Positions 1 through 56,121 of a stretch of 56,121 bases of DNA are shown here, piece after piece; positions within the stretch are counted from its first letter, which is position 1, and each line of letters begins with the position of its first letter. The notes under the pieces are model-generated. The model saw only the letters and a program-made list of their open reading frames with translations. It was not told the DNA's origin and did no database searches. Both the position numbers and the translations under genes were made by a program. Source of the DNA: Alphaproteobacteria bacterium (GTDB taxonomy: Bacteria; Pseudomonadota; Alphaproteobacteria; Sphingomonadales; Sphingomonadaceae); assembly GCA_019239415.1 (NCBI GenBank), contig JAFAZW010000094.1:1-56121 (forward strand). The letters are read 5' to 3'.

Positions 1-1390
1 GGAATTCGTCGGGGCCGGCCTGCACGACGAGTGCGCCGCCGACCGGCTGGCCTTGGGTCGGGTGCGGGTCGGACTTGATCCAGGTCCAGTCCCGTTCCCC
101 GAACGCCCATTGCTCGAACGAGACGGTGACGCGCCAGCGGCCGAGCACGATCGAGCGGTCGGCGGCATCGGCGCCCTTGGCGACGCCCCAGCTCGGATGG
201 TCGGCGGCGAGGCGCGCCCACGCCGGTCCTGCCTGAGCGAACAGCGCGAACTTGGACGCGAATGCGCCGAGCGATGCCGGGTCCTTGGCGCCGAGCGGGT
301 AATTGGAATAGCCGGTCGCGTCGGTGCCGAACGGCGCGACGCCGATCGCGCCGCGGCCGAGGATCGGCCAGACGTATCGCGCCTGGTCCGGCGCGTTACC
401 GAGCTCGGGCACGAACAGGGCGTTGTCCGGCCGTTCGTAATAAGCGAGGATCTGCGCGACCTCCCGCGCGTCGTGATTGTAGATGTCGGGGGCGACGAAA
501 TCGATATGGGGCGCCGCCGCCTTCCACACGTCGATCATGTTCCACTGCGGACCGCCGCTCGGCGTCGTCGAGGCCGCCCTCGCGTCGAACGGGTTGCCGA
601 GCGCCGAGTTGCAATACATCGGCAGCGCCATCACCGCCTTGCCGGCCGCGGCGATCTCGTCGGCATAGCGCGCCATGTGCCAGCTCGCGAACGCCTGGTC
701 GGCAAAGTCTCCGAACACTTCGCTCCAGCTGCCGCCCCTGCCCTTCAGCCGCGCGAGCGCCGACGGCACCGGGCCACGGAACAGCCGCTCGGCCTCGGGG
801 GAATGGTCGCGCGCCAGCCCGTAGCTGCCGATCTCGTTTTCGACCTGCACCATGATGACCTGATGGTCCGGATCGGAGTCGCGCAGATGGGTCATCAAGG
901 CGACGAAGGCGCGCTTGTCGGCCTCGAGCGTCGAGTGGCCGTGCGGCGACAGGACGCCGTGCGGCTTGCCGTCGGGGCGGACCATGCGCGGAAAGCGGCG
1001 GTTGTCCGTCTTGACCCATTCGGGCGCGTAATTGGGCGACGTGTTCTTCCACGTGGCGAACCAGAGGAGAACGAGCCGCACCTTCTCCTCTCGCGCCTGG
1101 CGCAGCAGTTCGTCCAGGTAGGAGAAGTCGAATCGTCCTTCGACGGGCTCGACCTGCTCCCAGGCGACGGGAATTTCGAGGGTGTTGGCGTGGAGGGCGC
1201 GGATGACGGGCCACACCTTCGGCAACACGGCCGGGTAGTTGCTCGAATTGTTCGCCTGGCCGCCGAGGATCACGAACGGCGTTCCGTCGACGAGCAAGGC
1301 GTGTCGTCCGCCCGGCTCTGCGACGATGCGCGGCAGCGGCGCCGCGGCCGAGAGGATCGCGGCCGCGGCCAGCAGGCTCAGGCGCTTCAC
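1..1390 (-). CDS. GH35-like beta-galactosidase with DUF5597 domain (3' end cut by window)
   Basis: My own translation from a GTG at 1390-1388 gives a signal-peptide-like N-terminus and then a clan GH-A TIM barrel. The acid/base motif is VENEIGSY (Asn185-Glu186). At the window edge the protein reads GGALVVQAGPDEF, which resembles the C-terminal DUF5597 domain that follows GH35 barrels in Caulobacter and Sphingomonas enzymes. The GTG overlaps the TGA of the upstream GH31 gene (GTGA at 1387-1390), so the two are translationally coupled. The likely role is periplasmic removal of beta-galactosyl residues from plant oligosaccharides. The family call is fairly firm; the substrate is inferred. About 463 codons are visible and the stop lies outside the window. 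Confidence 0.85.
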   Translation of the reverse strand, partial: MKRLSLLAAAAILSAAAPLPRIVAEPGGRHALLVDGTPFVILGGQANNSSNYPAVLPKVWPVIRALHANTLEIPVAWEQVEPVEGRFDFSYLDELLRQAREEKVRLVLLWFATWKNTSPNYAPEWVKTDNRRFPRMVRPDGKPHGVLSPHGHSTLEADKRAFVALMTHLRDSDPDHQVIMVQVENEIGSYGLARDHSPEAERLFRGPVPSALARLKGRGGSWSEVFGDFADQAFASWHMARYADEIAAAGKAVMALPMYCNSALGNPFDARAASTTPSGGPQWNMIDVWKAAAPHIDFVAPDIYNHDAREVAQILAYYERPDNALFVPELGNAPDQARYVWPILGRGAIGVAPFGTDATGYSNYPLGAKDPASLGAFASKFALFAQAGPAWARLAADHPSWGVAKGADAADRSIVLGRWRVTVSFEQWAFGERDWTWIKSDPHPTQGQPVGGALVVQAGPDEF

Positions 1391-3714
1391 GGACGGGCCT
1401 CGATCACCCGCACCAGCGGCTGCGGGTCCTGCCCGGTCGGCAGGCGGCCAGAGGCTGTCAGGCGGCGGGCGCGATCGTCCCAGCGCAGCGTGGCGCTGGT
1501 CCCCTGCCCTTGGCGGTAGCGGTTGGTGGTGCCGTCGTCGTCATAGAGGGTGAACGCGCCGTCGCGGCCGGGATAGACGCGCAACTCGGCAAGCCGCTGC
1601 GGCGACGCGGTGCTCGCCACCTCGATGCCGAGCGGCACGATCGACCCCGCCCGGACGAAGACGGGGATGCGGTCGATCGGCGCCGCGGCGGCGATCGTCT
1701 GGCCGCCCGCATAGCGCCGCTCCGTCCAGTAATCGTACCAGTCGCTGCCGGCCGGGAGGTAGACGCTGCGGCTCGTCGCGCCCTGCTCGGTCACCGGCGC
1801 GACGAGGAAGGCGGGGCCGAGCATATATTGGTCGCCGAGGTTCGCGGCGGCGGGATCGTTGGGAAAGTCCATGAACAGCGCGCGCATGAACGGCGCACCG
1901 GTCTCGTAGGTGTGGCGGCCGAGCGCGTAGAGATAGGGGAGGAGCCGGTAGCGCAGCGTCAGCCACTTGGCGAGGATCGGTTCGGCGGCCGCCCCGTACT
2001 CCCAGATCGCCGTGGCCGGCCTGAGACCATGGATGCGCAAGGTCGGGGTCAGCGCATTATACTCGAACCAGCGGACGAACAGCTCCGGATAATCGGGATA
2101 GTTCGCGCCCATCGCCTTCGCGCCCGCGGGATCGACGAGCGGCGCATGCGGCGCCTTCGGCCCGTTCGGCCATTGCCAGCCGCCGGTGTCGCTGCTCCAG
2201 TAAGCGAGGCCCGAGGCGGTGAAGCCGAGCCCGGCGGGCACCTGCCGCCGCAGCGCCTCCCACGTGGCATGGACGTCGGACGACCAGAAGATCGCCCCGG
2301 TGCGCTGCGCGCCGAGATAGGCGGCGCGGGCGAGGATGAGATTGCGAAGCTGCGGCCGGTCGCGCGCCGACCCCTCCGCCACGCCTTCGGTGTGCACGAG
2401 CGGGAAGAGGTTGTGATAGCGGTCGCCCGAGCCGATCGCGTAAGAGCCGCCGTCGGGCACCAGGTCGGGCTCGGTCTCGTCGAGCCAGAACCAGTCGAAA
2501 CCCTGGCTCGCGATATTGTCGCGGATCCTGCCCCAGAACCAGTCGCGCGCGTCGGGGTTGGTGCTGTCGATCAGCGCCCCGGCGCGATCGGAACGCATCG
2601 GCAGGCCGTCGATGACGTGGCCGTCCTTGTCGTGCAGGAACCAGCCCTTGGCGGCGAGCATGTCGTAATAGCGGCTCTCGCGCTCGAACCGCGGCCAGAC
2701 GCTGACGATGCTCCGCATCCCCATCGCGTGGAGGGCGTCGTTCATTCCCTTCGGATCGGGGAAGAGGCTGCGATCGATGTCGAGCTGGCCCATCCGCGTC
2801 CAGTAGAACCAGTCCAGCACCATCACGTCGAGCGGATAGCCGCGCTTCCGATAGCCTTCGGCGATGCCGAGCAGCTCCTGCTGGCTCTCGTAGCGCGCCT
2901 TGGACTGGATGAGCCCGAACGCGGCCTTGGGCGGCAGCGGCGTCTCGCCGGTGAGGCGGGCATAGCCGGCATAAAGTGCGTCGGTCGTCGCGCCGGAGAT
3001 GACGAAGAAGGAGACGCGCTCGCCCACCTCCGACTGCCAGCGCGTCGCATTGTGGAGGCCCGGGGAGACGGTGGTGGCGGACGGATTGTCCCAGACGATG
3101 CCGTAGCCTTTGTTCGTCACCATGAAGGGCACGCAGACCGTCTCCCCCGCCGGCGCGTCGTAATCGTGCCGGCAGTCGATGGTCCGGCCCTTGAGGTCGA
3201 GCACCCCCTCCTGGTTCTGGCCGAGCCCGTAATAATGCTCGTCGGCGGGCGCGGCGAAGGTCGCGCCGACCCGGAAGGTCTTCTCGCCGTTGACGACGTG
3301 CGGCGCCATCTCCCAGCCCGTCAGCTGAGCGAGCGGCGTGCCGTCGGCGCGGCCGATCGAGAGCGAGAGGGGCGGCAGCGAGGGCGCGAAATAGCGCTCC
3401 ATCTGGCTCGGCGCCTTCGGCCACGGCTGCGCCGCCACCCGCACGACGAGGCCGGCCGAGGCGAAGACGTCGCTCCCGGCCTCGCTCCGGTGCGCCCAGC
3501 CGGTGGCGTCGGGCTTCCCGATGACGCCGTAGCCGGCGGGGGCCGCCGCGAGCGCGGGATCCGTGGCGAGGGTGATCCGCACGATGTTCGGGCCGTAGGG
3601 CTCCACCGCCACATAGGCGCCGTGGCGGTCGACGGTGGCGAGCGGCGCCGCGGCCGCCACGCCGGGCATCGCCGCGGCGAGCAGGATCAGCCAATCTCTC
3701 CAGCGGGTTCGCAA
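1387..3714 (-). CDS. GH31 family alpha-glycosidase (alpha-glucosidase/alpha-xylosidase type), exported
   Basis: This 775-residue protein starts with a signal peptide (MRTRWRDWLILLAAAMPGVAAAA). An N-terminal beta-sandwich follows (about residues 25-240, with YYGLGQNQEGVLDLKG) and then the GH31 TIM barrel. The nucleophile region is FDWFWLDETEPD, where the Asp after WL is the expected nucleophile. The acid/base region is around FWSSDVHATW. The C-terminal beta domains end near VRVIEARP. It is the first gene of an operon with the GH35 gene downstream (4-base overlap). Together they would trim alpha- and beta-linked side residues, for example from xyloglucan-type oligosaccharides; that substrate is inference. 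The start is the ATG at 3714, divergent from the gene at 3897. Confidence 0.93.
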   Translation of the reverse strand: MRTRWRDWLILLAAAMPGVAAAAPLATVDRHGAYVAVEPYGPNIVRITLATDPALAAAPAGYGVIGKPDATGWAHRSEAGSDVFASAGLVVRVAAQPWPKAPSQMERYFAPSLPPLSLSIGRADGTPLAQLTGWEMAPHVVNGEKTFRVGATFAAPADEHYYGLGQNQEGVLDLKGRTIDCRHDYDAPAGETVCVPFMVTNKGYGIVWDNPSATTVSPGLHNATRWQSEVGERVSFFVISGATTDALYAGYARLTGETPLPPKAAFGLIQSKARYESQQELLGIAEGYRKRGYPLDVMVLDWFYWTRMGQLDIDRSLFPDPKGMNDALHAMGMRSIVSVWPRFERESRYYDMLAAKGWFLHDKDGHVIDGLPMRSDRAGALIDSTNPDARDWFWGRIRDNIASQGFDWFWLDETEPDLVPDGGSYAIGSGDRYHNLFPLVHTEGVAEGSARDRPQLRNLILARAAYLGAQRTGAIFWSSDVHATWEALRRQVPAGLGFTASGLAYWSSDTGGWQWPNGPKAPHAPLVDPAGAKAMGANYPDYPELFVRWFEYNALTPTLRIHGLRPATAIWEYGAAAEPILAKWLTLRYRLLPYLYALGRHTYETGAPFMRALFMDFPNDPAAANLGDQYMLGPAFLVAPVTEQGATSRSVYLPAGSDWYDYWTERRYAGGQTIAAAAPIDRIPVFVRAGSIVPLGIEVASTASPQRLAELRVYPGRDGAFTLYDDDGTTNRYRQGQGTSATLRWDDRARRLTASGRLPTGQDPQPLVRVIEARP

Positions 3715-3896
3715 CCGTCCCTCCTCGCCCGTCGCGGGCTCTTCCTATGGCCGCGGCGCCCGCCTTGTCGAGGCCGCCCGCGAGTGGCGCCGCCGCTCCC
3801 GGCGATCCTTCGCGGGCCCGATGGAAAAGCGCGTGATTTCCGCCGTTTCACGCGCTAGCGATACCGCTTCCAAGGCAAGCTTCCCGGGGACGGATC

Positions 3897-6746
3897 GTGC
3901 GGCATATCGGTTGGACCTGTTTTGCGGCCGCGGCCGCCTGCGCGGCGTCGCCGGCGCTCGCCAGCGAGACGCCGCTCTACCAGCCGGCGCCGGCCTGGGT
4001 GGTGCCGACGCCGGCGCCCGATCCGGCCCAGATCGCCAAGGATGCTCCGGCCGTCGTCATCTTCGATTCGCAGCAGCGCATCGAGAACGGCCGCCTCTCT
4101 TCCTATGTCGACACCGCGACGCGGGTCGCCTCGCCCGAAATGCTGTCGCAGCTCGCCACCCTCACCATCCCGTGGGCGCCGGACAAGGGCGACCTCATCG
4201 TCCACGAGCTCTCGATCCTGCGCGGCGACAAGCGCATCGACCTTCTCGCCCAGGGGCAGAGGTTCACCGTCCTGCGCCGCGAGCAGTCGCTCGAGCAGCG
4301 CGAGCTCACCGGCATCCTGACCGCGACGCTGCCGGTGGAGGGCCTCCAGGTCGGCGACATTCTCAGGCTCAGGCTCACGACGACGTCGAAGGACGGCGCG
4401 CTCGCCGGAAGGGTCCAGGGCGAGGAGGCGCTGGTCGCCGCCCCGGCGCGGGTCGGCTATGTCCACCTCGCCCTCTCCTGGCCGACCGCCGCCCCGCCGC
4501 GCTGGAAAGTCCATGCCGAGGGCGTCGCGCCGACGACGGCGGTGAAGGGCGACTATACCGAGCTCTCCTTCGCGCTGCCCGCGCCCAAGCAGCCCGACAT
4601 GCCGGCGGACGCGCCGACCCGCTTCCGCCACCCGCCGCTGATCGAGCTGACCAGCTTCGCCGACTGGGCCGACGTCTCTAAGGTGATGGCGCCGCTCTAC
4701 GCCACCGACGGCGCGATCGCCCTCGGCAGCCCGCTCGCCGCCGAGGTCGACGCGATCATGAAGGCGGAGGCGACGCCGCTCGGCCGCACCCAGCGGGCGC
4801 TCGAGCTGGTCCAGGACAAGGTCCGCTACCTCGCGGTCGGCATGAACGGCGGCAATTACGTGCCGCAGAAGCCGGCCCGGACCTGGGCGCTGCGCTACGG
4901 CGATTGCAAGGCGAAGACCCTGCTCCTGCTCGCCTTGCTCCACGCGATGAAGATCGAGGCGGAGCCGGTGCTCGCCCATATCCAGCTCGGCGACTTCGTG
5001 GCGGAGCGGTTGCCGAGCGTCGCCGCGTTCAACCACGTCCTCGTCAAGGCCGATGTCGGCGGCGAGACGCTGTGGCTCGACGGCACCGGCATGTGGTCGC
5101 GCCTGCCCGATATCCGCGACACCCCGCCCTTCCATACCGTCCTTCCCGTCCGCGCCGCGGGTGCCGAGTTGCTGCGCATCGTGCCGCGGGTGCCGGCCCG
5201 GCCGTTCATGGACGTGACGGTCGCGGCGGACGAGAGCAGCAGCGCCGACCTGCCCAGCGTGTTCGACGCCAAAGCGGTGGTGCGCGGCGGCGCGGCGGCG
5301 GCGATGAGCGCGAGCTTCTCCGAGCTGCCGGAGAAGCAGAAGCGGCAGGCGATCGGCCAGGTGCTGCGCGGCTTCGTCGGCGACGCCCGCATCGCCAGCG
5401 CGACCATGGCCACCGATCCCGTCGCCGGCACCCTGACCCTCACCGCGCGCGGCGTCACCGCGAGCCACTGGCGCACCGAGGACCGCCGGCTGAAGCGCCT
5501 TCTCGCCAGCGCCACCGCCGGCCTCGAATTCGCCCCCGACCGCACCCGCCCCGCCTGGAAGGCGATCCCGGTGGTGGCGGCGGGCCCGTTCGCCGCGCAC
5601 ATGCGGGTCGCGGTGCGGCTTCCCGACGGCGGCCGCGGCTTCACCCTCGAGGGCCAGCCGGAGACGGTCGCCCGCGTCGCCGGCGCCGCCATCGCCCGCT
5701 CCGCCCGCCTCGACGGCGGCACCGTCACCGTCGACGAGACGGTCGCGGCCGCCGGCGGCGAGATCGCCGCGGCCGACATCCCGTCGGAGCGCGACCGGGC
5801 CGCGGTGATCAAGGCCAACGCGCCGCGCCTCGTCGCCCCCGAGGCGACGCGGCGCTACTGGGAGCTGGCCGGCGCCGACCCGGCCGGCGCGACCCAGATC
5901 AAGGCGATCGACGACGTCTATACGGCCGTCATCGCCAACGACCCGGACGAGGTCGGCGGCTATGCGAGCCGCGCCGCCTTCCGCGAAGGCATCGGCGACC
6001 GCAAGGGCGCGCTCGCCGACCTCACCAGGGCGCTGGCGATCGAGCCGAGCGTCGCCCTCTACTTGCGCCGCGCCGCCGTCCGCGAAGTGCTCGGCGACGT
6101 CCCCGCCGCCGTCGCCGACGCCGAGGCCGCGCGCCAGCTCGACCCGTCCTCGGTCCAGGCCATCGCCAGCGTCGCCCGGCTCGACGCCGAGCATGGCGAC
6201 CTCGCCGGCGGCGTCGCCCTGCTCGACGAGCGCATCGCGCTGGGCGGCGACACCCGCGCCGCGCTCCAGGAGGCGAAGGCCGGGCTGATCGGCGAATATG
6301 GCGACGCGGCGGAGGCGGTGAAGCTCTACGACACCCTGGTCGTCGAGAAGCCCGGCTCGCCCTCGCTCCTCAACGGCCGCTGCTGGGTCAAGGGCACCCG
6401 CGCGCTGATGCTCGACACCGCGCTCAAGGACTGCACCGAGTCGATCGAGCTCAGTTCCGCGACCGGCGCCGCGCTCGACAGCCGGGCGATGGTCTGGTTC
6501 CGCATGGGCCGCTACGCCGAGGCGCTGCGCGACCTCGACGCCGTGCTCGCCGCGACGCCCGGCAAGTCGGCGAGCCGCTACCTGCGCGGCATCGTCCTCG
6601 CCCGCCTCCACCGCGACGCCGAGGCGGGCCGCGACCTCGCCATCGCCCGCCGCCTCGACCCCACCGTCGACAAGACCTACGGCCGCTTCGGCATCAAGCC
6701 CGAAGCGGCCGCAGCGGCGGCGGCGGCGGTGCGGGCGAAGGGCTGA
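3897..6746 (+). CDS. Exported DUF3857 / transglutaminase-like / TPR protein
   Basis: The 949-residue protein begins at a GTG, because no ATG fits the signal peptide (MRHIGWTCFAAAAACAASPALAS). Residues of about 45-260 match the DUF3857 beta-rich domain. Residues of about 270-400 are transglutaminase-like, with the papain-type triad visible as Cys near 337 (YGDCKAKT), His near 379 (FNHVLVKAD) and Asp near 396 (LWLDGTG). The C-terminal third, from about residue 660, is alpha-helical with TPR-like repeats (LADLTRALAIEPS, DSRAMVWFRMGRYAEALRDLDAVL). Such proteins are common and uncharacterised in Bacteroidetes and sphingomonads. It is a single gene divergent from the glycosidases. The triad suggests a peptidase or transamidase activity, but the substrate is unknown. 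Confidence 0.85.
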   Translation: MRHIGWTCFAAAAACAASPALASETPLYQPAPAWVVPTPAPDPAQIAKDAPAVVIFDSQQRIENGRLSSYVDTATRVASPEMLSQLATLTIPWAPDKGDLIVHELSILRGDKRIDLLAQGQRFTVLRREQSLEQRELTGILTATLPVEGLQVGDILRLRLTTTSKDGALAGRVQGEEALVAAPARVGYVHLALSWPTAAPPRWKVHAEGVAPTTAVKGDYTELSFALPAPKQPDMPADAPTRFRHPPLIELTSFADWADVSKVMAPLYATDGAIALGSPLAAEVDAIMKAEATPLGRTQRALELVQDKVRYLAVGMNGGNYVPQKPARTWALRYGDCKAKTLLLLALLHAMKIEAEPVLAHIQLGDFVAERLPSVAAFNHVLVKADVGGETLWLDGTGMWSRLPDIRDTPPFHTVLPVRAAGAELLRIVPRVPARPFMDVTVAADESSSADLPSVFDAKAVVRGGAAAAMSASFSELPEKQKRQAIGQVLRGFVGDARIASATMATDPVAGTLTLTARGVTASHWRTEDRRLKRLLASATAGLEFAPDRTRPAWKAIPVVAAGPFAAHMRVAVRLPDGGRGFTLEGQPETVARVAGAAIARSARLDGGTVTVDETVAAAGGEIAAADIPSERDRAAVIKANAPRLVAPEATRRYWELAGADPAGATQIKAIDDVYTAVIANDPDEVGGYASRAAFREGIGDRKGALADLTRALAIEPSVALYLRRAAVREVLGDVPAAVADAEAARQLDPSSVQAIASVARLDAEHGDLAGGVALLDERIALGGDTRAALQEAKAGLIGEYGDAAEAVKLYDTLVVEKPGSPSLLNGRCWVKGTRALMLDTALKDCTESIELSSATGAALDSRAMVWFRMGRYAEALRDLDAVLAATPGKSASRYLRGIVLARLHRDAEAGRDLAIARRLDPTVDKTYGRFGIKPEAAAAAAAAVRAKG

Positions 6747-7030
6747 GGGGGGCCGAGGGGCCGCAGTCCCGGCGGGACTCGCCCGGGACCCGCGGCGAGC
6801 CGGAGGGACCGGCGGCGAAGCCGGACCGCCGTGGCCGCCGCCCGGCGCTTTCCGGTGCGCTTGTCCGGCCGGGACCGGCCATGGCCGCGCCGCGGCCGGG
6901 GTGGCTGCCGGGGAATGGTCCGGTCCGTGCCGGGCGCGAGGCCGGGAATGGCCGGCGAGGACCGGGCCGCGGGCCGGCCGGATCGGCTGTCCCCCCTTCT
7001 CCCGTCATCCGGGCGAACGCCGGCTTCTCC
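6747..7030. other. Gene-free GC-rich spacer with short inverted repeats
   Basis: No frame here looks coding. The stretch contains several short GC-rich inverted repeats, such as GTCCCGGCGGGAC and CCGGCGGCGAAGCCGG. They could end transcription of the upstream gene, but no T-tract follows them. Confidence 0.5.
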
Positions 7031-8128
7031 TCACTTCCGCCGGGATCGTCGCATATCCTCGATCCGCCACCCGCCGAACAGCGGCACGCCGGGGTGGTGC
7101 GGCGGCCCGCCCGACGCCTTGCTCCACCCGGTGACCCGGTCGAGCGCCGGCAGCGGCGGCAGCTCCGGCGGCGGCGCGTGCGCGTCCTTCTCGATCGCCG
7201 CGCGCACCGCCTCTTCCTCGCGCGCCCGGGTCAGCTCCGCCGCCGACACCGCCCGCAGCCGCGCCAGATAGGCCTCCTCGCTCTCGCCGCGCCGGCGCGG
7301 ACGGTGCCCCGCCTCGCGCCCGCCGCGCACGCTGCCCCGGTGGAGGGCGAGCAGGTGCATCGCCTCGGTCGCGGTCATCGGCGGGATCGGCGCCGGCTCG
7401 GCGTCGAACCAGGCGTCGTCGGCATGGGCGTCCGGCGCTGCCGCCGCCCACGCCGCGCATTCGAGCCTGGTGTAGCCCATCTCCAGCGCCCGCCTCTTTT
7501 CTCGCGCAAAGGCCGGGTCGCGCTTCGCCCGGCGATAGAAGGCCGCCGCCGACGCTCCCGCCGCCGCGGCCGACAGCCGCACGTTGGCGGTCGCCGCCAG
7601 CGCCTGGAGGAACAGCTGCTCGGCCGCCTTGGTGAGCTTGCCCCGATGCGCCGGCCGCACCTGCAGCCGTCCGCTCTTCGTCCGCACCACCAGAGGCTCG
7701 CCACCCTGCGTCCTGAGAGCAGAGCCGCCGCGCCGCCGCGCGTCCTTGGCCCGCTCATCCCGAGCCCTTCGACGCCGCCTGTCGCCGTCGCTCAGGACAG
7801 GCTCCGGCCCTCGGCCCGAGTCGAGGGGCCGCGCATGGAACCGCGCATGCGCGTCGACCAGCGCGACGTCCCACTTGCTGGCGAAATCGGGATGTCCCGC
7901 GCGCCGATGCTGCATGGTCGAGTACTTCACCCCCACCTCCCGCGCCGACAGGCGGGCGTTGCCGGTGCGCGCGAGGGCGGCGAGGAACCGGGTGTTTTCT
8001 TGACGCTGTCGGGCTGTGAACGGACGGGCGATGGCGGCACCTGCGAGTCGATTGTTCGAAGTATGTTCTACCACACGCGAAAGGGATTGTCCACCGCAGC
8101 GCGCAAGTAGCCCTTGCGCTTTCCGCAC
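7031..8128 (-). CDS. Protein with two HTH-like (terminase-small-subunit-like) modules
   Basis: This 365-residue protein carries two similar modules. Module 1 is at about residues 37-95 (TARQRQENTRFLAALARTGN, SAREVGVKYSTMQHRRAGHP). Module 2 is at about 165-230 (LTKAAEQLFLQALAATANVR, AAAFYRRAKRDPAFAREKR). Both have the layout of small helix-turn-helix domains seen in phage terminase small subunits and in chromosomal sphingomonad proteins, so DNA binding is likely. An Arg-rich linker between them (about residues 100-140) is encoded by DNA that looks like a dispersed repeat (7754-7828). The start is uncertain: GTG at 8128, or an internal GTG at 8074. No other phage genes lie nearby. No function is assigned. 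Confidence 0.7.
   Translation of the reverse strand: MRKAQGLLARCGGQSLSRVVEHTSNNRLAGAAIARPFTARQRQENTRFLAALARTGNARLSAREVGVKYSTMQHRRAGHPDFASKWDVALVDAHARFHARPLDSGRGPEPVLSDGDRRRRRARDERAKDARRRGGSALRTQGGEPLVVRTKSGRLQVRPAHRGKLTKAAEQLFLQALAATANVRLSAAAAGASAAAFYRRAKRDPAFAREKRRALEMGYTRLECAAWAAAAPDAHADDAWFDAEPAPIPPMTATEAMHLLALHRGSVRGGREAGHRPRRRGESEEAYLARLRAVSAAELTRAREEEAVRAAIEKDAHAPPPELPPLPALDRVTGWSKASGGPPHHPGVPLFGGWRIEDMRRSRRK
7754..7828. repeat. REP-like sequence inside the coding region of 7031-8128
   Basis: The segment reads like a sphingomonad dispersed palindrome. It starts CTCATCCCGAGCCCTTCGAC, has CGCTCAGGACAGGCT in the middle, and ends GCCCGAGTCGAGGGGC. It is in frame and encodes the Arg-rich linker between the two HTH-like modules. 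That it is a repeat rests on resemblance to known sphingomonad repeats; no second copy of this exact type is in the window. Confidence 0.45.
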
Positions 8129-8163
8129 ACTATAGTCATCATATTCGGCGAAAAGCGAGGAGC

Positions 8164-8607
8164 ATGCCGCCGGTGCCGGAAGCCGAAGCCGCCTCAGGGC
8201 ACGAGGACGCGAATGCGCCGGAACAGCGGGCGGTGCGGGCGCTCCTCGCCGCCGAGCGCGCCCATGCGCACCGCGCCCTCCCGCCGAGCGACGCGTCGTG
8301 GCGCTTCCTCCTCGCCCTCTACGAAGCCGCGCTCTCCGGCCGCCGCCTGACCCCGGCAGAGGCCGCCGGCGCGGCCGCCGTCCCGCCCGACCAGGCCGAG
8401 CCGATCGCCGCGCATTTCGAGGCGGAGGCCTTCGCGGCGCGGCACGACGACGGCAGCCTCGGCCTCACCGACGAGGCCTCGGACTGCCTCGCTTTCTGGG
8501 TCCACGCCCTGACGGCGCTCGCGCCGGCCGGTCCCTGCGGCGTCACGCCTTCTCGAGCAACCGCAGCGGCTCCACCCCCAGCGCCCCCGCCAGAGCCTCC
8601 AGCGTAG
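8164..8607 (+). CDS. Small winged-helix-like (MarR-like) hypothetical protein
   Basis: This 147-residue protein has a helical core (SWRFLLALYEAALSGRRLTP, AEAAGAAAVPPDQAEPIAAH, then LGLTDEASDCLAFWVHAL) with the helix-helix-recognition-wing order of MarR-like wHTH domains. The tail is Ala/Pro-rich and low in complexity. Codon use matches the GC-rich host. Its last 65 bases overlap the XRE gene on the other strand, so either the C-terminus is shorter in practice or the two genes are tightly convergent. It lies divergent from 7031-8128. The regulatory role is inferred from fold resemblance only. Confidence 0.55.
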   Translation: MPPVPEAEAASGHEDANAPEQRAVRALLAAERAHAHRALPPSDASWRFLLALYEAALSGRRLTPAEAAGAAAVPPDQAEPIAAHFEAEAFAARHDDGSLGLTDEASDCLAFWVHALTALAPAGPCGVTPSRATAAAPPPAPPPEPPA

Positions 8608-8776
8608 CGATGGTGATGTTGCGCTCGCCGCGTTCGATCATCCCGACATAGGTGCGATGATAGCCGCACTGCTCGGCGAGCTTCTCCTGCGACAGCCCCT
8701 TGTGCGCCTTGCGGTGACGCCGGACGTTATCCGCGATCACCTGATGCAACCCACCCAGCTTCTTCGCCTTCCCCAT
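8543..8776 (-). CDS. XRE-family regulator resembling R-M controller (C) proteins
   Basis: The 77-residue protein is essentially one HTH_3 domain. Residues 28-50 (LSQEKLAEQCGYHRTYVGMI) followed by ERGERN and LEALAGALGVEPLRLL closely resemble C proteins of type II R-M systems (pattern LSQExLA...HRTYxxxIERGxRNPS). It lies 58 bases downstream of the restriction gene on the same strand. C genes usually precede the R gene, so this order is atypical. Its codon use is GC-rich like the host, unlike the island genes, so it may be a resident regulator. The start ATG at 8776 is 22 bases from the inverted repeat at 8798-8810. Confidence 0.85.
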   Translation of the reverse strand: MGKAKKLGGLHQVIADNVRRHRKAHKGLSQEKLAEQCGYHRTYVGMIERGERNITIATLEALAGALGVEPLRLLEKA

Positions 8777-8797
8777 GCGCGTGTTGGACGGGAATGC

Positions 8798-8810
8798 AGA
8801 CTATGCGTCT
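8798..8810. promoter_or_regulatory. Candidate C-box/operator upstream of the XRE gene
   Basis: AGACTATGCGTCT is a perfect 4+4 inverted repeat (AGAC-N5-GTCT), 22 bases before the XRE start. Another GACT element follows at 8814-8817. GACT/AGTC half-sites are typical of C-protein operators, so autoregulation is plausible. The site is short and the call rests on resemblance. Confidence 0.35.
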
Positions 8811-8834
8811 ACCGACTGTGGGTGGCGGTTGTGG

Positions 8835-9755
8835 TTACCCTATCGCCTTAATGCGCGGAGACAGGCGGAACAGCGTAGTCGCGCAGCGAGCCAGCGGCAT
8901 GCGGTAGAGAGCTTCTGGATCTGGCGAGTTTCGATACTCTTGGTCAAACTCATCCCGGGCGATGGAGTTGAACTCGACCACGTAAACACCAAACTCGCGC
9001 TGGCCGACGGCCGCTGGTACCGGAACGACCTTCATCGCAAGCGCCTTCACATACGCGATAGCAGGGTCAACCAGCGATGCAGTGATGTCGAATGCCTTTG
9101 CGATCTGCTCCCTTATCTGATCTGGAAGTATCCGCTCATTCCTCTGCTTCACCTCACAGGTGATAAAAGTATAGTCAGGGAGGATCTGCTCATCGTCGCT
9201 GCTCGTGTAGCTCGCAATGAAGCTGGCATCGATTTCGGGCTGGGTCTTTATACCCGTCTGCAGGTGATAGATATCGCGAAGATGCTCCCGCTGATCGCCC
9301 TCTGAAAAGAGCGCCAATTGGGTCTCGACCAATCGAAGGTTCACAGCGATCTGAGTCAGCCATGTCTCCTCTGACCGGCCAAGATGACGCGCGACATAGG
9401 GCAGCGATGCCGTTTGCACTAAGTGAACGCGCGTCGCCTCGTCAGGCTCAAAAGGGTCTGGAAAAGGGACGTTTTGGTCTTCCCCGTAGGGTATGAACTG
9501 CATTACGCGCTTCTCGCCATATCGCTGCCGGGCTGTAACGCGTTCTTCTTTGAGCAACGTGGGCCAGTTTTGATTGGCTGATGTCTTGCGGATAACGTCC
9601 TTGAGGAAATTCGCTGGATTGCTCTTACTCAAACTAGCGCCGGTGACGCGGATCGCGTCCACCACGTCGTCGTTGCGAATTATTCCATCTGGGAAATCCC
9701 CTGCAAGGTAGCGCTTACCGAGGTATTCCAGGACCTGCGTCTTTTCAGAAGGCAT
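8835..9755 (-). CDS. PD-(D/E)XK type II restriction endonuclease
   Basis: This 306-residue protein has no family I can name with certainty, but the catalytic core is visible. EID at residues 174-176 is followed, after a variable stretch, by ITCEVKQ (Glu201 and Lys203). This is the D-(X)n-E-X-K arrangement of PD-(D/E)XK nucleases. The N-terminal half (about 1-85) is helical and basic and looks like a DNA-recognition winged-helix region. The gene starts 9 bases after the methyltransferase stop on the same strand, the classic R-M arrangement. Base composition is clearly AT-richer than the flanks, as in the rest of the island. The recognition site is unknown and would match that of the adjacent methyltransferase. 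Confidence 0.88.
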   Translation of the reverse strand: MPSEKTQVLEYLGKRYLAGDFPDGIIRNDDVVDAIRVTGASLSKSNPANFLKDVIRKTSANQNWPTLLKEERVTARQRYGEKRVMQFIPYGEDQNVPFPDPFEPDEATRVHLVQTASLPYVARHLGRSEETWLTQIAVNLRLVETQLALFSEGDQREHLRDIYHLQTGIKTQPEIDASFIASYTSSDDEQILPDYTFITCEVKQRNERILPDQIREQIAKAFDITASLVDPAIAYVKALAMKVVPVPAAVGQREFGVYVVEFNSIARDEFDQEYRNSPDPEALYRMPLARCATTLFRLSPRIKAIG

Positions 9756-9764
9756 GACGGTGGG

Positions 9765-11093
9765 TTACACCTTCACCAGTCGGAGGCGAACAGCCTCAAT
9801 CTCATGCTGCTTCCGCTTCTTGGCACCGCTCTTCCGGTCGCGACGCGAATCCGGCTTCTCTACGCCGAAGTGTTCTGCAGCCTCGGACATCTCCATGTGA
9901 AGCAGATTGGGATCGCCAAGGGGAAGCGGCTGGGAAATACGAGCCGGAGCGATCCGCATTGATTGCATCACCCCAGTCGCGATTGCGCGAGCGAGGGGCG
10001 GCGGTACGGCGTTGCCGATCTGACGCGCGCCATGCCATTTTGTTGCATGCAACCGGAACCAGTCCGGAAAACCATGGAGACGCGCCATTTCCCGCACTGT
10101 GACACACCGCGGATATTTGTAGTGGATCGGTCTCGGGCTCGTGAACGCTCCCCGAGCTCCGTCTGTGCCAGCGCGCAAAGTGTTGGAGACGCCATGCTCC
10201 GGCAGGCGGAAAAACCGGCTTATCGGTTCCACATCCCCCTGTTCCGTCCGCGCGAACCGCTCGCGCGAGATATCGGTATGCGTGGTCCGCGCGCTTGAGG
10301 TCAGGTACTCCGGTCGCCATTCCCGAGGATGGCCGAAATGCCACGCATCGTTCGTCAGGCAGCGCAACTCCGCCGCGTAAGGCGAGGGCTTCCCGTATCT
10401 GGAGATCCGTTGATGATCGCTTTCAAGGAGCGACGTGAAACGATCGGCATCCGGCAAATCTCCTAAGGCTTCCCCACAAGTCGGTCCTATGGGCAGGTTG
10501 GGAAGGAGCTTTCGACTTCCGGCGCGGTTCGTTTGGGGAGCAGGATATTCCGGCACGCGGCAACCCTTCCGAGCTCCGAGGAGGATCAGGCGCTCACGGC
10601 TTTGCGGTACTCCGTAATTTGCGGAGTTCAACACCTGCCAGGGCAACCGCACCTCGTAACCGATCTGCTCGAACGCGCCGACCAACTCGCTCAGGAATTG
10701 TCTCTGGCTGCCTACGGTGAGCCCCTTCACGTTCTCGAAGACGAAGAACCGCGCCTTCAACTCTCCTACGAGACGAACGAATTCGAGAACAAGACTATTC
10801 CTGGGGTCGTCCAAGACCCGATGGCCGATAAGCGAAAAGCCTTGGCACGGCGGCCCACCGAAGACGCAGGCAACTTCCGCATCGGCCAGCCGGGCTTCCC
10901 GCCTAATCCGTTCGGCGGTTAGGCCGACGACAGAGCTGCATATGACGGCCGTCCGCGGGAAATTATACTCGTGAACCGCGCAGTGAATGGGATCGACCTC
11001 TACGGCTGCCGCCACATCGAAGCCCGCCTGCTCGAACCCGAGCGACATCCCGCCCGCACCAGCAAAAAGATCGATGGCAATCGGACGCGCCAC
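9765..11093 (-). CDS. DNA (cytosine-5-)-methyltransferase of a type II R-M system
   Basis: The 442-residue protein has all the main 5-methylcytosine motifs. Motif I is DLFAGAGGMSLGF (8-20). Motif IV is GGPPCQGFS with catalytic Cys83. Motif VI is ENV (120-122). Motif VIII is QSRERLILLG, and motifs IX/X end with RQIGNAVPPPLA. A variable target-recognition region lies between motifs VIII and IX. The C-terminal tail after about residue 390 is basic (KSGAKKRKQHE). It protects host DNA from the adjacent nuclease. The gene sits between vsr (28-base gap) and the restriction gene (9-base gap), most likely as one operon. Composition is AT-richer than the chromosome, a sign of transfer. Confidence 0.96.
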   Translation of the reverse strand: MARPIAIDLFAGAGGMSLGFEQAGFDVAAAVEVDPIHCAVHEYNFPRTAVICSSVVGLTAERIRREARLADAEVACVFGGPPCQGFSLIGHRVLDDPRNSLVLEFVRLVGELKARFFVFENVKGLTVGSQRQFLSELVGAFEQIGYEVRLPWQVLNSANYGVPQSRERLILLGARKGCRVPEYPAPQTNRAGSRKLLPNLPIGPTCGEALGDLPDADRFTSLLESDHQRISRYGKPSPYAAELRCLTNDAWHFGHPREWRPEYLTSSARTTHTDISRERFARTEQGDVEPISRFFRLPEHGVSNTLRAGTDGARGAFTSPRPIHYKYPRCVTVREMARLHGFPDWFRLHATKWHGARQIGNAVPPPLARAIATGVMQSMRIAPARISQPLPLGDPNLLHMEMSEAAEHFGVEKPDSRRDRKSGAKKRKQHEIEAVRLRLVKV

Positions 11094-11121
11094 GGCCTTC
11101 CCTCCCTATCTGCAGAACCGA

Positions 11122-11562
11122 TTACCCCAGCGCGGATGCCTTGTCGATCGATTTCTCCGATCCATCCACAAAAGATTTCAGCCGTTGCAGCAGCTCCTCC
11201 TGATTCCGAGTCTCGCACTGCCAAACCGTCAGACATTGCCAGCCGAGGGCGGCCAGTTGCTCCTGATTGCGAGCATCCCTCGCGCGGTTTGCTGCGAGCT
11301 TCGAGTCCCAGTAGTCGAGGCGCGATTTTGGGGCGAGGCCCTTTGAGCAACCATGACAATGCCAAAAGCAGCCATGCACGAATATGGCCTTTCTGCGGCT
11401 GGGAAACACAATGTCTGGGCGGCCAGGCAAGCCCTTCCGGTGAAGTCGGTATCTATACCCGGCGGCGTGAAGGAGGCGCCGGACGATCCACTCCGGACCT
11501 GTGTTCGCCGTTCGCACCGCTCTCATAATCCGGGTGCGTTGCTCCGGCGTACGCGTGTCCAT
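11122..11562 (-). CDS. vsr: Very short patch repair endonuclease Vsr
   Basis: This 146-residue protein has the normal Vsr length. The catalytic Asp50 is in GRPDIVF, and the zinc/active-site segment FVHGCFWHCHGC is at 61-72. The N-terminus (TPEQRTRIMRAV) is the typical Vsr opening. Vsr nicks 5' of T in T:G mismatches left by deamination of 5-methylcytosine, so it repairs the mutagenic cost of the adjacent methyltransferase. It is the first gene of the minus-strand operon vsr-dcm-R and lies divergent from the GHKL ATPase gene. Confidence 0.95.
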   Translation of the reverse strand: MDTRTPEQRTRIMRAVRTANTGPEWIVRRLLHAAGYRYRLHRKGLPGRPDIVFPSRRKAIFVHGCFWHCHGCSKGLAPKSRLDYWDSKLAANRARDARNQEQLAALGWQCLTVWQCETRNQEELLQRLKSFVDGSEKSIDKASALG

Positions 11563-11743
11563 TCAAGGTTGGTCCATCTGCAGCTACCGGTGAACCCGCA
11601 TGGCAGTTTAGCCCCGTCAGGGTAGGACATCTAGGTTGAGCATATTGCATGAGCAAGCGCCTTCCTGGACAGTAAGTTAGCTCCGACGAATAGCGCTTGC
11701 GCTTTTTGAATGTAGCGGGATACCAACGCCGGAGGGGGTGGGC
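11563..11743. promoter_or_regulatory. Divergent promoter region between vsr and the GHKL ATPase
   Basis: The 181-base AT-richer spacer must carry the promoters of both island operons. It holds an 8-base inverted repeat, GCAAGCGC (11653-11660) and GCGCTTGC (11693-11700), the second arm followed by a T-run. This could be an operator pair or an attenuator hairpin. No clear sigma-70 pair can be fixed by eye. Confidence 0.4.
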
Positions 11744-13108
11744 ATGGTCGACGATCCGAATGGCTTGGCAAGCGACGAGTTGGGCGATGACGAGATTGAC
11801 GTCACGCCGACGCGAGCACTCTTTGTAGAGATGTTGACGCGCGACCTGCTGCTGAATCGCGCAGTCATAGATCTGGTTGACAACTCCGTGGACGGCGCGA
11901 AACGGCTGCGGCCGGAGCGCGATCAACGCTTTGACGGTCTAGAGATCAGTGTAACCCTAAGCAGTGACGCATTCCGGATCACCGATAACTGCGGCGGCAT
12001 CGGCATAGATCTGGCCCGCCGCTATGCGTTTCGATTTGGCCGTGCCAGAGGAATGCCCGCGACTCCCGGATCTGTCGGTCAATTCGGGGTCGGAATGAAG
12101 CGTGCCTTGTTCAAGTTCGGACACGGCTTTGAGGTGATTTCTACAACCGCAACGGACCACTTTGAGCTTCGTGTAGATGTTGATGAGTGGGAGTTGGAGC
12201 CTGGGCCTTGGCGATTCGTTTTTGACACTGCTGAAACCGGCCTCGAAAATCCCGCGGCTAAGACGGGTACCCGCATATCGGTGTCGCCTCTCCGCGCCGA
12301 CGCCCGTGCCCAGTTCGGGAATCCGGCATTTGTGACAGCGCTGACGAGGGAAATCCAGTCTGCTCAGCAGCAGTACATAGACAGAGGGCTGCTCATTACG
12401 GTGAACGGTCGGTCCTTGATCGCGACACCTTGGAAACTGATTCAGGGGGGCGGCATTGAACCTCACATAGTCGAGGACGTGCTACAGCTTCCGAATGGCG
12501 TCGTGCAGAGACGTATCTACGCTGGCCTCGGCGATTCCATGCCTCAGGCCGCGGGCTGGTACGTCTTCTGCAACGGCAGAATGATCCTCGAAGCCGATCA
12601 GTCACGCGCCACCGGATGGGAGAGAGGCGACGACCCAGAGGGCGTCATCATTCCTAAATTTCACGGGCAGTTTGCCAGATTCCGGGGTTACGTGTTTTTG
12701 GATTCCGACAATCCAGCTTTGTTGCCGTGGAACACCACAAAGACAGGCGTTGACGCGGATACCGATGTTTGGCGCAACACCTACGCGAAGATGCGAAGCA
12801 TCATGCGTCCGGTGATAGACGCACTTAACAGGCTTGATGCAGAGAAAGAAGCTCCCGCTAATGCTCGAGCTATAGAGATAGCTCTTCGGAACTCATCACC
12901 TAAGTCCCTGCGTTCCCTGACGAGGCTCGGCGACTTTGTGGTCCCCAGCAAGGCTCCCGGACCGAAGCCGCCACCATGGACTTCAATTCAGTTCAGCCGA
13001 CCAAAGTCGAAAGTCGATCAGCTGAAGACCGCGTTCGGAGCCAGCTCGAACGCGCACCTCGGTGAGCTTCTGTTTGACTCCGCCTACGATGAACACGTTG
13101 GTGAGTGA
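11744..13108 (+). CDS. GHKL (MutL/MORC/Hsp90-like) ATPase of the R-M island
   Basis: Three Bergerat-fold motifs are visible, counted from the ATG at 11744. This start is preferred over the GTG at 11738 because GGAGG ends 8 bases upstream. The N-box is VIDLVDNSVDGA (41-52), motif II is DNCGGI (81-86), and the glycine-rich lid is PGSVGQFGVGMKRALFKFG (about 108-126). The rest (to residue 454) looks like a transducer-type alpha/beta region with no recognisable nuclease, helicase or methyltransferase domain. Asp43 stands where MutL, MORC and gyrase have catalytic Glu. GHKL ATPases related to MutL/MORC are known from R-M neighbourhoods. The gene is AT-richer than the host and overlaps the next gene by 4 bases. 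A defence role is inferred from context. Confidence 0.85.
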   Translation: MVDDPNGLASDELGDDEIDVTPTRALFVEMLTRDLLLNRAVIDLVDNSVDGAKRLRPERDQRFDGLEISVTLSSDAFRITDNCGGIGIDLARRYAFRFGRARGMPATPGSVGQFGVGMKRALFKFGHGFEVISTTATDHFELRVDVDEWELEPGPWRFVFDTAETGLENPAAKTGTRISVSPLRADARAQFGNPAFVTALTREIQSAQQQYIDRGLLITVNGRSLIATPWKLIQGGGIEPHIVEDVLQLPNGVVQRRIYAGLGDSMPQAAGWYVFCNGRMILEADQSRATGWERGDDPEGVIIPKFHGQFARFRGYVFLDSDNPALLPWNTTKTGVDADTDVWRNTYAKMRSIMRPVIDALNRLDAEKEAPANARAIEIALRNSSPKSLRSLTRLGDFVVPSKAPGPKPPPWTSIQFSRPKSKVDQLKTAFGASSNAHLGELLFDSAYDEHVGE

Positions 13109-14064
13109 AGATGGCGGGCAGTTACACAAAGATAGATTATCGTGTTCGGCCCGCGAAATACGCCGAGCGCCTCATGATGGTCGACGCTTTCCGCAGGCTG
13201 CGATTCGGCAGCATTGAAAGCTATCAATATGTAGGGCTAGGGTCCGTGTATTTTACGGATTTCTCGCTGATTCATAAGTCCCTTGGAATAGACAAGCTAG
13301 TTAGCATCGAGAAGAATGAAGAAGACAGGGAGCGATTTGAGGCAAATGTGCCCTTTGCATCCATAGAGATGCTTTGGGGAAATACCTCCTCCGAGCTACA
13401 GAAAGTGCGGCTTGATCTTCGCTCAATTATATGGATGGACTATGATGGCCGCCTTGATAGGTCGGTCTTAGCGGATATCGCGCACATTGCATCTGAGGCC
13501 ACTGGCGGTAGCGTGTTGGCCATCACTGTTCAATGCCGCTTTGATCGTGTCACCCGGGAAGATGGAACCGATGCCTCCATCGAGGCGCTAAGCTCTTCGA
13601 TAGGAGCCGAGAGATTACCAAACGATCTCAGCACAAATGATCTTCTTGGGAAGGGCACAGGCGCGGTATTTCGCAAGGTCATGCTCAGCGAGATCGAGAA
13701 TGCCCTCGATGCGAGGAACGCTATTTTACCTCCGGGACAGAGGATTAAGTACAAACAGATTTTTAATTTTCGCTACGAGGACGGCGTACAAATGATGACC
13801 ATCGGTGTCGTCTTCTACGATGTAGGGCAGCAGGTGTTGCTCGACCTGTGCGGTTTCTCCGATCTTCCGTTCATACGCGCTGATGAAGAGACATTCGAGA
13901 TCGGAATACCGAGACTCACTCCTCTTGAGATCAAGAAGCTCGAACGGCAGCTTCCTCTCCAGGGATCTACGCCTCTTGACCGGGGCGCCATACCCGAGCG
14001 CGACGTCATCCGCTATGCGCGTCTCTACCGATATTTTCCTAGCATCGCTTTTGTAGACTCGTAA
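13105..14064 (+). CDS. Rossmann-fold, class I methyltransferase-like partner of the GHKL ATPase
   Basis: The GTG at 13105 overlaps the ATPase stop (GTGA); an ATG at 13111 is the alternative start. Counted from 13111, YQYVGLGSVYFTDF (38-51) looks like AdoMet-binding motif I. SIEKNEE (65-71, Glu67) looks like the motif II acid, and IIWMDYDG (106-113) like motif IV. The remaining C-terminal 200 residues show no named domain. I recognise the type from annotated 'O-methyltransferase-like' neighbours of ATP-binding proteins but cannot assign a substrate. Tight coupling and shared AT-rich composition make the two proteins a functional pair. It could modify DNA, RNA or protein, or be a non-catalytic nucleotide binder. 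Confidence 0.7.
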   Translation: MKMAGSYTKIDYRVRPAKYAERLMMVDAFRRLRFGSIESYQYVGLGSVYFTDFSLIHKSLGIDKLVSIEKNEEDRERFEANVPFASIEMLWGNTSSELQKVRLDLRSIIWMDYDGRLDRSVLADIAHIASEATGGSVLAITVQCRFDRVTREDGTDASIEALSSSIGAERLPNDLSTNDLLGKGTGAVFRKVMLSEIENALDARNAILPPGQRIKYKQIFNFRYEDGVQMMTIGVVFYDVGQQVLLDLCGFSDLPFIRADEETFEIGIPRLTPLEIKKLERQLPLQGSTPLDRGAIPERDVIRYARLYRYFPSIAFVDS

Positions 14065-14120
14065 TCTGAGAACCCCGAGGCTCCAAATCTCAGACGCGTG
14101 CCGGATACCGCATTGCGCTA

Positions 14121-14146
14121 AGGCGCCGCTTCAGCTACAGGCGCCT
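14121..14146. repeat. 7-base inverted repeat at the island/ribosomal junction
   Basis: AGGCGCC (14121-14127) and GGCGCCT (14140-14146) form a perfect 7-bp stem with a 12-base loop and no T-tract. It lies between the island and the rplK leader and could be a remnant terminator of the gene that originally preceded rplK. Confidence 0.4.
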
Positions 14147-14168
14147 CCTTCCAAGGCAGAAGCAATGG

Positions 14169-14219
14169 AAAGTGCGGGAGGCAGGCCCTTCGGGGAAGGC
14201 CGTCTGGACCGCTAAACTT
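14169..14219 (+). promoter_or_regulatory. rplK-rplA leader, candidate L1 autoregulatory binding structure
   Basis: AAGT (14170-14173) pairs with ACTT (14216-14219), and GCGG (14174-14177) with CCGC (14209-14212), leaving a bulged TAA. Inside is a hairpin from GGCC/GGCC arms around 14184-14201. A second hairpin, CGAAGT-ACC-ACTTCG, lies at 14230-14244. L1 is known to repress its own operon by binding a leader that mimics its 23S rRNA site; the asymmetric stem beside GGGAGGC fits that pattern. The fold was paired by hand. Confidence 0.5.
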
Positions 14220-14267
14220 GAACCCGGGGCGAAGTACCACTTCGGCCCGACCTACAGAGTGAGACAC

Positions 14268-14699
14268 ATGGCGAAGAAGATCACGGGCTATATCAAGCTC
14301 CAGGTGCCCGCGGGCGCCGCCAATCCGTCGCCGCCGATCGGCCCGGCGCTGGGCCAGCGCGGCGTCAACATCATGGAATTCTGCAAGGCGTTCAACGCCG
14401 CGACGACGGAGCTGGAGAAGGGGATGCCGATCCCCACCATCATCACCGTCTATGCGGACCGTTCGTTCTCGTTCGAGACGAAGACGCCGCCGGCGTCGTT
14501 CCTCCTGAAGAAGGCGGCGAAGATCGCGTCGGGCTCGAAGGAGCCGGGCAAGGCGACGGCCGGGCGCGTCAAGCGCTCGCAGCTCCGCGAGATCGCCGAG
14601 ACGAAGATGAAGGATCTGAACGCCAACGATCTCGACGCGGCGACGAAGATCATCGAAGGCTCCGCCCGCGCGATGGGCCTCGACGTGGTGGAGGGCTGA
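14268..14699 (+). CDS. rplK: 50S ribosomal protein L11
   Basis: The start is the ATG at 14268 ([18 protein letters not shown]), which gives 143 residues, the normal L11 length. [20 protein letters not shown] (N-terminal domain, thiopeptide region) and the C-terminal rRNA-binding domain ([20 protein letters not shown]) are intact. L11 binds the GTPase-associated region of 23S rRNA. The stop is 3 bases before rplA. secE and nusG, the usual upstream neighbours, are not present; the R-M island lies there instead. Confidence 0.98.
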
Positions 14700-14702
14700 T
14701 CG

Positions 14703-15401
14703 ATGGCGAAGCTGACCAAGAAGCAGCAGGCGCTCGCCGCCGCGGTCGACCGTGACAAGCTCTACGGCGTCGACGAGGCGATCGAGACGCTGAAGGCGAA
14801 CGCCAAGGCGAAGTTCGACGAGACGATCGAGGTGGCGCTGAATTTGGGCGTCGACCCGCGCCACGCCGACCAGATGGTCCGCGGCGTCGTCACCCTCCCC
14901 GCCGGCACCGGCAAGGACGTCCGCGTCGCCGTGTTCGCGCGCGGCGGCAAGGCGGACGAGGCGAAGGCCGCGGGCGCCGACGTGGTCGGGGCCGAGGATT
15001 TGATGGAGACCATCCAGGGCGGCACGATCGACTTCGACCGCGTCATCGCGACGCCGGACATGATGGGCATCGTCGGCCGGCTCGGCAAGGTGCTCGGCCC
15101 CAAGGGGCTGATGCCGAACCCGAAGCTCGGCACCGTCACCCCCAACGTCACCGAGGCGGTCAAGGCGGCCAAGGGCGGCCAGGTCGAGTTCCGCGTCGAG
15201 AAGGCGGGGATCATCCATTCCGGGATCGGCAAGGCGAGCTTCCCGGCCGAGGACCTGCGCCGCAACTTCGACGCCTTCGTCGAGGCGATCGTCCGCGCCA
15301 AGCCGACCGGCGCCAAGGGCAAGTACGTCAAGAAGGTCGCGCTGAGCTCGACCATGGGGCCGGGCCTCAAGGTCGACGTCGCCGAGGTGGCGAGCGCCTG
15401 A
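14703..15401 (+). CDS. rplA: 50S ribosomal protein L1
   Basis: The 232-residue protein has all L1 hallmarks, including the signature [19 protein letters not shown] and the C-terminal [13 protein letters not shown]1 builds the mobile stalk near the E site and represses its operon by binding the leader upstream of rplK. A terminator follows at 15436-15470, so the rplJL-rpoBC genes often found next in other bacteria are not cotranscribed here. Confidence 0.98.
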
Positions 15402-15435
15402 GCGATCGGATCGAAGCGGTCGTTCGATCCGGAAG

Positions 15436-15470
15436 AAGGGGCCGGGGGCGCGAGCTTCCGGCCCTTTCTT
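15436..15470 (+). terminator. Rho-independent terminator of rplK-rplA
   Basis: The stem GGGCCGG (15439-15445) pairs with CCGGCCC (15458-15464), with further A/T pairs at the base, followed by TTTCTTT. Confidence 0.85.
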
Positions 15471-15491
15471 TGGTGGCTAGGTGAAAACGTA

Positions 15492-15519
15492 TTGACACGT
15501 GCTAACTGGTTAGCATAGC
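15492..15519 (+). promoter_or_regulatory. Promoter with BlaI-type operator for the outer-membrane barrel gene
   Basis: A perfect TTGACA -35 box (15492-15497) is followed after 16 bases by CATAGC as the -10. Between them and over the -10 lies the palindrome TGCTAACTGGTTAGCA (15500-15515). The same layout recurs at 16180-16207 before blaI, so both are probably repressed by the BlaI-like protein. Confidence 0.75.
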
Positions 15520-15570
15520 TCCTCCCCCCGGGGCATCCACCCTTCGTTGCGACAGGGGCATCCAGGGAGA

Positions 15571-16143
15571 ATGGCTTTGCGCATCTTCACATCCTCGATC
15601 CCCGCGGCCGCCGCCGCCGCAGCGGTTTCGCTCCAGCCGGCGCACGCCCAGACGGCGCCGCCGGCGCCCTTCACCGGCCCCCGCGTCGAAGCCGTCGTCG
15701 GGACCGACGCGCGGGTCTTCTTCGGCGGCGGGCTGGGCTACGACCTGCAGCGGGGCAAGGCGGTGTTCGGGCTGGAGGCGGAGGCGGATTTCTCCAGCCG
15801 CGCCCGCTGCCAGACGCTCGACGTGACGATCGGCGACCGGCTGTGCGAGCGCGGGCGGCGCGACCTCTCCTTCGGCGGCCGGGCAGGCCTCGTCCTGGCG
15901 CCGGGCACCCTGCTCTACGCCAAGCTCGGCTATACGAGCCTGCGGCCGCGCGTGACCTACGACGGCGGCAGCGCCGGCGGCCGCTTCCGCTGGGTCGACC
16001 GGAGCGAGGGCGTCCGCGTCGGCGCCGGGCTCGAGCAGCGCGTCGGCCGGCACGTCTACGTCAAGGGCGAGTACCGCTATTCCGATTATGAGGGCGGCGG
16101 CTGGAAGCATGACGGGGTGGTGGGGATCGGCGTCCGCTTCTAG
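15571..16143 (+). CDS. Outer-membrane beta-barrel protein (OmpA/Opa-type porin family)
   Basis: The start is the ATG at 15571 behind AGGGAGA, which gives 190 residues. The signal peptide ends at PAHAQ. The rest alternates polar and hydrophobic residues as beta-strands (RVFFGGGLGYDL, AVFGLEAEADF, LLYAKLGYTSL) and ends with a C-terminal Phe after GVGIGVRF, typical for barrels recognised by BAM. Two Cys (CQTLDVTIGDRLC) could form a loop disulfide. It resembles the small outer-membrane barrels of alphaproteobacteria. Control by the BlaI-like repressor is inferred from the shared operator, which would tie it to cell-wall stress. Confidence 0.8.
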   Translation: MALRIFTSSIPAAAAAAAVSLQPAHAQTAPPAPFTGPRVEAVVGTDARVFFGGGLGYDLQRGKAVFGLEAEADFSSRARCQTLDVTIGDRLCERGRRDLSFGGRAGLVLAPGTLLYAKLGYTSLRPRVTYDGGSAGGRFRWVDRSEGVRVGAGLEQRVGRHVYVKGEYRYSDYEGGGWKHDGVVGIGVRF

Positions 16144-16179
16144 CGCGGCGGGCCGGTCGGGCGGCGGCATGCAAATGGG

Positions 16180-16207
16180 TTGACACCTGCCAACCGGCTT
16201 GCATAAG
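16180..16207 (+). promoter_or_regulatory. Promoter with BlaI-type operator for blaI-blaR1
   Basis: TTGACA (16180-16185), a 16-base spacer and CATAAG (16202-16207). The imperfect palindrome TGCCAACCGGCTTGCA (16188-16203) sits at the same place as in 15500-15515. This is consistent with autoregulation by the downstream repressor. Confidence 0.75.
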
Positions 16208-16232
16208 CTTCCGCGAAGGAGGTTCTCCCGGG

Positions 16233-16616
16233 ATGCGCGACGTCACCAACGCGCTGGGCAAGCGCGAGCGCCAGATCGTCGAGAGCGTCTATCGCCGCGG
16301 CCGCGCGACCGCCGCCGAAGTGCTCGCCGACCTCCCCGACGCGCCGAGCTATTCGAGCGTCCGCGGCATGCTGCGGCATCTCGAGGGCAAGGGCTATCTC
16401 CGCCACGAGCGCGACGGGCTGCGCTACGTCTACGTGCCGACGTCGCCGAAGGGGGAAGTGCGTGCCTCGGCCCTGTCGCACGTGGTGCGGACCTTCTTCG
16501 ACGGCTCGGTGAGCACGGCGGTGGCGGCCTTGCTCGAGTCGAGGCCGTTGACCCAGGCGGAATATGAGCGGCTGTCGGCGCTGCTCGACGCGGCGCCGCG
16601 CGAGGACGACAGGTGA
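16233..16616 (+). CDS. blaI: BlaI/MecI-type transcriptional repressor
   Basis: The 127-residue winged-helix protein begins at an ATG with a strong GAAGGAGG upstream. The N-terminal wHTH reads GKRERQIVESVYRRGRATAA, SYSSVRGMLRHLEGKGYLRH. The C-terminal half (SHVVRTFFDGSVSTAVAALL) is the dimerisation helix region. The family blocks genes for beta-lactam or cell-wall stress until the partner BlaR1/MecR1 protease triggers its loss. Its stop overlaps the blaR1 start (GTGA at 16613-16616). Both operator copies flank its likely targets. Confidence 0.92.
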   Translation: MRDVTNALGKRERQIVESVYRRGRATAAEVLADLPDAPSYSSVRGMLRHLEGKGYLRHERDGLRYVYVPTSPKGEVRASALSHVVRTFFDGSVSTAVAALLESRPLTQAEYERLSALLDAAPREDDR

Positions 16617-18181
16617 CCCCCGACCCGCACCTCGCCGAGGCCGCGAACATGGCGGGGCTGCTGGCGCGCGCGACCCTCCTGATCCTGTCCGCCTGGGCCG
16701 GCGCGGCCGCCCTGCGCCAGGCGGGGGCGTCGGCCGCGGCCCGCCATACGGCGTGGCTGCTCGGGATCGTCGCCCTGCTGGCCTTGCCGCTGCTGCGCTG
16801 GATCGCCCCGGCCTTGCCGATCCCGATTCCGGTCGCGCCGGCCGGCGGATCCGAGGCGGCGGCACCGCTCGCCGCCGGTCCGGCGGCGGCCCCGCCGGCC
16901 CCTGGTCCGCAGCCGCCGGGCTGGGACTGGGCGACGATCCTCCTTGCCGCCTACGCCGCCGGTGCGATGGCGCTGCTGCTGCGCGTCGCCGCCGGCCGCT
17001 GGCGGCTGGCCCGGCTCTGGCGGGCGGCCGCCGCGCCCGCGGCCGGCGACGCGTGGGGCATCCTCCTCACCCATCTCGCCGGCGAGATGGGGCTCGCGCG
17101 CCCGGTCGCGCTCCGCTTCTCGCCCGAGCGGATCGTCCCGATGACCTGGGGAACGCTCGCGCCCCGGCTGCTGCTGCCGGCCGAGGCGGCGCTCTGGCCC
17201 GCCGAGCAGCGACGGCTGGTGCTCCTCCACGAGCTCGCCCACGTCGCCCGCCGCGACAGCCTCAGCCGGTCGGCAGCCTCGCTCGTCTGCGCGCTCTACT
17301 GGTTTCATCCGGGCGCCTGGTTCGCCGCGCGCCAGCTGCGCATCGAGCAGGAGCATGCCGCCGACGATCGCGTGCTCACGACCGGCGGCTGCCCGCAGGC
17401 TTATGCGCGCAGCCTGCTCTGCCTCGCCAGGGAGATGAGCGGAAGCGCCGAGCCGGTGCTGGCGGCGACGATGGCGGGGACGTGCCAGCTGGAGCGCCGG
17501 CTGGTCTGCATCACCCGTCCGCTGCGACGCGATCTTCCCACGAGCGCCTTCGTCGCCTGGTCCGCCATGGTCGGCACGATCGCCACGATCCTCGCCGCCA
17601 CGGCGGTCCCCGTCCGGGCGACGCCCGGTGCGATCGCGCGCATCGGTGGGACGCCGCCGCCGGCGCGCACCGGGGCGGAGTCCAGCGAGACCCGGCCCGC
17701 GGCCGCCGCCGACGGGAGCGAAGAGACAGCCGAACCGGAAGCCCTGCCCGCGGCGGTCTTCGCGGCCGATCGGCGGGGTCCGGCCGGGCGCCCCGCCTCC
17801 GCCGACGGTCCGAGCCGCGAGACCGTTCCCGCGTCGCGAGAGCGGGACGCGGGCGGGGACGGAGCGTCTCCGGCGGGCGAAGCGGCGGCGAGCCCTTCGC
17901 CGACCGCGCGCGGCAGCGCCGACCAGCTTCGCGACTATGGCTGGACCCTGCGTCGCGCCGAGCCGAAGGTGCCGCTCGGGGCGGTTACGATCGCTGCCCG
18001 GCCGCCGCGGCTGGGCGGCGCGGCGGCGTCGCCGGGGGGGTCCGGAGAGAGAGCGCACGCTCCCGGCTGGGCGCGTTTCGTCCCGCACCTGACGAGGCAC
18101 GGCACCCTGCCGCAGTCGCTTCCGCTGTCGTCGAACGGGACCTTGATGCTGTCGCTCTCGACCAATCCCGTCGAACCATGA
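16613..18181 (+). CDS. blaR1: BlaR1/MecR1-type membrane metallopeptidase (M56)
   Basis: The 522-residue protein has N-terminal membrane helices (about 10-35, 40-65 and 100-125) and the zinc motif HELAH near residue 206, followed by the M56 pattern (YWFHPGAWFAARQLRIEQEH). A further membrane segment is near residues 305-330 (AMVGTIATILAATAVPV). After it come about 190 low-complexity, Pro/Ala-rich periplasmic residues. No penicillin-binding sensor domain (SXXK/KTG) is visible, so the signal may not be a beta-lactam. The family cleaves or triggers cleavage of BlaI. It overlaps the next gene by ATGA. Confidence 0.88.
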   Translation: MTPDPHLAEAANMAGLLARATLLILSAWAGAAALRQAGASAAARHTAWLLGIVALLALPLLRWIAPALPIPIPVAPAGGSEAAAPLAAGPAAAPPAPGPQPPGWDWATILLAAYAAGAMALLLRVAAGRWRLARLWRAAAAPAAGDAWGILLTHLAGEMGLARPVALRFSPERIVPMTWGTLAPRLLLPAEAALWPAEQRRLVLLHELAHVARRDSLSRSAASLVCALYWFHPGAWFAARQLRIEQEHAADDRVLTTGGCPQAYARSLLCLAREMSGSAEPVLAATMAGTCQLERRLVCITRPLRRDLPTSAFVAWSAMVGTIATILAATAVPVRATPGAIARIGGTPPPARTGAESSETRPAAAADGSEETAEPEALPAAVFAADRRGPAGRPASADGPSRETVPASRERDAGGDGASPAGEAAASPSPTARGSADQLRDYGWTLRRAEPKVPLGAVTIAARPPRLGGAAASPGGSGERAHAPGWARFVPHLTRHGTLPQSLPLSSNGTLMLSLSTNPVEP

Positions 18182-19098
18182 ACGTCACCAGGTTGATCCT
18201 GGCCGCCGGCCTCGTCTCGGCCGCCGCGGCGCCGGCCGACGCGCTCAACTGCGCTCTGAAACCGGGCGTCACGCCGGAAGCGGCGCGCGCGGGGCTGTGC
18301 GGCTACGACGTCGCGGCGCGGGCCTTTCGCGGTGCCCCCGCGGAGCAGGCGGCCTGCCTCACCCGGCACGTCGCCAAGGGCGGCGTCGTCGGCCGGCCGA
18401 CGATCGGGCGCTTCCTGCGCGGTCGCGTCGGCACGCCGACCGGCGTGGCGCCGCCGCGCCTTGCCGCCTATCTCGCCGCGGCGGGCGTCGACCCGCTGCG
18501 GGCACTGGGCGGCGATCCCGCCGTGCCGGTGCGCGCGGACTATTTCATCATCCACGACACGAGCGAGCCGAACTGTGCGCGCCTCGGCTGGAGCGCGACC
18601 CTCTGTCCCGTGCCCGGCAAGCTGCCCAAGGCCCGCGACACCGCCGCGTTCGCCGCGGCGCTCGGCTATCTCGGGCACCCCAAGCCGGCGCCGGACCGGC
18701 TCGCCCATGCCTGGACCGACCGCGTCGGCGGCTCGATCACGGAGGTGCCGTTCAATGAGCCGCTCCGCTCGACCAAGTTCGAAAGCTGCCTCGACACGCA
18801 AGCCAAGGCCGGGCTGTTCCTCGCCGTGGAAAACACCCAGCCGCGGGTGCCCGACCCCAAGGGGCCGCCCGGCAACGACTTCGTCGCGCCGCGTCCGGGC
18901 TTCACCCGCCTGCAATACGACCGGTTGGCGCTGCTCTATCTGGCCGCGAGCGTCAGGCGCGGCCGGTGGCTGATCCCCGCCTTCCATGCGGTGCTCGACG
19001 CCCGTTTCCTCGAGGGCCATGACGACCCGCAGCATTTCGACATGGGCGCCTTCTCGCGGGCGGTCGAACGGCATTTCGCGCGCATCGCCCACGGCTGA
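18178..19098 (+). CDS. Exported protein, possible divergent N-acetylmuramoyl-L-alanine amidase
   Basis: This is the third gene of the blaI operon (ATGA overlap). The 306-residue protein has a signal peptide (MNVTRLILAAGLVSAAAAPADA). FIIHDTSEPN (His126) resembles the first zinc-ligand strand of Amidase_2/AmpD enzymes (VIHNIS). FHAVLD (His270) and HDDPQHFD (His281, Asp288) could supply the other ligands. No clear family name can be assigned; the amidase idea rests on these motifs plus the cell-wall-stress context. Four Cys suggest disulfides in the periplasm. Confidence 0.6.
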   Translation: MNVTRLILAAGLVSAAAAPADALNCALKPGVTPEAARAGLCGYDVAARAFRGAPAEQAACLTRHVAKGGVVGRPTIGRFLRGRVGTPTGVAPPRLAAYLAAAGVDPLRALGGDPAVPVRADYFIIHDTSEPNCARLGWSATLCPVPGKLPKARDTAAFAAALGYLGHPKPAPDRLAHAWTDRVGGSITEVPFNEPLRSTKFESCLDTQAKAGLFLAVENTQPRVPDPKGPPGNDFVAPRPGFTRLQYDRLALLYLAASVRRGRWLIPAFHAVLDARFLEGHDDPQHFDMGAFSRAVERHFARIAHG

Positions 19099-19188
19099 CC
19101 AGGGTAGTCCCGAACCACCGCAAGGTCTGCCGCGTCACCATCCGCCACCACGTGCGCCACCGCGTCTGCACCCGGCGCCGATGCGCGA

Positions 19189-19219
19189 AGCCCCTCCTCC
19201 GGCCCGCGGAGGAGGGGCT
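19189..19219. terminator. Bidirectional hairpin between convergent genes
   Basis: A 12-bp perfect stem, AGCCCCTCCTCC (19189-19200) with GGAGGAGGGGCT (19208-19219) and a 7-base loop, lies between the amidase-like gene and ydbL. It has no T-tract, so the termination role is inferred from position. Confidence 0.6.
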
Positions 19220-19245
19220 CGTCAGCGGCGGCAGGAAGGACGCGC

Positions 19246-19644
19246 TCAGCCGCAATAATGCGGCAGCGGCACCGGCGTCGAGTCGCGCTTGCGCCAGACG
19301 CCGTCGGCGAGGCGGTAATATTGGCCGGGCTCGACCTTGGTGCGGAACAGCTCGCAGGCGGTGGTCGCCGCGACCTCCTCGATCTTGGCGCCACGCTTCG
19401 AGGCGAGGTCGGTATAATAAGCGCGGCGGCGAATGTTCACCGCCTCGACCTTCGCGCGGATGTCGCCGGAGGCGCTGCCGACCACGCCCATATAGCCGTC
19501 GGCCTGCTCGCCGGCGGCGGCGGAAGCGCGCAGCTCGGCGGCTTCTCCCCCGGGCTGCAGCATGGCGGAGGCGGCAGTGGCGCCGGCGAGAGCGACGGCG
19601 AGGCCGAGGCCGGCGACGAGGATGATCCTGGTACGGCGGTGCAT
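19246..19644 (-). CDS. ydbL: YdbL family (DUF1318) periplasmic protein
   Basis: The 132-residue protein has a signal peptide ending near ASAM. The conserved core is DGYMGVVGSASGDIRAKVEA, NIRRRAYYTDLASKRGAKIE, and a C-terminus with YRLADGVWRKRDST. It is the last gene of ydbH-ynbE-ydbL. In E. coli this trio supports YdbH-dependent phospholipid transport between inner and outer membrane. YdbL starts 1 base beyond the ynbE stop. Confidence 0.88.
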   Translation of the reverse strand: MHRRTRIILVAGLGLAVALAGATAASAMLQPGGEAAELRASAAAGEQADGYMGVVGSASGDIRAKVEAVNIRRRAYYTDLASKRGAKIEEVAATTACELFRTKVEPGQYYRLADGVWRKRDSTPVPLPHYCG

Positions 19645-19645
19645 G

Positions 19646-19873
19646 TCAGAACACTCCCGGGTCCTTCTTGATCAGCTCCTTCGCATCCTGCTGGAGGCGG
19701 ACCACGACCTCCTGACGGATGTTGATGTTGAGGTTGATCTCGATCGGCTTGTCGGGCGCGCTGACCTGCACGCACGCCGCCGGGCCCAAGAGCAATGGCA
19801 CGAAAAGGAGACCCCGCCTCATCGCGCCCTGCGTCGCACCGCGCCGCAGTCCCGTCAACATCATGCTTGTCAT
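19646..19873 (-). CDS. ynbE: YnbE-like outer-membrane lipoprotein
   Basis: The ATG at 19873 overlaps the ydbH stop (ATGA), giving 75 residues. An internal ATG at 19822 would give a cleaner lipoprotein signal (MRRGLLFVPLLLGPAAC). After the Cys, KPIEINLNINIRQEVVVRLQ and the terminal KKDPGVF match the YnbE pattern. YnbE is known to extend the YdbH beta-structure at the outer membrane. The lipobox (PAAC) is slightly unusual. Confidence 0.85.
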   Translation of the reverse strand: MTSMMLTGLRRGATQGAMRRGLLFVPLLLGPAACVQVSAPDKPIEINLNINIRQEVVVRLQQDAKELIKKDPGVF

Positions 19874-22800
19874 CGCACAGGCTCGCTTTCCTTGGGCTGA
19901 ACGACGCTCGTCGTCGTGGGCTGGTCCTTGAGCCTTTGCGGCAAGACCGACTGGATGAGGTTGGTAGGATCGTCGAGCGAGCGGGCGGTGCCGATCACCG
20001 CCCGGAACGGCCCGCGGACCTGGATGTTGAACTTGAAGGGAATCTTGGCGAGCTGCGAGAGGGCACGGTTGGCGAGCATGCCCTTGAGCCCACCGCCCTT
20101 GATCGTCGCCACGGCGGGATCGCGCGCGATGCCGTCCAGATGGATGCCGGCGACGAACTCGCCGTCGAGCGCGCCGTTCAGGTCGACCACCAGCCGGCTG
20201 TAGGTCAAGGCCTTCAGCGCGTCGAAGGCGAGCTTGCCGTAGGCGCCGAGCTGCTTGTCGGTCAGCTCGCCGACATAGGACAGGCTGCCGCCCGGCGGCC
20301 GCGCCTCGAGATGGCCGCCGACGATGCGGCCGCCGCGCTCGTCGAAGATCATCGGCACCCGTCCGTCGAACGTGCCCGTGGCCGAGATGTTCGAGAACTC
20401 CATCTGCTGGATGAACCGGGCCGCGTCCATGCCGGCGACGTGGAAGGTGAGGCGCTTCTCCGACGGTTGGGAGAAATCGAGCACCGTCTCGTCGAGGCTG
20501 AGCTCGCCGCCGGCGAACGGCCAGCGCGCCGCCTCCACCTTCACCCTGAGGTTCGGCAGGATCTGATAGCGGATGCGGCCATCGAAGACGTCGACGCCGG
20601 TGCGGATCGCCCCCACCGTTCCTTCCTGCCCCGGCGCGCTGACGAGGTTCAACAGGTCGGTGAAATGGATCGTCGTGGTCAGCTTCTCGACCGGGCCGAA
20701 CGAGGCGGCGAGGTTCATGTCGTGGGTCGAGAAGGTGCCGGTGCTGGTCGTGCCGTTCGGCCCCCAGGCGATGGCGGCGTTCCCGGTGAGCGTGCCGTCG
20801 ACGAGGGCGACGACGCCGACCGTGAGCCGGGTCAGCTTCTCCGGCTGGAACCCGGGCGTGAAGCGCACGCCGGGCACGTCGATGTCGGCCCGCCCGACCC
20901 CGGAACCGAGGCGGTGGGCGATGCCGACATTGGCGACGAAGGTGCCCGTCGTCGGCTCGACGATCCGTCCCGCCAGGCGAATGTCGTCGCCGGCGAGGGT
21001 GAAGCGGAAATCCGGGCTGGCGAGCGGATAGAAACGCGACGGCACCTTCGCGTCGGCGACGATCATCCGGCCGGTCGCCTCGAAGGCGCCGTGGGACAGC
21101 CGCCACGGCCCTGCCCCCTCGGAGAGAATGAGGGGCACGTTGGCGAGGGTCCCGCCGAGACCGCCATAGGTCCCCTCCGCCCCGCCGCGCACGAAACGGC
21201 CGGCGAAGGCGGCGCTCGCGACATGGTTCGGCGAGTCGGCGGGGCCGAAGCGGACGTCTAGGCCGGTCGCGGCGAAGCTCGGGCCGGCGAGGCCCACGCG
21301 CAGTCCGGAGGCGGCAATGGCGATCGGGGAGCGGCCGAGCAGCCCGTGAAGGCGCAGACCGGCGATCGCGGCGCCGCCGTCGATCTTGCCGCCCCGCCCC
21401 TTCCAGACGAGCGCCGGCCCGGTCGGACAGAGCGGGAGCCGCGCCGCGTCGAGCCGGAGCGACCCGATCTGCAGCGCGCGAAACCCGATCGTCGTGCAAT
21501 GTTCGCCGACGACGAGGCCGCCGCCAGGCCGCAGCCGGCCGCGGATCGGCAGCGTCAGGCCGGTGACGCGGCCGTTGTCGAAGGGTCCGTCGATGGTCGC
21601 GACGGTGTCGAAGGCGGTGCTCCCGCCGGGCGCGGCCGAGAAGACGATGTCGGACAGGGCGAGGCGCGAGGAGCCGGCGACATAGGGGCGGATGTGGGCG
21701 AGACCGGTGATGGAGCCGCCCGCCCGCGCCTGCCGCAAGGTGATCAGGGCGTCGGGGAGGCCGCCGCCGGACAGCGCCGCCTGCCCGTCGATCCGCGTCC
21801 CGCCGCCGGGCCAGCCATAGGACAGGCCGTCGCCGCCCCGGAAGGCAAGCGTCGCCCCGCTCGCGGAGACCGCGCGCAGCTCCCCCACCCGTATCGCGCC
21901 CCGCGCGCGGTCGACCGCCACGCGGACCATGCCGTGCGCGTCGAAGCGCTGAGTCGCACGGGTCAGCGCCTGTGCCCAGGCCGCGCCGATCGGCGCGATC
22001 GGGGTTCCGCGCATGCCGGCGAGCGCGGAGACGAGCCCGGCGGCGACCCGCGGCGGCGGGGTCACGGCGCGCGCGTCGGCTTCGCCGGTGAAACCGAAGC
22101 GGCCGTCGCGCGGCTGGGCGGTGTAGGCGCCGACGAGCCGGGTCACGCCCGCCGCCACGCCGTCGCCGCGATAGCCGGCGACGCCGACGTCGGCGCGGCC
22201 ATGCGTATCGCGCGCGTTGCCGGCGAAGGAGACGCGGCCGATCGGCGCGGCGAGGATCCGCGCGCCGATCCGGGCCTCGGCGGCGCGCAGGCCGGTCGCG
22301 CCGCGCCAGCCGTCGAGCCCGGGAGTCAGCGTCGCCTCGAGGTCGAACCGGGCGTCCCGCGCGGCGCCGGCGGCGCCGCAGTCCAGGCTGGCGAAGCGCA
22401 GCGGCCCGACGATATGCGGCCGCAGCACGTCGGTGCTCACCGCCCAGTGCGCCACCGGCCGCGCGAGCCGGCAATCGCCGAGGGTCAGCGACCGCGACGC
22501 GATGCTGGCGCGGCCGGCGAAGCCGCTGGCGAGGTTCCCCTTCCCTTCGAGCGCGATCCCCGCCCGCCCCCACGGCGTCTCGAGCCGCAGGATCGCGTCG
22601 GCGATGTCGACGCGCTGGTCGGGCAGGCGGAACGGTCCGCCCTTGCCGCTCGGCGGGAACAGGCGGTCGACCTGCCCGAAGCGCAGCGCCCCGTCGGCGA
22701 ACCGCCCCTTCAGCCGCACGCCGCGCCCGACGATGAGGGCGAGGCGGGGGCGCCGAAAGCCCCAGCTCAGGCGGACCTCGACCGTGCGCGCCGTAAGGTC

Positions 22801-23070
22801 CGGGTCCCTGGGATCGCCCAGGATCAGGTCGTCGAACCGTTCGCTGAGGAAACCGATATGCTTGACGCGATAGGTGGCCTGGACGCCCCGCCGCGCCAGC
22901 TCGCGGTCGATATATTCGGCGGCGATCTGCTTTCTCAGCAGCCACAGCAGGAGCAGGACGACGAGGATGAGGCCGACAAGGACGAGCGCGATCCGGCGCC
23001 ACCTGAGGCGGCGCCATACCGGCACGACCGCTTCCCGCTCCTCGTCCACCGCCTCAACAACCTCCCGCAC
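19870..23070 (-). CDS. ydbH: YdbH-like AsmA-family intermembrane lipid transport protein
   Basis: This 1066-residue protein has one N-terminal membrane helix (about residues 27-45, RIALVLVGLILVVLLLLWLL). A long repetitive beta-rich periplasmic body follows, and the C-terminal DUF3971-type region contains FTPGFQPEKLTRLTVGVVAL, VNIGIAHRL-type segments and SQLAKIPFKFNIQVRGPFRA. It ends with a short charged tail. The length is slightly above E. coli YdbH. It would form a hydrophobic groove bridge to YnbE. It heads the minus-strand operon, and its start is divergent from radC (75 bases). Confidence 0.9.
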   Translation of the reverse strand: MREVVEAVDEEREAVVPVWRRLRWRRIALVLVGLILVVLLLLWLLRKQIAAEYIDRELARRGVQATYRVKHIGFLSERFDDLILGDPRDPDLTARTVEVRLSWGFRRPRLALIVGRGVRLKGRFADGALRFGQVDRLFPPSGKGGPFRLPDQRVDIADAILRLETPWGRAGIALEGKGNLASGFAGRASIASRSLTLGDCRLARPVAHWAVSTDVLRPHIVGPLRFASLDCGAAGAARDARFDLEATLTPGLDGWRGATGLRAAEARIGARILAAPIGRVSFAGNARDTHGRADVGVAGYRGDGVAAGVTRLVGAYTAQPRDGRFGFTGEADARAVTPPPRVAAGLVSALAGMRGTPIAPIGAAWAQALTRATQRFDAHGMVRVAVDRARGAIRVGELRAVSASGATLAFRGGDGLSYGWPGGGTRIDGQAALSGGGLPDALITLRQARAGGSITGLAHIRPYVAGSSRLALSDIVFSAAPGGSTAFDTVATIDGPFDNGRVTGLTLPIRGRLRPGGGLVVGEHCTTIGFRALQIGSLRLDAARLPLCPTGPALVWKGRGGKIDGGAAIAGLRLHGLLGRSPIAIAASGLRVGLAGPSFAATGLDVRFGPADSPNHVASAAFAGRFVRGGAEGTYGGLGGTLANVPLILSEGAGPWRLSHGAFEATGRMIVADAKVPSRFYPLASPDFRFTLAGDDIRLAGRIVEPTTGTFVANVGIAHRLGSGVGRADIDVPGVRFTPGFQPEKLTRLTVGVVALVDGTLTGNAAIAWGPNGTTSTGTFSTHDMNLAASFGPVEKLTTTIHFTDLLNLVSAPGQEGTVGAIRTGVDVFDGRIRYQILPNLRVKVEAARWPFAGGELSLDETVLDFSQPSEKRLTFHVAGMDAARFIQQMEFSNISATGTFDGRVPMIFDERGGRIVGGHLEARPPGGSLSYVGELTDKQLGAYGKLAFDALKALTYSRLVVDLNGALDGEFVAGIHLDGIARDPAVATIKGGGLKGMLANRALSQLAKIPFKFNIQVRGPFRAVIGTARSLDDPTNLIQSVLPQRLKDQPTTTSVVQPKESEPVR

Positions 23071-23145
23071 GACCCATCCGTTCCGCCGCCGTTATCCTCC
23101 ATTTCGGACCCCGATTTGCTTTGGAGCCGCTGGTCAGCTTAACTC

Positions 23146-23835
23146 GTGGCGATGGCGGACGACTACCCCGATGCGAGCGGCCACCGCGCGCGCCTCCGCA
23201 AGCGGCTGTTCGAAGGCGGCGGCGAGGCCCTGCTCGACCATGAGCTGGTCGAATATCTGCTCGCCCTGACGCTGCCGCGGCGCGACACCAAGCCGCTCGC
23301 CCGCAAGCTGCTTCACGATTTCGGCGGACTCGGCCCCCTCCTCTCGGCCGACGGCGAGACCATCGTCCGCGTCGGCGGGGTCAGCGAGACGGTCGCCGCC
23401 GCCTTGAAGATCGCCCAAGCCTCGGCGCTGCGCCTCCTCGAATCGGGCTTCGCCGGCAATCCGGTGCTCGGCAGCTGGCAGGCGGTGATCGACTATCTGC
23501 GCGCCGACATGGCCTATCTCCCGATCGAGCGGGTGCGCGTGCTCTACCTGAACGCCAAGAACATGCTGATCCGCAACGAGCCGCTGTCGGAAGGATCGGT
23601 CGACGAGGCGGCCGTCTACGTCCGCGAGGTGATCCGCCGCGCACTCGATCACGGCGCCACCGCGATCATCCTCGTCCACAACCATCCGAGCGGCGATCCG
23701 CAGCCGAGCGCGCAGGACATCAAGCTGACCCGCGAGATCATCGACGCGGCGCGGCCGCTGCGCATCGCCGTCCACGACCATGTCATCATCGGCGCGCGGG
23801 GCGAATGCTCGCTGCGCGCGATGGGCCTGCTGTAG
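23146..23835 (+). CDS. radC: RadC-like JAB/MPN protein
   Basis: The 229-residue protein has an N-terminal helix-hairpin-helix region (RLRKRLFEGGGEALLDHELV) and the RadC JAB domain with the zinc motif HNHPSGDPQPSAQD and a C-terminal HDHVIIG. The start is GTG at 23146 or ATG at 23152. RadC-family function is unsettled despite the historical DNA-repair name. Its last 50 bases overlap the convergent APC permease gene. Confidence 0.92.
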   Translation: MAMADDYPDASGHRARLRKRLFEGGGEALLDHELVEYLLALTLPRRDTKPLARKLLHDFGGLGPLLSADGETIVRVGGVSETVAAALKIAQASALRLLESGFAGNPVLGSWQAVIDYLRADMAYLPIERVRVLYLNAKNMLIRNEPLSEGSVDEAAVYVREVIRRALDHGATAIILVHNHPSGDPQPSAQDIKLTREIIDAARPLRIAVHDHVIIGARGECSLRAMGLL

Positions 23836-25096
23836 GCGCGAGCCGCACGAGGAAGCGGACGGCGAGGCCGGCGGCGAGCAGCGCCACGCACCAGCCGTTG
23901 GCCTCGGCGCCGGACCCGTAGGCGGCGAACAGGATGAAGAGCAGGGCGACGACGACGATCGCCCGTCCGCGGGCGGATCCGTCCAGGCGCCACGCGGCCA
24001 GCGCGCCGGCGGTGTAGACGACCAGCACGGCCGCGGTGGAGAGGAGGATGATGAAGCTGAACAGGCTGTTGGTCGCGCGGCTGCTGTTGGCGAGGATGAG
24101 GAGGATGCTGAGCGCCGCCCCCGCGAGCTGCGCGCCGACCGGCGTTCCGGCGCCGCGCGTCCACGCCAGCACGGCCGGCAGGTCGCGCCGCAGCCCCATC
24201 GCATAGCCGAGCTCGCCGGTCGCGAGGATGAGGCCGTTGAGGCAGCCGAAGGCGGCGACGGCGATCGCCAGGGCGGCGAGCGCCGCGACCCGCGGCCCCC
24301 ACCGGCCGGCGATGACGTCGGCGAAGGGCGCCGCGGACGCCGCGGCGGTCTTCGCCGGGAGCAGCAGCTGCACCGCGGTGCTGGACAGCAGGTAGAGCAA
24401 GGCGACGAGGAGGGTGCCGCCGAGGATCGCGCGCGGGATCGTGCGCGCGGGGTCGCGCACCTTATCGACGGGAGTTGTCGCATTCTCGAAGCCGGTGAGG
24501 GCGAAGAAGGTCAGCGCCACGCCGGCGGCGAGGTTCTGGACCGAGAAGGGCGCCGGCGCCAGCGGTTCGTACGATGCCGGACCGGCCGCGCGAAGCCCGA
24601 GGATGAGCACCACGGCCAGCAGCGGCAACAGCTTCACGGCGACGGTCAGGATCGACATGCCGCCCGAGGCCCGCGCGCCCGCCGCGTTCACCGCCGTCAG
24701 CGACGCCACCGCGGCAACGGCCACCGGGATCACGAAGCCGGGCCCCGAGAGAGCGGGATCGAGCCACGACAGGGCCGAGGCCCCCGCGATCGCAGTCGCG
24801 GCCTGCGCCACCCAGTTGGACACCCAGAACGCCCAGGCGGTGAGGAAGCCCGGCAACGCCCCGAGCTCGCGTTCGACATTCGCCTGGATGCCGTCGCCGC
24901 CGAGCCGCGACAGCCGCGCCAGCGTCGCCGCGATGCAGAGCGCCCCGGCGCTGCTGACGAACCAGGCGGCGACGGCGTTGCGTCCGAGCGGGGCAAGCGA
25001 GACGGGCAGCATGAAGATGCCGGCGCCGATCATCGTGCCGACGACCAGCGCGCCGGTCATCCACAGGCCCATCCGGCCGTCGCCGTCCCTCGCCAT
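23786..25096 (-). CDS. APC-family amino acid permease/antiporter
   Basis: The start is the ATG at 25096 (MARDGDGRMGLWMTGALVVG), which gives 436 residues. The APC signature GTMIGAGIFMLP is in helix 1, and ALTFFALTGFENATTPVDKV is the typical helix 6 region. About twelve hydrophobic helices can be counted. Resemblance is to arginine/ornithine or YjeH-like APC transporters, but the substrate cannot be fixed. It stands alone between radC (convergent) and the L,D-transpeptidase (divergent). Confidence 0.9.
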   Translation of the reverse strand: MARDGDGRMGLWMTGALVVGTMIGAGIFMLPVSLAPLGRNAVAAWFVSSAGALCIAATLARLSRLGGDGIQANVERELGALPGFLTAWAFWVSNWVAQAATAIAGASALSWLDPALSGPGFVIPVAVAAVASLTAVNAAGARASGGMSILTVAVKLLPLLAVVLILGLRAAGPASYEPLAPAPFSVQNLAAGVALTFFALTGFENATTPVDKVRDPARTIPRAILGGTLLVALLYLLSSTAVQLLLPAKTAAASAAPFADVIAGRWGPRVAALAALAIAVAAFGCLNGLILATGELGYAMGLRRDLPAVLAWTRGAGTPVGAQLAGAALSILLILANSSRATNSLFSFIILLSTAAVLVVYTAGALAAWRLDGSARGRAIVVVALLFILFAAYGSGAEANGWCVALLAAGLAVRFLVRLAPTAGPSRAASIRPARR

Positions 25097-25289
25097 GCGC
25101 CAAGGCGTGTCACGAATGCCGCTCCTTGGCAACCGCGGCGCCGGCCGCCGGGCCGCTTCAGGCTTGCCCGCCGCCTGTCCCGCCGCGGGACTCGCGAAAC
25201 AGGGCGGTTGCGCGCGCCGCCGCGGAGAGCAAGAGCGATGTCGTCGAGCCGCCGCGCCCGCTGTGGGCGCCCGCATTGGGACAGGAGAG

Positions 25290-25898
25290 ATGGGCCGCAA
25301 GCCGTTCTTCTACGCCGCGTTGTTCGCGATGCTGCTCCAGACCGCCCCGGCGCCCGTGCCCGCGGAGGCGCCGCGCCCGCGCCCTGCGCCGGCCGCCGCT
25401 CCGGCCGCGCCGGAGCCGCTGATCCGCGCTCCCGCAGCCGCCGCGCCGACGGGGCCGACGACCGTCGCCGAAGTGAAGGTGGTGCGGGAGCTGCCGATCG
25501 CCGGCTGGCTCGAGCCCGGCCGCTACGTCTGGGACGATGCCGGCGTCCCGGCGGGACCGACCGTGATCGTCGTCAACATCCGCGGCCGCACCCTCTCCGC
25601 CTATCGCGGCGGCATCGAGGTGGGCCGCTCGAGCCTCATCTACGGCGCCGACAACAAGCCGACGCCGACCGGCGCCTTCGCCATCCTCCAGAAGGACGCG
25701 CACCACGTGTCGCGCACCTACGGCAACGCCCCGATGCCCTTCACCCTGCGCCTGACCGGCGACGGCGTGTCGATCCACGGCTCCGAGATGGCCGACGACC
25801 TCGCTACCCACGGCTGCGTCGGCCTGCCCAAGCCGTTCGCGGCGAAGCTCTTCGCCTCCGCCCACGTCGGCGACCGCGTGATCATCTGGCAGGGCTGA
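25290..25898 (+). CDS. L,D-transpeptidase (YkuD domain), exported
   Basis: The start is the ATG at 25290 behind AGGAGA, giving 202 residues. The signal peptide MGRKPFFYAALFAMLLQTAP is followed by a Pro/Ala-rich linker (about 20-55) and the YkuD domain with the catalytic signature HGSEMADDLATHGCVGLP. The family cross-links peptidoglycan 3-3 or attaches proteins to it. The domain is small, and the protein lacks a separate peptidoglycan-binding module. Confidence 0.93.
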   Translation: MGRKPFFYAALFAMLLQTAPAPVPAEAPRPRPAPAAAPAAPEPLIRAPAAAAPTGPTTVAEVKVVRELPIAGWLEPGRYVWDDAGVPAGPTVIVVNIRGRTLSAYRGGIEVGRSSLIYGADNKPTPTGAFAILQKDAHHVSRTYGNAPMPFTLRLTGDGVSIHGSEMADDLATHGCVGLPKPFAAKLFASAHVGDRVIIWQG

Positions 25899-25936
25899 GC
25901 CTGGGGACCGTCACGGCGACTGTCCCTCCTTCACCG

Positions 25937-26320
25937 TCAGCGGCCGTGGCGGCGCGCCATGGCGCGGCCGCGGCCGCCGCGCTGCATGCAATTGTCGCGC
26001 AGGGTGCGCGAACACATCGGATAGGCCTTGCCGGTGTCGGGGCCGCCCCGGCCGGTATAGGCCGTGCTGCCACTGTTCCAGCTGCCGGCCGTCGCGCCGC
26101 CGGTGCTCATGGTGGTAGCGCCGGTGCCACCGGTCGTGCCCCAGCCGCTGTCGGTCGTCGCGCCGGTCGTCTGGCCCGGCGCGGTCTGGCCCATCGTCGC
26201 GCTGCTTGTCGCCGAGGTGGCGGGCTTGCTCATGTCCGGAATGGTCGAGCCGCTGGTCTGGGCGAGCGCCGGCATTGCCACCAGCATCGCGGCGGCGGCG
26301 ACGAACGGGAATTTCCGCAT
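25937..26320 (-). CDS. Small secreted Ser/Thr/Gly-rich protein
   Basis: The start is the ATG at 26320 behind CAGGAGAAGG, giving 127 residues. A clear signal peptide (MRKFPFVAAAAMLVAMPALAQ) is followed by about 60 low-complexity T/S/G residues. The C-terminus is basic (CSRTLRDNCMQRGGRGRAMA) with two Cys. No family is recognised. It lies convergent with the L,D-transpeptidase and divergent from the DUF1287 gene. Confidence 0.75.
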   Translation of the reverse strand: MRKFPFVAAAAMLVAMPALAQTSGSTIPDMSKPATSATSSATMGQTAPGQTTGATTDSGWGTTGGTGATTMSTGGATAGSWNSGSTAYTGRGGPDTGKAYPMCSRTLRDNCMQRGGRGRAMARRHGR

Positions 26321-26447
26321 CTTGCCTTCTCCTGTCGAGGGATGCGGCAAGAACGTGGTGCGCGCGGCGGCCGTTCCGGTGCTTCGTCGCGCCGGCGGGG
26401 CGGCGCGGCTTTGCGGCAGGCCGGGCGGTCGTGATAGGCTGCGCGCC

Positions 26448-27083
26448 GTGACCCGTCTCGACCGCAGGACCCTGCTCACCGGCGCCGGCGCCAGCCTCGC
26501 CCTCGCCTGCTGCGGGCGGAGCCGCGCCGGCGGCGCCCCGCCGCCGCCGGCCGCCCACGGACGGGCCGGCAGGCTGATCGCCGCTGCCCGTGCCCAGATC
26601 GGCGTCACCGTCCGCTACGATGCCGCCTACACGGTCCTGCGCTATCCCGGGGGCGACGTGCCGCGCGAGCGGGGGACCTGCACCGACGTCGTGATCCGCG
26701 CCTATCGCGACGCCTTCGGCCTCGACCTTCAGGCGCTGGTCCATGCCGACATGGCGAAGGCCTTCGCCGCGTATCCGCACGCCTGGGGCCTCGCCCATGC
26801 CGACGCAAACATCGACCACCGCCGGGTGCCGAACCTCAGGACCTGGTTCGCCCGCCACCAGGCCGCCCTCCCCGTCCCCGTCGGCGCCGGCGCCGGAGGA
26901 TGGCAGCCCGGCGACATCTTCACCTCCCTGATCGGCGGCCACGGCACCCATATCGGCCTCGTCTCAGACCGGATCGGACGGCGCGGCCCGCTCATCATCC
27001 ACAATATCGGCGCCGGGACGCGCGAGGAGGACGCGCTGTTCGACTGGCCGCTGACCGGGCGCTACCGCTGGGCCCTGACCTGA
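26448..27083 (+). CDS. DUF1287 family protein with Tat/lipoprotein-like signal
   Basis: A GTG start at 26448 gives 211 residues. The N-terminus LDRRTLLTGAGASLALACCG combines a twin-arginine motif with a lipobox-like Cys. The DUF1287 core is IGVTVRYDAAYTVLRYPGGD, GTCTDVVIRAYRDAFGLDLQ, then WQPGDIFTSL and HIGLVSDR. The Cys, the later His and the fold order are reminiscent of NlpC/P60-like papain-fold peptidases. A cell-wall role is inferred. The gene precedes purB by 35 bases. Confidence 0.85.
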   Translation: MTRLDRRTLLTGAGASLALACCGRSRAGGAPPPPAAHGRAGRLIAAARAQIGVTVRYDAAYTVLRYPGGDVPRERGTCTDVVIRAYRDAFGLDLQALVHADMAKAFAAYPHAWGLAHADANIDHRRVPNLRTWFARHQAALPVPVGAGAGGWQPGDIFTSLIGGHGTHIGLVSDRIGRRGPLIIHNIGAGTREEDALFDWPLTGRYRWALT

Positions 27084-27118
27084 TTGTCGCGCCGGCTGCC
27101 GGTTGCTATCGCGCCGCC

Positions 27119-28438
<1,320 letters not shown>

Positions 28439-28455
28439 GGCGCGACCGGAGCCGC

Positions 28456-28773
28456 TCAGCTCGCTTCGGGCTTCCTGAGCGGGCAGAGCCTCCTCGTATA
28501 GTGCCAGCGGATCTTGACCAGGCGCGTGCCTTCCATACAAGTGGTCGGGCCCGCGAAGGTCCAGCCCGAGCCGGCGATCGCCCGGCCGACGTTCGGACGC
28601 GGTTTCGCGGTCGAGATGTCGTAGACGCGGGTTCCGCTCCGCACCATCAGGCAGCCGCCCTCGGTGCCGCGATAGACGCAGCCGGCAAACTGCACCTGTC
28701 GCGGCTCCGCCGCCGCCGTGCCCACCATCGAAACCGCCGCCGCCGCGGCCAAGGTCCAGCTCGTCCTGCGCAT
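28456..28773 (-). CDS. Small exported Cys-containing protein (DUF5818-like)
   Basis: The 105-residue protein has a signal peptide ending at GTAAA. The mature part (VQFAGCVYRGTEGGCLMVRS, VGRAIAGSGWTFAGPTTCME) has four Cys and a short beta-rich layout. It recalls small periplasmic DUF5818-type proteins, but the match is not certain. It is convergent with purB, with 17 bases between stops. Confidence 0.7.
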   Translation of the reverse strand: MRRTSWTLAAAAAVSMVGTAAAEPRQVQFAGCVYRGTEGGCLMVRSGTRVYDISTAKPRPNVGRAIAGSGWTFAGPTTCMEGTRLVKIRWHYTRRLCPLRKPEAS

Positions 28774-28987
28774 CGCTCGCTCCTCCCCCGCGCCGCGCCG
28801 GAGGGCGGGCGCAGAGGGAGTATAAGGGAAGCGGCGGCGGGGCGCTCGCTAGCGTCGGTCCGAATCGAAGCCCGAAATGGCGTGGATGAGACGCCCCAGG
28901 GACGACGGGCCGATTGACGTCTGTCGCCGGTGCCGAACCACAGTTCCCCGGGAGCGTTGTGTCGCAGCAACTTCGAGGAGTGCGGCA

Positions 28988-29230
28988 ATGACGAAATTGA
29001 CCGAGGCGGAGCGCGACAAGCTGAACAAGGGCGCCTTCGCCTTTCCGAAGGCGCGCAAGGAGCCGCTCGAAAATGCCTCCCACGTCCGCAACGCCATTGC
29101 GCGGTTCAATCAGGTCAAGGGGGTGAGCGACGACGAGCGCGACGCGGCGTGGAAGCGGATCGAGGCGGCGGCGAAGAAGTTCGGGGTCGAAGTCAGCGAG
29201 ACGAGCTGGCGGGAGATCGGGAAGGACTGA
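28988..29230 (+). CDS. Small conserved hypothetical protein (DUF6582-like)
   Basis: The start is the ATG at 28988 behind GAGGAG, giving 80 residues. The protein is charged and helical (LTEAERDKLNKGAFAFPKAR, ARFNQVKGVSDDERDAAWKR). It looks like the short 'AFPxxRKxPLxNASHVRNAIARF' proteins found near phage and stress genes in alphaproteobacteria. No function is known to me. Confidence 0.75.
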   Translation: MTKLTEAERDKLNKGAFAFPKARKEPLENASHVRNAIARFNQVKGVSDDERDAAWKRIEAAAKKFGVEVSETSWREIGKD

Positions 29231-29337
29231 GCGCGCAGCCCCTCACCCTGCGACGCGCCCGAATTCCCGGGCCTCCTCGGCGCCGAAGAAGCGGTCGCGC
29301 TCGACGACAAGCCCGCGCAGGAGGCACGGCCACCGCG

Positions 29338-30189
29338 TCAGCGGTCGTTCGCGGCGGGGCGGCAGTCCGGTACGTCCGTGCCTTTTCCCTTGGGCAGGAC
29401 GAAGGACGGCCGATGCTCCGTCACCGCCGGAGGCAGGGTCGGGAACGGATTAACTCCGGTCTCGCGGGTAAACTCGGCGATGGACATGACGGTGCACACC
29501 GTCGTCACCTCATTGGTCGCGAGGAAGCCGAGCGCGATGTTGCGCGACGGCACGTAGATCGCCTTGAAGGTCGCGTCCGGCACGGCAATCCGGCCGGGCT
29601 GGCCCGCCTTGTGCATCAGCGGCGGATTCGCGGGATAGCGGGCGCCGGTCACGATATAGACCTCGCCCTCGTCCTCGGCGAGCTGGTGCACCGAGGCCTC
29701 GAGGAAACGCCAGAGGCCCCGGTTCAGTTCGCTGACCTGCGGGACGACGTTCGTGATCATGAACGTGTCGCGTTGCGTGGTCATGTCCACCGCATCGTTC
29801 GCCGGCGTGAGATGGCCGCGGTCGTAGGGCGGGCTGACATAGTCCCGGTGGGCGCCCTCCTCGTCCTTCGCGAGCCCCGGCTCGGGACGGAACTGGCCCT
29901 GATAACGGCCGATAGCGTCGCCGCCCTTCGCCATCGTCCCGGTCAGGCGGTACGAGGTCCACAGCGGATCGCGCAGCGTCGTCGAATAGGAGATGACGTA
30001 GAAGCTGTGGCACAGCGTCCGCCCGTCCGAACGGGCGGGAGGACCGACCGTCACCGGTGCCTGGCCGCCGACGTAGAATTGCGGACAAGCCGTGTTCGGA
30101 GCCGGGGCGGCGGCGCGCGGCTTTGCGCCCGCCGGAACGGCCGCTCCGACGACTCCCAGGATCAACGGAAGTAAAAAGATGCGTCTCAT
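29338..30189 (-). CDS. Secreted DNA/RNA non-specific endonuclease (NUC1 family)
   Basis: The 283-residue protein has a signal peptide (MRRIFLLPLILGVVGAAVPAGA). The beta-beta-alpha metal nuclease motif is YDRGHLTPAND (His as general base) with NVVPQVSELNRGLWRFLE supplying the metal Asn. The family cuts DNA and RNA without sequence preference. The export signal suggests nucleic acid scavenging or defence outside the cytoplasm. No immunity or inhibitor gene lies next to it. Confidence 0.92.
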   Translation of the reverse strand: MRRIFLLPLILGVVGAAVPAGAKPRAAAPAPNTACPQFYVGGQAPVTVGPPARSDGRTLCHSFYVISYSTTLRDPLWTSYRLTGTMAKGGDAIGRYQGQFRPEPGLAKDEEGAHRDYVSPPYDRGHLTPANDAVDMTTQRDTFMITNVVPQVSELNRGLWRFLEASVHQLAEDEGEVYIVTGARYPANPPLMHKAGQPGRIAVPDATFKAIYVPSRNIALGFLATNEVTTVCTVMSIAEFTRETGVNPFPTLPPAVTEHRPSFVLPKGKGTDVPDCRPAANDR

Positions 30190-30348
30190 CGCGCGCCCTC
30201 CCCGTAGGGAAAGCTGCGCTCACGCTGACTCCAGGTCGAACGAAGCTATGTCCTAAATGGAGTGAAGCAGCCTCTGCGAGCCGGAATTAGCTTCATTATG
30301 GCGCAATCGGCCGCATTGCGCCCGACATCAGGAAGCCGGTCCCGACAG

Positions 30349-30879
30349 TCAGGAGGGTGCCGGATAATGAAGACCCTCGTGGGTGCGCACCGCCGCCGGC
30401 GCCAGCTTCGCCGGCGCGACCCGCGCCTCGCCCATGAGGTGGAAGACCTCCCGTCCTTCCGCCAGCAGGTAATCGGCGACGATGCGACGGTGGCAGCGCC
30501 ACCAGACCGCCTCGGCGCACATGATCGCGCAGCGGCGGTGCCGCGCGAGGGCTTCGAGCTCGGCGAGGCCGGCGCGGAATGGCGCGGTCAGGGCGTAGTC
30601 GGCGTAATTGTGGAAGCTCTTGTTGGTCCACCAGGCGTTGGTCTCGGGCGCGACGTCGGCCGAAGCTTTGCGCAGACCGCCGAGCTCGGCGATGCGGGTG
30701 TGGGCGATCTGGTACGGCGCCAGCGCTTGGGCGAGAGGCTCCGGGTTGAACTGCGGGTTGGTGCGCGAGCGGGGAACGGTGCGGATATCGACCACCTGGT
30801 CCACGCCGCCGGCGCGGAGCAGCGCGACGAACTGCTCGATGCTGCGCGTGGAGTGGCCGATCGTGTGGATGGGGTGCAT
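30349..30879 (-). CDS. DUF488 family protein
   Basis: The 176-residue protein opens with HTIGHSTRSIEQFVALLRAG and VDIRTVPRSRTNPQFN, has ELGGLRK, and later CAEAVWWRCHRRIVADYL with the conserved Cys/His pair. These are DUF488 hallmarks. Function is unknown. A GGGGACAGTC palindrome begins 5 bases upstream of its start codon, which may disturb or control its translation. Confidence 0.9.
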   Translation of the reverse strand: MHPIHTIGHSTRSIEQFVALLRAGGVDQVVDIRTVPRSRTNPQFNPEPLAQALAPYQIAHTRIAELGGLRKASADVAPETNAWWTNKSFHNYADYALTAPFRAGLAELEALARHRRCAIMCAEAVWWRCHRRIVADYLLAEGREVFHLMGEARVAPAKLAPAAVRTHEGLHYPAPS

Positions 30880-30883
30880 CGCC

Positions 30884-30908
30884 GGGGACAGTCAATCTGA
30901 CCGTCCCC
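30884..30908. repeat. GGGGACAGTC palindromic repeat, copy 1
   Basis: GGGGACAGTC and GACCGTCCCC arms flank a short centre. The sequence recurs at 30926-30949, 37989-38012, 38031-38053 and 38082-38105. Confidence 0.85.
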
Positions 30909-30925
30909 GCATCAGCGCTCGAGAC

Positions 30926-30949
30926 GGGGACAGTCAATAGACTGTCCCC
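30926..30949. repeat. GGGGACAGTC palindromic repeat, copy 2
   Basis: A near-perfect palindrome (GGGGACAGTC / GACTGTCCCC) 18 bases after copy 1, giving a doublet upstream of DUF488. Confidence 0.88.
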
Positions 30950-30985
30950 CTCCCTTCCGTTCCTGTGAGGCTCAGAGCCGCCTCC

Positions 30986-31023
30986 ACCGCGCTTCGCGCG
31001 GTCCCCTCCCCGATCCGGGGAGG
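30986..31023. terminator. Paired hairpins just downstream of clpP (REP-like, possible terminator)
   Basis: ACCGCGC-TT-GCGCGGT (30986-31002) and CCTCCCCG-ATC-CGGGGAGG (31005-31023) are adjacent palindromes within 8 bases of the clpP stop. The wording is that of a common sphingomonad intergenic repeat. No T-tract is present, so it could be a terminator or an mRNA 3'-end protector. Confidence 0.55.
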
Positions 31024-31030
31024 AGGGAGG

Positions 31031-31681
31031 TCAGGCCGCCTGCGCCTGATGCGTGCTGTCTTCGTCCCCCGGTACGGGGCGCTTGTCGAAGACCGCGTCG
31101 ACGAGGCCGAACTCCTTCGCCTCTTCCGCGCCGAAGAATTTGTCGCGCTCGACGGCGGTCTCGATCGCCTCGACCGGCTGGCCGGTATATTTGGCCATCA
31201 GCTCGTTCATCCGCTGGCGGATCCTGAGGATCTCCTTGGCCTGGATCTCGATGTCGCTCGCCATGCCCTGCGCGCCCCCCGAGGGCTGGTGGATCATGAT
31301 CCGGGCGTTGGTCAGCGCCACGCGCATGCCGGCCTCGCCGGCGCAGAGCAGGAAGGCGCCCATGCTGGCGGCCTGGCCGATGCAGACCGTGCCCACGCGC
31401 GGGCGGATGTACTGCATCGTGTCGTGGATCGCCATGCCCGCCGTGACGACTCCGCCCGGCGAGTTGATGTACATGAAGATGTCCTTCTTCGGATTCTCGC
31501 TCTCGAGGTAGAGGAGCTGCGCCGTGATCAGCGTCGCCATATGGTCCTCGACCCCGCCGGTCACGAAGACGATCCGCTCCCTCAGCAGCCGCGAATAGAT
31601 GTCGAAGCTGCGCTCGCCCCGGTTCGACTGCTCGATGACGATGGGGACGAGGCCGGCGAGAATGTCTGCGTGATCGGGCAT
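31031..31681 (-). CDS. clpP: ATP-dependent Clp protease proteolytic subunit
   Basis: The start is the ATG at 31681, giving 216 residues. The catalytic triad Ser106 (GQAASMGAF), His131 (IMIHQPSG) and Asp180 (ERDKFF) is intact. [17 protein letters not shown] is the typical oxyanion region. It forms the double-heptamer chamber fed by ClpX or ClpA. A long frame upstream of the ATG runs through the 68-bp repeat and is not coding. clpX is not seen within the window. Confidence 0.97.
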
Positions 31682-31748
31682 GGGAGAGGTCCTGTTCGTG
31701 TTGCCCTCCCCACATGGGACGGGCGGGGGCGGCGGGCAAGGGGGTTGG

Positions 31749-31816
31749 GGGGACACGTACCTGCCTCGCAGGCCGGTGCGGATCCACCACGGCCTTCGCG
31801 GCAGGTACGTGTCCCC
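31749..31816. repeat. 68-bp GGGGACACGTACC inverted repeat, copy 1
   Basis: The arms are GGGGACACGTACCTGCC and GGCAGGTACGTGTCCCC around a GC-rich hairpin centre. Its reverse complement aligns over nearly its full length with 32097-32164. It looks like a MITE-like or BIME-like element and sits in the clpP 5' region. Confidence 0.85.
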
Positions 31817-31904
31817 AACGTTGTTGATGCAGGTGAGGCGGCCGCCGCTTGAACGGCGGCGCGGGTTGCGGCAACGTCGCGCCACCAAAGCGGGAGGCGG
31901 GGTC

Positions 31905-32075
31905 GTGAAGCATTATCGGGTCAACAAGGTCGCCCGCCCAGGGGGCGAGGTGCTCAAGCGCAAGGACATCCTCGCCAACCATGACGGCGAGGCGATGCAG
32001 CGCGCCGAGGACGATCCCGATTGCCCGATCTGCGACGTCTACCATGCCGGCGAGAAGATCGGCTCCGTCACCTGA
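31905..32075 (+). CDS. Small conserved hypothetical protein
   Basis: A GTG start behind CGGGAGG gives 56 residues ([55 protein letters not shown]). The CPIC pair and His could bind a metal. It is of even, non-repetitive composition and has a good ribosome site. No family is recognised. It sits between the two 68-bp repeats. Confidence 0.6.
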
Positions 32076-32096
32076 GCGGGCACACGTACCGGGCCG

Positions 32097-32164
32097 GGGG
32101 GCACGTACCTGCCGCCAAAGCGTCATCGAATCCGCGCCGGCCTGCGCGGCAGGTACGTGTCCCC
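32097..32164. repeat. 68-bp GGGGACACGTACC inverted repeat, copy 2
   Basis: This is the second copy, inverted relative to 31749-31816. The outer arms are nearly identical and the centre has diverged. A half-copy (GGGCACACGTACC) lies just upstream at about 32078. Confidence 0.85.
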
Positions 32165-32174
32165 TACGGCGCCG

Positions 32175-32294
32175 CTACGGCCCCTCGTGGAGCGGATCCG
32201 TGCCGGGCGGGGGGATTTCGTCGAGCTTCTCGCGGCTCTCCTCGGCCTGGCGTTCGATCTCGTCGTCGGTCTCGTGTTCGCGGTCGCGGCCCAT
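32175..32294 (-). CDS. Small acidic hypothetical protein
   Basis: The start is the ATG at 32294 behind GAGGAGA, giving 39 residues. The sequence is very charged (MGRDREHETDDEIERQAEES, REKLDEIPPPGTDPLHEGP) and helical. The size and good ribosome site favour a real gene. It is divergent from the 2H-phosphoesterase gene and no function is known. Confidence 0.55.
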   Translation of the reverse strand: MGRDREHETDDEIERQAEESREKLDEIPPPGTDPLHEGP

Positions 32295-32364
32295 GTCGGT
32301 CTCCTCGTGGCGGGTGAACGCGCAGGCGCGGAACCCGCTCCGGCGGGGAGCGGTTGAGGAAGCG

Positions 32365-32778
32365 ATGGCTCCATCGGCGAAAGCGGCACATGACAGCGCG
32401 GGCACCGGCGAGAGCACGATCGGCTGGACGCTCGACGGCGGGCAGCGCGGGGAGCTGCTCCAGCAATTCCCGCCGCGCTACGAGAAGGTCGTCGCCGATC
32501 ATGTGACGCTGCGCAGCCGCGCGGCCGAAAGCGCGGCGCTGCCGGACGAGACGCTGGGCGAGATCGTCGGGCGGGCGGACGACGGCGAAGGCGTCGAGGC
32601 CCTGGTGGTCAGCATCGGCGGGACGAGCCACCGGCCGGACGGCAGCACCTATCATGTCACCTGGTCGCTCTCGGAGGGACGCGAGGCGAAGGAGTCGAAC
32701 GCTGTGATCCGCGAGCGCGGCTTCGAGCGTTTCGACCTTTCCATGCCGGTGAAGCTGCGGCCGGCGCGGCTGCGGTGA
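32365..32778 (+). CDS. 2H-phosphoesterase-like protein
   Basis: The start is the ATG at 32365, giving 137 residues. It carries two H-x-T motifs about 50 residues apart: DHVTLR (His46, Thr48) and YHVTWS (His97, Thr99). This spacing is the signature of the 2H superfamily (LigT, cyclic phosphodiesterases, 'Swiss Army Knife' RNA-repair domains). The likely activity is on 2',3'-cyclic or other phosphodiester ends. Its TGA overlaps the GTG start of the HAD gene, so the two are coupled. The assignment is from motifs only. Confidence 0.7.
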   Translation: MAPSAKAAHDSAGTGESTIGWTLDGGQRGELLQQFPPRYEKVVADHVTLRSRAAESAALPDETLGEIVGRADDGEGVEALVVSIGGTSHRPDGSTYHVTWSLSEGREAKESNAVIRERGFERFDLSMPVKLRPARLR

Positions 32779-33254
32779 GCGGGCGCCAGCTCTATCTCGA
32801 CTGCGACGGCGTGCTTGCCGATTTCGACGCAGGCGCGATGGCGATCCTCGGCGCGGCGCCCAAGGCCTACGAAGCGCGGCACGGGCGGGGGCGGTTCTGG
32901 GCGAAGCTGGCGCGGGCGCCGGATTTCTATTTCGGCCTGCCGCTGCTGCCGGACGCGCAGCGGCTGTTCGACGCGGTGAAGCATCTCGACCCAATCATCC
33001 TCACCGGCCTGCCGTCGGGAAACTGGGCGGCGGACCAGAAGGTGCGGTGGGCGGCGCGCTATTTTCCCGGCACCCGGATCATCACGACGATGGCGCGCGA
33101 CAAGCGCGACCACGGCAAGGCCGGCGACGTGCTGGTCGACGACATGCTGCGCCACGCCCATCTGTGGGAGGAAATGGGCGGCATCTTCGTCCACCACAGG
33201 AGCGTCGACGAGACGCTGACGCGGCTCCAGGAGTGGTTCGCGATCGAGGCCTGA
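32775..33254 (+). CDS. HAD-superfamily phosphatase (5'(3')-nucleotidase-like)
   Basis: A GTG start overlapping the previous stop gives 159 residues. HAD motif I is LDCDGVLADFD (Asp9, Asp11), motif II is ILTGLPSG (Thr), motif III includes the Lys in RDKRDHGKAG, and motif IV is VLVDDM. The short cap (FWAKLARAPDFYFGLPLLPD) resembles 5'(3')-deoxyribonucleotidases and HAD domains linked to RNA-repair proteins. With the 2H protein it could remove terminal phosphates after cyclic-end opening; this is inference. Confidence 0.85.
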   Translation: MSGRQLYLDCDGVLADFDAGAMAILGAAPKAYEARHGRGRFWAKLARAPDFYFGLPLLPDAQRLFDAVKHLDPIILTGLPSGNWAADQKVRWAARYFPGTRIITTMARDKRDHGKAGDVLVDDMLRHAHLWEEMGGIFVHHRSVDETLTRLQEWFAIEA

Positions 33255-33360
33255 ACGGGCGGCGGAATTGCATCGCCGAACGCGCAGCGCTATGCCCGCC
33301 GCGCGCGCGTTCCCGAGTCTGAGAAACCGCGCGCTTTCAAGGATTTGGAGAGAGAGCCTC

Positions 33361-35556
33361 GTGAACAAGAAGAGCCTCGCATTCGCGGTCTCTGCCGCCG
33401 CCCTCGTTGCCGCCGCGCCCGCTTCCGCCCATGAGCCGCACGCCTGTATCGACGAGGCCTGCACGATGCAGTCGCTGATCGCCCCCGCCTCCTCCGGCGG
33501 CGCGCATCATCGCCGCCATCACCGCGCCGTCGCGAAGCACGGGCACGCCGTGAACCACGGCGGCACGGCGACCGAGGCGAGCATCGATCCGTCGAAGCCG
33601 CTCCACTACGGTACCTGGGGTTTCGACGTCGCCGGCATGGACCGGAGCGTCAAGCCGGGCGACGACTGGTTCAACTTCGTCAACGGCACCTGGGCCGCCC
33701 ACACCTCGATCCCCGCCGACCGTACCTCGTGGGGCGGCTTCGCGATCCTGCGCGACCTGTCGGAAGCGCGGATCCGCCGCCTCGTCGAAGGCTACAGCCC
33801 CACCGACAAGGCGCATCCCGACCGCGCCAAGGCGGCGATCGTCTACCGCAGCTTCATGGACGAGGCGGCGGCCGAGCGCGCCGACGCGGCGCCGCTTCTC
33901 CAGCGGCTGCAGGCGGTGAAAGCCGTCCGCACCAAGGACGACATGGCGCGGCTGATGGGCCAGTCGGTCGGCGGCTTCGGCGGCTCGATCTTCGGCCCCG
34001 GCGTTTCCGACGACGCCAAGCAGCCCGACATCTATTCGCTGTACCTGCGCCAGGGCGGCCTCGGCCTCGGCGACCGCGAGCAATATCTCGATCCCAAGTT
34101 CCGTCCGCAGCTCGAGCGTTACCGCGCCTATGTCGCGCAGATGCTGGGGATGGCGGGCTGGCCGAACGCGGACAAGGCCGCGGCCGACGTCGTCGCGTTC
34201 GAGACCCGGCTTGCCGAGGCGCACTGGACGCGGGCGCAGAACCGCGACCGCGACAAGACCTACAATCTCATGACCCTCGCCGAGCTGCAGGCGAAGGCGC
34301 CGGGCTTCCCCTGGGCGACCTGGTGGCAGGCCGCCGGCATCGGCCGGGCCGAGCGGGCGATCGTCGCCCAGAACACCGCCTTCCCCAAGATCGCCGCGGT
34401 GTTCGCGGACGCCGACCTTGACGCGATGAAGGCGTGGGAAGCGTTCCGGATGACCGACGAGATGTCGCCCCTGCTCTCGAAGCGGTTCGTCGACGCGCGC
34501 TTCGCCTTCCGCAACGCCTTCCTGACCGGCCAGAAGGAGCAGCAGCCGCGCTGGAAGCGCGGCGTCGCCTTCGCCGAGAATGCAGTCGGCGAGGGGATCG
34601 GCCGCGATTATGTCGCGCTCTACTTTCCGCCGGAATCCAAGGCGAAGATGGACCAGCTGGTCGGCAACCTCAGGACCGCGCTCGCGGGCCGCATCCGCAA
34701 CCTCGCCTGGATGGGCCCGGAGACGAAGCAGGAGGCGCTGGCGAAGCTCAGCCACTTCAACGTCAAGATCGGCTATCCGGACAAGTGGCGCGACTATTCG
34801 GCGCTGACCGTCGTCCCCGGCGATCTCGTCGGCAATGCCGAGCGGATCCAGCGCTTCGAGTGGAACTACCGCCGCAACCGGATGGGCAACCCCGTCGACA
34901 AGGCCGAGTGGGGCATGACCCCGCAGACGGTCAACGCTTACTATAACAGCGTCAAGAACGAGATCGTCTTCCCCGCCGCCATCCTTCAGCCGCCCTTCTT
35001 CGACCCGAAGGCGGATCCGGCGGTCAATTACGGCGGCATCGGCGGCGTCATCGGCCACGAGATCAGCCACGGCTTCGACGATCAGGGCAGGAAGTCGGAC
35101 GGCGAGGGGCGGCTGCGCGACTGGTGGACGAAGCAGGACGCCGCGGCCTTCGAGGCGCAGGCGACGAAGCTCGGCGCGCAGTACGAAGCCTATCAGTTCG
35201 CCGAGCTGCCCGGCATGCACATCAACGGTCGCGCGTCGATGGGCGAGAATATCGGCGATCTCGGCGGCATCCACATCGCCATGGACGCCTATCACGCGTC
35301 GCTGGGCGGCAAGCCGGCGCCGGTGCTCGGCGGCTTCACCGGCGACCAGCGCGTCTTCCTCGGCTGGGGCCAGGTGTGGCGGACGCTGCAGCGGCCCGAG
35401 GCGCTCAGGCAGCAGCTGATCAGCGATCCCCACTCGCCGGGCCAGGTGCGCTCGGTCGCGCCGCTGAGGAACATGGACCTCTGGTACGAAGCCTGGGGCA
35501 TCAAGCCGGGCGACCGGCAATATATCGCGCCCGAAGACCGAGTCCGGATCTGGTAA
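33361..35556 (+). CDS. M13 family zinc metallopeptidase (neprilysin-like, PepO type), exported
   Basis: The start is the GTG at 33361 behind GGAGAGAG (NKKSLAFAVSAAALVAAAPA signal), giving 731 residues. The His-rich linker (HHRRHHRAVAKHGHAVNHGG) precedes the M13 body. The zinc site is VIGHEISHGFDDQG with the third ligand in ENIGDLGG. The substrate Asn/Ala motif NAYYN is present, and the C-terminus is the usual RIW. The family cuts peptides up to about 40 residues in the periplasm. The His-rich stretch between signal and catalytic domain is unusual and may bind metal. Confidence 0.95.
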   Translation: MNKKSLAFAVSAAALVAAAPASAHEPHACIDEACTMQSLIAPASSGGAHHRRHHRAVAKHGHAVNHGGTATEASIDPSKPLHYGTWGFDVAGMDRSVKPGDDWFNFVNGTWAAHTSIPADRTSWGGFAILRDLSEARIRRLVEGYSPTDKAHPDRAKAAIVYRSFMDEAAAERADAAPLLQRLQAVKAVRTKDDMARLMGQSVGGFGGSIFGPGVSDDAKQPDIYSLYLRQGGLGLGDREQYLDPKFRPQLERYRAYVAQMLGMAGWPNADKAAADVVAFETRLAEAHWTRAQNRDRDKTYNLMTLAELQAKAPGFPWATWWQAAGIGRAERAIVAQNTAFPKIAAVFADADLDAMKAWEAFRMTDEMSPLLSKRFVDARFAFRNAFLTGQKEQQPRWKRGVAFAENAVGEGIGRDYVALYFPPESKAKMDQLVGNLRTALAGRIRNLAWMGPETKQEALAKLSHFNVKIGYPDKWRDYSALTVVPGDLVGNAERIQRFEWNYRRNRMGNPVDKAEWGMTPQTVNAYYNSVKNEIVFPAAILQPPFFDPKADPAVNYGGIGGVIGHEISHGFDDQGRKSDGEGRLRDWWTKQDAAAFEAQATKLGAQYEAYQFAELPGMHINGRASMGENIGDLGGIHIAMDAYHASLGGKPAPVLGGFTGDQRVFLGWGQVWRTLQRPEALRQQLISDPHSPGQVRSVAPLRNMDLWYEAWGIKPGDRQYIAPEDRVRIW

Positions 35557-35603
35557 GCGCGGGGGGGCGCCGGTCTTAGGATCGGCGCCCTCCCGGTTCG
35601 GCC

Positions 35604-35966
35604 ATGCATCCCACCATCGCCTACAAGATCCTCACCGCCGATCAGATGCGGGCGCTCGAGGATGACCGGTTCGAGGGGGCGCCGATCGACGTCGCCGACG
35701 GCTACATCCACCTCTCGACGGCGGAGCAGCTGGCGGGGACGCTCGACGCCCATTTCGCCGGCCGCGAGGACCTTTTTCTGGCGGCCGTCGATCTCTCCCG
35801 GGCGGGCACCGCCGTGCGGTGGGAGGCTTCGCGCGGCGGCGCGCTGTTCCCACATCTCTACGGGCGGCTGGCCAGGGCGCTCGTTCTCACGACGGGGCCG
35901 CTCCGCCGGACGAGCGGCGGCGCGGTGGCGCTGCCCGGCGACAGCGGGGGTGCCGCTCAGCGATAA
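35604..35966 (+). CDS. DUF952 family protein
   Basis: The 120-residue protein has the DUF952 pattern (AYKILTADQMRAL, GYIHLSTAEQLAGTLDAHF, LFLAAVDLSR, WEASRGGALFPHLYGRL). The fold is related to ADP-ribosyltransferase-like and tRNA 2'-phosphotransferase-like barrels, but no function is established. Its last 10 bases overlap the convergent peroxidase gene. Confidence 0.92.
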   Translation: MHPTIAYKILTADQMRALEDDRFEGAPIDVADGYIHLSTAEQLAGTLDAHFAGREDLFLAAVDLSRAGTAVRWEASRGGALFPHLYGRLARALVLTTGPLRRTSGGAVALPGDSGGAAQR

Positions 35967-37525
35967 TGCAGGGCCGGACCCTGGCCGAGCCCGCAGGCGA
36001 CCAGGTCGCGGAGCGCGAAATCCGCACCGGTTACCGGCGTCCACAGCGGATCGAGGGAGATGTAGGAGCGGCCGTCGCCGGCGAGGAGGCCGAGAAACAC
36101 CTCGGCGACGATGCGGCCGCCCACCGGCCCCAGCTGCGGCGTTCTCGTCGTGCCGCCGCCCGACACGGGAATCTTCATCTTGACGCGGTGGTGCGCCGCT
36201 TCCGCGAGGATGTAGGTCCACAACGGGCAATTGTCGGCAAAGGCGGCGCCATTGCCGCCGCGGTCGTCGACCGCCTTGACGATATTGCCGACGGTATCGC
36301 CCGGCCCGGGGCTGTCGACGGCCTTTCCGATCACGATCTCGGCGTCGGTCAGCGGGACCACCGCCATGGCGCGCGCCACGGCCTGTCCCGACGGCAGCCC
36401 GAGCCGCCACCCGCGCACGAGGTTGCGCTCGGCCAGCGACAAGGGCGGTTCGCTGGCGACCTCGGGGGGGAGCTTGTGGAGGGGGTTCACGAGCGACGTG
36501 TCGATCCGATAGGCGAATTGCAGGCGCCGCAGCGTCGCCGCGTCGCCGGGCGCGGCAGGATCGTCGGCATCGAGGCCGCGCGGGCGCTTGTCGACGTCGA
36601 TGAAGCGGCCCCAGTCGAGCGCCCGGCCCGCTCCCATCGGCTGGAACCCGGTCAGGGCCTCGGCGGAGGGGTTGGTCGCGGGCGGAAAGATCGGCAGCAG
36701 CTTGGCATCGTTGAGCCGGTAGCCCGGCCTGATCATCGAATGGCCGAGCCGGTAAGCAGCGACCGAGAATTCGACCGGCATGAACGGCTCATGCCGCCAA
36801 TGATAGAAGCGGATCTTGCCGGGATCGTAGCGGCCGCCGGTCTTGAGCCCATCGAGGACCGGCGCGGACACGATCTTGGGAAGGAAGTCATTGAGAACGA
36901 CATATTGGTAGTGGAACCGCACCAGCTGCTGCACCTGGTCGAAAGCGAGGCCGGGATTGTCGGCCAGCGTCCGGTTGTGCACGGCGAGCATCAGGCCCTG
37001 CAGCTGCGACACGAGGCTGTTCTCGTCGTTCCGGGGATCGCCGATAATCGCGCGGCCATGAGCCCGGGGCAGATCGAACCCCGGATGGCCCCCGGTGCCG
37101 GCCAGCGGGTCCCCGAGGTGAAACCGCCCCGAGGAATCGTACATGTACGGCTGATCGGACGGGCCTCGGCCATAGACGTTATCGAGGTTGAAGGTCGGCG
37201 TCCTGAAGTCGGTCAGCCCGTCCGGGTCCAGCGACTTCGTCAGACTGCTCACAGGATCGAACGTGATATCGTGATCCACGAACTGGCCGAAATAGGTGTA
37301 AAGAGCGGGGATACCGCTTTCTTCGCTGTCGATCCCGTCTTTCGAATCGTCGGGCGTAGCGGACATTGCATCGCCCAGGGCTCGCAGATTGCTCAGGTTT
37401 TCGTCTTCCTTGTCGCCAAATTGGGCCGGTGGAATGTTCCTGAACATTCGTCCGAAGCGGCCTTCGAACAGGGGCGATCTTGTTGCGTCAAGACCGCGCG
37501 GCGGCGTACCGTGATTGGCCGACAT
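35957..37525 (-). CDS. Animal-type haem peroxidase
   Basis: The ATG at 37525 (behind GGGGAGG) is chosen over one 39 bases upstream, giving 522 residues. The distal site is YFGQFVDHDITFDP (His85). The proximal His is in AYRLGHSMIRPGY, and FHYQYVVLNDFLP precedes it as in peroxinectin/cyclooxygenase-like enzymes. No signal peptide is seen, so export would need another route. Bacterial members oxidise halides or organic substrates, and some act in host interaction. The specific substrate is unknown. Confidence 0.93.
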   Translation of the reverse strand: MSANHGTPPRGLDATRSPLFEGRFGRMFRNIPPAQFGDKEDENLSNLRALGDAMSATPDDSKDGIDSEESGIPALYTYFGQFVDHDITFDPVSSLTKSLDPDGLTDFRTPTFNLDNVYGRGPSDQPYMYDSSGRFHLGDPLAGTGGHPGFDLPRAHGRAIIGDPRNDENSLVSQLQGLMLAVHNRTLADNPGLAFDQVQQLVRFHYQYVVLNDFLPKIVSAPVLDGLKTGGRYDPGKIRFYHWRHEPFMPVEFSVAAYRLGHSMIRPGYRLNDAKLLPIFPPATNPSAEALTGFQPMGAGRALDWGRFIDVDKRPRGLDADDPAAPGDAATLRRLQFAYRIDTSLVNPLHKLPPEVASEPPLSLAERNLVRGWRLGLPSGQAVARAMAVVPLTDAEIVIGKAVDSPGPGDTVGNIVKAVDDRGGNGAAFADNCPLWTYILAEAAHHRVKMKIPVSGGGTTRTPQLGPVGGRIVAEVFLGLLAGDGRSYISLDPLWTPVTGADFALRDLVACGLGQGPALHYR

Positions 37526-37852
37526 GGCGTCCCTCCCCACATTTGGCTTTCTGCTGGCCGACAACTCCTGAACCGACTCGACTAAACGGGCTATTCTATA
37601 CCTTTTCCTTCTTCATGCCTACGTTCCCGGCAGGATTTCACGGCGAAGTCTCGCCTGGCTCCGCGACGGGCCAAGTCGATGCCGCGCTGCGAGGAACGGC
37701 ATGCGGAGCGAAAGGCGGACCGGCCGCGCCGGGCGGGAAGCCGCGCCGCTCGCGCGGCACGACGAGACTCCCGGGCCGCGACGACATCGGAGCCGGTGGG
37801 GCGGAGACGGCCGCCTGGGACGGCCATCGGGCGGTGCTCAAGGAGGGGAAAA
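37526..37852. other. Gene-free stretch between peroxidase and tRNA-Val
   Basis: It carries the peroxidase promoter region. One open frame runs through it into the tRNA and is not credible as a gene. I see no repeat or RNA structure of note apart from GC-rich short palindromes. Confidence 0.5.
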
Positions 37853-37927
37853 TGGTGGGCGTGGCAAGGATTGAACTTGCGACCCCTGCGATGTCAACAC
37901 AGTGCTCTACCACTGAGCTACACGCCC
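37853..37927 (-). tRNA. tRNA-Val (anticodon GAC)
   Basis: On the minus strand, acceptor GGGCGTG pairs with CACGCCC, then A73 and an encoded CCA. The D-arm is GCTCAGTGGTAGAGC. The anticodon stem CTGTG/CGCAG holds the loop TTGACAT with anticodon GAC, and the T-loop is TTCAATC. All arms fold normally. Confidence 0.96.
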
Positions 37928-37988
37928 ACTCCGCGGCCATGTAGCGAGGGCTTTCCCGAGACGCAATGGGGGTTTGGAGGCAATCCCC

Positions 37989-38012
37989 GGGGACAATCTC
38001 TCTGCCTGTCCC
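37989..38012. repeat. GGGGACAGTC-type palindrome, degenerate copy 3
   Basis: GGGGACAATC...GCCTGTCCC keeps the outer arms with a mismatched centre. It is part of a three-copy cluster between tRNA-Val and cpdR. Confidence 0.65.
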
Positions 38013-38030
38013 GGCCCAGGCGCCGGAACG

Positions 38031-38053
38031 GCGACAGTCAAATAGGCTGTCCC
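38031..38053. repeat. GGGGACAGTC-type palindrome, copy 4
   Basis: GCGACAGTC...GGCTGTCCC, slightly degenerate, 18 bases after copy 3. Confidence 0.75.
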
Positions 38054-38081
38054 TTAGCCGTCCCGGCGGGACCTCTGAAAC

Positions 38082-38105
38082 GGGGACAGTCAGACAGACT
38101 GTCCC
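38082..38105. repeat. GGGGACAGTC-type palindrome, copy 5
   Basis: GGGGACAGTC...GACTGTCCC, a near-perfect copy, 13 bases from the cpdR stop codon. Confidence 0.88.
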
Positions 38106-38118
38106 TGCGCCTCGGCGC

Positions 38119-38496
38119 CTACAGCCGCCCGTGCTGATCCTCGGTCTGGAAGATGCGGTCGACCTCGAGGACGAGGTCGCGCAGGTGGAAGGGCTTGGAG
38201 AGCACCTTGGCCGACGGCGCCGACCGGCCGGCCTTCAAGGCGACGGCGGCGAAGCCGGTGATGAACATGACCCGCATGTCCGGGGCCAGGCCGGCGGCTT
38301 TCTGGGCGAGCTCGATCCCGTCCATCTCGGGCATGACGATGTCGGTCAGCAGGAGGTCGAAATGCTCGGCCTCCAGCAACGGCAGCGCCGCCGTGCCGCG
38401 GTCGACGGCGGTGACGCGGTAGCCCGACCGCTCGAGCGAGCGGGCCAGATAGACCCGCATCGACTCGTCGTCTTCCGCCAGCAGGATCCTCGTCAT
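38119..38496 (-). CDS. cpdR: CpdR-type single-domain response regulator
   Basis: The start is the ATG at 38496, giving 125 residues, a receiver domain only. The acidic pair is at residues 9-10 and the phospho-acceptor is Asp52 (LLTDIVMPEMDG). The Lys site is in KVLSKPFHL. FITGFAAVALK is the hallmark of CpdR. In Caulobacter, unphosphorylated CpdR primes ClpXP for cell-cycle substrates. The conserved neighbourhood with N-formylglutamate amidohydrolase (divergent) supports the call. clpP is 7 kb away in this window. Confidence 0.92.
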   Translation of the reverse strand: MTRILLAEDDESMRVYLARSLERSGYRVTAVDRGTAALPLLEAEHFDLLLTDIVMPEMDGIELAQKAAGLAPDMRVMFITGFAAVALKAGRSAPSAKVLSKPFHLRDLVLEVDRIFQTEDQHGRL

Positions 38497-38649
38497 GGCC
38501 GCTCCCGGAACCGCCGCGCCCGATGCGCGTAGACGGCTGTTGCGAGCCGATATGCCGGAACCGCCGCGGCTTTTCCAGCATCGGCCCGCGCTTATCCCCA
38601 GCCAATCCGGTTGCGTGCCAAAAACGGACTGCTTACCCTCCAAACACGA

Positions 38650-39522
38650 ATGGCCGATCCGACGCCCCTCGCGCCCCCCTTCCGCCGCCTCGGCCCCGCC
38701 CATCCGGCGACGCCGGTGGTGCTCTCCGTACCGCATGCCGGGCGCGATTATTCCGACGCGCTGCTGCGCGCCGCGCGGCTGCCGCGGCCCAGGCTCGAGG
38801 TGCTCGAGGACCGGCTCGTCGACCGGCTCGTGTGGCGCGCGGTGGCCGACGGCGCCACCGCCTTCGTTGCCGACGTGCCGCGCGCCGAGATCGACCTGAA
38901 CCGCGACGAGCGAGAGGTCGACCCGGCCATGGTGGTGCCGCGTCCCCGCCCTTCCCCCCTCGCCGACTCCCCGCGCACCCGCGGCGGCCTCGGCCTCGTG
39001 CCCGCGCGGATCGCCGGGGCGGGGCCGATCTGGCGCCAGCGGCTCGGCGCCGACGAGCTCGCCCGCCGGGTCGAACGGGTGCACCGCCCGTACCACGCCG
39101 CGCTGGAAGAGGCGCTGACGGCGACACGAGCCCGCTTCGGCGTGGCGGTGCTGCTCGACTGCCACTCGATGCCGCCGCGGCAGGGCGGCGGCGGAGAGCC
39201 GACGATCGTGCTCGGCGACCGCTACGGCGCCAGCATCGCGCCGGAGCTCGCGGCGGCCGCCGAGGCCGCGGTGCGCCGCGCCGGCTATCCGGCCGGGCGC
39301 AACAGCCCCTATGCCGGCGGCCACATCACCGCCTGCCACGGCCGCCCGCACGACAATGTCCACGCCCTCCAGATCGAGATCGACCGCTCCCTCTACCTCG
39401 GCCCCGACCTCAGGGATCCAGGCCCCGGCTTCGACCGCGTGGCGCGGTTGATCGCACAGGTCGCCGCGGCGCTCGCGGACGCCGCGCTGGCGTGGATCCG
39501 CCCCGCCGAAGCCGCCGAATAA
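38650..39522 (+). CDS. N-formylglutamate amidohydrolase family protein
   Basis: The start is the ATG at 38650 (MADPTPLAPPFRRLG), giving 290 residues. The metal-site segments VLSVPHAGRDYS, AEIDLNRDEREVDP, LLDCHSMPP and HGRPHDNVHALQIEID are typical of the FGase fold. The family hydrolyses N-formylglutamate at the end of one histidine-degradation route, but the cpdR-linked member has no hut genes around it and its true substrate is unproven. The stop codon lies inside the minus-strand terminator of the candidate sRNA. Confidence 0.92.
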   Translation: MADPTPLAPPFRRLGPAHPATPVVLSVPHAGRDYSDALLRAARLPRPRLEVLEDRLVDRLVWRAVADGATAFVADVPRAEIDLNRDEREVDPAMVVPRPRPSPLADSPRTRGGLGLVPARIAGAGPIWRQRLGADELARRVERVHRPYHAALEEALTATRARFGVAVLLDCHSMPPRQGGGGEPTIVLGDRYGASIAPELAAAAEAAVRRAGYPAGRNSPYAGGHITACHGRPHDNVHALQIEIDRSLYLGPDLRDPGPGFDRVARLIAQVAAALADAALAWIRPAEAAE

Positions 39523-39628
39523 GAAAAAGACCGCCTCGCAAGCGAATGCGAGGCGGCCCAGGTTCAGGGAGGAAGCGTCCCGAGGGACGCGACACGCCGC
39601 CGAAAAGGGGGAGAAACGACGGCGCGTC
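39521..39628 (-). ncRNA. Candidate small regulatory RNA with exposed anti-SD CCUCCC
   Basis: On the minus strand, TTGAAA (39657-39662) and TACATT (39635-39640) with a 16-base spacer form a promoter, with a predicted start near 39628. A 6-bp hairpin GCGTCC-CTCG-GGACGC (39575-39590) is followed by single-stranded TTCCTCCCTG. The RNA then ends in a strong intrinsic terminator: a 10-bp stem (39531-39540/39547-39556) followed by TCTTTTTCTT. The exposed CCUCCC recalls alphaproteobacterial trans-acting sRNAs that pair with ribosome binding sites. No protein frame fits. I cannot name the family. Confidence 0.6.
39531..39556 (-). terminator. Intrinsic terminator of the candidate sRNA
   Basis: A perfect 10-bp stem CCGCCTCGCA/TGCGAGGCGG with a 6-base loop, followed on the minus strand by TCTTTTTCTT. 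The T-tract overlaps the stop codon of the convergent amidohydrolase gene. Confidence 0.88.
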
Positions 39629-39666
39629 TCTTAAAATGTAGGAAAGGCCCTTTTGGTTTCAAGGGT

Positions 39667-39966
39667 TTGGCATTTGCCGCTTCGTTTCGAGGATTCTCAA
39701 ATTTCAAGCTGACGACGGGATGGCTGCACGGGGCGGGCGATGCGATTTCGGCCAAGGCCGTTGAGTATCGGGCGTTCCTCGGCGATAATATCTTTTTTCA
39801 CGTACATCCGAACGTGAACGACGGGTATCATCTTCCATATTTCAGCCACGGCGTGACCGATTACACCGGCGGCGGCGATATCGGCATCGGCTGGCATAAC
39901 CAGATGTTCCTGGTTATGTACGCATTTGAAACAAAGAAGCTGTATTTCTATGATGGCCGGCACTAA
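39667..39966 (+). pseudogene. Orphan fragment resembling a polymorphic-toxin C-terminus (JAB/DUF4329-like)
   Basis: The 99-codon frame has only a TTG as possible start and no ribosome site, and begins right behind the sRNA promoter. Its second half (FFHVHPNVNDGYHLPYFSHG, VTDYTGGGDIGIGWHNQMFL) has an H-x-H-P...GDI layout like JAB-type/DUF4329 toxin ends. It is AT-richer than its neighbours. The likely explanation is a displaced C-terminal module that has lost its carrier. It overlaps the next gene by about 17 bases. The assignment is tentative. Confidence 0.45.
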
Positions 39967-40243
39967 GACGATAACGAGCTTGGGACTGTGTTGCTCACTC
40001 GCGCTCGCCGTGAGTTGCTCCGCCAAGGATAACGTCTGCGACTTTGCGATAATGTTTCGTAAGGCCAATGAACGAATTCAGCAGACCAAGCGGGACCCCG
40101 CAGAATACGATGTGGACTTGGTGAAGAGATCGAACAACGTTCTATACATTAGCATGTACCAAAAGTTCTCGCCGCCCTATCATCGTCACTTCTTCTTCGA
40201 TACGAAGACCTGCGCATTGCTAAAGGACCAGGCCGATCAGTGA
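39950..40243 (+). CDS. Small lipoprotein, possible immunity partner of the upstream fragment
   Basis: The start is the ATG at 39950 (or 39953), giving 97 residues. The signal LGLCCSLALAVSC has a lipobox (AVSC). The mature part (DFAIMFRKANERIQQTKRDP, YHRHFFFDTKTCALLKDQAD) has no recognised domain. It is coupled to the upstream toxin-like fragment and equally AT-rich, which is why an immunity role is suggested. Nothing in the sequence proves it. Confidence 0.6.
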   Translation: MMAGTKTITSLGLCCSLALAVSCSAKDNVCDFAIMFRKANERIQQTKRDPAEYDVDLVKRSNNVLYISMYQKFSPPYHRHFFFDTKTCALLKDQADQ

Positions 40244-40295
40244 AGAGGACATGCGGCTCGGGCAACCGATGCTGCCGCCGTCGCACGACCCGCCC

Positions 40296-40856
40296 CTAAC
40301 GCAGCATCCACGGCGCCATGCGCCCCAGCACCTGCCTGTGCCCCTGGAGCTGGTGGGTGAGCGCGCCGGCGATGTGGAGGAGGAGCAGGACCAGCATCCC
40401 CCAGCCCAGATATTCATGATATTCCGCGAATTCCTTGCCGGTCGCCTTGCTGACGTCGAGCGCGGGGATCTTGAACAGCCAGAACCAGTTGGTGGCGCGG
40501 CCGTTGCCCGAGGAAAGGATCCATCCCGTCACCGGCAGCCCGATCATCAGGGCGTAGAAGACCCACTGCGTCAGCGCGGCGAGCGTGGCCTCCCAGCGCT
40601 TCAGCACCGCGTCGGCGCGCGGCGGCCGGTGGGTAAGGCGCCAGGCGAGGCGGACGAGGCTCAGCGCCAGCACGGTGAAGCCGAACGACTTGTGGAGCGT
40701 GATCAGCGGCAAGTTGGCCGCCTTGCCGAAGCTTTCGTGGAAGAAGCCGAGGAAGATGTTGGCGACGATCAGCGCCGCGATGATCCAGTGGAGGGACACG
40801 GCGGTCCGCGTGTAGCGGTCCGTCTCCATGCCCGTCATCGCCGGCGCGCTCGCCAT
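40296..40856 (-). CDS. Cytochrome b561 (CybB-type)
   Basis: The start is the ATG at 40856, giving 186 residues and four membrane helices. The haem-b His residues sit in AVSLHWIIAALIVANIFLG, ITLHKSFGFTVLALSLVRLA, EYHEYLGWGMLVLLLLHIAG and the last GALTHQL. The family moves electrons from ubiquinol at the inner membrane. The gene begins 1 base after the sapC stop, so it is cotranscribed with sapC. Confidence 0.93.
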   Translation of the reverse strand: MASAPAMTGMETDRYTRTAVSLHWIIAALIVANIFLGFFHESFGKAANLPLITLHKSFGFTVLALSLVRLAWRLTHRPPRADAVLKRWEATLAALTQWVFYALMIGLPVTGWILSSGNGRATNWFWLFKIPALDVSKATGKEFAEYHEYLGWGMLVLLLLHIAGALTHQLQGHRQVLGRMAPWMLR

Positions 40857-40857
40857 G

Positions 40858-41661
40858 TCAGCCGTTCCCCACCCGGTGGCCCGCTTCCGTGCCCGCCTCC
40901 GGCACCTGCGGTCCCTTGCCCTGCAGCATCTGCTTGGCGAAAACATCGCGGATCAGCTGGACCGAGAAGAGGTGGGCGTAGATCAAGGCGAGCATCCCGT
41001 TCTTGTGGAGCTTCGATGCCTCCTCGTCGGAAAGGTTCCTGAGCTTCTCCTCGTCGACCATCTGGAAGCCGCGGTAGAGGAAGGGCTGCGGGGCGCCCGG
41101 CGGCTGGATCGACACCTCGCCGTCCATCAGCAGGCCGGTCGCCTTGAGGTCGGTCATGAAGTTCGCGGTGCGCTGGGCGGAGAGCTCGAACTCCTCGCAG
41201 AACTTGAGGATGTTGTTGGTCGTCTCGCTCGGCTTGCCGTCCTCGAACAAGGTATCGCCCTCGTCGAACTCGCCGACCAGGCCGCTGGTCGGGTCGAAGC
41301 AGAGCGACAGCTCCTCCGCGTCCGGCGCGAGGCGGGCGAGCATGTAGGGGTAGCGGCGGACATAGGCCGGAATGTAGACCTCGTCCTGCACCTTGCCGTC
41401 GGCATCGACGAAGACGTTGACGCCCTCGTTGAGACCCATCAGCGCCAGCGGCACGTTGCCCTCGCCGCTCGAGAAGACGATCGGATAGTAACGCTGGGCC
41501 GAGACGAACTCGTCGATGGTGATCGGGACGGCGTGGCTGTTGGCGAGAAACGGCGCGCGGTCGGCGGGGCGGTTGCGGTGGTTGGGGTGGACGTTGCTCG
41601 AGAGCGGCTCGAGGCCGCCGTAGAAGATCGGCAAGGCGCTGGGCGCCGGCTGACTCGCCAT
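40858..41661 (-). CDS. SapC family protein
   Basis: The start is the ATG at 41661, giving 267 residues. The SapC pattern is visible: FVSAQRYYPIVFSSGEGNVP, LNVF-type core NVFVDADGKVQDEVYIPAYV, RRYPYMLA, and the C-terminal FQMVDEEKLRNLSDEEASKL. SapC homologues often lie with TonB receptors and flavin-dependent halogenases, but neither is here. A role at the cell surface (S-layer/peptide modification) has been proposed for the family; the actual function is unsettled. Confidence 0.9.
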   Translation of the reverse strand: MASQPAPSALPIFYGGLEPLSSNVHPNHRNRPADRAPFLANSHAVPITIDEFVSAQRYYPIVFSSGEGNVPLALMGLNEGVNVFVDADGKVQDEVYIPAYVRRYPYMLARLAPDAEELSLCFDPTSGLVGEFDEGDTLFEDGKPSETTNNILKFCEEFELSAQRTANFMTDLKATGLLMDGEVSIQPPGAPQPFLYRGFQMVDEEKLRNLSDEEASKLHKNGMLALIYAHLFSVQLIRDVFAKQMLQGKGPQVPEAGTEAGHRVGNG

Positions 41662-41840
41662 GACTGAAGATTCTCCGTGTTCGCGTGTCCGTTGCGGCCG
41701 CCCCCGCGGCCGCTCGCGTCGGCGCACCGTCTATGGCGCTTGGCGCGCGGGTGCAAGCGTCGCCGCGCGAGGCCGGTCCATGCATTTGCGATTCCGCGGC
41801 TTTCGGGTAGATTCCCGCGCCCGGGGGTGAGATTAATCGC

Positions 41841-42329
41841 ATGTTCAAGCGCTCCACCCGAAGTGGCGGACCAATGGACGGGACGTTCTGGGCGAAGGCG
41901 GCGGGCGCCGCCCTGCTGCTCCTCGCCGCGGGCGGGGCGGCGCCGCCGCGTCCGGCGCAGGCGCCTCCGCCCGGCTACGGGCAGGTCATCGTGCGGGAGC
42001 AGATCATCGTCAGGATCACCCGCGGTCCGGCCTCGCCCGCTCTCGCCGCCTCGAGCGGCTGGAGGGAGCGCAAGGGGCCCAAATGCATCCCGGCACGGGC
42101 GCTGGCCGGCGCCCTGGTGTCGAGCGCGAGCAGCGTCGACTTCCTGATGCGCGACGGCAGCCGGGTGCGCGCGCGCCTCGAGAACGACTGCCCGGCGCTG
42201 GGTTATTATTACGGCTTCTACATCAGCCCGAACCCCGATGGACAGGTGTGCGCCGATCGCGACGCGATTCGCTCGCGCATCGGCGGCCAGTGCGACATCC
42301 ACCGGTTCCGAAGCCTTCAGCCGCATTGA
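41841..42329 (+). CDS. Exported conserved hypothetical protein
   Basis: The 162-residue protein has an N-terminal hydrophobic segment (WAKAAGAALLLLAAGGAAPP) after a charged start, so it is exported or anchored. The mature region (QIIVRITRGPASPALAASSG, CIPARALAGALVSSASSVDF, LENDCPALGYYYGFYISPNP) has four Cys. The type is common in sphingomonads without a known role. It precedes the helicase gene by 107 bases. Confidence 0.75.
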   Translation: MFKRSTRSGGPMDGTFWAKAAGAALLLLAAGGAAPPRPAQAPPPGYGQVIVREQIIVRITRGPASPALAASSGWRERKGPKCIPARALAGALVSSASSVDFLMRDGSRVRARLENDCPALGYYYGFYISPNPDGQVCADRDAIRSRIGGQCDIHRFRSLQPH

Positions 42330-42436
42330 CCGCGGCGCGGCACGGCGCCTTTCCTTGACATTGGCGCGGCGCTTGCCCAAGCGGCGGGCGGTTGCGGCAC
42401 CCCGGCGGGCGCTCCTCACTTTTTCCGGACTTCCTG

Positions 42437-43852
42437 ATGAGCTTTGCCGATCTCGGCCTTTCCGACGAATTGCTCCGCGCGGTGGCGGAAGCGGGCTATG
42501 ACGAGCCGACGCCGATCCAGCGGCAGGCGATCCCCTCGGTGCTGATGATGCGCGACTTGATCGGCATCGCCCAGACCGGCACCGGCAAGACGGCGAGCTT
42601 CGTGCTGCCGATGATCGACATCCTCGCCCAGGGCCGCAGCCGGGCGCGCATGCCGCGCAGCCTGATTCTCGAGCCGACCCGCGAGCTCGCCGCGCAGGTC
42701 GCCGAGAATTTCGAGAAGTACGGCAAGCACCACAAGCTCTCCATGGCCCTGCTCATCGGCGGCGTGTCGATGGGCGACCAGCAGAAGGCGCTCGAGAAGG
42801 GAGTCGACGTGCTGATCGCGACGCCGGGCCGGCTGATGGACCTGTTCGGCCGCGGCAAGATCATGCTCAACGACTGCAACCTCCTCGTCATCGACGAGGC
42901 GGACCGGATGCTCGACATGGGCTTCATCCCCGACATCGAGGAAATCTGCTCGAAGCTGCCGGCCCAGCGCCAGACCCTGCTCTTCTCCGCGACCATGCCG
43001 GCGCCGATCAAGAAGCTCGCCGACAAGTTCCTCACCAGCCCGAAGACGATCGAGGTGGCGCGGCCGGCGACGGCCAACGCGTCGATCGACCAGCGCCTCC
43101 TCAAGGTCGACGCCCGCAAGAAGAAGCAGGTGCTGATCGACCGCCTGTCCGGCCACGACGTGCGCACCGCCATCGTCTTCTCGAACCGCAAGACGACGGT
43201 GCGGGACCTCGCCAAGGACCTGAAGCGCGCCGGCCTTCGCGCCGGCGAGATCCACGGCGACATGGAGCAGCCCGAGCGGATCCGCGAGCTCGACCGGTTC
43301 AAGGAGGGTGAGATCAACATCCTCGTCGCCTCCGACGTCGCCGCGCGCGGCCTCGACATCAAGGACGTCAGCCACGTCTTCAACTATGACGTGCCGTGGC
43401 ACCCGGACGATTATATCCACCGCATCGGCCGCACCGGTCGCGCGGGGAAGACGGGCATCGCCATCACCCTTGCCACCCCGGCCGACGCCGAGGCGGTGGA
43501 GGCGATCGAGAAGCTGACCGGCGCGAAGATCAGGCCCGTCGAGGGCCCCGCGGCCCCGGCCGAGCCGGACGCGGCGCCCGCTCCCGACGACGCGGAAGCG
43601 CCCCGCCGCGGACGCGCCCGCGGCGGACGCCAGGCCCAGGATCGTCCGGCGCGCGAGGAGCGCCCGCGCCGCGAGCCGCGCCCGCCGCGGGCGGAGCGGA
43701 GCGAGCGCGGCTCCGCGCGCCGCGAGCCGGAGGAGGAGCGTCCGCGCCACGACGAACGTCCCGCGCGCCCGCGCCGGCCGGAGCCGGAGCCGGACGAAGA
43801 GGGCTGGAACGGCCCGATCCCGAGCTTCCTCGGCCAGACGCTCGGCAGCTGA
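42437..43852 (+). CDS. rhlE: DEAD-box RNA helicase (RhlE-like)
   Basis: The start is the ATG at 42437 (MSFADLGLSDELLRAVAEAG), giving 471 residues. All DEAD motifs are present: the Q motif (PTPIQRQAIP), Walker A AQTGTGKT, PTRELAAQ, VIDEADRMLD, SATMP and HRIGRTGRAG. From about residue 385 the tail is Arg-rich and disordered (ARGGRQAQDRPAREERPRRE), as in RhlE proteins that act in ribosome assembly and the RNA degradosome. The gene symbol is by best resemblance. Confidence 0.93.
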   Translation: MSFADLGLSDELLRAVAEAGYDEPTPIQRQAIPSVLMMRDLIGIAQTGTGKTASFVLPMIDILAQGRSRARMPRSLILEPTRELAAQVAENFEKYGKHHKLSMALLIGGVSMGDQQKALEKGVDVLIATPGRLMDLFGRGKIMLNDCNLLVIDEADRMLDMGFIPDIEEICSKLPAQRQTLLFSATMPAPIKKLADKFLTSPKTIEVARPATANASIDQRLLKVDARKKKQVLIDRLSGHDVRTAIVFSNRKTTVRDLAKDLKRAGLRAGEIHGDMEQPERIRELDRFKEGEINILVASDVAARGLDIKDVSHVFNYDVPWHPDDYIHRIGRTGRAGKTGIAITLATPADAEAVEAIEKLTGAKIRPVEGPAAPAEPDAAPAPDDAEAPRRGRARGGRQAQDRPAREERPRREPRPPRAERSERGSARREPEEERPRHDERPARPRRPEPEPDEEGWNGPIPSFLGQTLGS

Positions 43853-43883
43853 CCCGCCTTATCGGTTTCCTGCGCTCATCTCC

Positions 43884-43962
43884 GTTCGGGCTGGGCCTGT
43901 CGAAGCCCTGTCCTTCCGTCTGGCGGAGAGAAAGGGAGGGCTTCGACAAGCTCAGCCCGAAC
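43884..43962. repeat. GTTCGGGCTG...CAGCCCGAAC inverted repeat
   Basis: Left arm GTTCGGGCTGGGCCTGTCGA (43884-43903) and right arm TCGACAAGCTCAGCCCGAAC (43943-43962) frame a 39-base centre. It is the familiar sphingomonad dispersed palindrome. It lies between convergent genes and may end both transcripts. Confidence 0.85.
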
Positions 43963-44020
43963 GATGTCCCCTGGTTTCCCCATCGAGGCCAGCGTCACGG
44001 ACAGGGGAAGCCCGCCCCGC

Positions 44021-44464
44021 TTACCGCCCCGGACCCGGCGGCGCGGGCGGTGCCTGGGGGTTGCCGCGCAGGCCCATGGTTTCGAGCAGCAGGCGGCGGT
44101 CGGGCTCGGACAGGCCCTGGAGGTTGCGGACCGTCGCGTCGGTCGCCAGGCGGGCGATCTGGGCGCTGATGTCGTCGATGCGGCGCAGCAGCGCCGCGAC
44201 CCTGGCGACGTCGACCGGGGTGGCGGAAGCGGCGGCGCGCAGCTCGTCGACCGCCGCCTGACCCTGGGCCTGCAGCGCCTGGCCCTGCGTCGCGCCCTGC
44301 GGCGCGCCGGAGACGATCAGCTTCACGCCCGCCTCGGAGAAGCCGCGCTGGCGCAGCGACTGCTCGAACTGGGCGAGCTGCTCCGCCGGCGACGGCGGCG
44401 GACCGGGCGCGGCGGCGACGGGTGCGGCCTGCATCGCGGCTGCGGCGAGGAAAAGGGAGATCAT
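44021..44464 (-). CDS. Small periplasmic helical protein (Spy/heavy-metal-sensor-like)
   Basis: The ATG at 44464 overlaps the korB stop (ATGA), giving 147 residues. The signal is MISLFLAAAAMQAAPVAAAP. The mature protein is all helical and Gln/Ala-rich (AEQLAQFEQSLRQRGFSEAG, VARVAALLRRIDDISAQIAR, LSEPDRRLLLETMGLRGNPQ), which resembles Spy/CpxP/ZraP-type periplasmic chaperones. It ends the korAB operon, an unexpected partner. The family assignment is weak. Confidence 0.65.
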   Translation of the reverse strand: MISLFLAAAAMQAAPVAAAPGPPPSPAEQLAQFEQSLRQRGFSEAGVKLIVSGAPQGATQGQALQAQGQAAVDELRAAASATPVDVARVAALLRRIDDISAQIARLATDATVRNLQGLSEPDRRLLLETMGLRGNPQAPPAPPGPGR

Positions 44465-45486
44465 ATCGCGTGGGGCTCCTTGGCGACCATCCAGCTCTGG
44501 CCCTTCGAGACCAACGCCTGGAGGTCGGGGGTCTTGCCGGCGCTCGCTTCGGCATTTTGGCGAACGACGGCGGTTTCGAAGGTCGGCGCGGGATCCTCGT
44601 AGAGAACCCCGAGAGCGGTGGGCCAGCCGCCGCCGAGCGGCATCTCGACCAGCATGTGGGCGATCGAGCGGTTGGGCGGCTCGTGGACGAGCACGCCGGC
44701 CGCTTGCCAATCGCCGCCCTCGACTTCGACGATGCGGAGCGACAGATGCTCGGCGTTGAGCGCCAGCCCCTTGGTGCCGCCGGCGAACAGCATCGGCTCG
44801 CCGGCCTTCAGCCACAGCTGGTTGCCGGCATTTTCCTTGGCGGTGAAGGGGGCGAAGACGTCGTCATTGTAGACGATGCAATTCTGGTAGATTTCGACGA
44901 ACGCGGCCCCCTTGTGGGCGTGGGCGGCCTTGAGGACGTCCGGCAGGTTCTTGTGGACGTCGATGCCGCGGGCGACGAAGCGGGCGCCGGAGCCGAGCGC
45001 GAAGGCGCTGGGGCTGGCCGGACGGTCGACCGAGCCGAACGGGGTCGAGGGGCTGCGCGTCCCGACCCGGCTGGTCGGCGAGTACTGGCCCTTGGTGAGG
45101 CCGTAAATCTCGTTGTTGAACAACAGGATTTGGCAGTCGAGGTTGCGCCTCAGCACGTGCATCGTGTGGTTGCCGCCGATCGACAAAGCATCGCCGTCGC
45201 CGGTGATGATCCACACGTCGAGGTCCGGGTTGGCAAGCTTGATGCCGGTCGCGAAGGTCGGCGCGCGGCCATGGATGGTGTGGAAGCCGTAGGTCTCCAT
45301 ATAATAGGGAAAGCGGCTCGAGCAGCCGATGCCGGAGACGAACACGACATTCTCCGGCCGGACGCCGAGCTCCGGCATGGTGCGCTGGACCGCCTTCAGC
45401 ACGGCATAGTCGCCGCACCCCGGGCACCAGCGCACCTCCTGGTCGGTGGCGAAATCCTTCGCGGTGAGCTTGGTGAGTTCGTTCAT
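44461..45486 (-). CDS. korB: 2-oxoacid (2-oxoglutarate):ferredoxin oxidoreductase, beta subunit
   Basis: The 341-residue protein has VRWCPGCGDYAVLKAV at the N-terminus and the thiamine-diphosphate motif GDGDALSIGGNHTMHVLRRN...FNNEIYG. VGTRSPSTPFGSVDRP fits the 2-oxoglutarate type. With KorA it oxidatively decarboxylates 2-oxoglutarate to succinyl-CoA with ferredoxin as acceptor, an alternative to the dehydrogenase complex. A palindromic repeat separates it from korA. Confidence 0.95.
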   Translation of the reverse strand: MNELTKLTAKDFATDQEVRWCPGCGDYAVLKAVQRTMPELGVRPENVVFVSGIGCSSRFPYYMETYGFHTIHGRAPTFATGIKLANPDLDVWIITGDGDALSIGGNHTMHVLRRNLDCQILLFNNEIYGLTKGQYSPTSRVGTRSPSTPFGSVDRPASPSAFALGSGARFVARGIDVHKNLPDVLKAAHAHKGAAFVEIYQNCIVYNDDVFAPFTAKENAGNQLWLKAGEPMLFAGGTKGLALNAEHLSLRIVEVEGGDWQAAGVLVHEPPNRSIAHMLVEMPLGGGWPTALGVLYEDPAPTFETAVVRQNAEASAGKTPDLQALVSKGQSWMVAKEPHAI

Positions 45487-45508
45487 GCCGATTTCCCGGT
45501 GATGAGTC

Positions 45509-45593
45509 CGTCACCCCGGACTTGATCCGGGGTCCACCTTTCCTTCTCAACCTCTCTGAAGAAGGTGGATGCCGGATCAAGTCCGGCATGACG
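45509..45593. repeat. Inverted repeat between korA and korB
   Basis: Arms CGTCACCCCGGACTTGATCC (45509 onward) and GGATCAAGTCCGGCATGACG (ending 45593) flank CCACCTT/AAGGTGG inner arms. It is a classic sphingomonad repeat, placed inside an operon where it would form an RNA hairpin between the two cistrons. Confidence 0.88.
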
Positions 45594-45616
45594 GTTCAAT
45601 GTGCTGCCCGACCGAC

Positions 45617-47497
45617 TCATCCCAGCGCCTCCTCGATCGCCGCCTCGATCTCGGCGATCTTGAACGGCTGACCGCTGGTCTTCGTCACTGGCCGGGCGTC
45701 GACCAGATACTGGTCGCGCAGCAGGGTCTTGAGCTGGCCCGTGTTCATCTCGGGTACGATGATCCGCTCGTAAGACCTTAGCAAAGAACCGAGATTCTTC
45801 GGCAGCGGCCAGATGTGGCGCAGGTGGATGTGGGCGACGTCCTCGCCGCGCGACCGCGCCCGGCGAACGGCCTGGTGGATCGGGCCGAAGGTCGAGCCCC
45901 AGCCGACCACGGCGAGCTTGCCGCCCTCCCCGCCCAGGCAGACGTCCTGCTCGGGGAGCGAGTCCGCCACGCCGAGCACCTTGGCGGCACGGGTGTCGCT
46001 CATCTTCTGGTGGTTGGCCGGCGCATAGTCGATATGGCCGGTCGCGAAATTCTTCTCGATGCCGCCGATCCGGTGAGTGAGGCCGGGCGTCCCGGGCTTT
46101 ACCCAGACGCGGGCGAGCTTGCCGTCGCGGCGATAGGGGCTGAACGTCGCCTCCTCGCTTGGCTGCTCGTCGTAGAATTCGACCGGAAACGGCTGATATT
46201 GCGCCATGTCCGGCACCTTCCAAGGCTCGGCCGCATTGGCGATATAGCCGTCCGTGAGGAGCATCACGGGCGTCATGTACTGAACCGCGATGCGGCACGC
46301 CTCGATGGCGCAATCGAAGGCATCGGCGGGCGAGCGGGCGGCGATCACTGGCATCGGCGCGTCGCCGTTGCGGCCGTAGACCGCCTGGTAGAGGTCCGAC
46401 TGCTCGGTCTTGGTGGGAAGGCCCGTCGACGGCCCGCCGCGCTGCGAGTTGACGATGACGAGCGGCAGCTCGGCCATGATCGCAAGGCCCATCGCCTCCA
46501 TCTTGAGCGCGATGCCCGGGCCGGAGGAGGAGGTGACGCCGAGGCTGCCCGCATAGGAGGCGCCGATCGCCGAGCCGATCGCGGCGATCTCGTCCTCCGC
46601 CTGGAACGTCGTGACGCCGTACTCCTTCAAGCGCGAGAGGTGGTGGAGGATCGCCGAAGCCGGCGTGATCGGATAGCCGCCGAAGAACATCGGCAGGCCG
46701 GCGAGCTGCGCCCCGGCGACGAGGCCGAGCGAGATCGCCTCCGCGCCGGTCACGGTCCGGTAGAGACCCGGCGCGGCCGGCGCCGGTTCCAGATGATGCT
46801 GGTGGAGCTGGCCGCCGATCTCCGCCGTCTCGCCATAAGCATGGCCCGCGTTGAGCGCGGCGATGTTCGCCTCGGCGAGCTCGGGCGCCTTGGCGAACTT
46901 GGTCCGGAGCCACTCGACGAGCGGCGCGCGGTCGCGGTCGAACATCCACAGCGCGAGGCCCAGCGTCCACATGTTCTTGCAGCGCAGCGCTTCCTTGTTG
47001 CCGAGGCCGAAGGGCTTCACCGTGTCGAGCGTAAGCTGGGAGATGTTGAGCGCGATGAGGCGCCATCTGGCGAGGCTGCCGTCCTCGAGCGGATTGCCCT
47101 CGTAGCCCGCCTTGGCGAGGTTGCGGGCACCGAACTCGCCCTCGTCCGCGATGATGAGGCCGCCCGGCTTGAGGTCGCCGACATTCACCTTGAGCGCCGC
47201 CGGGTTCATCGCGACGAGCACGTCGGGGGCGTCGCCGGCGGTGTCGATCGCCGTCGAGCCGAAATTGATCTGGAAGGCGGAGACGCCGAAGGTGGTGCCC
47301 TGCGGGGCACGGATCTCGGCCGGGAAATCCGGGAAGGTGGCGAGGTCGTTCCCCGCCAGCGCGGTCGACAGGGTGAACTGGCCGCCGGTCAGCTGCATGC
47401 CGTCGCCGCTGTCCCCGGCGAAGCGCACGACGACGGCTTCGGGCCGGACGTCCGCCTCGGCTTCTTCGGGGGTGAGGAGGTGGGTGGCCGTCGCCAA
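45617..47497 (-). CDS. korA: 2-oxoacid:ferredoxin oxidoreductase, fused gamma-alpha subunit
   Basis: The 626-residue protein has an N-terminal gamma domain (about 20-210, VVRFAGDSGDGMQLTGGQFT) joined to the alpha domain (about 220-600). The latter contains FFGGYPITPASAILHHLSRL, AIGASYAGSLGVTSSSGPGI and SQRGGPSTGLPTKTEQSDLY, the coenzyme-A/TPP-binding signature of the family. The fusion is normal for aerobic KorA. It heads the operon korA-korB-periplasmic protein, with the promoter upstream of 47497. Confidence 0.95.
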   Translation of the reverse strand: MATATHLLTPEEAEADVRPEAVVVRFAGDSGDGMQLTGGQFTLSTALAGNDLATFPDFPAEIRAPQGTTFGVSAFQINFGSTAIDTAGDAPDVLVAMNPAALKVNVGDLKPGGLIIADEGEFGARNLAKAGYEGNPLEDGSLARWRLIALNISQLTLDTVKPFGLGNKEALRCKNMWTLGLALWMFDRDRAPLVEWLRTKFAKAPELAEANIAALNAGHAYGETAEIGGQLHQHHLEPAPAAPGLYRTVTGAEAISLGLVAGAQLAGLPMFFGGYPITPASAILHHLSRLKEYGVTTFQAEDEIAAIGSAIGASYAGSLGVTSSSGPGIALKMEAMGLAIMAELPLVIVNSQRGGPSTGLPTKTEQSDLYQAVYGRNGDAPMPVIAARSPADAFDCAIEACRIAVQYMTPVMLLTDGYIANAAEPWKVPDMAQYQPFPVEFYDEQPSEEATFSPYRRDGKLARVWVKPGTPGLTHRIGGIEKNFATGHIDYAPANHQKMSDTRAAKVLGVADSLPEQDVCLGGEGGKLAVVGWGSTFGPIHQAVRRARSRGEDVAHIHLRHIWPLPKNLGSLLRSYERIIVPEMNTGQLKTLLRDQYLVDARPVTKTSGQPFKIAEIEAAIEEALG

Positions 47498-47608
47498 TTT
47501 CGCTTCCTTGCTAGCGCGCTGCCGCCCTCCCTAGCGGCCGGCGTCCGAAGCGACAACCGTGAGGCGCCCGCGGAAGGGGCCGACGTCGCGGCCCGCCCCG
47601 CGCCGGCG

Positions 47609-47884
47609 TCAGTCCGGGCGGGCCTGGACCGGCTGGAGCGTCTGGTTGTAGGTGTTCTGCTTCGCGTCGTCGGCGTCTTCCTCGCGCTGGCGCTGGAGCA
47701 TCGACCATTCCTGCTTGGTCCGGCAGACCTTGCGGCGCGCGATCCGGCTCTCGGAGAGCGACTCGCTGCGGCAGATCATCTTGTCTTCGGGAGCGACCTG
47801 CTCGCCCCCCTTCTTGGCGGCGACGGCCTCACCGCTGCCGAGCAAGGCCATGGCGGCGGTGGCGAGCAGGATCGAGTAGCGCAT
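47609..47884 (-). CDS. Small secreted hypothetical protein, paralogue 1
   Basis: The 91-residue protein has a signal peptide ending at GEAVAA. The core KMICRSESLSESRIARRKVC, RTKQEWSMLQRQREE matches the protein at 47992-48291 residue for residue in pattern (C-R...SRI-R...C-x-KxEW). The two Cys may form a disulfide. This is a recurring sphingomonad type of unknown function. Confidence 0.75.
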   Translation of the reverse strand: MRYSILLATAAMALLGSGEAVAAKKGGEQVAPEDKMICRSESLSESRIARRKVCRTKQEWSMLQRQREEDADDAKQNTYNQTLQPVQARPD

Positions 47885-47991
47885 ATTACCTCCCCAAATT
47901 TGCCGGACTGTGCCGCGCCGGCCGGAAAAGAGTCAAGCCGCAAAGCAACTTAGCAAGGCTGTGCGAAGGACGTAATCGTGCCGGCGGCCCT

Positions 47992-48291
47992 TCAGGCCCT
48001 CGGCAGCACGCCGCCCTCGCCGACGACGTTGCGGAAGGTGTCTAGCTGCTGGCGCTGATGGTTGGTGCTCTCCAGGCCCTGCTCGGTGTCGCGCAGGCGC
48101 TGCTGGTCGATCTGCGCCCATTCCTCCTTGGAGTGGCAGGTGCGGGTGCGGCCGATGCGGCTCGTCGTGTCGGCCTGGGCGCGGCAGACGGTGCGGGTCT
48201 TGGCCGGTTTCGGGTCGGAGCCGCCGGCGCAAGCGGGCCCGCCGGCGAGCAGGGCCGCCGCGGCGGCCGCGGGCAGGAAAGAAGCGCGCAT
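47992..48291 (-). CDS. Small secreted hypothetical protein, paralogue 2
   Basis: The 99-residue protein has a signal peptide ending at PACA. The core is TVCRAQADTTSRIGRTRTCH, SKEEWAQIDQQRLRDTEQGL. It is the tandem paralogue of 47609-47884, with a longer Gln-rich helix at the C-terminus. The 107-base gap between the two contains no gene. Confidence 0.75.
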   Translation of the reverse strand: MRASFLPAAAAAALLAGGPACAGGSDPKPAKTRTVCRAQADTTSRIGRTRTCHSKEEWAQIDQQRLRDTEQGLESTNHQRQQLDTFRNVVGEGGVLPRA

Positions 48292-48456
48292 GAAAGCCTC
48301 CTGTGATTTCCGCAGCTTGAGCCCTCGGCGGCGGCGAAGTCAAGTTGACCGGGCTTGCCCGTTTGCGGGCGGCGGCGGCCCGCTCGGCGCCATCGGGGCC
48401 ATTGCCGGTTGCCGGCCGGAACCCTATCGAGGCGGCGCCTAGAACCGGAGCCGACC

Positions 48457-49410
48457 TTGTCCGACCCCTTCGTCCGTCCCGACGTCCGCCTCTTCCTCGA
48501 CTATCTGAACGGCCTGCCCGGGCCCAAGAGCCACGAGGCGGGGCCGGAGGAGGCGCGGCGCATGATCGTCGCCTCGCGCCACGTCGCCGACGCGCCGGTC
48601 GGGACGCTGGCGGTGATCCGCGACCTCGCCTGCCCCGGCCCGGCCGGCTACATCCCGCTTCGCCTCTACGACGCGCGCGAGACTCGGGAGGCGGGGCCGC
48701 TCGTCCTCTTCTTCCACGGCGGCGGCTTCGTGCTCGGCGACCTCGACACACACGCGCCGTTCTGCGCCGAGATGGCGCGGGCGCTCGACCTCCCCGTTCT
48801 CGCCGTCGACTACCGGCTGGCGCCCGAGCATCCCTTCCCCGCCGGGCCCGAGGACGGCATCGCCGCCGCGCGCTGGGCCGCGGAGAGCCCGGAGACGCTG
48901 GGGCGCGCGGTGACCGGCCTCGTCCCCTGCGGCGACAGCGCGGGGGGCAATTTCGCCATCGTCGTAAGCCTCGCCCTGCGCGACGACCCGGCGGCGGCGC
49001 CGGTGGTCGCGCAATGGCCGATCTACCCCGCCGCCGATCCCGCCAAGGGCTATCCCTCCTACCAGGATTTCGGCCAGGGCTACCTCCTCACCCATGAGGG
49101 GATGGACTGGTTCGACGCCTGCTACCGGCCCGCCAAGGCCGACTGGCGCTATTCGCCGCTGCTCAAGAGCCAGGAGGGGATGCCGCCGACCTTGGTCGTC
49201 ACCGCCAGCCTCGACCCGATCCGCGACCAGGGCCGCGCCTACGCCGCCGCCTGCGCCCAGGCGGGCGTGCCGGTCGTCTTCCGCGAGGCGCAGGGGACGA
49301 TCCACGGCTTCATCAACCTCAGGAAGGCGATCCCCTCCAGCCAGGCCGACGTCGAGGCGGGGTTCGCGGCGCTGAGGCTGATCCTCGCCGAGGCGGGGCG
49401 GCCGGCATGA
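48457..49410 (+). CDS. Alpha/beta hydrolase, HSL-family carboxylesterase
   Basis: A TTG start at 48457 behind CGGAG gives 317 residues; no ATG fits. The oxyanion motif is FFHGGGFVLGD and the nucleophile is in GDSAGG. The Asp (ASLDPIRDQG) and His (GTIHGF) complete the triad. These are hallmarks of the hormone-sensitive-lipase group acting on short-chain esters. The stop overlaps rppH (ATGA). Confidence 0.92.
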   Translation: MSDPFVRPDVRLFLDYLNGLPGPKSHEAGPEEARRMIVASRHVADAPVGTLAVIRDLACPGPAGYIPLRLYDARETREAGPLVLFFHGGGFVLGDLDTHAPFCAEMARALDLPVLAVDYRLAPEHPFPAGPEDGIAAARWAAESPETLGRAVTGLVPCGDSAGGNFAIVVSLALRDDPAAAPVVAQWPIYPAADPAKGYPSYQDFGQGYLLTHEGMDWFDACYRPAKADWRYSPLLKSQEGMPPTLVVTASLDPIRDQGRAYAAACAQAGVPVVFREAQGTIHGFINLRKAIPSSQADVEAGFAALRLILAEAGRPA

Positions 49411-49883
49411 CCGACCCCGCCGCCCTTCCCTACCGCCCCGGCGCCGGGGTCATGCTGATCAACCGCGAGGGCAAGGTGTTCGTCGCGCAGCGGATCGATT
49501 CCACCCTCGAGGCCTGGCAGATGCCGCAGGGCGGCCTGGACGAAGGGGAGGATGCGGAGGACGGCGCGCTGCGCGAGCTCGAAGAGGAGACGGGCATTCC
49601 CCGGGAGAGGGTGGAGATCCTCGCCCGCTGCGCCGAGCCGCTCACCTACGACCTGCCGCACGACCTGGTCGGCAAGCTTTGGAAGGGCAAGTGGCGCGGC
49701 CAGAAGCAGCATTGGTTCCTCGCCCGCTTCCTCGGCGAGGATTCGGAGGTGAACATCGCCACCGCCAATCCCGAGTTCCGCGCGTGGCGCTGGGCCGAGC
49801 CCGGCGCGCTGCCCGCGATGATCGTGCCCTTCAAGAAGAAGCTCTACGAGGATGTGCTCGCCGCCTTCCGGGAGTGGCTTTGA
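49407..49883 (+). CDS. rppH: RNA pyrophosphohydrolase (Nudix)
   Basis: The 158-residue protein has the Nudix box GGLDEGEDAEDGALRELEEE-TGI. The RppH-specific flank (WQMPQGG, LPHDLVGKLWKGKWRGQKQH, WFLARFLG) and the C-terminal RAWRWAEP / VPFKKKLYEDVL are also present. It converts 5'-triphosphate to monophosphate RNA to start decay. Coupled translation with the esterase is an odd pairing but tightly overlapped. Confidence 0.96.
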   Translation: MTDPAALPYRPGAGVMLINREGKVFVAQRIDSTLEAWQMPQGGLDEGEDAEDGALRELEEETGIPRERVEILARCAEPLTYDLPHDLVGKLWKGKWRGQKQHWFLARFLGEDSEVNIATANPEFRAWRWAEPGALPAMIVPFKKKLYEDVLAAFREWL

Positions 49884-49908
49884 GCCTGAGGGGGTCGGAA
49901 GGCGGGCC

Positions 49909-50823
49909 TCACGACTCCTTCGACAGCCACTGGAAGAGGCGCAGCGCGAAGGCCTGATTGTCGTTGCCGGGGGCGTTCATGCCGAACCTACGGCCCTTGT
50001 CGTCAATCTGCGCGCTGATCATCGCGGCTTCCCCGAGCACGACCACTCGCCCGCGCCCGGACCCGAGCGCCACCGCCTGCCGGTGACCCGCTGCGCTCGT
50101 CGGCCGCAACACCGGCCCCGGCGGGACGAATTCGACAGCGCCGGGGGGAAGAAGCAGCAGCGGCTCTCCGGCGCCGGTGAGGCTCTGGCCGGTGAAGGTC
50201 ATCACCCTCCCCAGCCCCGAGGTGATGACATGCGGGCGGAGCAGGCCCGCTTCCCGCGTGAAGACCGCCGTTCCCCTGCCGGCATAAGCCGGGCCGGTCG
50301 TCGGAACCTCGACGAAGCCGCCGCCCATGCCGACGCCGAAGGCGCGCGCCAGACCCTGCGAGGCCTGGCCGAACGGGGCATGGTCGGCGACGAGCAGCAA
50401 GCCGCCCCCGCCTTCGACCCAGCGCCGGACGACGGCGATCTCGGCCCGCGCGAAAGCCGCCGCCCCGCGTTCGCCGCCCCGCCTGATCGGCAGGTTGATC
50501 GGCCCGATCCGCACGCGGTCCCCGCCGGCCGCGTTGGCGACGACAAGCACCTCGCAAGCCGCCAGCGATTGGGCGGTGAACGCGCCGCGATGGCGGGAGA
50601 CGCGGTAGCCCGCCGCCTCGGCCAGCCGAGCCAGCGGCCGGTAGCGGCCGGTTGCCGTGTGCGCGTTGTAATGGCCTTCATCGACGCAGACCCGCTCGGC
50701 GCGGCGGGCCCGCAGGGCGAGGGGCGGTGTCGGCCGGTAGGCGGAATCAACCCGCTGGCCGAACGGTATCAGCGCGACCCCCGCGATCAGCAGCGCGGCG
50801 GAAAGGGCGGTCGCGGCCAGCAC
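49909..50823 (-). CDS. DUF4350-like membrane-anchored protein
   Basis: The likely start is a GTG at 50823 just before a membrane helix (LAATALSAALLIAGVALIPF), giving 304 residues. An ATG inside the LuxR gene (about 50973) is the alternative. The periplasmic part (VCVDEGHYNAHTATGRYRPL, LLLVADHAPFG, ALGSGRGRVVVLGEAAMISA) has the glutamine-amidotransferase-like fold pattern of DUF4350. The lack of a good ribosome site suggests coupling to the LuxR gene, whose stop is 41 bases upstream. Function is unknown. Confidence 0.7.
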   Translation of the reverse strand: MLAATALSAALLIAGVALIPFGQRVDSAYRPTPPLALRARRAERVCVDEGHYNAHTATGRYRPLARLAEAAGYRVSRHRGAFTAQSLAACEVLVVANAAGGDRVRIGPINLPIRRGGERGAAAFARAEIAVVRRWVEGGGGLLLVADHAPFGQASQGLARAFGVGMGGGFVEVPTTGPAYAGRGTAVFTREAGLLRPHVITSGLGRVMTFTGQSLTGAGEPLLLLPPGAVEFVPPGPVLRPTSAAGHRQAVALGSGRGRVVVLGEAAMISAQIDDKGRRFGMNAPGNDNQAFALRLFQWLSKES

Positions 50824-50863
50824 CCGCGCGGCGATCCGGCGGCCGCGGCGGCCGCGGCGGCCT

Positions 50864-51289
50864 TCAGCGGGTGAATTCGGAGAGGGCGTTGAGGCCGACG
50901 AACAAGGCGGCGAAGATGATCGCCGCGCCGGCGACGATGGCGACGATCCAGGCGACTTTGCGGATTCCCTCATGATCTCCCTCCGGACGCGATTGCAGCG
51001 GCGGGAGTGAGGGGGGACGGTCGGCGCGGGCAATGGGCGACGATTGATATGTCAAAGGCTGATACGGCGGCGCCTCGCCTTCCGCAGCGGCGAGGCGGCG
51101 CGCAGCCTCGATCCGGTTGGAAGCGCCGACGATCGTCATCGCAAGCCGCAGCCGCTGGTCGACCGTGTGCGGGGAAATATCGAGCGCGCGCGCGATCTCC
51201 TTCGACGACATGTGGCGCAGGACCATGCGCAGGCACTGGCGCTGCCCGTCCGACAGCCTGGCTGTGGGGTCCGCTTCCATGGCGCTCAT
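50864..51289 (-). CDS. LuxR-type HTH regulator with C-terminal membrane anchor
   Basis: The start is the ATG at 51289 (or 51280), giving 141 residues. The LuxR/GerE HTH is at about 10-65 (LSDGQRQCLRMVLRHMSSKE, IARALDISPHTVDQRLRLAM). A disordered linker follows, then one C-terminal transmembrane helix (VAWIVAIVAGAAIIFAALFV). There is no receiver domain. The layout implies a DNA-binding domain held at the inner membrane. It is followed by the DUF4350-like gene, so the pair may be a membrane-signal unit. Confidence 0.85.
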   Translation of the reverse strand: MSAMEADPTARLSDGQRQCLRMVLRHMSSKEIARALDISPHTVDQRLRLAMTIVGASNRIEAARRLAAAEGEAPPYQPLTYQSSPIARADRPPSLPPLQSRPEGDHEGIRKVAWIVAIVAGAAIIFAALFVGLNALSEFTR

Positions 51290-51438
51290 CCTACCGGCTG
51301 CGGCGACGGCCGGAAACGCCCTTCTCCAGCACCGGGAGCTTTCCTGCACCCTGGCGTCGTTACGGCGGACCGCGGATTTTCCGACGGGTTCCGGGCGCGG
51401 TGTGGCCTCGGCGCAAATCGTCGGCTAGAGGCTCGATC

Positions 51439-52650
51439 ATGCGGGGCCTTTCGACAGCGGAGACGACGGCGGTGGAAGCCGCCGCGGCGGAGCCGATGCT
51501 TGAGCGGGTCGAGGCGTGGGCGCGGGTCAATAGCGGCTCGTCCAACCTCCAGGGCCTGGCGACGATGGCGGAGCTCCTCGCCGACGCCTTCTCCCCCCTC
51601 CCCGGCGACATCCGCCTCGAGGCGCCCGAGCGGGTCGAGGCGGTGGAGGCGGACGGCCGGATCCGGCCGGTGCCGCATGGCCGGAACCTCCACCTCAAGG
51701 TGCGGCCCGAGGCGCCGGTGCAGGTGCTGCTCACCGGGCACATGGACACGGTCTACGGCGCCGACCACCCGTTCCAGCGGCTCGAGTGGCTGGGCGCCAG
51801 GGTGCTGCGCGGCCCCGGCGTCGCGGACATGAAGGGCGGCCTGGCGGTGATGCTCGCCGCGCTGAAGGGGCTGGAAGCCGGCGGAGCCGCCCCGCGCCTC
51901 GGCTACGAGGTGGTCATCAACGCCGACGAGGAGGTCGGCTCGCCGGGCTCCGCCGCGTTGATCGCCCGGGCCGCGCGGGGGAAGCGGGCGGCGCTCACCT
52001 ACGAGCCGGCGGCGCTCCCCGACGGGACCCTTGCAGGCGCCCGCCCGGGCAGCGGCAATTTCTCGCTCGTCGTCACCGGCCGCAGCGCCCATGCCGGCCG
52101 CAACCCGGAAGAGGGACGCAACGCCCTCGTCGCCGCCGCCGACCTGGCGCTCCGGCTCGACTCGGCGAAGCGGGCGGGACTGAGCGTCAACCCGGCCCGG
52201 ATCGAAGGCGGCGGCCCCAACAACGTCGTGCCGGATCATGCCGTGCTTCGCGTCAACATGCGCCCCGCCGCGCCGGCGGACCAGGAGGCGGCGCAGCGCC
52301 TGCTCGCCGACGCGGTCGCGGCCGTCGCCGCGGCGCGGGACGTTCGGATCGTTGCGCATGGCGGCTTCGGCCGTCCCCCCAAGCCCCTCGATCCGGGCGC
52401 GACGGCGCTCTTCGACCTCGTCCGCCGCTGCGGCGCGGAGCTCGGCCAAGCCATTGCGTGGCACGACACGGGCGGGGTGTGCGACGGCAACAACATCGCC
52501 GCCTGCGGCGTGCCCGTGGTCGACACGATGGGCGTGCGGGGCGGCGCGATCCATTCGCCGGACGAATATCTGCTCGTCGACAGCCTCGCCGAACGGGCCC
52601 GGCTGTCGGCCCTGGTCCTGCTCCGGCTCGCCGCGGGAGAGCGGTTGTGA
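51439..52650 (+). CDS. M20 family metallopeptidase/deacylase in the arginine-succinyl cluster
   Basis: The start is the ATG at 51439, giving 403 residues. The metal ligands are visible as TGHMDTVYG, VADMKGG and NADEEVGSPGS, and the dimerisation domain begins near residue 190 (GRSAHAGRNPEEGRNA). The late His is in GAIHSPDEYL. It resembles carboxypeptidase G2/acetylornithine-deacetylase enzymes. It overlaps astA (GTGA) and may serve the succinyl-arginine route, possibly in place of the usual M14 AstE. Confidence 0.9.
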   Translation: MRGLSTAETTAVEAAAAEPMLERVEAWARVNSGSSNLQGLATMAELLADAFSPLPGDIRLEAPERVEAVEADGRIRPVPHGRNLHLKVRPEAPVQVLLTGHMDTVYGADHPFQRLEWLGARVLRGPGVADMKGGLAVMLAALKGLEAGGAAPRLGYEVVINADEEVGSPGSAALIARAARGKRAALTYEPAALPDGTLAGARPGSGNFSLVVTGRSAHAGRNPEEGRNALVAAADLALRLDSAKRAGLSVNPARIEGGGPNNVVPDHAVLRVNMRPAAPADQEAAQRLLADAVAAVAAARDVRIVAHGGFGRPPKPLDPGATALFDLVRRCGAELGQAIAWHDTGGVCDGNNIAACGVPVVDTMGVRGGAIHSPDEYLLVDSLAERARLSALVLLRLAAGERL

Positions 52651-53666
52651 GCTTCCGCGTCCGCCCCGTCGGCAGCGACGATTTCCCCGCCATCTACGAG
52701 ATGGCGAAGCTCACCGGCGGCGGCTTCACCAACCTTCCCCCCGACCGCGGCGCGCTCGTCGAGAAGATCATAAGGTCGGAGCGGTGCTTCGCCGAGCAGG
52801 TCGCCGAGCCGGGCGACGAGCTGTTCATGTTCGTGCTCGAGAATGTCGAGACCGGGCAGATACGCGGCACCTGCCAGGTGTTCGGCATGGTCGGCACCGA
52901 GCACCCCTTCTACTCCTACCGGATCGGCACGCTCACCCAGACCTCGAAGGCGCTCGGCAAGACCTTCCGGGCCGAGATGCTGAACCTCAGCACCGACCTG
53001 GAGGGATCGTCGGAGGTGGGCGGGCTGTTCCTCCACCCGGGGGAGCGCGCCGGCGGCCTCGGCATGCTGCTCGCCCGCAGCCGCTACCTGTTCATCAAGC
53101 TCCACCGCGAGCGGTTCGGCAAGCGCGTCATCGCCGAGCTGCGCGGGGTGATAGACGAAGGCGGCGGCTCGCCCTTCTGGGACGCGATCGCCGGCCGGTT
53201 CTTCGGAATGAACTTCCAGGAAGCCGACGAATTCAATGCCGCCCACGGCACCCAGTTCATCGCCGACCTGATGCCCAAGACGCCGATCTACACGGCGATG
53301 CTGCCCGAGAGCGCCACCCACGTGCTCGGCATCCCCCACCCCTCCGGCCGCGCCGCGATGCGGATGCTCGAGCGCGAAGGCTTCCGCCACGATTGCTACA
53401 TCGACATCTTCGACGGCGGCCCGACCATGACCTGCGCGACCGAGGAGGTCCGCAGCATCCGCGAGTCGCAGGCGCTGGTGCTCGGCGCGGTCGAGGAGCG
53501 GGTGGAGGGGCCGAACATGATGGTCGCCGCCGGCGCGCGCGCCGGCTTCGCCGCCGCCTGCGGCAACGTCCGCCACGACCCGGACGGCACCGGCGCGCTC
53601 GACCGGCGCACCGCCGGCCTCCTCGGCATCGCTCCGGGCGACACGTTCCTGTCGATGAGCCGCTGA
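52647..53666 (+). CDS. astA: Arginine N-succinyltransferase
   Basis: A GTG start gives 339 residues. The AstA family features are visible: VRPVGSDDFPAIYEMAKLTG, GFTNLPPDR, LNLSTDLEGSSEVGGLFLHP, PFWDAIAGRFFGMNF and the C-terminal GDTFLSMS. It transfers succinyl from succinyl-CoA to arginine, the first step of the AST pathway. It overlaps the M20 gene and, at its end, astB (TGATG). Confidence 0.96.
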   Translation: MSFRVRPVGSDDFPAIYEMAKLTGGGFTNLPPDRGALVEKIIRSERCFAEQVAEPGDELFMFVLENVETGQIRGTCQVFGMVGTEHPFYSYRIGTLTQTSKALGKTFRAEMLNLSTDLEGSSEVGGLFLHPGERAGGLGMLLARSRYLFIKLHRERFGKRVIAELRGVIDEGGGSPFWDAIAGRFFGMNFQEADEFNAAHGTQFIADLMPKTPIYTAMLPESATHVLGIPHPSGRAAMRMLEREGFRHDCYIDIFDGGPTMTCATEEVRSIRESQALVLGAVEERVEGPNMMVAAGARAGFAAACGNVRHDPDGTGALDRRTAGLLGIAPGDTFLSMSR

Positions 53667-54937
53667 TGCGGGAGATCAATTTCGACGGGATCATCGGGCC
53701 GAGCCACAATTATTCCGGCCTCAGCCTCGGCAACGTCGCCTCGGCGACCAACAGGGGCCTCGTCTCGCACCCGCGGGCGGCGGCGCTGCAGGGCCTCGCG
53801 AAGATGCGGCACAACCTTCGCCTCGGCCTCGCCCAGGGCATCCTCCTCCCCCACCGCCGGCCGGACCGCGCCTGGCTGGCGGCGCTCGGCACCGACGTCG
53901 AGGCGGTGCCGGCGTCGCTGCGCCCGGCCGCCTTCTCCGCCTCGGCGATGTGGGCGGCGAACGCGGCGACCGTCTCCCCCGCCCCCGACACGGCCGACGG
54001 CCGCTGCCATCTCACCGTCGCCAACCTCAGGACCATGGCGCACCGCAGCCATGAAGCCCCCGAGACGCTCGCCCAGCTCCGCCTCGCCTTCGCCGACGCG
54101 CGCGCCTTTGCCGTCCACCCGCCGGTGCCGGCCACGTTCGGCGACGAGGGCGCGGCGAACCACATGCGGCTCTGCCCGCGGCACGACGCACCGGGGGTCG
54201 AGATCTTCGTCTACGGCCGGCGCGGCGGCGCCTATCCGGTCCGCCAGCACGAGGAAGCGAGCCGCGCGGTGGCCCGGCTGCACGGCCTCGACCCGGAGCG
54301 GACGCTGTTCGTCTGCCAGTCGGAGGCGGCGATCGCCGCCGGCGCCTTCCACAACGACGTGGTCGCGGTGGCGAACGAGACGGTCCTGTTCTGCCACGAG
54401 CAGGCATTCGAGGACCGGCCCGGCTTCTACGCCGCGCTGAAGCGGCTGCTGCCGGCGGTGGAGATCGTCGAGGTGCCGGCGGTGGCGGTGAGCCTGGAGG
54501 ACGCGATCCGCTCCTATCTGTTCAACGCGCAGCTGGTGACGCTGCCCGATGGGGGCCCCTCGGCCGGGCTCGGGACAGGCATGGGCCTGATCCTCCCGGA
54601 GGAGGCGCGCGACACCCCGTCGGTCTGGCGCTGGCTCGAAGCGCTGGTTGCCACCAACGGGCCGATCCGCCACCTGTTCGTCGTCGACGTCCGCCAGTCG
54701 ATGGCGAACGGCGGCGGCCCCGCCTGCCTGCGCCTGCGGGTGGTCGCCGATCCGGCCACGGTGGACGCGCGCTTCCTGGTCGACGAGGCGAAGCTCGACC
54801 GGCTGGCGGCGGTGATCGAGGCATTTTGGCCCGAGGCGATCGCGCCCGACGACCTCATCGAGCCCGGGCTTTGGGGGCAGCTCGACGGCGCCCGCGCCAC
54901 TCTGCTCGAGGCACTCGACCTCGCGGAGCTCGTCTAG
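53666..54937 (+). CDS. astB: N-succinylarginine dihydrolase
   Basis: The 423-residue protein begins with EINFDGIIGPSHNYSGLSLG, and CHLTVANLRTMAHRSHEAPE, CQSEAAIAAGAFHNDVVAVA and NGGGPACLRLRV (nucleophile Cys) mark the AstB active site. It hydrolyses succinylarginine to succinylornithine, CO2 and ammonia. The next genes of the pathway (astC, astD, astE) are not within the window. Confidence 0.96.
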   Translation: MREINFDGIIGPSHNYSGLSLGNVASATNRGLVSHPRAAALQGLAKMRHNLRLGLAQGILLPHRRPDRAWLAALGTDVEAVPASLRPAAFSASAMWAANAATVSPAPDTADGRCHLTVANLRTMAHRSHEAPETLAQLRLAFADARAFAVHPPVPATFGDEGAANHMRLCPRHDAPGVEIFVYGRRGGAYPVRQHEEASRAVARLHGLDPERTLFVCQSEAAIAAGAFHNDVVAVANETVLFCHEQAFEDRPGFYAALKRLLPAVEIVEVPAVAVSLEDAIRSYLFNAQLVTLPDGGPSAGLGTGMGLILPEEARDTPSVWRWLEALVATNGPIRHLFVVDVRQSMANGGGPACLRLRVVADPATVDARFLVDEAKLDRLAAVIEAFWPEAIAPDDLIEPGLWGQLDGARATLLEALDLAELV

Positions 54938-55118
54938 AGACGGCGAGGCCGTGCGGTCGCGCGACGGCCCACAAATAGGAGGTGCGATCTTCGACTCCGA
55001 GGAGGGAGCCCGTGGGAAAACCGGTGAGGCAAAAGCCGGTGGAGAAGCCGGAGGCTTGGAGCGCCTAAGCGAACCTGACCCTGTCCGAATAGGTCCACGT
55101 CTCGGCCCGGCTTTCGGG

Positions 55119-55736
55119 CTAGTTGTTCGAAGCAAACATGTCCAAGTCCTTGTCAGCTATGCAAGGGCCGGCAAGCTCCGCCGAATGCCACCTGGGAAAG
55201 ACGCGCAATCTTCTCTTTCCGTAATAATTCAGATCTATAGAAATGAATACGCGAGATGCGCGATGCATGAAGATTGCCTGTCCTCCACCGAGGCTGAATT
55301 CCGTGTGACAAGAGGTCCATCCCCGGTCGCGCAAGGAAAACAACACCTTGTATAATGCGGACTGGTCACCGATGTTCCAGACCGTCAGGTGGTCGAATCC
55401 CGACTGACCCTTGCTGCCACGCAAGTCGACGGCGGCTTCATACGGGCCATTGCCATAAATCGTCACGCCGTGTCGTCGACAGCGGATATTTACGGCATCC
55501 ATTTGGGGGCAGTCGTCAAATCCTGCGCGCAGTGCGTTCGATAAATTGCCGCTGACGGGAAGCCCGGCGAACCACTGAGTCGGCGGTGGCGGTTGGTTAT
55601 GCTCGCGGCCAATCCAGGCAATTGAGCCCAGAATCAAGATTACACCAAGTACCCTTGACGCCAACGGCATCCATGAGGGGCGATCACTATCGCTGCCCGG
55701 GTCCTGCTGCAGCATCTGCTCGATTCCCCGCGGCAT
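55119..55736 (-). CDS. Single-pass membrane hypothetical protein
   Basis: The 205-residue protein has one hydrophobic helix near residues 25-42 (LASRVLGVILILGSIAWIG). A periplasmic region follows (CPQMDAVNIRCRRHGVTIYG, HLTVWNIGDQSALYKVLFSL, IFMHRASRVFISIDLNYYGK) of no known family. Composition is AT-richer than the ast genes, which hints at recent arrival. It ends with a polar Asn-Asn. Confidence 0.65.
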   Translation of the reverse strand: MPRGIEQMLQQDPGSDSDRPSWMPLASRVLGVILILGSIAWIGREHNQPPPPTQWFAGLPVSGNLSNALRAGFDDCPQMDAVNIRCRRHGVTIYGNGPYEAAVDLRGSKGQSGFDHLTVWNIGDQSALYKVLFSLRDRGWTSCHTEFSLGGGQAIFMHRASRVFISIDLNYYGKRRLRVFPRWHSAELAGPCIADKDLDMFASNN

Positions 55737-55788
55737 GCGATTCTCCCGAAAGATGCTTCAAAGAATTCCGCCGTCGTGGGCTTCCGCG

Positions 55789-56091
55789 CTACCCGGTGGC
55801 CCGCACCACGAAGGACCTTCCATCCATAAGCTCCTCCCACCGGGCCAGAGCGAGCAGCCCAAGCGTTTCGGTGGCGAAGGCAGCGACCGGAACCAGGATG
55901 CTGGCGTCGACGATGGCGAGCAGGCTCGTGACGATGAGCAGAGTCATCAGGGTCGCCGCGATGAGCTGACCGGCGGCCGCGACGCGTGTCCAATCCCGGT
56001 CGAGCAGGAACCAGGCAAGCAAAAGCTGGGCCGCCGATTCAAGGAGAAGGAGCAACGTAAGAGCGGGAGCCATTGCCCATTGGCCGACCAT
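55789..56091 (-). CDS. Small multi-pass membrane hypothetical protein
   Basis: The 100-residue protein has about three hydrophobic helices (ALTLLLLLESAAQLLLAWFL, LIAATLMTLLIVTSLLAIVD, SILVPVAAFATETLGLLALA). No family is recognised. It lies 52 bases upstream of 55119-55736 on the same strand, so the two may be one operon. A promoter beyond 56091 is cut by the window edge. Confidence 0.6.
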   Translation of the reverse strand: MVGQWAMAPALTLLLLLESAAQLLLAWFLLDRDWTRVAAAGQLIAATLMTLLIVTSLLAIVDASILVPVAAFATETLGLLALARWEELMDGRSFVVRATG

Positions 56092-56121
56092 GAGGAGCGG
56101 TATCTGGTCGCTGCGCCCGGC

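Follow-up and report, generated by a model that had tools for sequence, protein, structure and literature searches.

MORC/paraMORC GHKL ATPases have been described in restriction-modification (R-M) loci (Iyer et al. 2008, PMC2292703). In the accessible part of that paper these proteins combine an N-terminal GHKL domain with an S5-like region and have cytosine methylases, Vsr and nucleases nearby; a PF20553-like partner is not mentioned there. A GHKL protein with a partner is also found in the HEF_HK and Response_reg_2 pair, which has a C5-cytosine DNA methyltransferase (C5MT) and Vsr as neighbours (available text of PMC8011034). In VcSduA, a Shedu protein, an N-terminal GHKL ATPase is fused to a DUF4263 nuclease and is proposed to control the defence effector (available text of PMC12137116), and MZA likewise contains a GHKL-type ATPase. 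Systems tied to a DNA mark include PbeABCD, a swappable interference cassette composed of a PLD-helicase, an ABC ATPase and small proteins. According to the accessible portion of PMC6459918, PbeABCD/DndCDEA blocks virus DNA replication without visible cleavage, a view disputed in the accessible portion of PMC10853773, where MTaX1 (PF20296) is given as a partner of methylase-bearing systems.

Here we analyse an island of six genes placed before rplK in a 56,121-nt stretch of sphingomonad DNA (contig JAFAZW010000094.1; denoted the window). Its features are the following:

8543-8776, minus strand: XRE-type HTH gene (77 aa; HTH recognised by eye)
8835-9755, minus strand: candidate restriction nuclease, cluster c4 (306 aa; EID...EVK motif)
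9765-11093, minus strand: C5MT (442 aa; PF00145, E 2.6e-61)
11122-11562, minus strand: Vsr very-short-patch mismatch endonuclease (146 aa; PF03852, E 7.2e-30; TIGR00632, E 5.5e-44)
11563-11737, no strand: intergenic region separating the divergent vsr and GHKL genes, with presumed promoters
11738-13108, plus strand: GHKL (paraMORC/MORC-like) ATPase (456 aa; PF13589 HATPase_c_3, E 2.7e-8)
13105-14064, plus strand: MT35, partner of class I methyltransferase fold (319 aa; PF20553 Methyltransf_35, E 8e-92)

Results

Comparison with described systems

The plus-strand pair shares with the MORC/paraMORC proteins and with the HEF_HK pair the company of C5MT and Vsr genes, and with the latter the two-protein organization. 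However, the window proteins gave no Pfam match to PF19191 or PF19192 at E<=1, and the partner has a methyltransferase fold. Unlike in VcSduA, this partner is a separate protein. In MZA the likeness lies in the ATPase: the PADLOC MzaB model was matched by 10 of the 24 GHKL family members (best E 1.3e-6), whereas the window ATPase did not match it at E<=1 and reached an E of 0.041 against NCBIfam MzaB (12.2 bits, where the cut-off is 850). No Mza match was present among the PADLOC families listed for the six window proteins. At E<=0.01, the 24 GHKL members matched MzaB alone in PADLOC and the 27 MT35 members matched nothing. The window GHKL and MT35 proteins matched no PADLOC family at E<=1, the Pbe models included; in locus L021 the pair lies near a PbeC gene. 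For DISARM, a Microvirga plasmid (L003) holds the pair among drm genes, whereas none were seen in the window island, and of the six window proteins C5MT alone matched DISARM methylase models, along with other models (best 25 of 63 PADLOC families). PF20296 matched none of the six window proteins at E<=1 and nothing in the genome of origin, in a search that also matched no control genome.

Layout, composition and borders of the island

The six genes of the initial annotation were confirmed with their positions and strands, before rplK. Its description of the island as AT-richer, with the exception of the XRE gene, agrees with the GC3 values: the other five genes lie at 0.58-0.68, against 0.86 for the XRE gene, which is host-like in this respect, and 0.94-0.98 for rplK and rplA; the GC content of the window is 0.69. 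The Shine-Dalgarno-like GGAGGGGG and the N-termini of homologues favour ATG codons at 11744 (GHKL) and 13111 (MT35) over the GTGs as starts. With these starts the two genes would abut and not overlap.

Equivalents of the five genes other than the XRE gene lie together on S. meliloti pSymA in a rearranged order and with a truncated MT35, so the grouping goes beyond chance. A search of the island edges for tandem or inverted repeats brought up none that was convincing. The genes upstream in the window were absent from all 23 relative rplK loci (flank of at most 1.5 kb); among the four of these relatives for which ORFs upstream of rplK were listed, two had a NusG-like ORF, recognised by eye.

The C5MT is the sole PF00145 match found in its genome, and its presence in the minus-strand set agrees with a type II R-M system. 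The XRE-type protein is possibly a C-protein-like controller. Searches of Pfam, PADLOC and NCBIfam with the candidate nuclease encoded at 8835-9755 returned nothing at E<=1, and PDB sequences gave no match. All four members of its cluster (window, L002, L036 and L038) carry EID...E(V/A)K, a motif typical of PD-(D/E)XK enzymes.

The GHKL ATPase and MT35

Residues N49, D83, G87, G114, G117, G119, K121 and K335 are invariant in all 24 aligned GHKL sequences; the first seven show the ATP-binding motifs of the GHKL domain to be intact. The general base of GHKL ATPases is usually Glu; here the corresponding position is occupied by Asp in 22 of the 24 sequences and by Glu in two, so ATP hydrolysis could be slow. 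The predicted architecture consists of a GHKL domain followed by a C-terminal S5-like transducer with the conserved lysine K335. In Foldseek searches the model resembled modules of TRAP1, SMCHD1 and MORC2 over alignments of at least 400 columns, with query TM-scores of 0.44-0.48, which speak for the fold class only; PDB sequence matches to SMCHD1 and MORC2 were weak (E 0.02-0.09). We use MORC/paraMORC for the type of ATPase, with none of the named subfamilies (MORC, paraMORC1-5) implied.

The PF20553 match of MT35 scores 308 bits against a gathering cut-off of 27. Across 27 MT35 sequences, 18 of the 31 tallied conserved columns are invariant, including G44, G46, E69, W110, D112 and Y113, a set that resembles a SAM pocket. 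Searches of Pfam, PADLOC, NCBIfam and PDB sequences linked MT35 to no DNA-methyltransferase family; against PDB sequences it had no match at all. Its Foldseek matches, which are generic to the fold, include several methyltransferases that act on RNA or small molecules and have low TM-scores; a fold search of a viral library also returned generic methyltransferases. The likeness to Dam consists of one weak hhalign stretch of 32 columns that aligns with the N-terminal portion of a Dam-family protein (probability 7%), which we retain as a lead. We matched no toxin family and saw no evident immunity gene.

Linkage of the pair across genomes

Loci were gathered by MT35 alone, which yielded 35 loci including the window; scanning relied on MT35 profiles from smaller sets, the profile of ten MT35 proteins being too divergent. 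A GHKL gene lies directly upstream of MT35 in 32 of the 35 loci. In L002 it is also upstream, with an insertion in between, and in L031 and L033 it is lost at the contig end. The junction measures -4 to +8 nt in 28 of 33 cases. In a draw of 397 genomes, the five GHKL matches with E<1e-90 came from exactly the five MT35-bearing genomes, with the reservation that the GHKL profile was built from MT35-linked proteins and the score gap thus leans towards pairing. A scan of viral contigs with a single protein as query found no relative; the pair is present in several viral contigs, adjoining tail, baseplate or integrase genes.

Distances of MT35 and GHKL are strongly correlated (r=0.88, Mantel p=0.0005, n=27), as are those of C5MT and Vsr (r=0.84, p=0.007, n=8). 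By contrast, C5MT distances are uncorrelated with those of MT35 and GHKL (r=0.02 and 0.09, n=21), and Vsr distances gave r values of -0.11 and -0.18 against the pair (n=8). Partnership with Dnd occurs at three places on the tree of the pair, and one Dnd-linked branch is sister to the window and S. meliloti (support 100/99). Because the pair co-diverges internally and not with C5MT, it appears to be a module that has been re-plugged onto different marking systems.

DNA-modification neighbours of the pair

DNA-modification genes are near the pair in all 35 loci: a C5MT in 29, one of them with DISARM, phosphorothioation (Dnd) genes in five, in which no C5MT was found, and a PF01555 N6/N4 methylase in one. 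The Dnd link of L027 is a single DndA-like gene, and the methylase of L020 lies ~4 kb from the pair. Vsr was found in 14 loci and not in the other 21. A nuclease was recognised in eight of the 29 C5-linked loci, where neighbours were scanned in part and some may have been missed. In the Microvirga plasmid the pair is located between the drmD-MmeI and drmA-DUF1998-drmC genes, together with C5MT and Vsr. In the Dnd locus L021 it is beside the PbeC gene; a PbeA-like restriction helicase is also encoded there, and the pair may thus be accessory. In the Pf phage PfAC20, the C5MT directly behind the pair was reported to belong to an incomplete system.

The GHKL and MT35 genes thus travel as one unit and look like an unnamed, interchangeable part of self/non-self defence. 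That the ATPase pair is an add-on module, as initially annotated, is supported by its recurrence in unrelated genomes, both at R-M/Vsr loci and beside other DNA-modification genes. The accompanying ideas, sensing of damage or R-M failure and action through the nuclease, are not supported, given the eight of 29 C5-linked loci in which a nuclease was recognised among the neighbours scanned, the 21 of 35 loci in which Vsr was not found and the presence of the pair in phosphorothioation loci. The view of the pair as a candidate undescribed system holds: PADLOC-DB has no model for MT35, some of the GHKL members match its MzaB model, though weakly, and our literature searches brought up no named system for the two proteins.

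Discussion

We propose that GHKL and MT35 form a restriction-like interference module that tells self from non-self by the DNA mark of the neighbouring system, a reading to which we assign a probability of about 0.55. In the island the mark would be 5-methylcytosine, written by C5MT, with Vsr repairing its deamination products. An ATPase dimer of MORC/Hsp90-like build would close on invading DNA in an ATP-dependent manner, and MT35 would recognise unmarked DNA, add a chemical modification, or both. The invader would then be blocked, or passed to an optional nuclease, here presumably the 8835-9755 protein. A defence role is suggested by the gene company. Direct reading of the mark by the pair might be expected to leave some co-divergence with C5MT, and none was seen. 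More tentatively, and with the odds against it, the pair might be a restriction arm that needs no nuclease and is indifferent to the type of modification: a single GHKL-methyltransferase complex, joined in evolution to 5mC, phosphorothioate and N6/N4-methyl marking systems, which would stop unmarked DNA by ATP-dependent clamping or a blocking mark, without cutting.

A role in modification or regulation would explain the neighbouring modification genes equally well. MT35, which adjoins such genes in the 35 loci and combines a class I methyltransferase fold with conserved SAM-pocket-like motifs, could be a second DNA (or RNA) methyltransferase whose complex is loaded or remodelled by GHKL, and phages could carry the cassette to shield their own DNA against restriction by the host. 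Several phage cassettes are without a recognised nuclease, and phage carriage is no proof of defence, since phages also carry methyltransferases for self-protection. We nevertheless consider this role unlikely: apart from the weak Dam-like stretch, MT35 matched no DNA-methyltransferase family, and the pair also occurs alongside Dnd/Pbe and DISARM genes, at loci whose marks come from other enzymes.

It is more doubtful still that the pair acts in abortive infection, with GHKL activating MT35 once the host mark is lost or a phage takes over, so that methylation of a tRNA, rRNA or protein essential to the host would stop growth. Nuclease-poor cassettes need another effector, the motifs of MT35 are conserved and RNA or small-molecule methyltransferases are among its structural matches; these matches, however, are generic to the fold, and neither a toxin family nor an immunity gene came to light.

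In E. coli, MutL cooperates with Vsr. A MutL-like ATPase aiding Vsr in the repair of 5mC deamination is nevertheless very improbable here, even with Vsr in 14 loci and with the MutL-Vsr cooperation mentioned in the accessible part of PMC2292703, because Vsr was not found in 21 loci, five loci are phosphorothioation loci and there is no co-divergence between Vsr and the pair.

If the pair is an interference arm as we propose, one pair would serve several DNA-mark chemistries, which challenges the matching of restriction and modification by co-evolved sequence recognition, and it would offer a bacterial setting in which to test silencing or compaction of foreign DNA by MORC-like ATPases. The pair could also be the partner lacking so far for some C5MTs classed as 'orphan' or 'incomplete', such as that of PfAC20.

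Extra genes may belong to some cassettes; in L039, for example, MT35 is immediately followed by a gene of 284 aa with a weak Nuc_deoxyrib_tr match.

Gene content and composition of the island

The genes of the island are arranged as follows:

within 8543-14064, minus strand: XRE-like gene, candidate nuclease, C5-cytosine DNA methyltransferase (C5MT) and very-short-patch mismatch endonuclease (Vsr)
within 8543-14064, plus strand: GHKL ATPase, then the methyltransferase-fold protein MT35 (Pfam PF20553), the gene junction abutting or overlapping

The initial annotation had described the island as AT-richer in composition with the exception of the XRE gene, and GC3 values bear out both points: they are 0.58-0.68 for the island genes compared with 0.94-0.98 for rplK and rplA, and the XRE gene, with 0.86, resembles the host. 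The C5MT is the sole PF00145 match in its own 3.49 Mb assembly, and PF20553 also has a single match there.

The GHKL and MT35 genes form one unit

Loci (L numbers) were collected by MT35 alone; it was sought by tblastn in plasmids and phages, by PF20553 in the genomes of our draws, and by a pattern scan in GTDB genome contigs and viral contigs. After removal of duplicates (L017, the same as L031, and L018, the same as L024) and of short copies (L007-L013), the set comprised 35 loci: the window, 2 plasmids, 1 phage, 5 draw genomes, 12 genome contigs and 14 viral contigs, with some close kin left among them (L044/L045, L036/L038, L026/L027 and L006/L033). Those with a name come from, among others, alpha-, beta- and gammaproteobacteria, Desulfobacterales, a planctomycete MAG and Clostridium, and several of them are MAGs. 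PF20553 turned up in 1 of 60 relatives, in 5 of 289 genomes of the class and in 5 of 397 of the phylum; each count includes the window's own genome, and the class and phylum draws have one further genome in common. The family is rare and patchy, as expected for horizontally moving genes.

The GHKL gene lies immediately upstream of MT35 in 32 of the 35 loci. In two of the remainder, L031 and L033, the locus starts at the end of a contig. The third, L002 (S. meliloti pSymA, 7788-18092), carries the gene set of the window in rearranged order; here GHKL is also upstream, split off from a truncated MT35 by an insertion that by eye appears IS66-like. The junction measured -4 to +8 nt in 28 of 33 cases, the exceptions being L002 and the longer overlaps of L019, L023, L032 and L040, which probably arise because the ORF caller picks the first start codon.

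The converse search used a GHKL profile made from MT35-linked proteins and is therefore biased towards MT35 genomes. In the 397-genome draw it gave seven matches at E<=1e-10, and the five with E<1e-90 were the five MT35 genomes. In the 289-genome draw, four of five matches were in MT35 genomes; GHKL was not found in the fifth MT35 genome, G336, where MT35 begins at a contig end. The three weaker GHKL relatives, in genomes G575, G536 and G182, all occur without PF20553. That of G575 (L081 6503-9475, 557 aa) adjoins a C5MT, a sister arrangement without MT35; those of G536 and G182 stand alone. Longer relatives of 530 aa were seen at L082 6449-8041 and L083 6476-8068, where the reference set recognised no modification gene nearby. 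Those of two archaeal plasmids (L004 7995-10842 and L005 6895-10823) are longer, at ~620 aa, and have Dam-family adenine methyltransferases beside them in place of MT35; in L005, dptF/dptG adjoin.

The predicted model of MT35 (pLDDT 90, pTM 0.88) matched class I SAM methyltransferases broadly and with low TM-scores, which secures the fold class alone. Its invariant residues lie in YxGxGS, which we take to be motif I-like, in SIE ending strand 2, and in W(L/M)DYD, presumably at the expected place of motif IV. The GHKL model (pLDDT 87, pTM 0.77) aligned over the ATPase and transducer regions of TRAP1, SMCHD1 and MORC2; matches to PDB sequences were weak, with SMCHD1 and MORC2 on top. The ATP motifs are intact, and the general-base position is Asp in 22 of 24 proteins.

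The pair changes its DNA-modification partners

A C5MT was found in 29 of the 35 loci and Vsr in 14. C5MT and the pair are no more than 700 nt apart in 26 of 28 measured cases (1.2 kb in L014, 2.8 kb in L002). In the 29th, the Microvirga plasmid L003, the pair sits amid DISARM genes, with drmD and MmeI before it and drmA, DUF1998 and drmC after it; the C5MT and Vsr are upstream of drmD. Within the window's genus, 16 of 26 genomes had a PF00145 match, and 14 of these 16 had 1-3 match rows, so that by estimate rather than formal test chance would seldom place a gene within a few kb of such a match. In L037 (11055-13673) one pair is flanked by two C5MTs.

Several dnd genes accompany the pair in L021, L022, L026 and L032, identified by name in L021 (DndA, C, D, E) and L022 (DndB) and otherwise from cluster membership and family counts. 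Upstream of the pair, L021 also has a PbeC-like gene, dnd-associated protein 4 and a PbeA-like restriction helicase. In L027, whose contig is cut within the GHKL gene, the sole Dnd link is a DndA-like cysteine desulfurase adjoining GHKL. In L020 an N6/N4 DNA methylase (PF01555, E 4.4e-49) lies ~4 kb away from the pair, and an SNF2-like helicase separates the two.

For distance comparisons, L002, L027, L030, L031 and L033 (truncated or cut gene) were removed, leaving 30 loci, or 27 at 70% MT35 identity; the longer of the two C5MTs represented L037, and the cut C5MT of L003 was left out. Identity distances of MT35 and GHKL were strongly correlated (r=0.88, Mantel p=0.0005, n=27), as were those of C5MT and Vsr (r=0.84, p=0.007, n=8). 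No clear correlation with C5MT was seen at n=21 for MT35 (r=0.02, p=0.37) or GHKL (r=0.09, p=0.17), and values against Vsr were -0.11 for MT35 and -0.18 for GHKL (n=8). Two coupled sets uncoupled from each other indicate two units that have repeatedly recombined. In a maximum-likelihood tree of joined GHKL and MT35 (33 rows, including L002, L027 and L030), Dnd-linked pairs occupy three places, with at least five partner changes across four partner labels. The Dnd-linked L021 is sister to the window and S. meliloti (support 100/99); L032, L020 and L043 have long branches and unsure placement.

Relation to known systems and proposed role

No PADLOC-DB model matched any of 27 MT35 members at E<=0.01; for GHKL, MzaB of the MZA system alone matched (10 of 24 proteins, best E 1.3e-6). 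The portions of the open-access literature available to us gave no description of a GHKL-MT35 pair, which is not proof of absence; searches covered the Pfam name and accession, GHKL with DISARM, phosphorothioation, or cytosine methyltransferase and anti-phage, and paraMORC. GHKL, MORC and MutL are absent from the main text of a 2024 reappraisal of Dnd systems. GHKL ATPases are already known from R-M neighbourhoods, and the pair belongs to this theme; compared with these, it adds a partner undescribed in the literature portions found and goes with an unusually wide range of marks.

Fold class, motifs, pairing, gene company and co-divergence are directly supported for the pair. We consider it slightly better than an even bet (roughly 0.55) that GHKL-MT35 serves as an interference module and that resident DNA marks gate it. 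The pair would act in defence, with GHKL and MT35 forming a putative complex; DNA clamping and MT35 chemistry may be steps of the mechanism. That co-divergence with C5MT is missing speaks against the pair itself performing direct, sequence-matched recognition and points to generic sensing or to a signal arriving by another route.

Nucleases and cassette make-up

A nuclease was recognised in at least 8 of the 29 C5-linked loci, a lower bound from a Pfam scan of 40 neighbour proteins. One PD-(D/E)XK-like protein (cluster c4) occurs in the window, L002, L036 and L038, and a second (c13) in L002 and L014; L019 has an HNH protein, L003 has MmeI and DrmC, and L024 completes the eight with the nuclease described below. 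The cassettes of L034, L035, L040, L041 and L043 contain C5MT, GHKL, MT35 and sometimes Vsr, with nothing more recognised, and are flanked by baseplate, tail, integrase, amidase, DnaJ-domain or unmatched genes. The filamentous Pseudomonas phage PfAC20 (L006 1-8534) carries a GHKL-MT35-C5MT cassette, with no annotated nuclease among the 13 of 18 features listed; the available part of one report places its methyltransferase under incomplete systems (PMC11878078).

Weakly matched or unmatched neighbours could matter in L039, in L028 (a sub-threshold relaxase match) and in L023, L035 and L043 (no Pfam match). In L039 (11062-11916), a 284-aa gene just 3' of MT35, with a weak match to Nuc_deoxyrib_tr (nucleoside 2-deoxyribosyltransferase), is a possible extra effector. 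L024 (10990-13439) has an AspBHI/Mrr-type nuclease, presumably a modified-DNA enzyme, beside its C5MT, a combination that requires distinct specificities.
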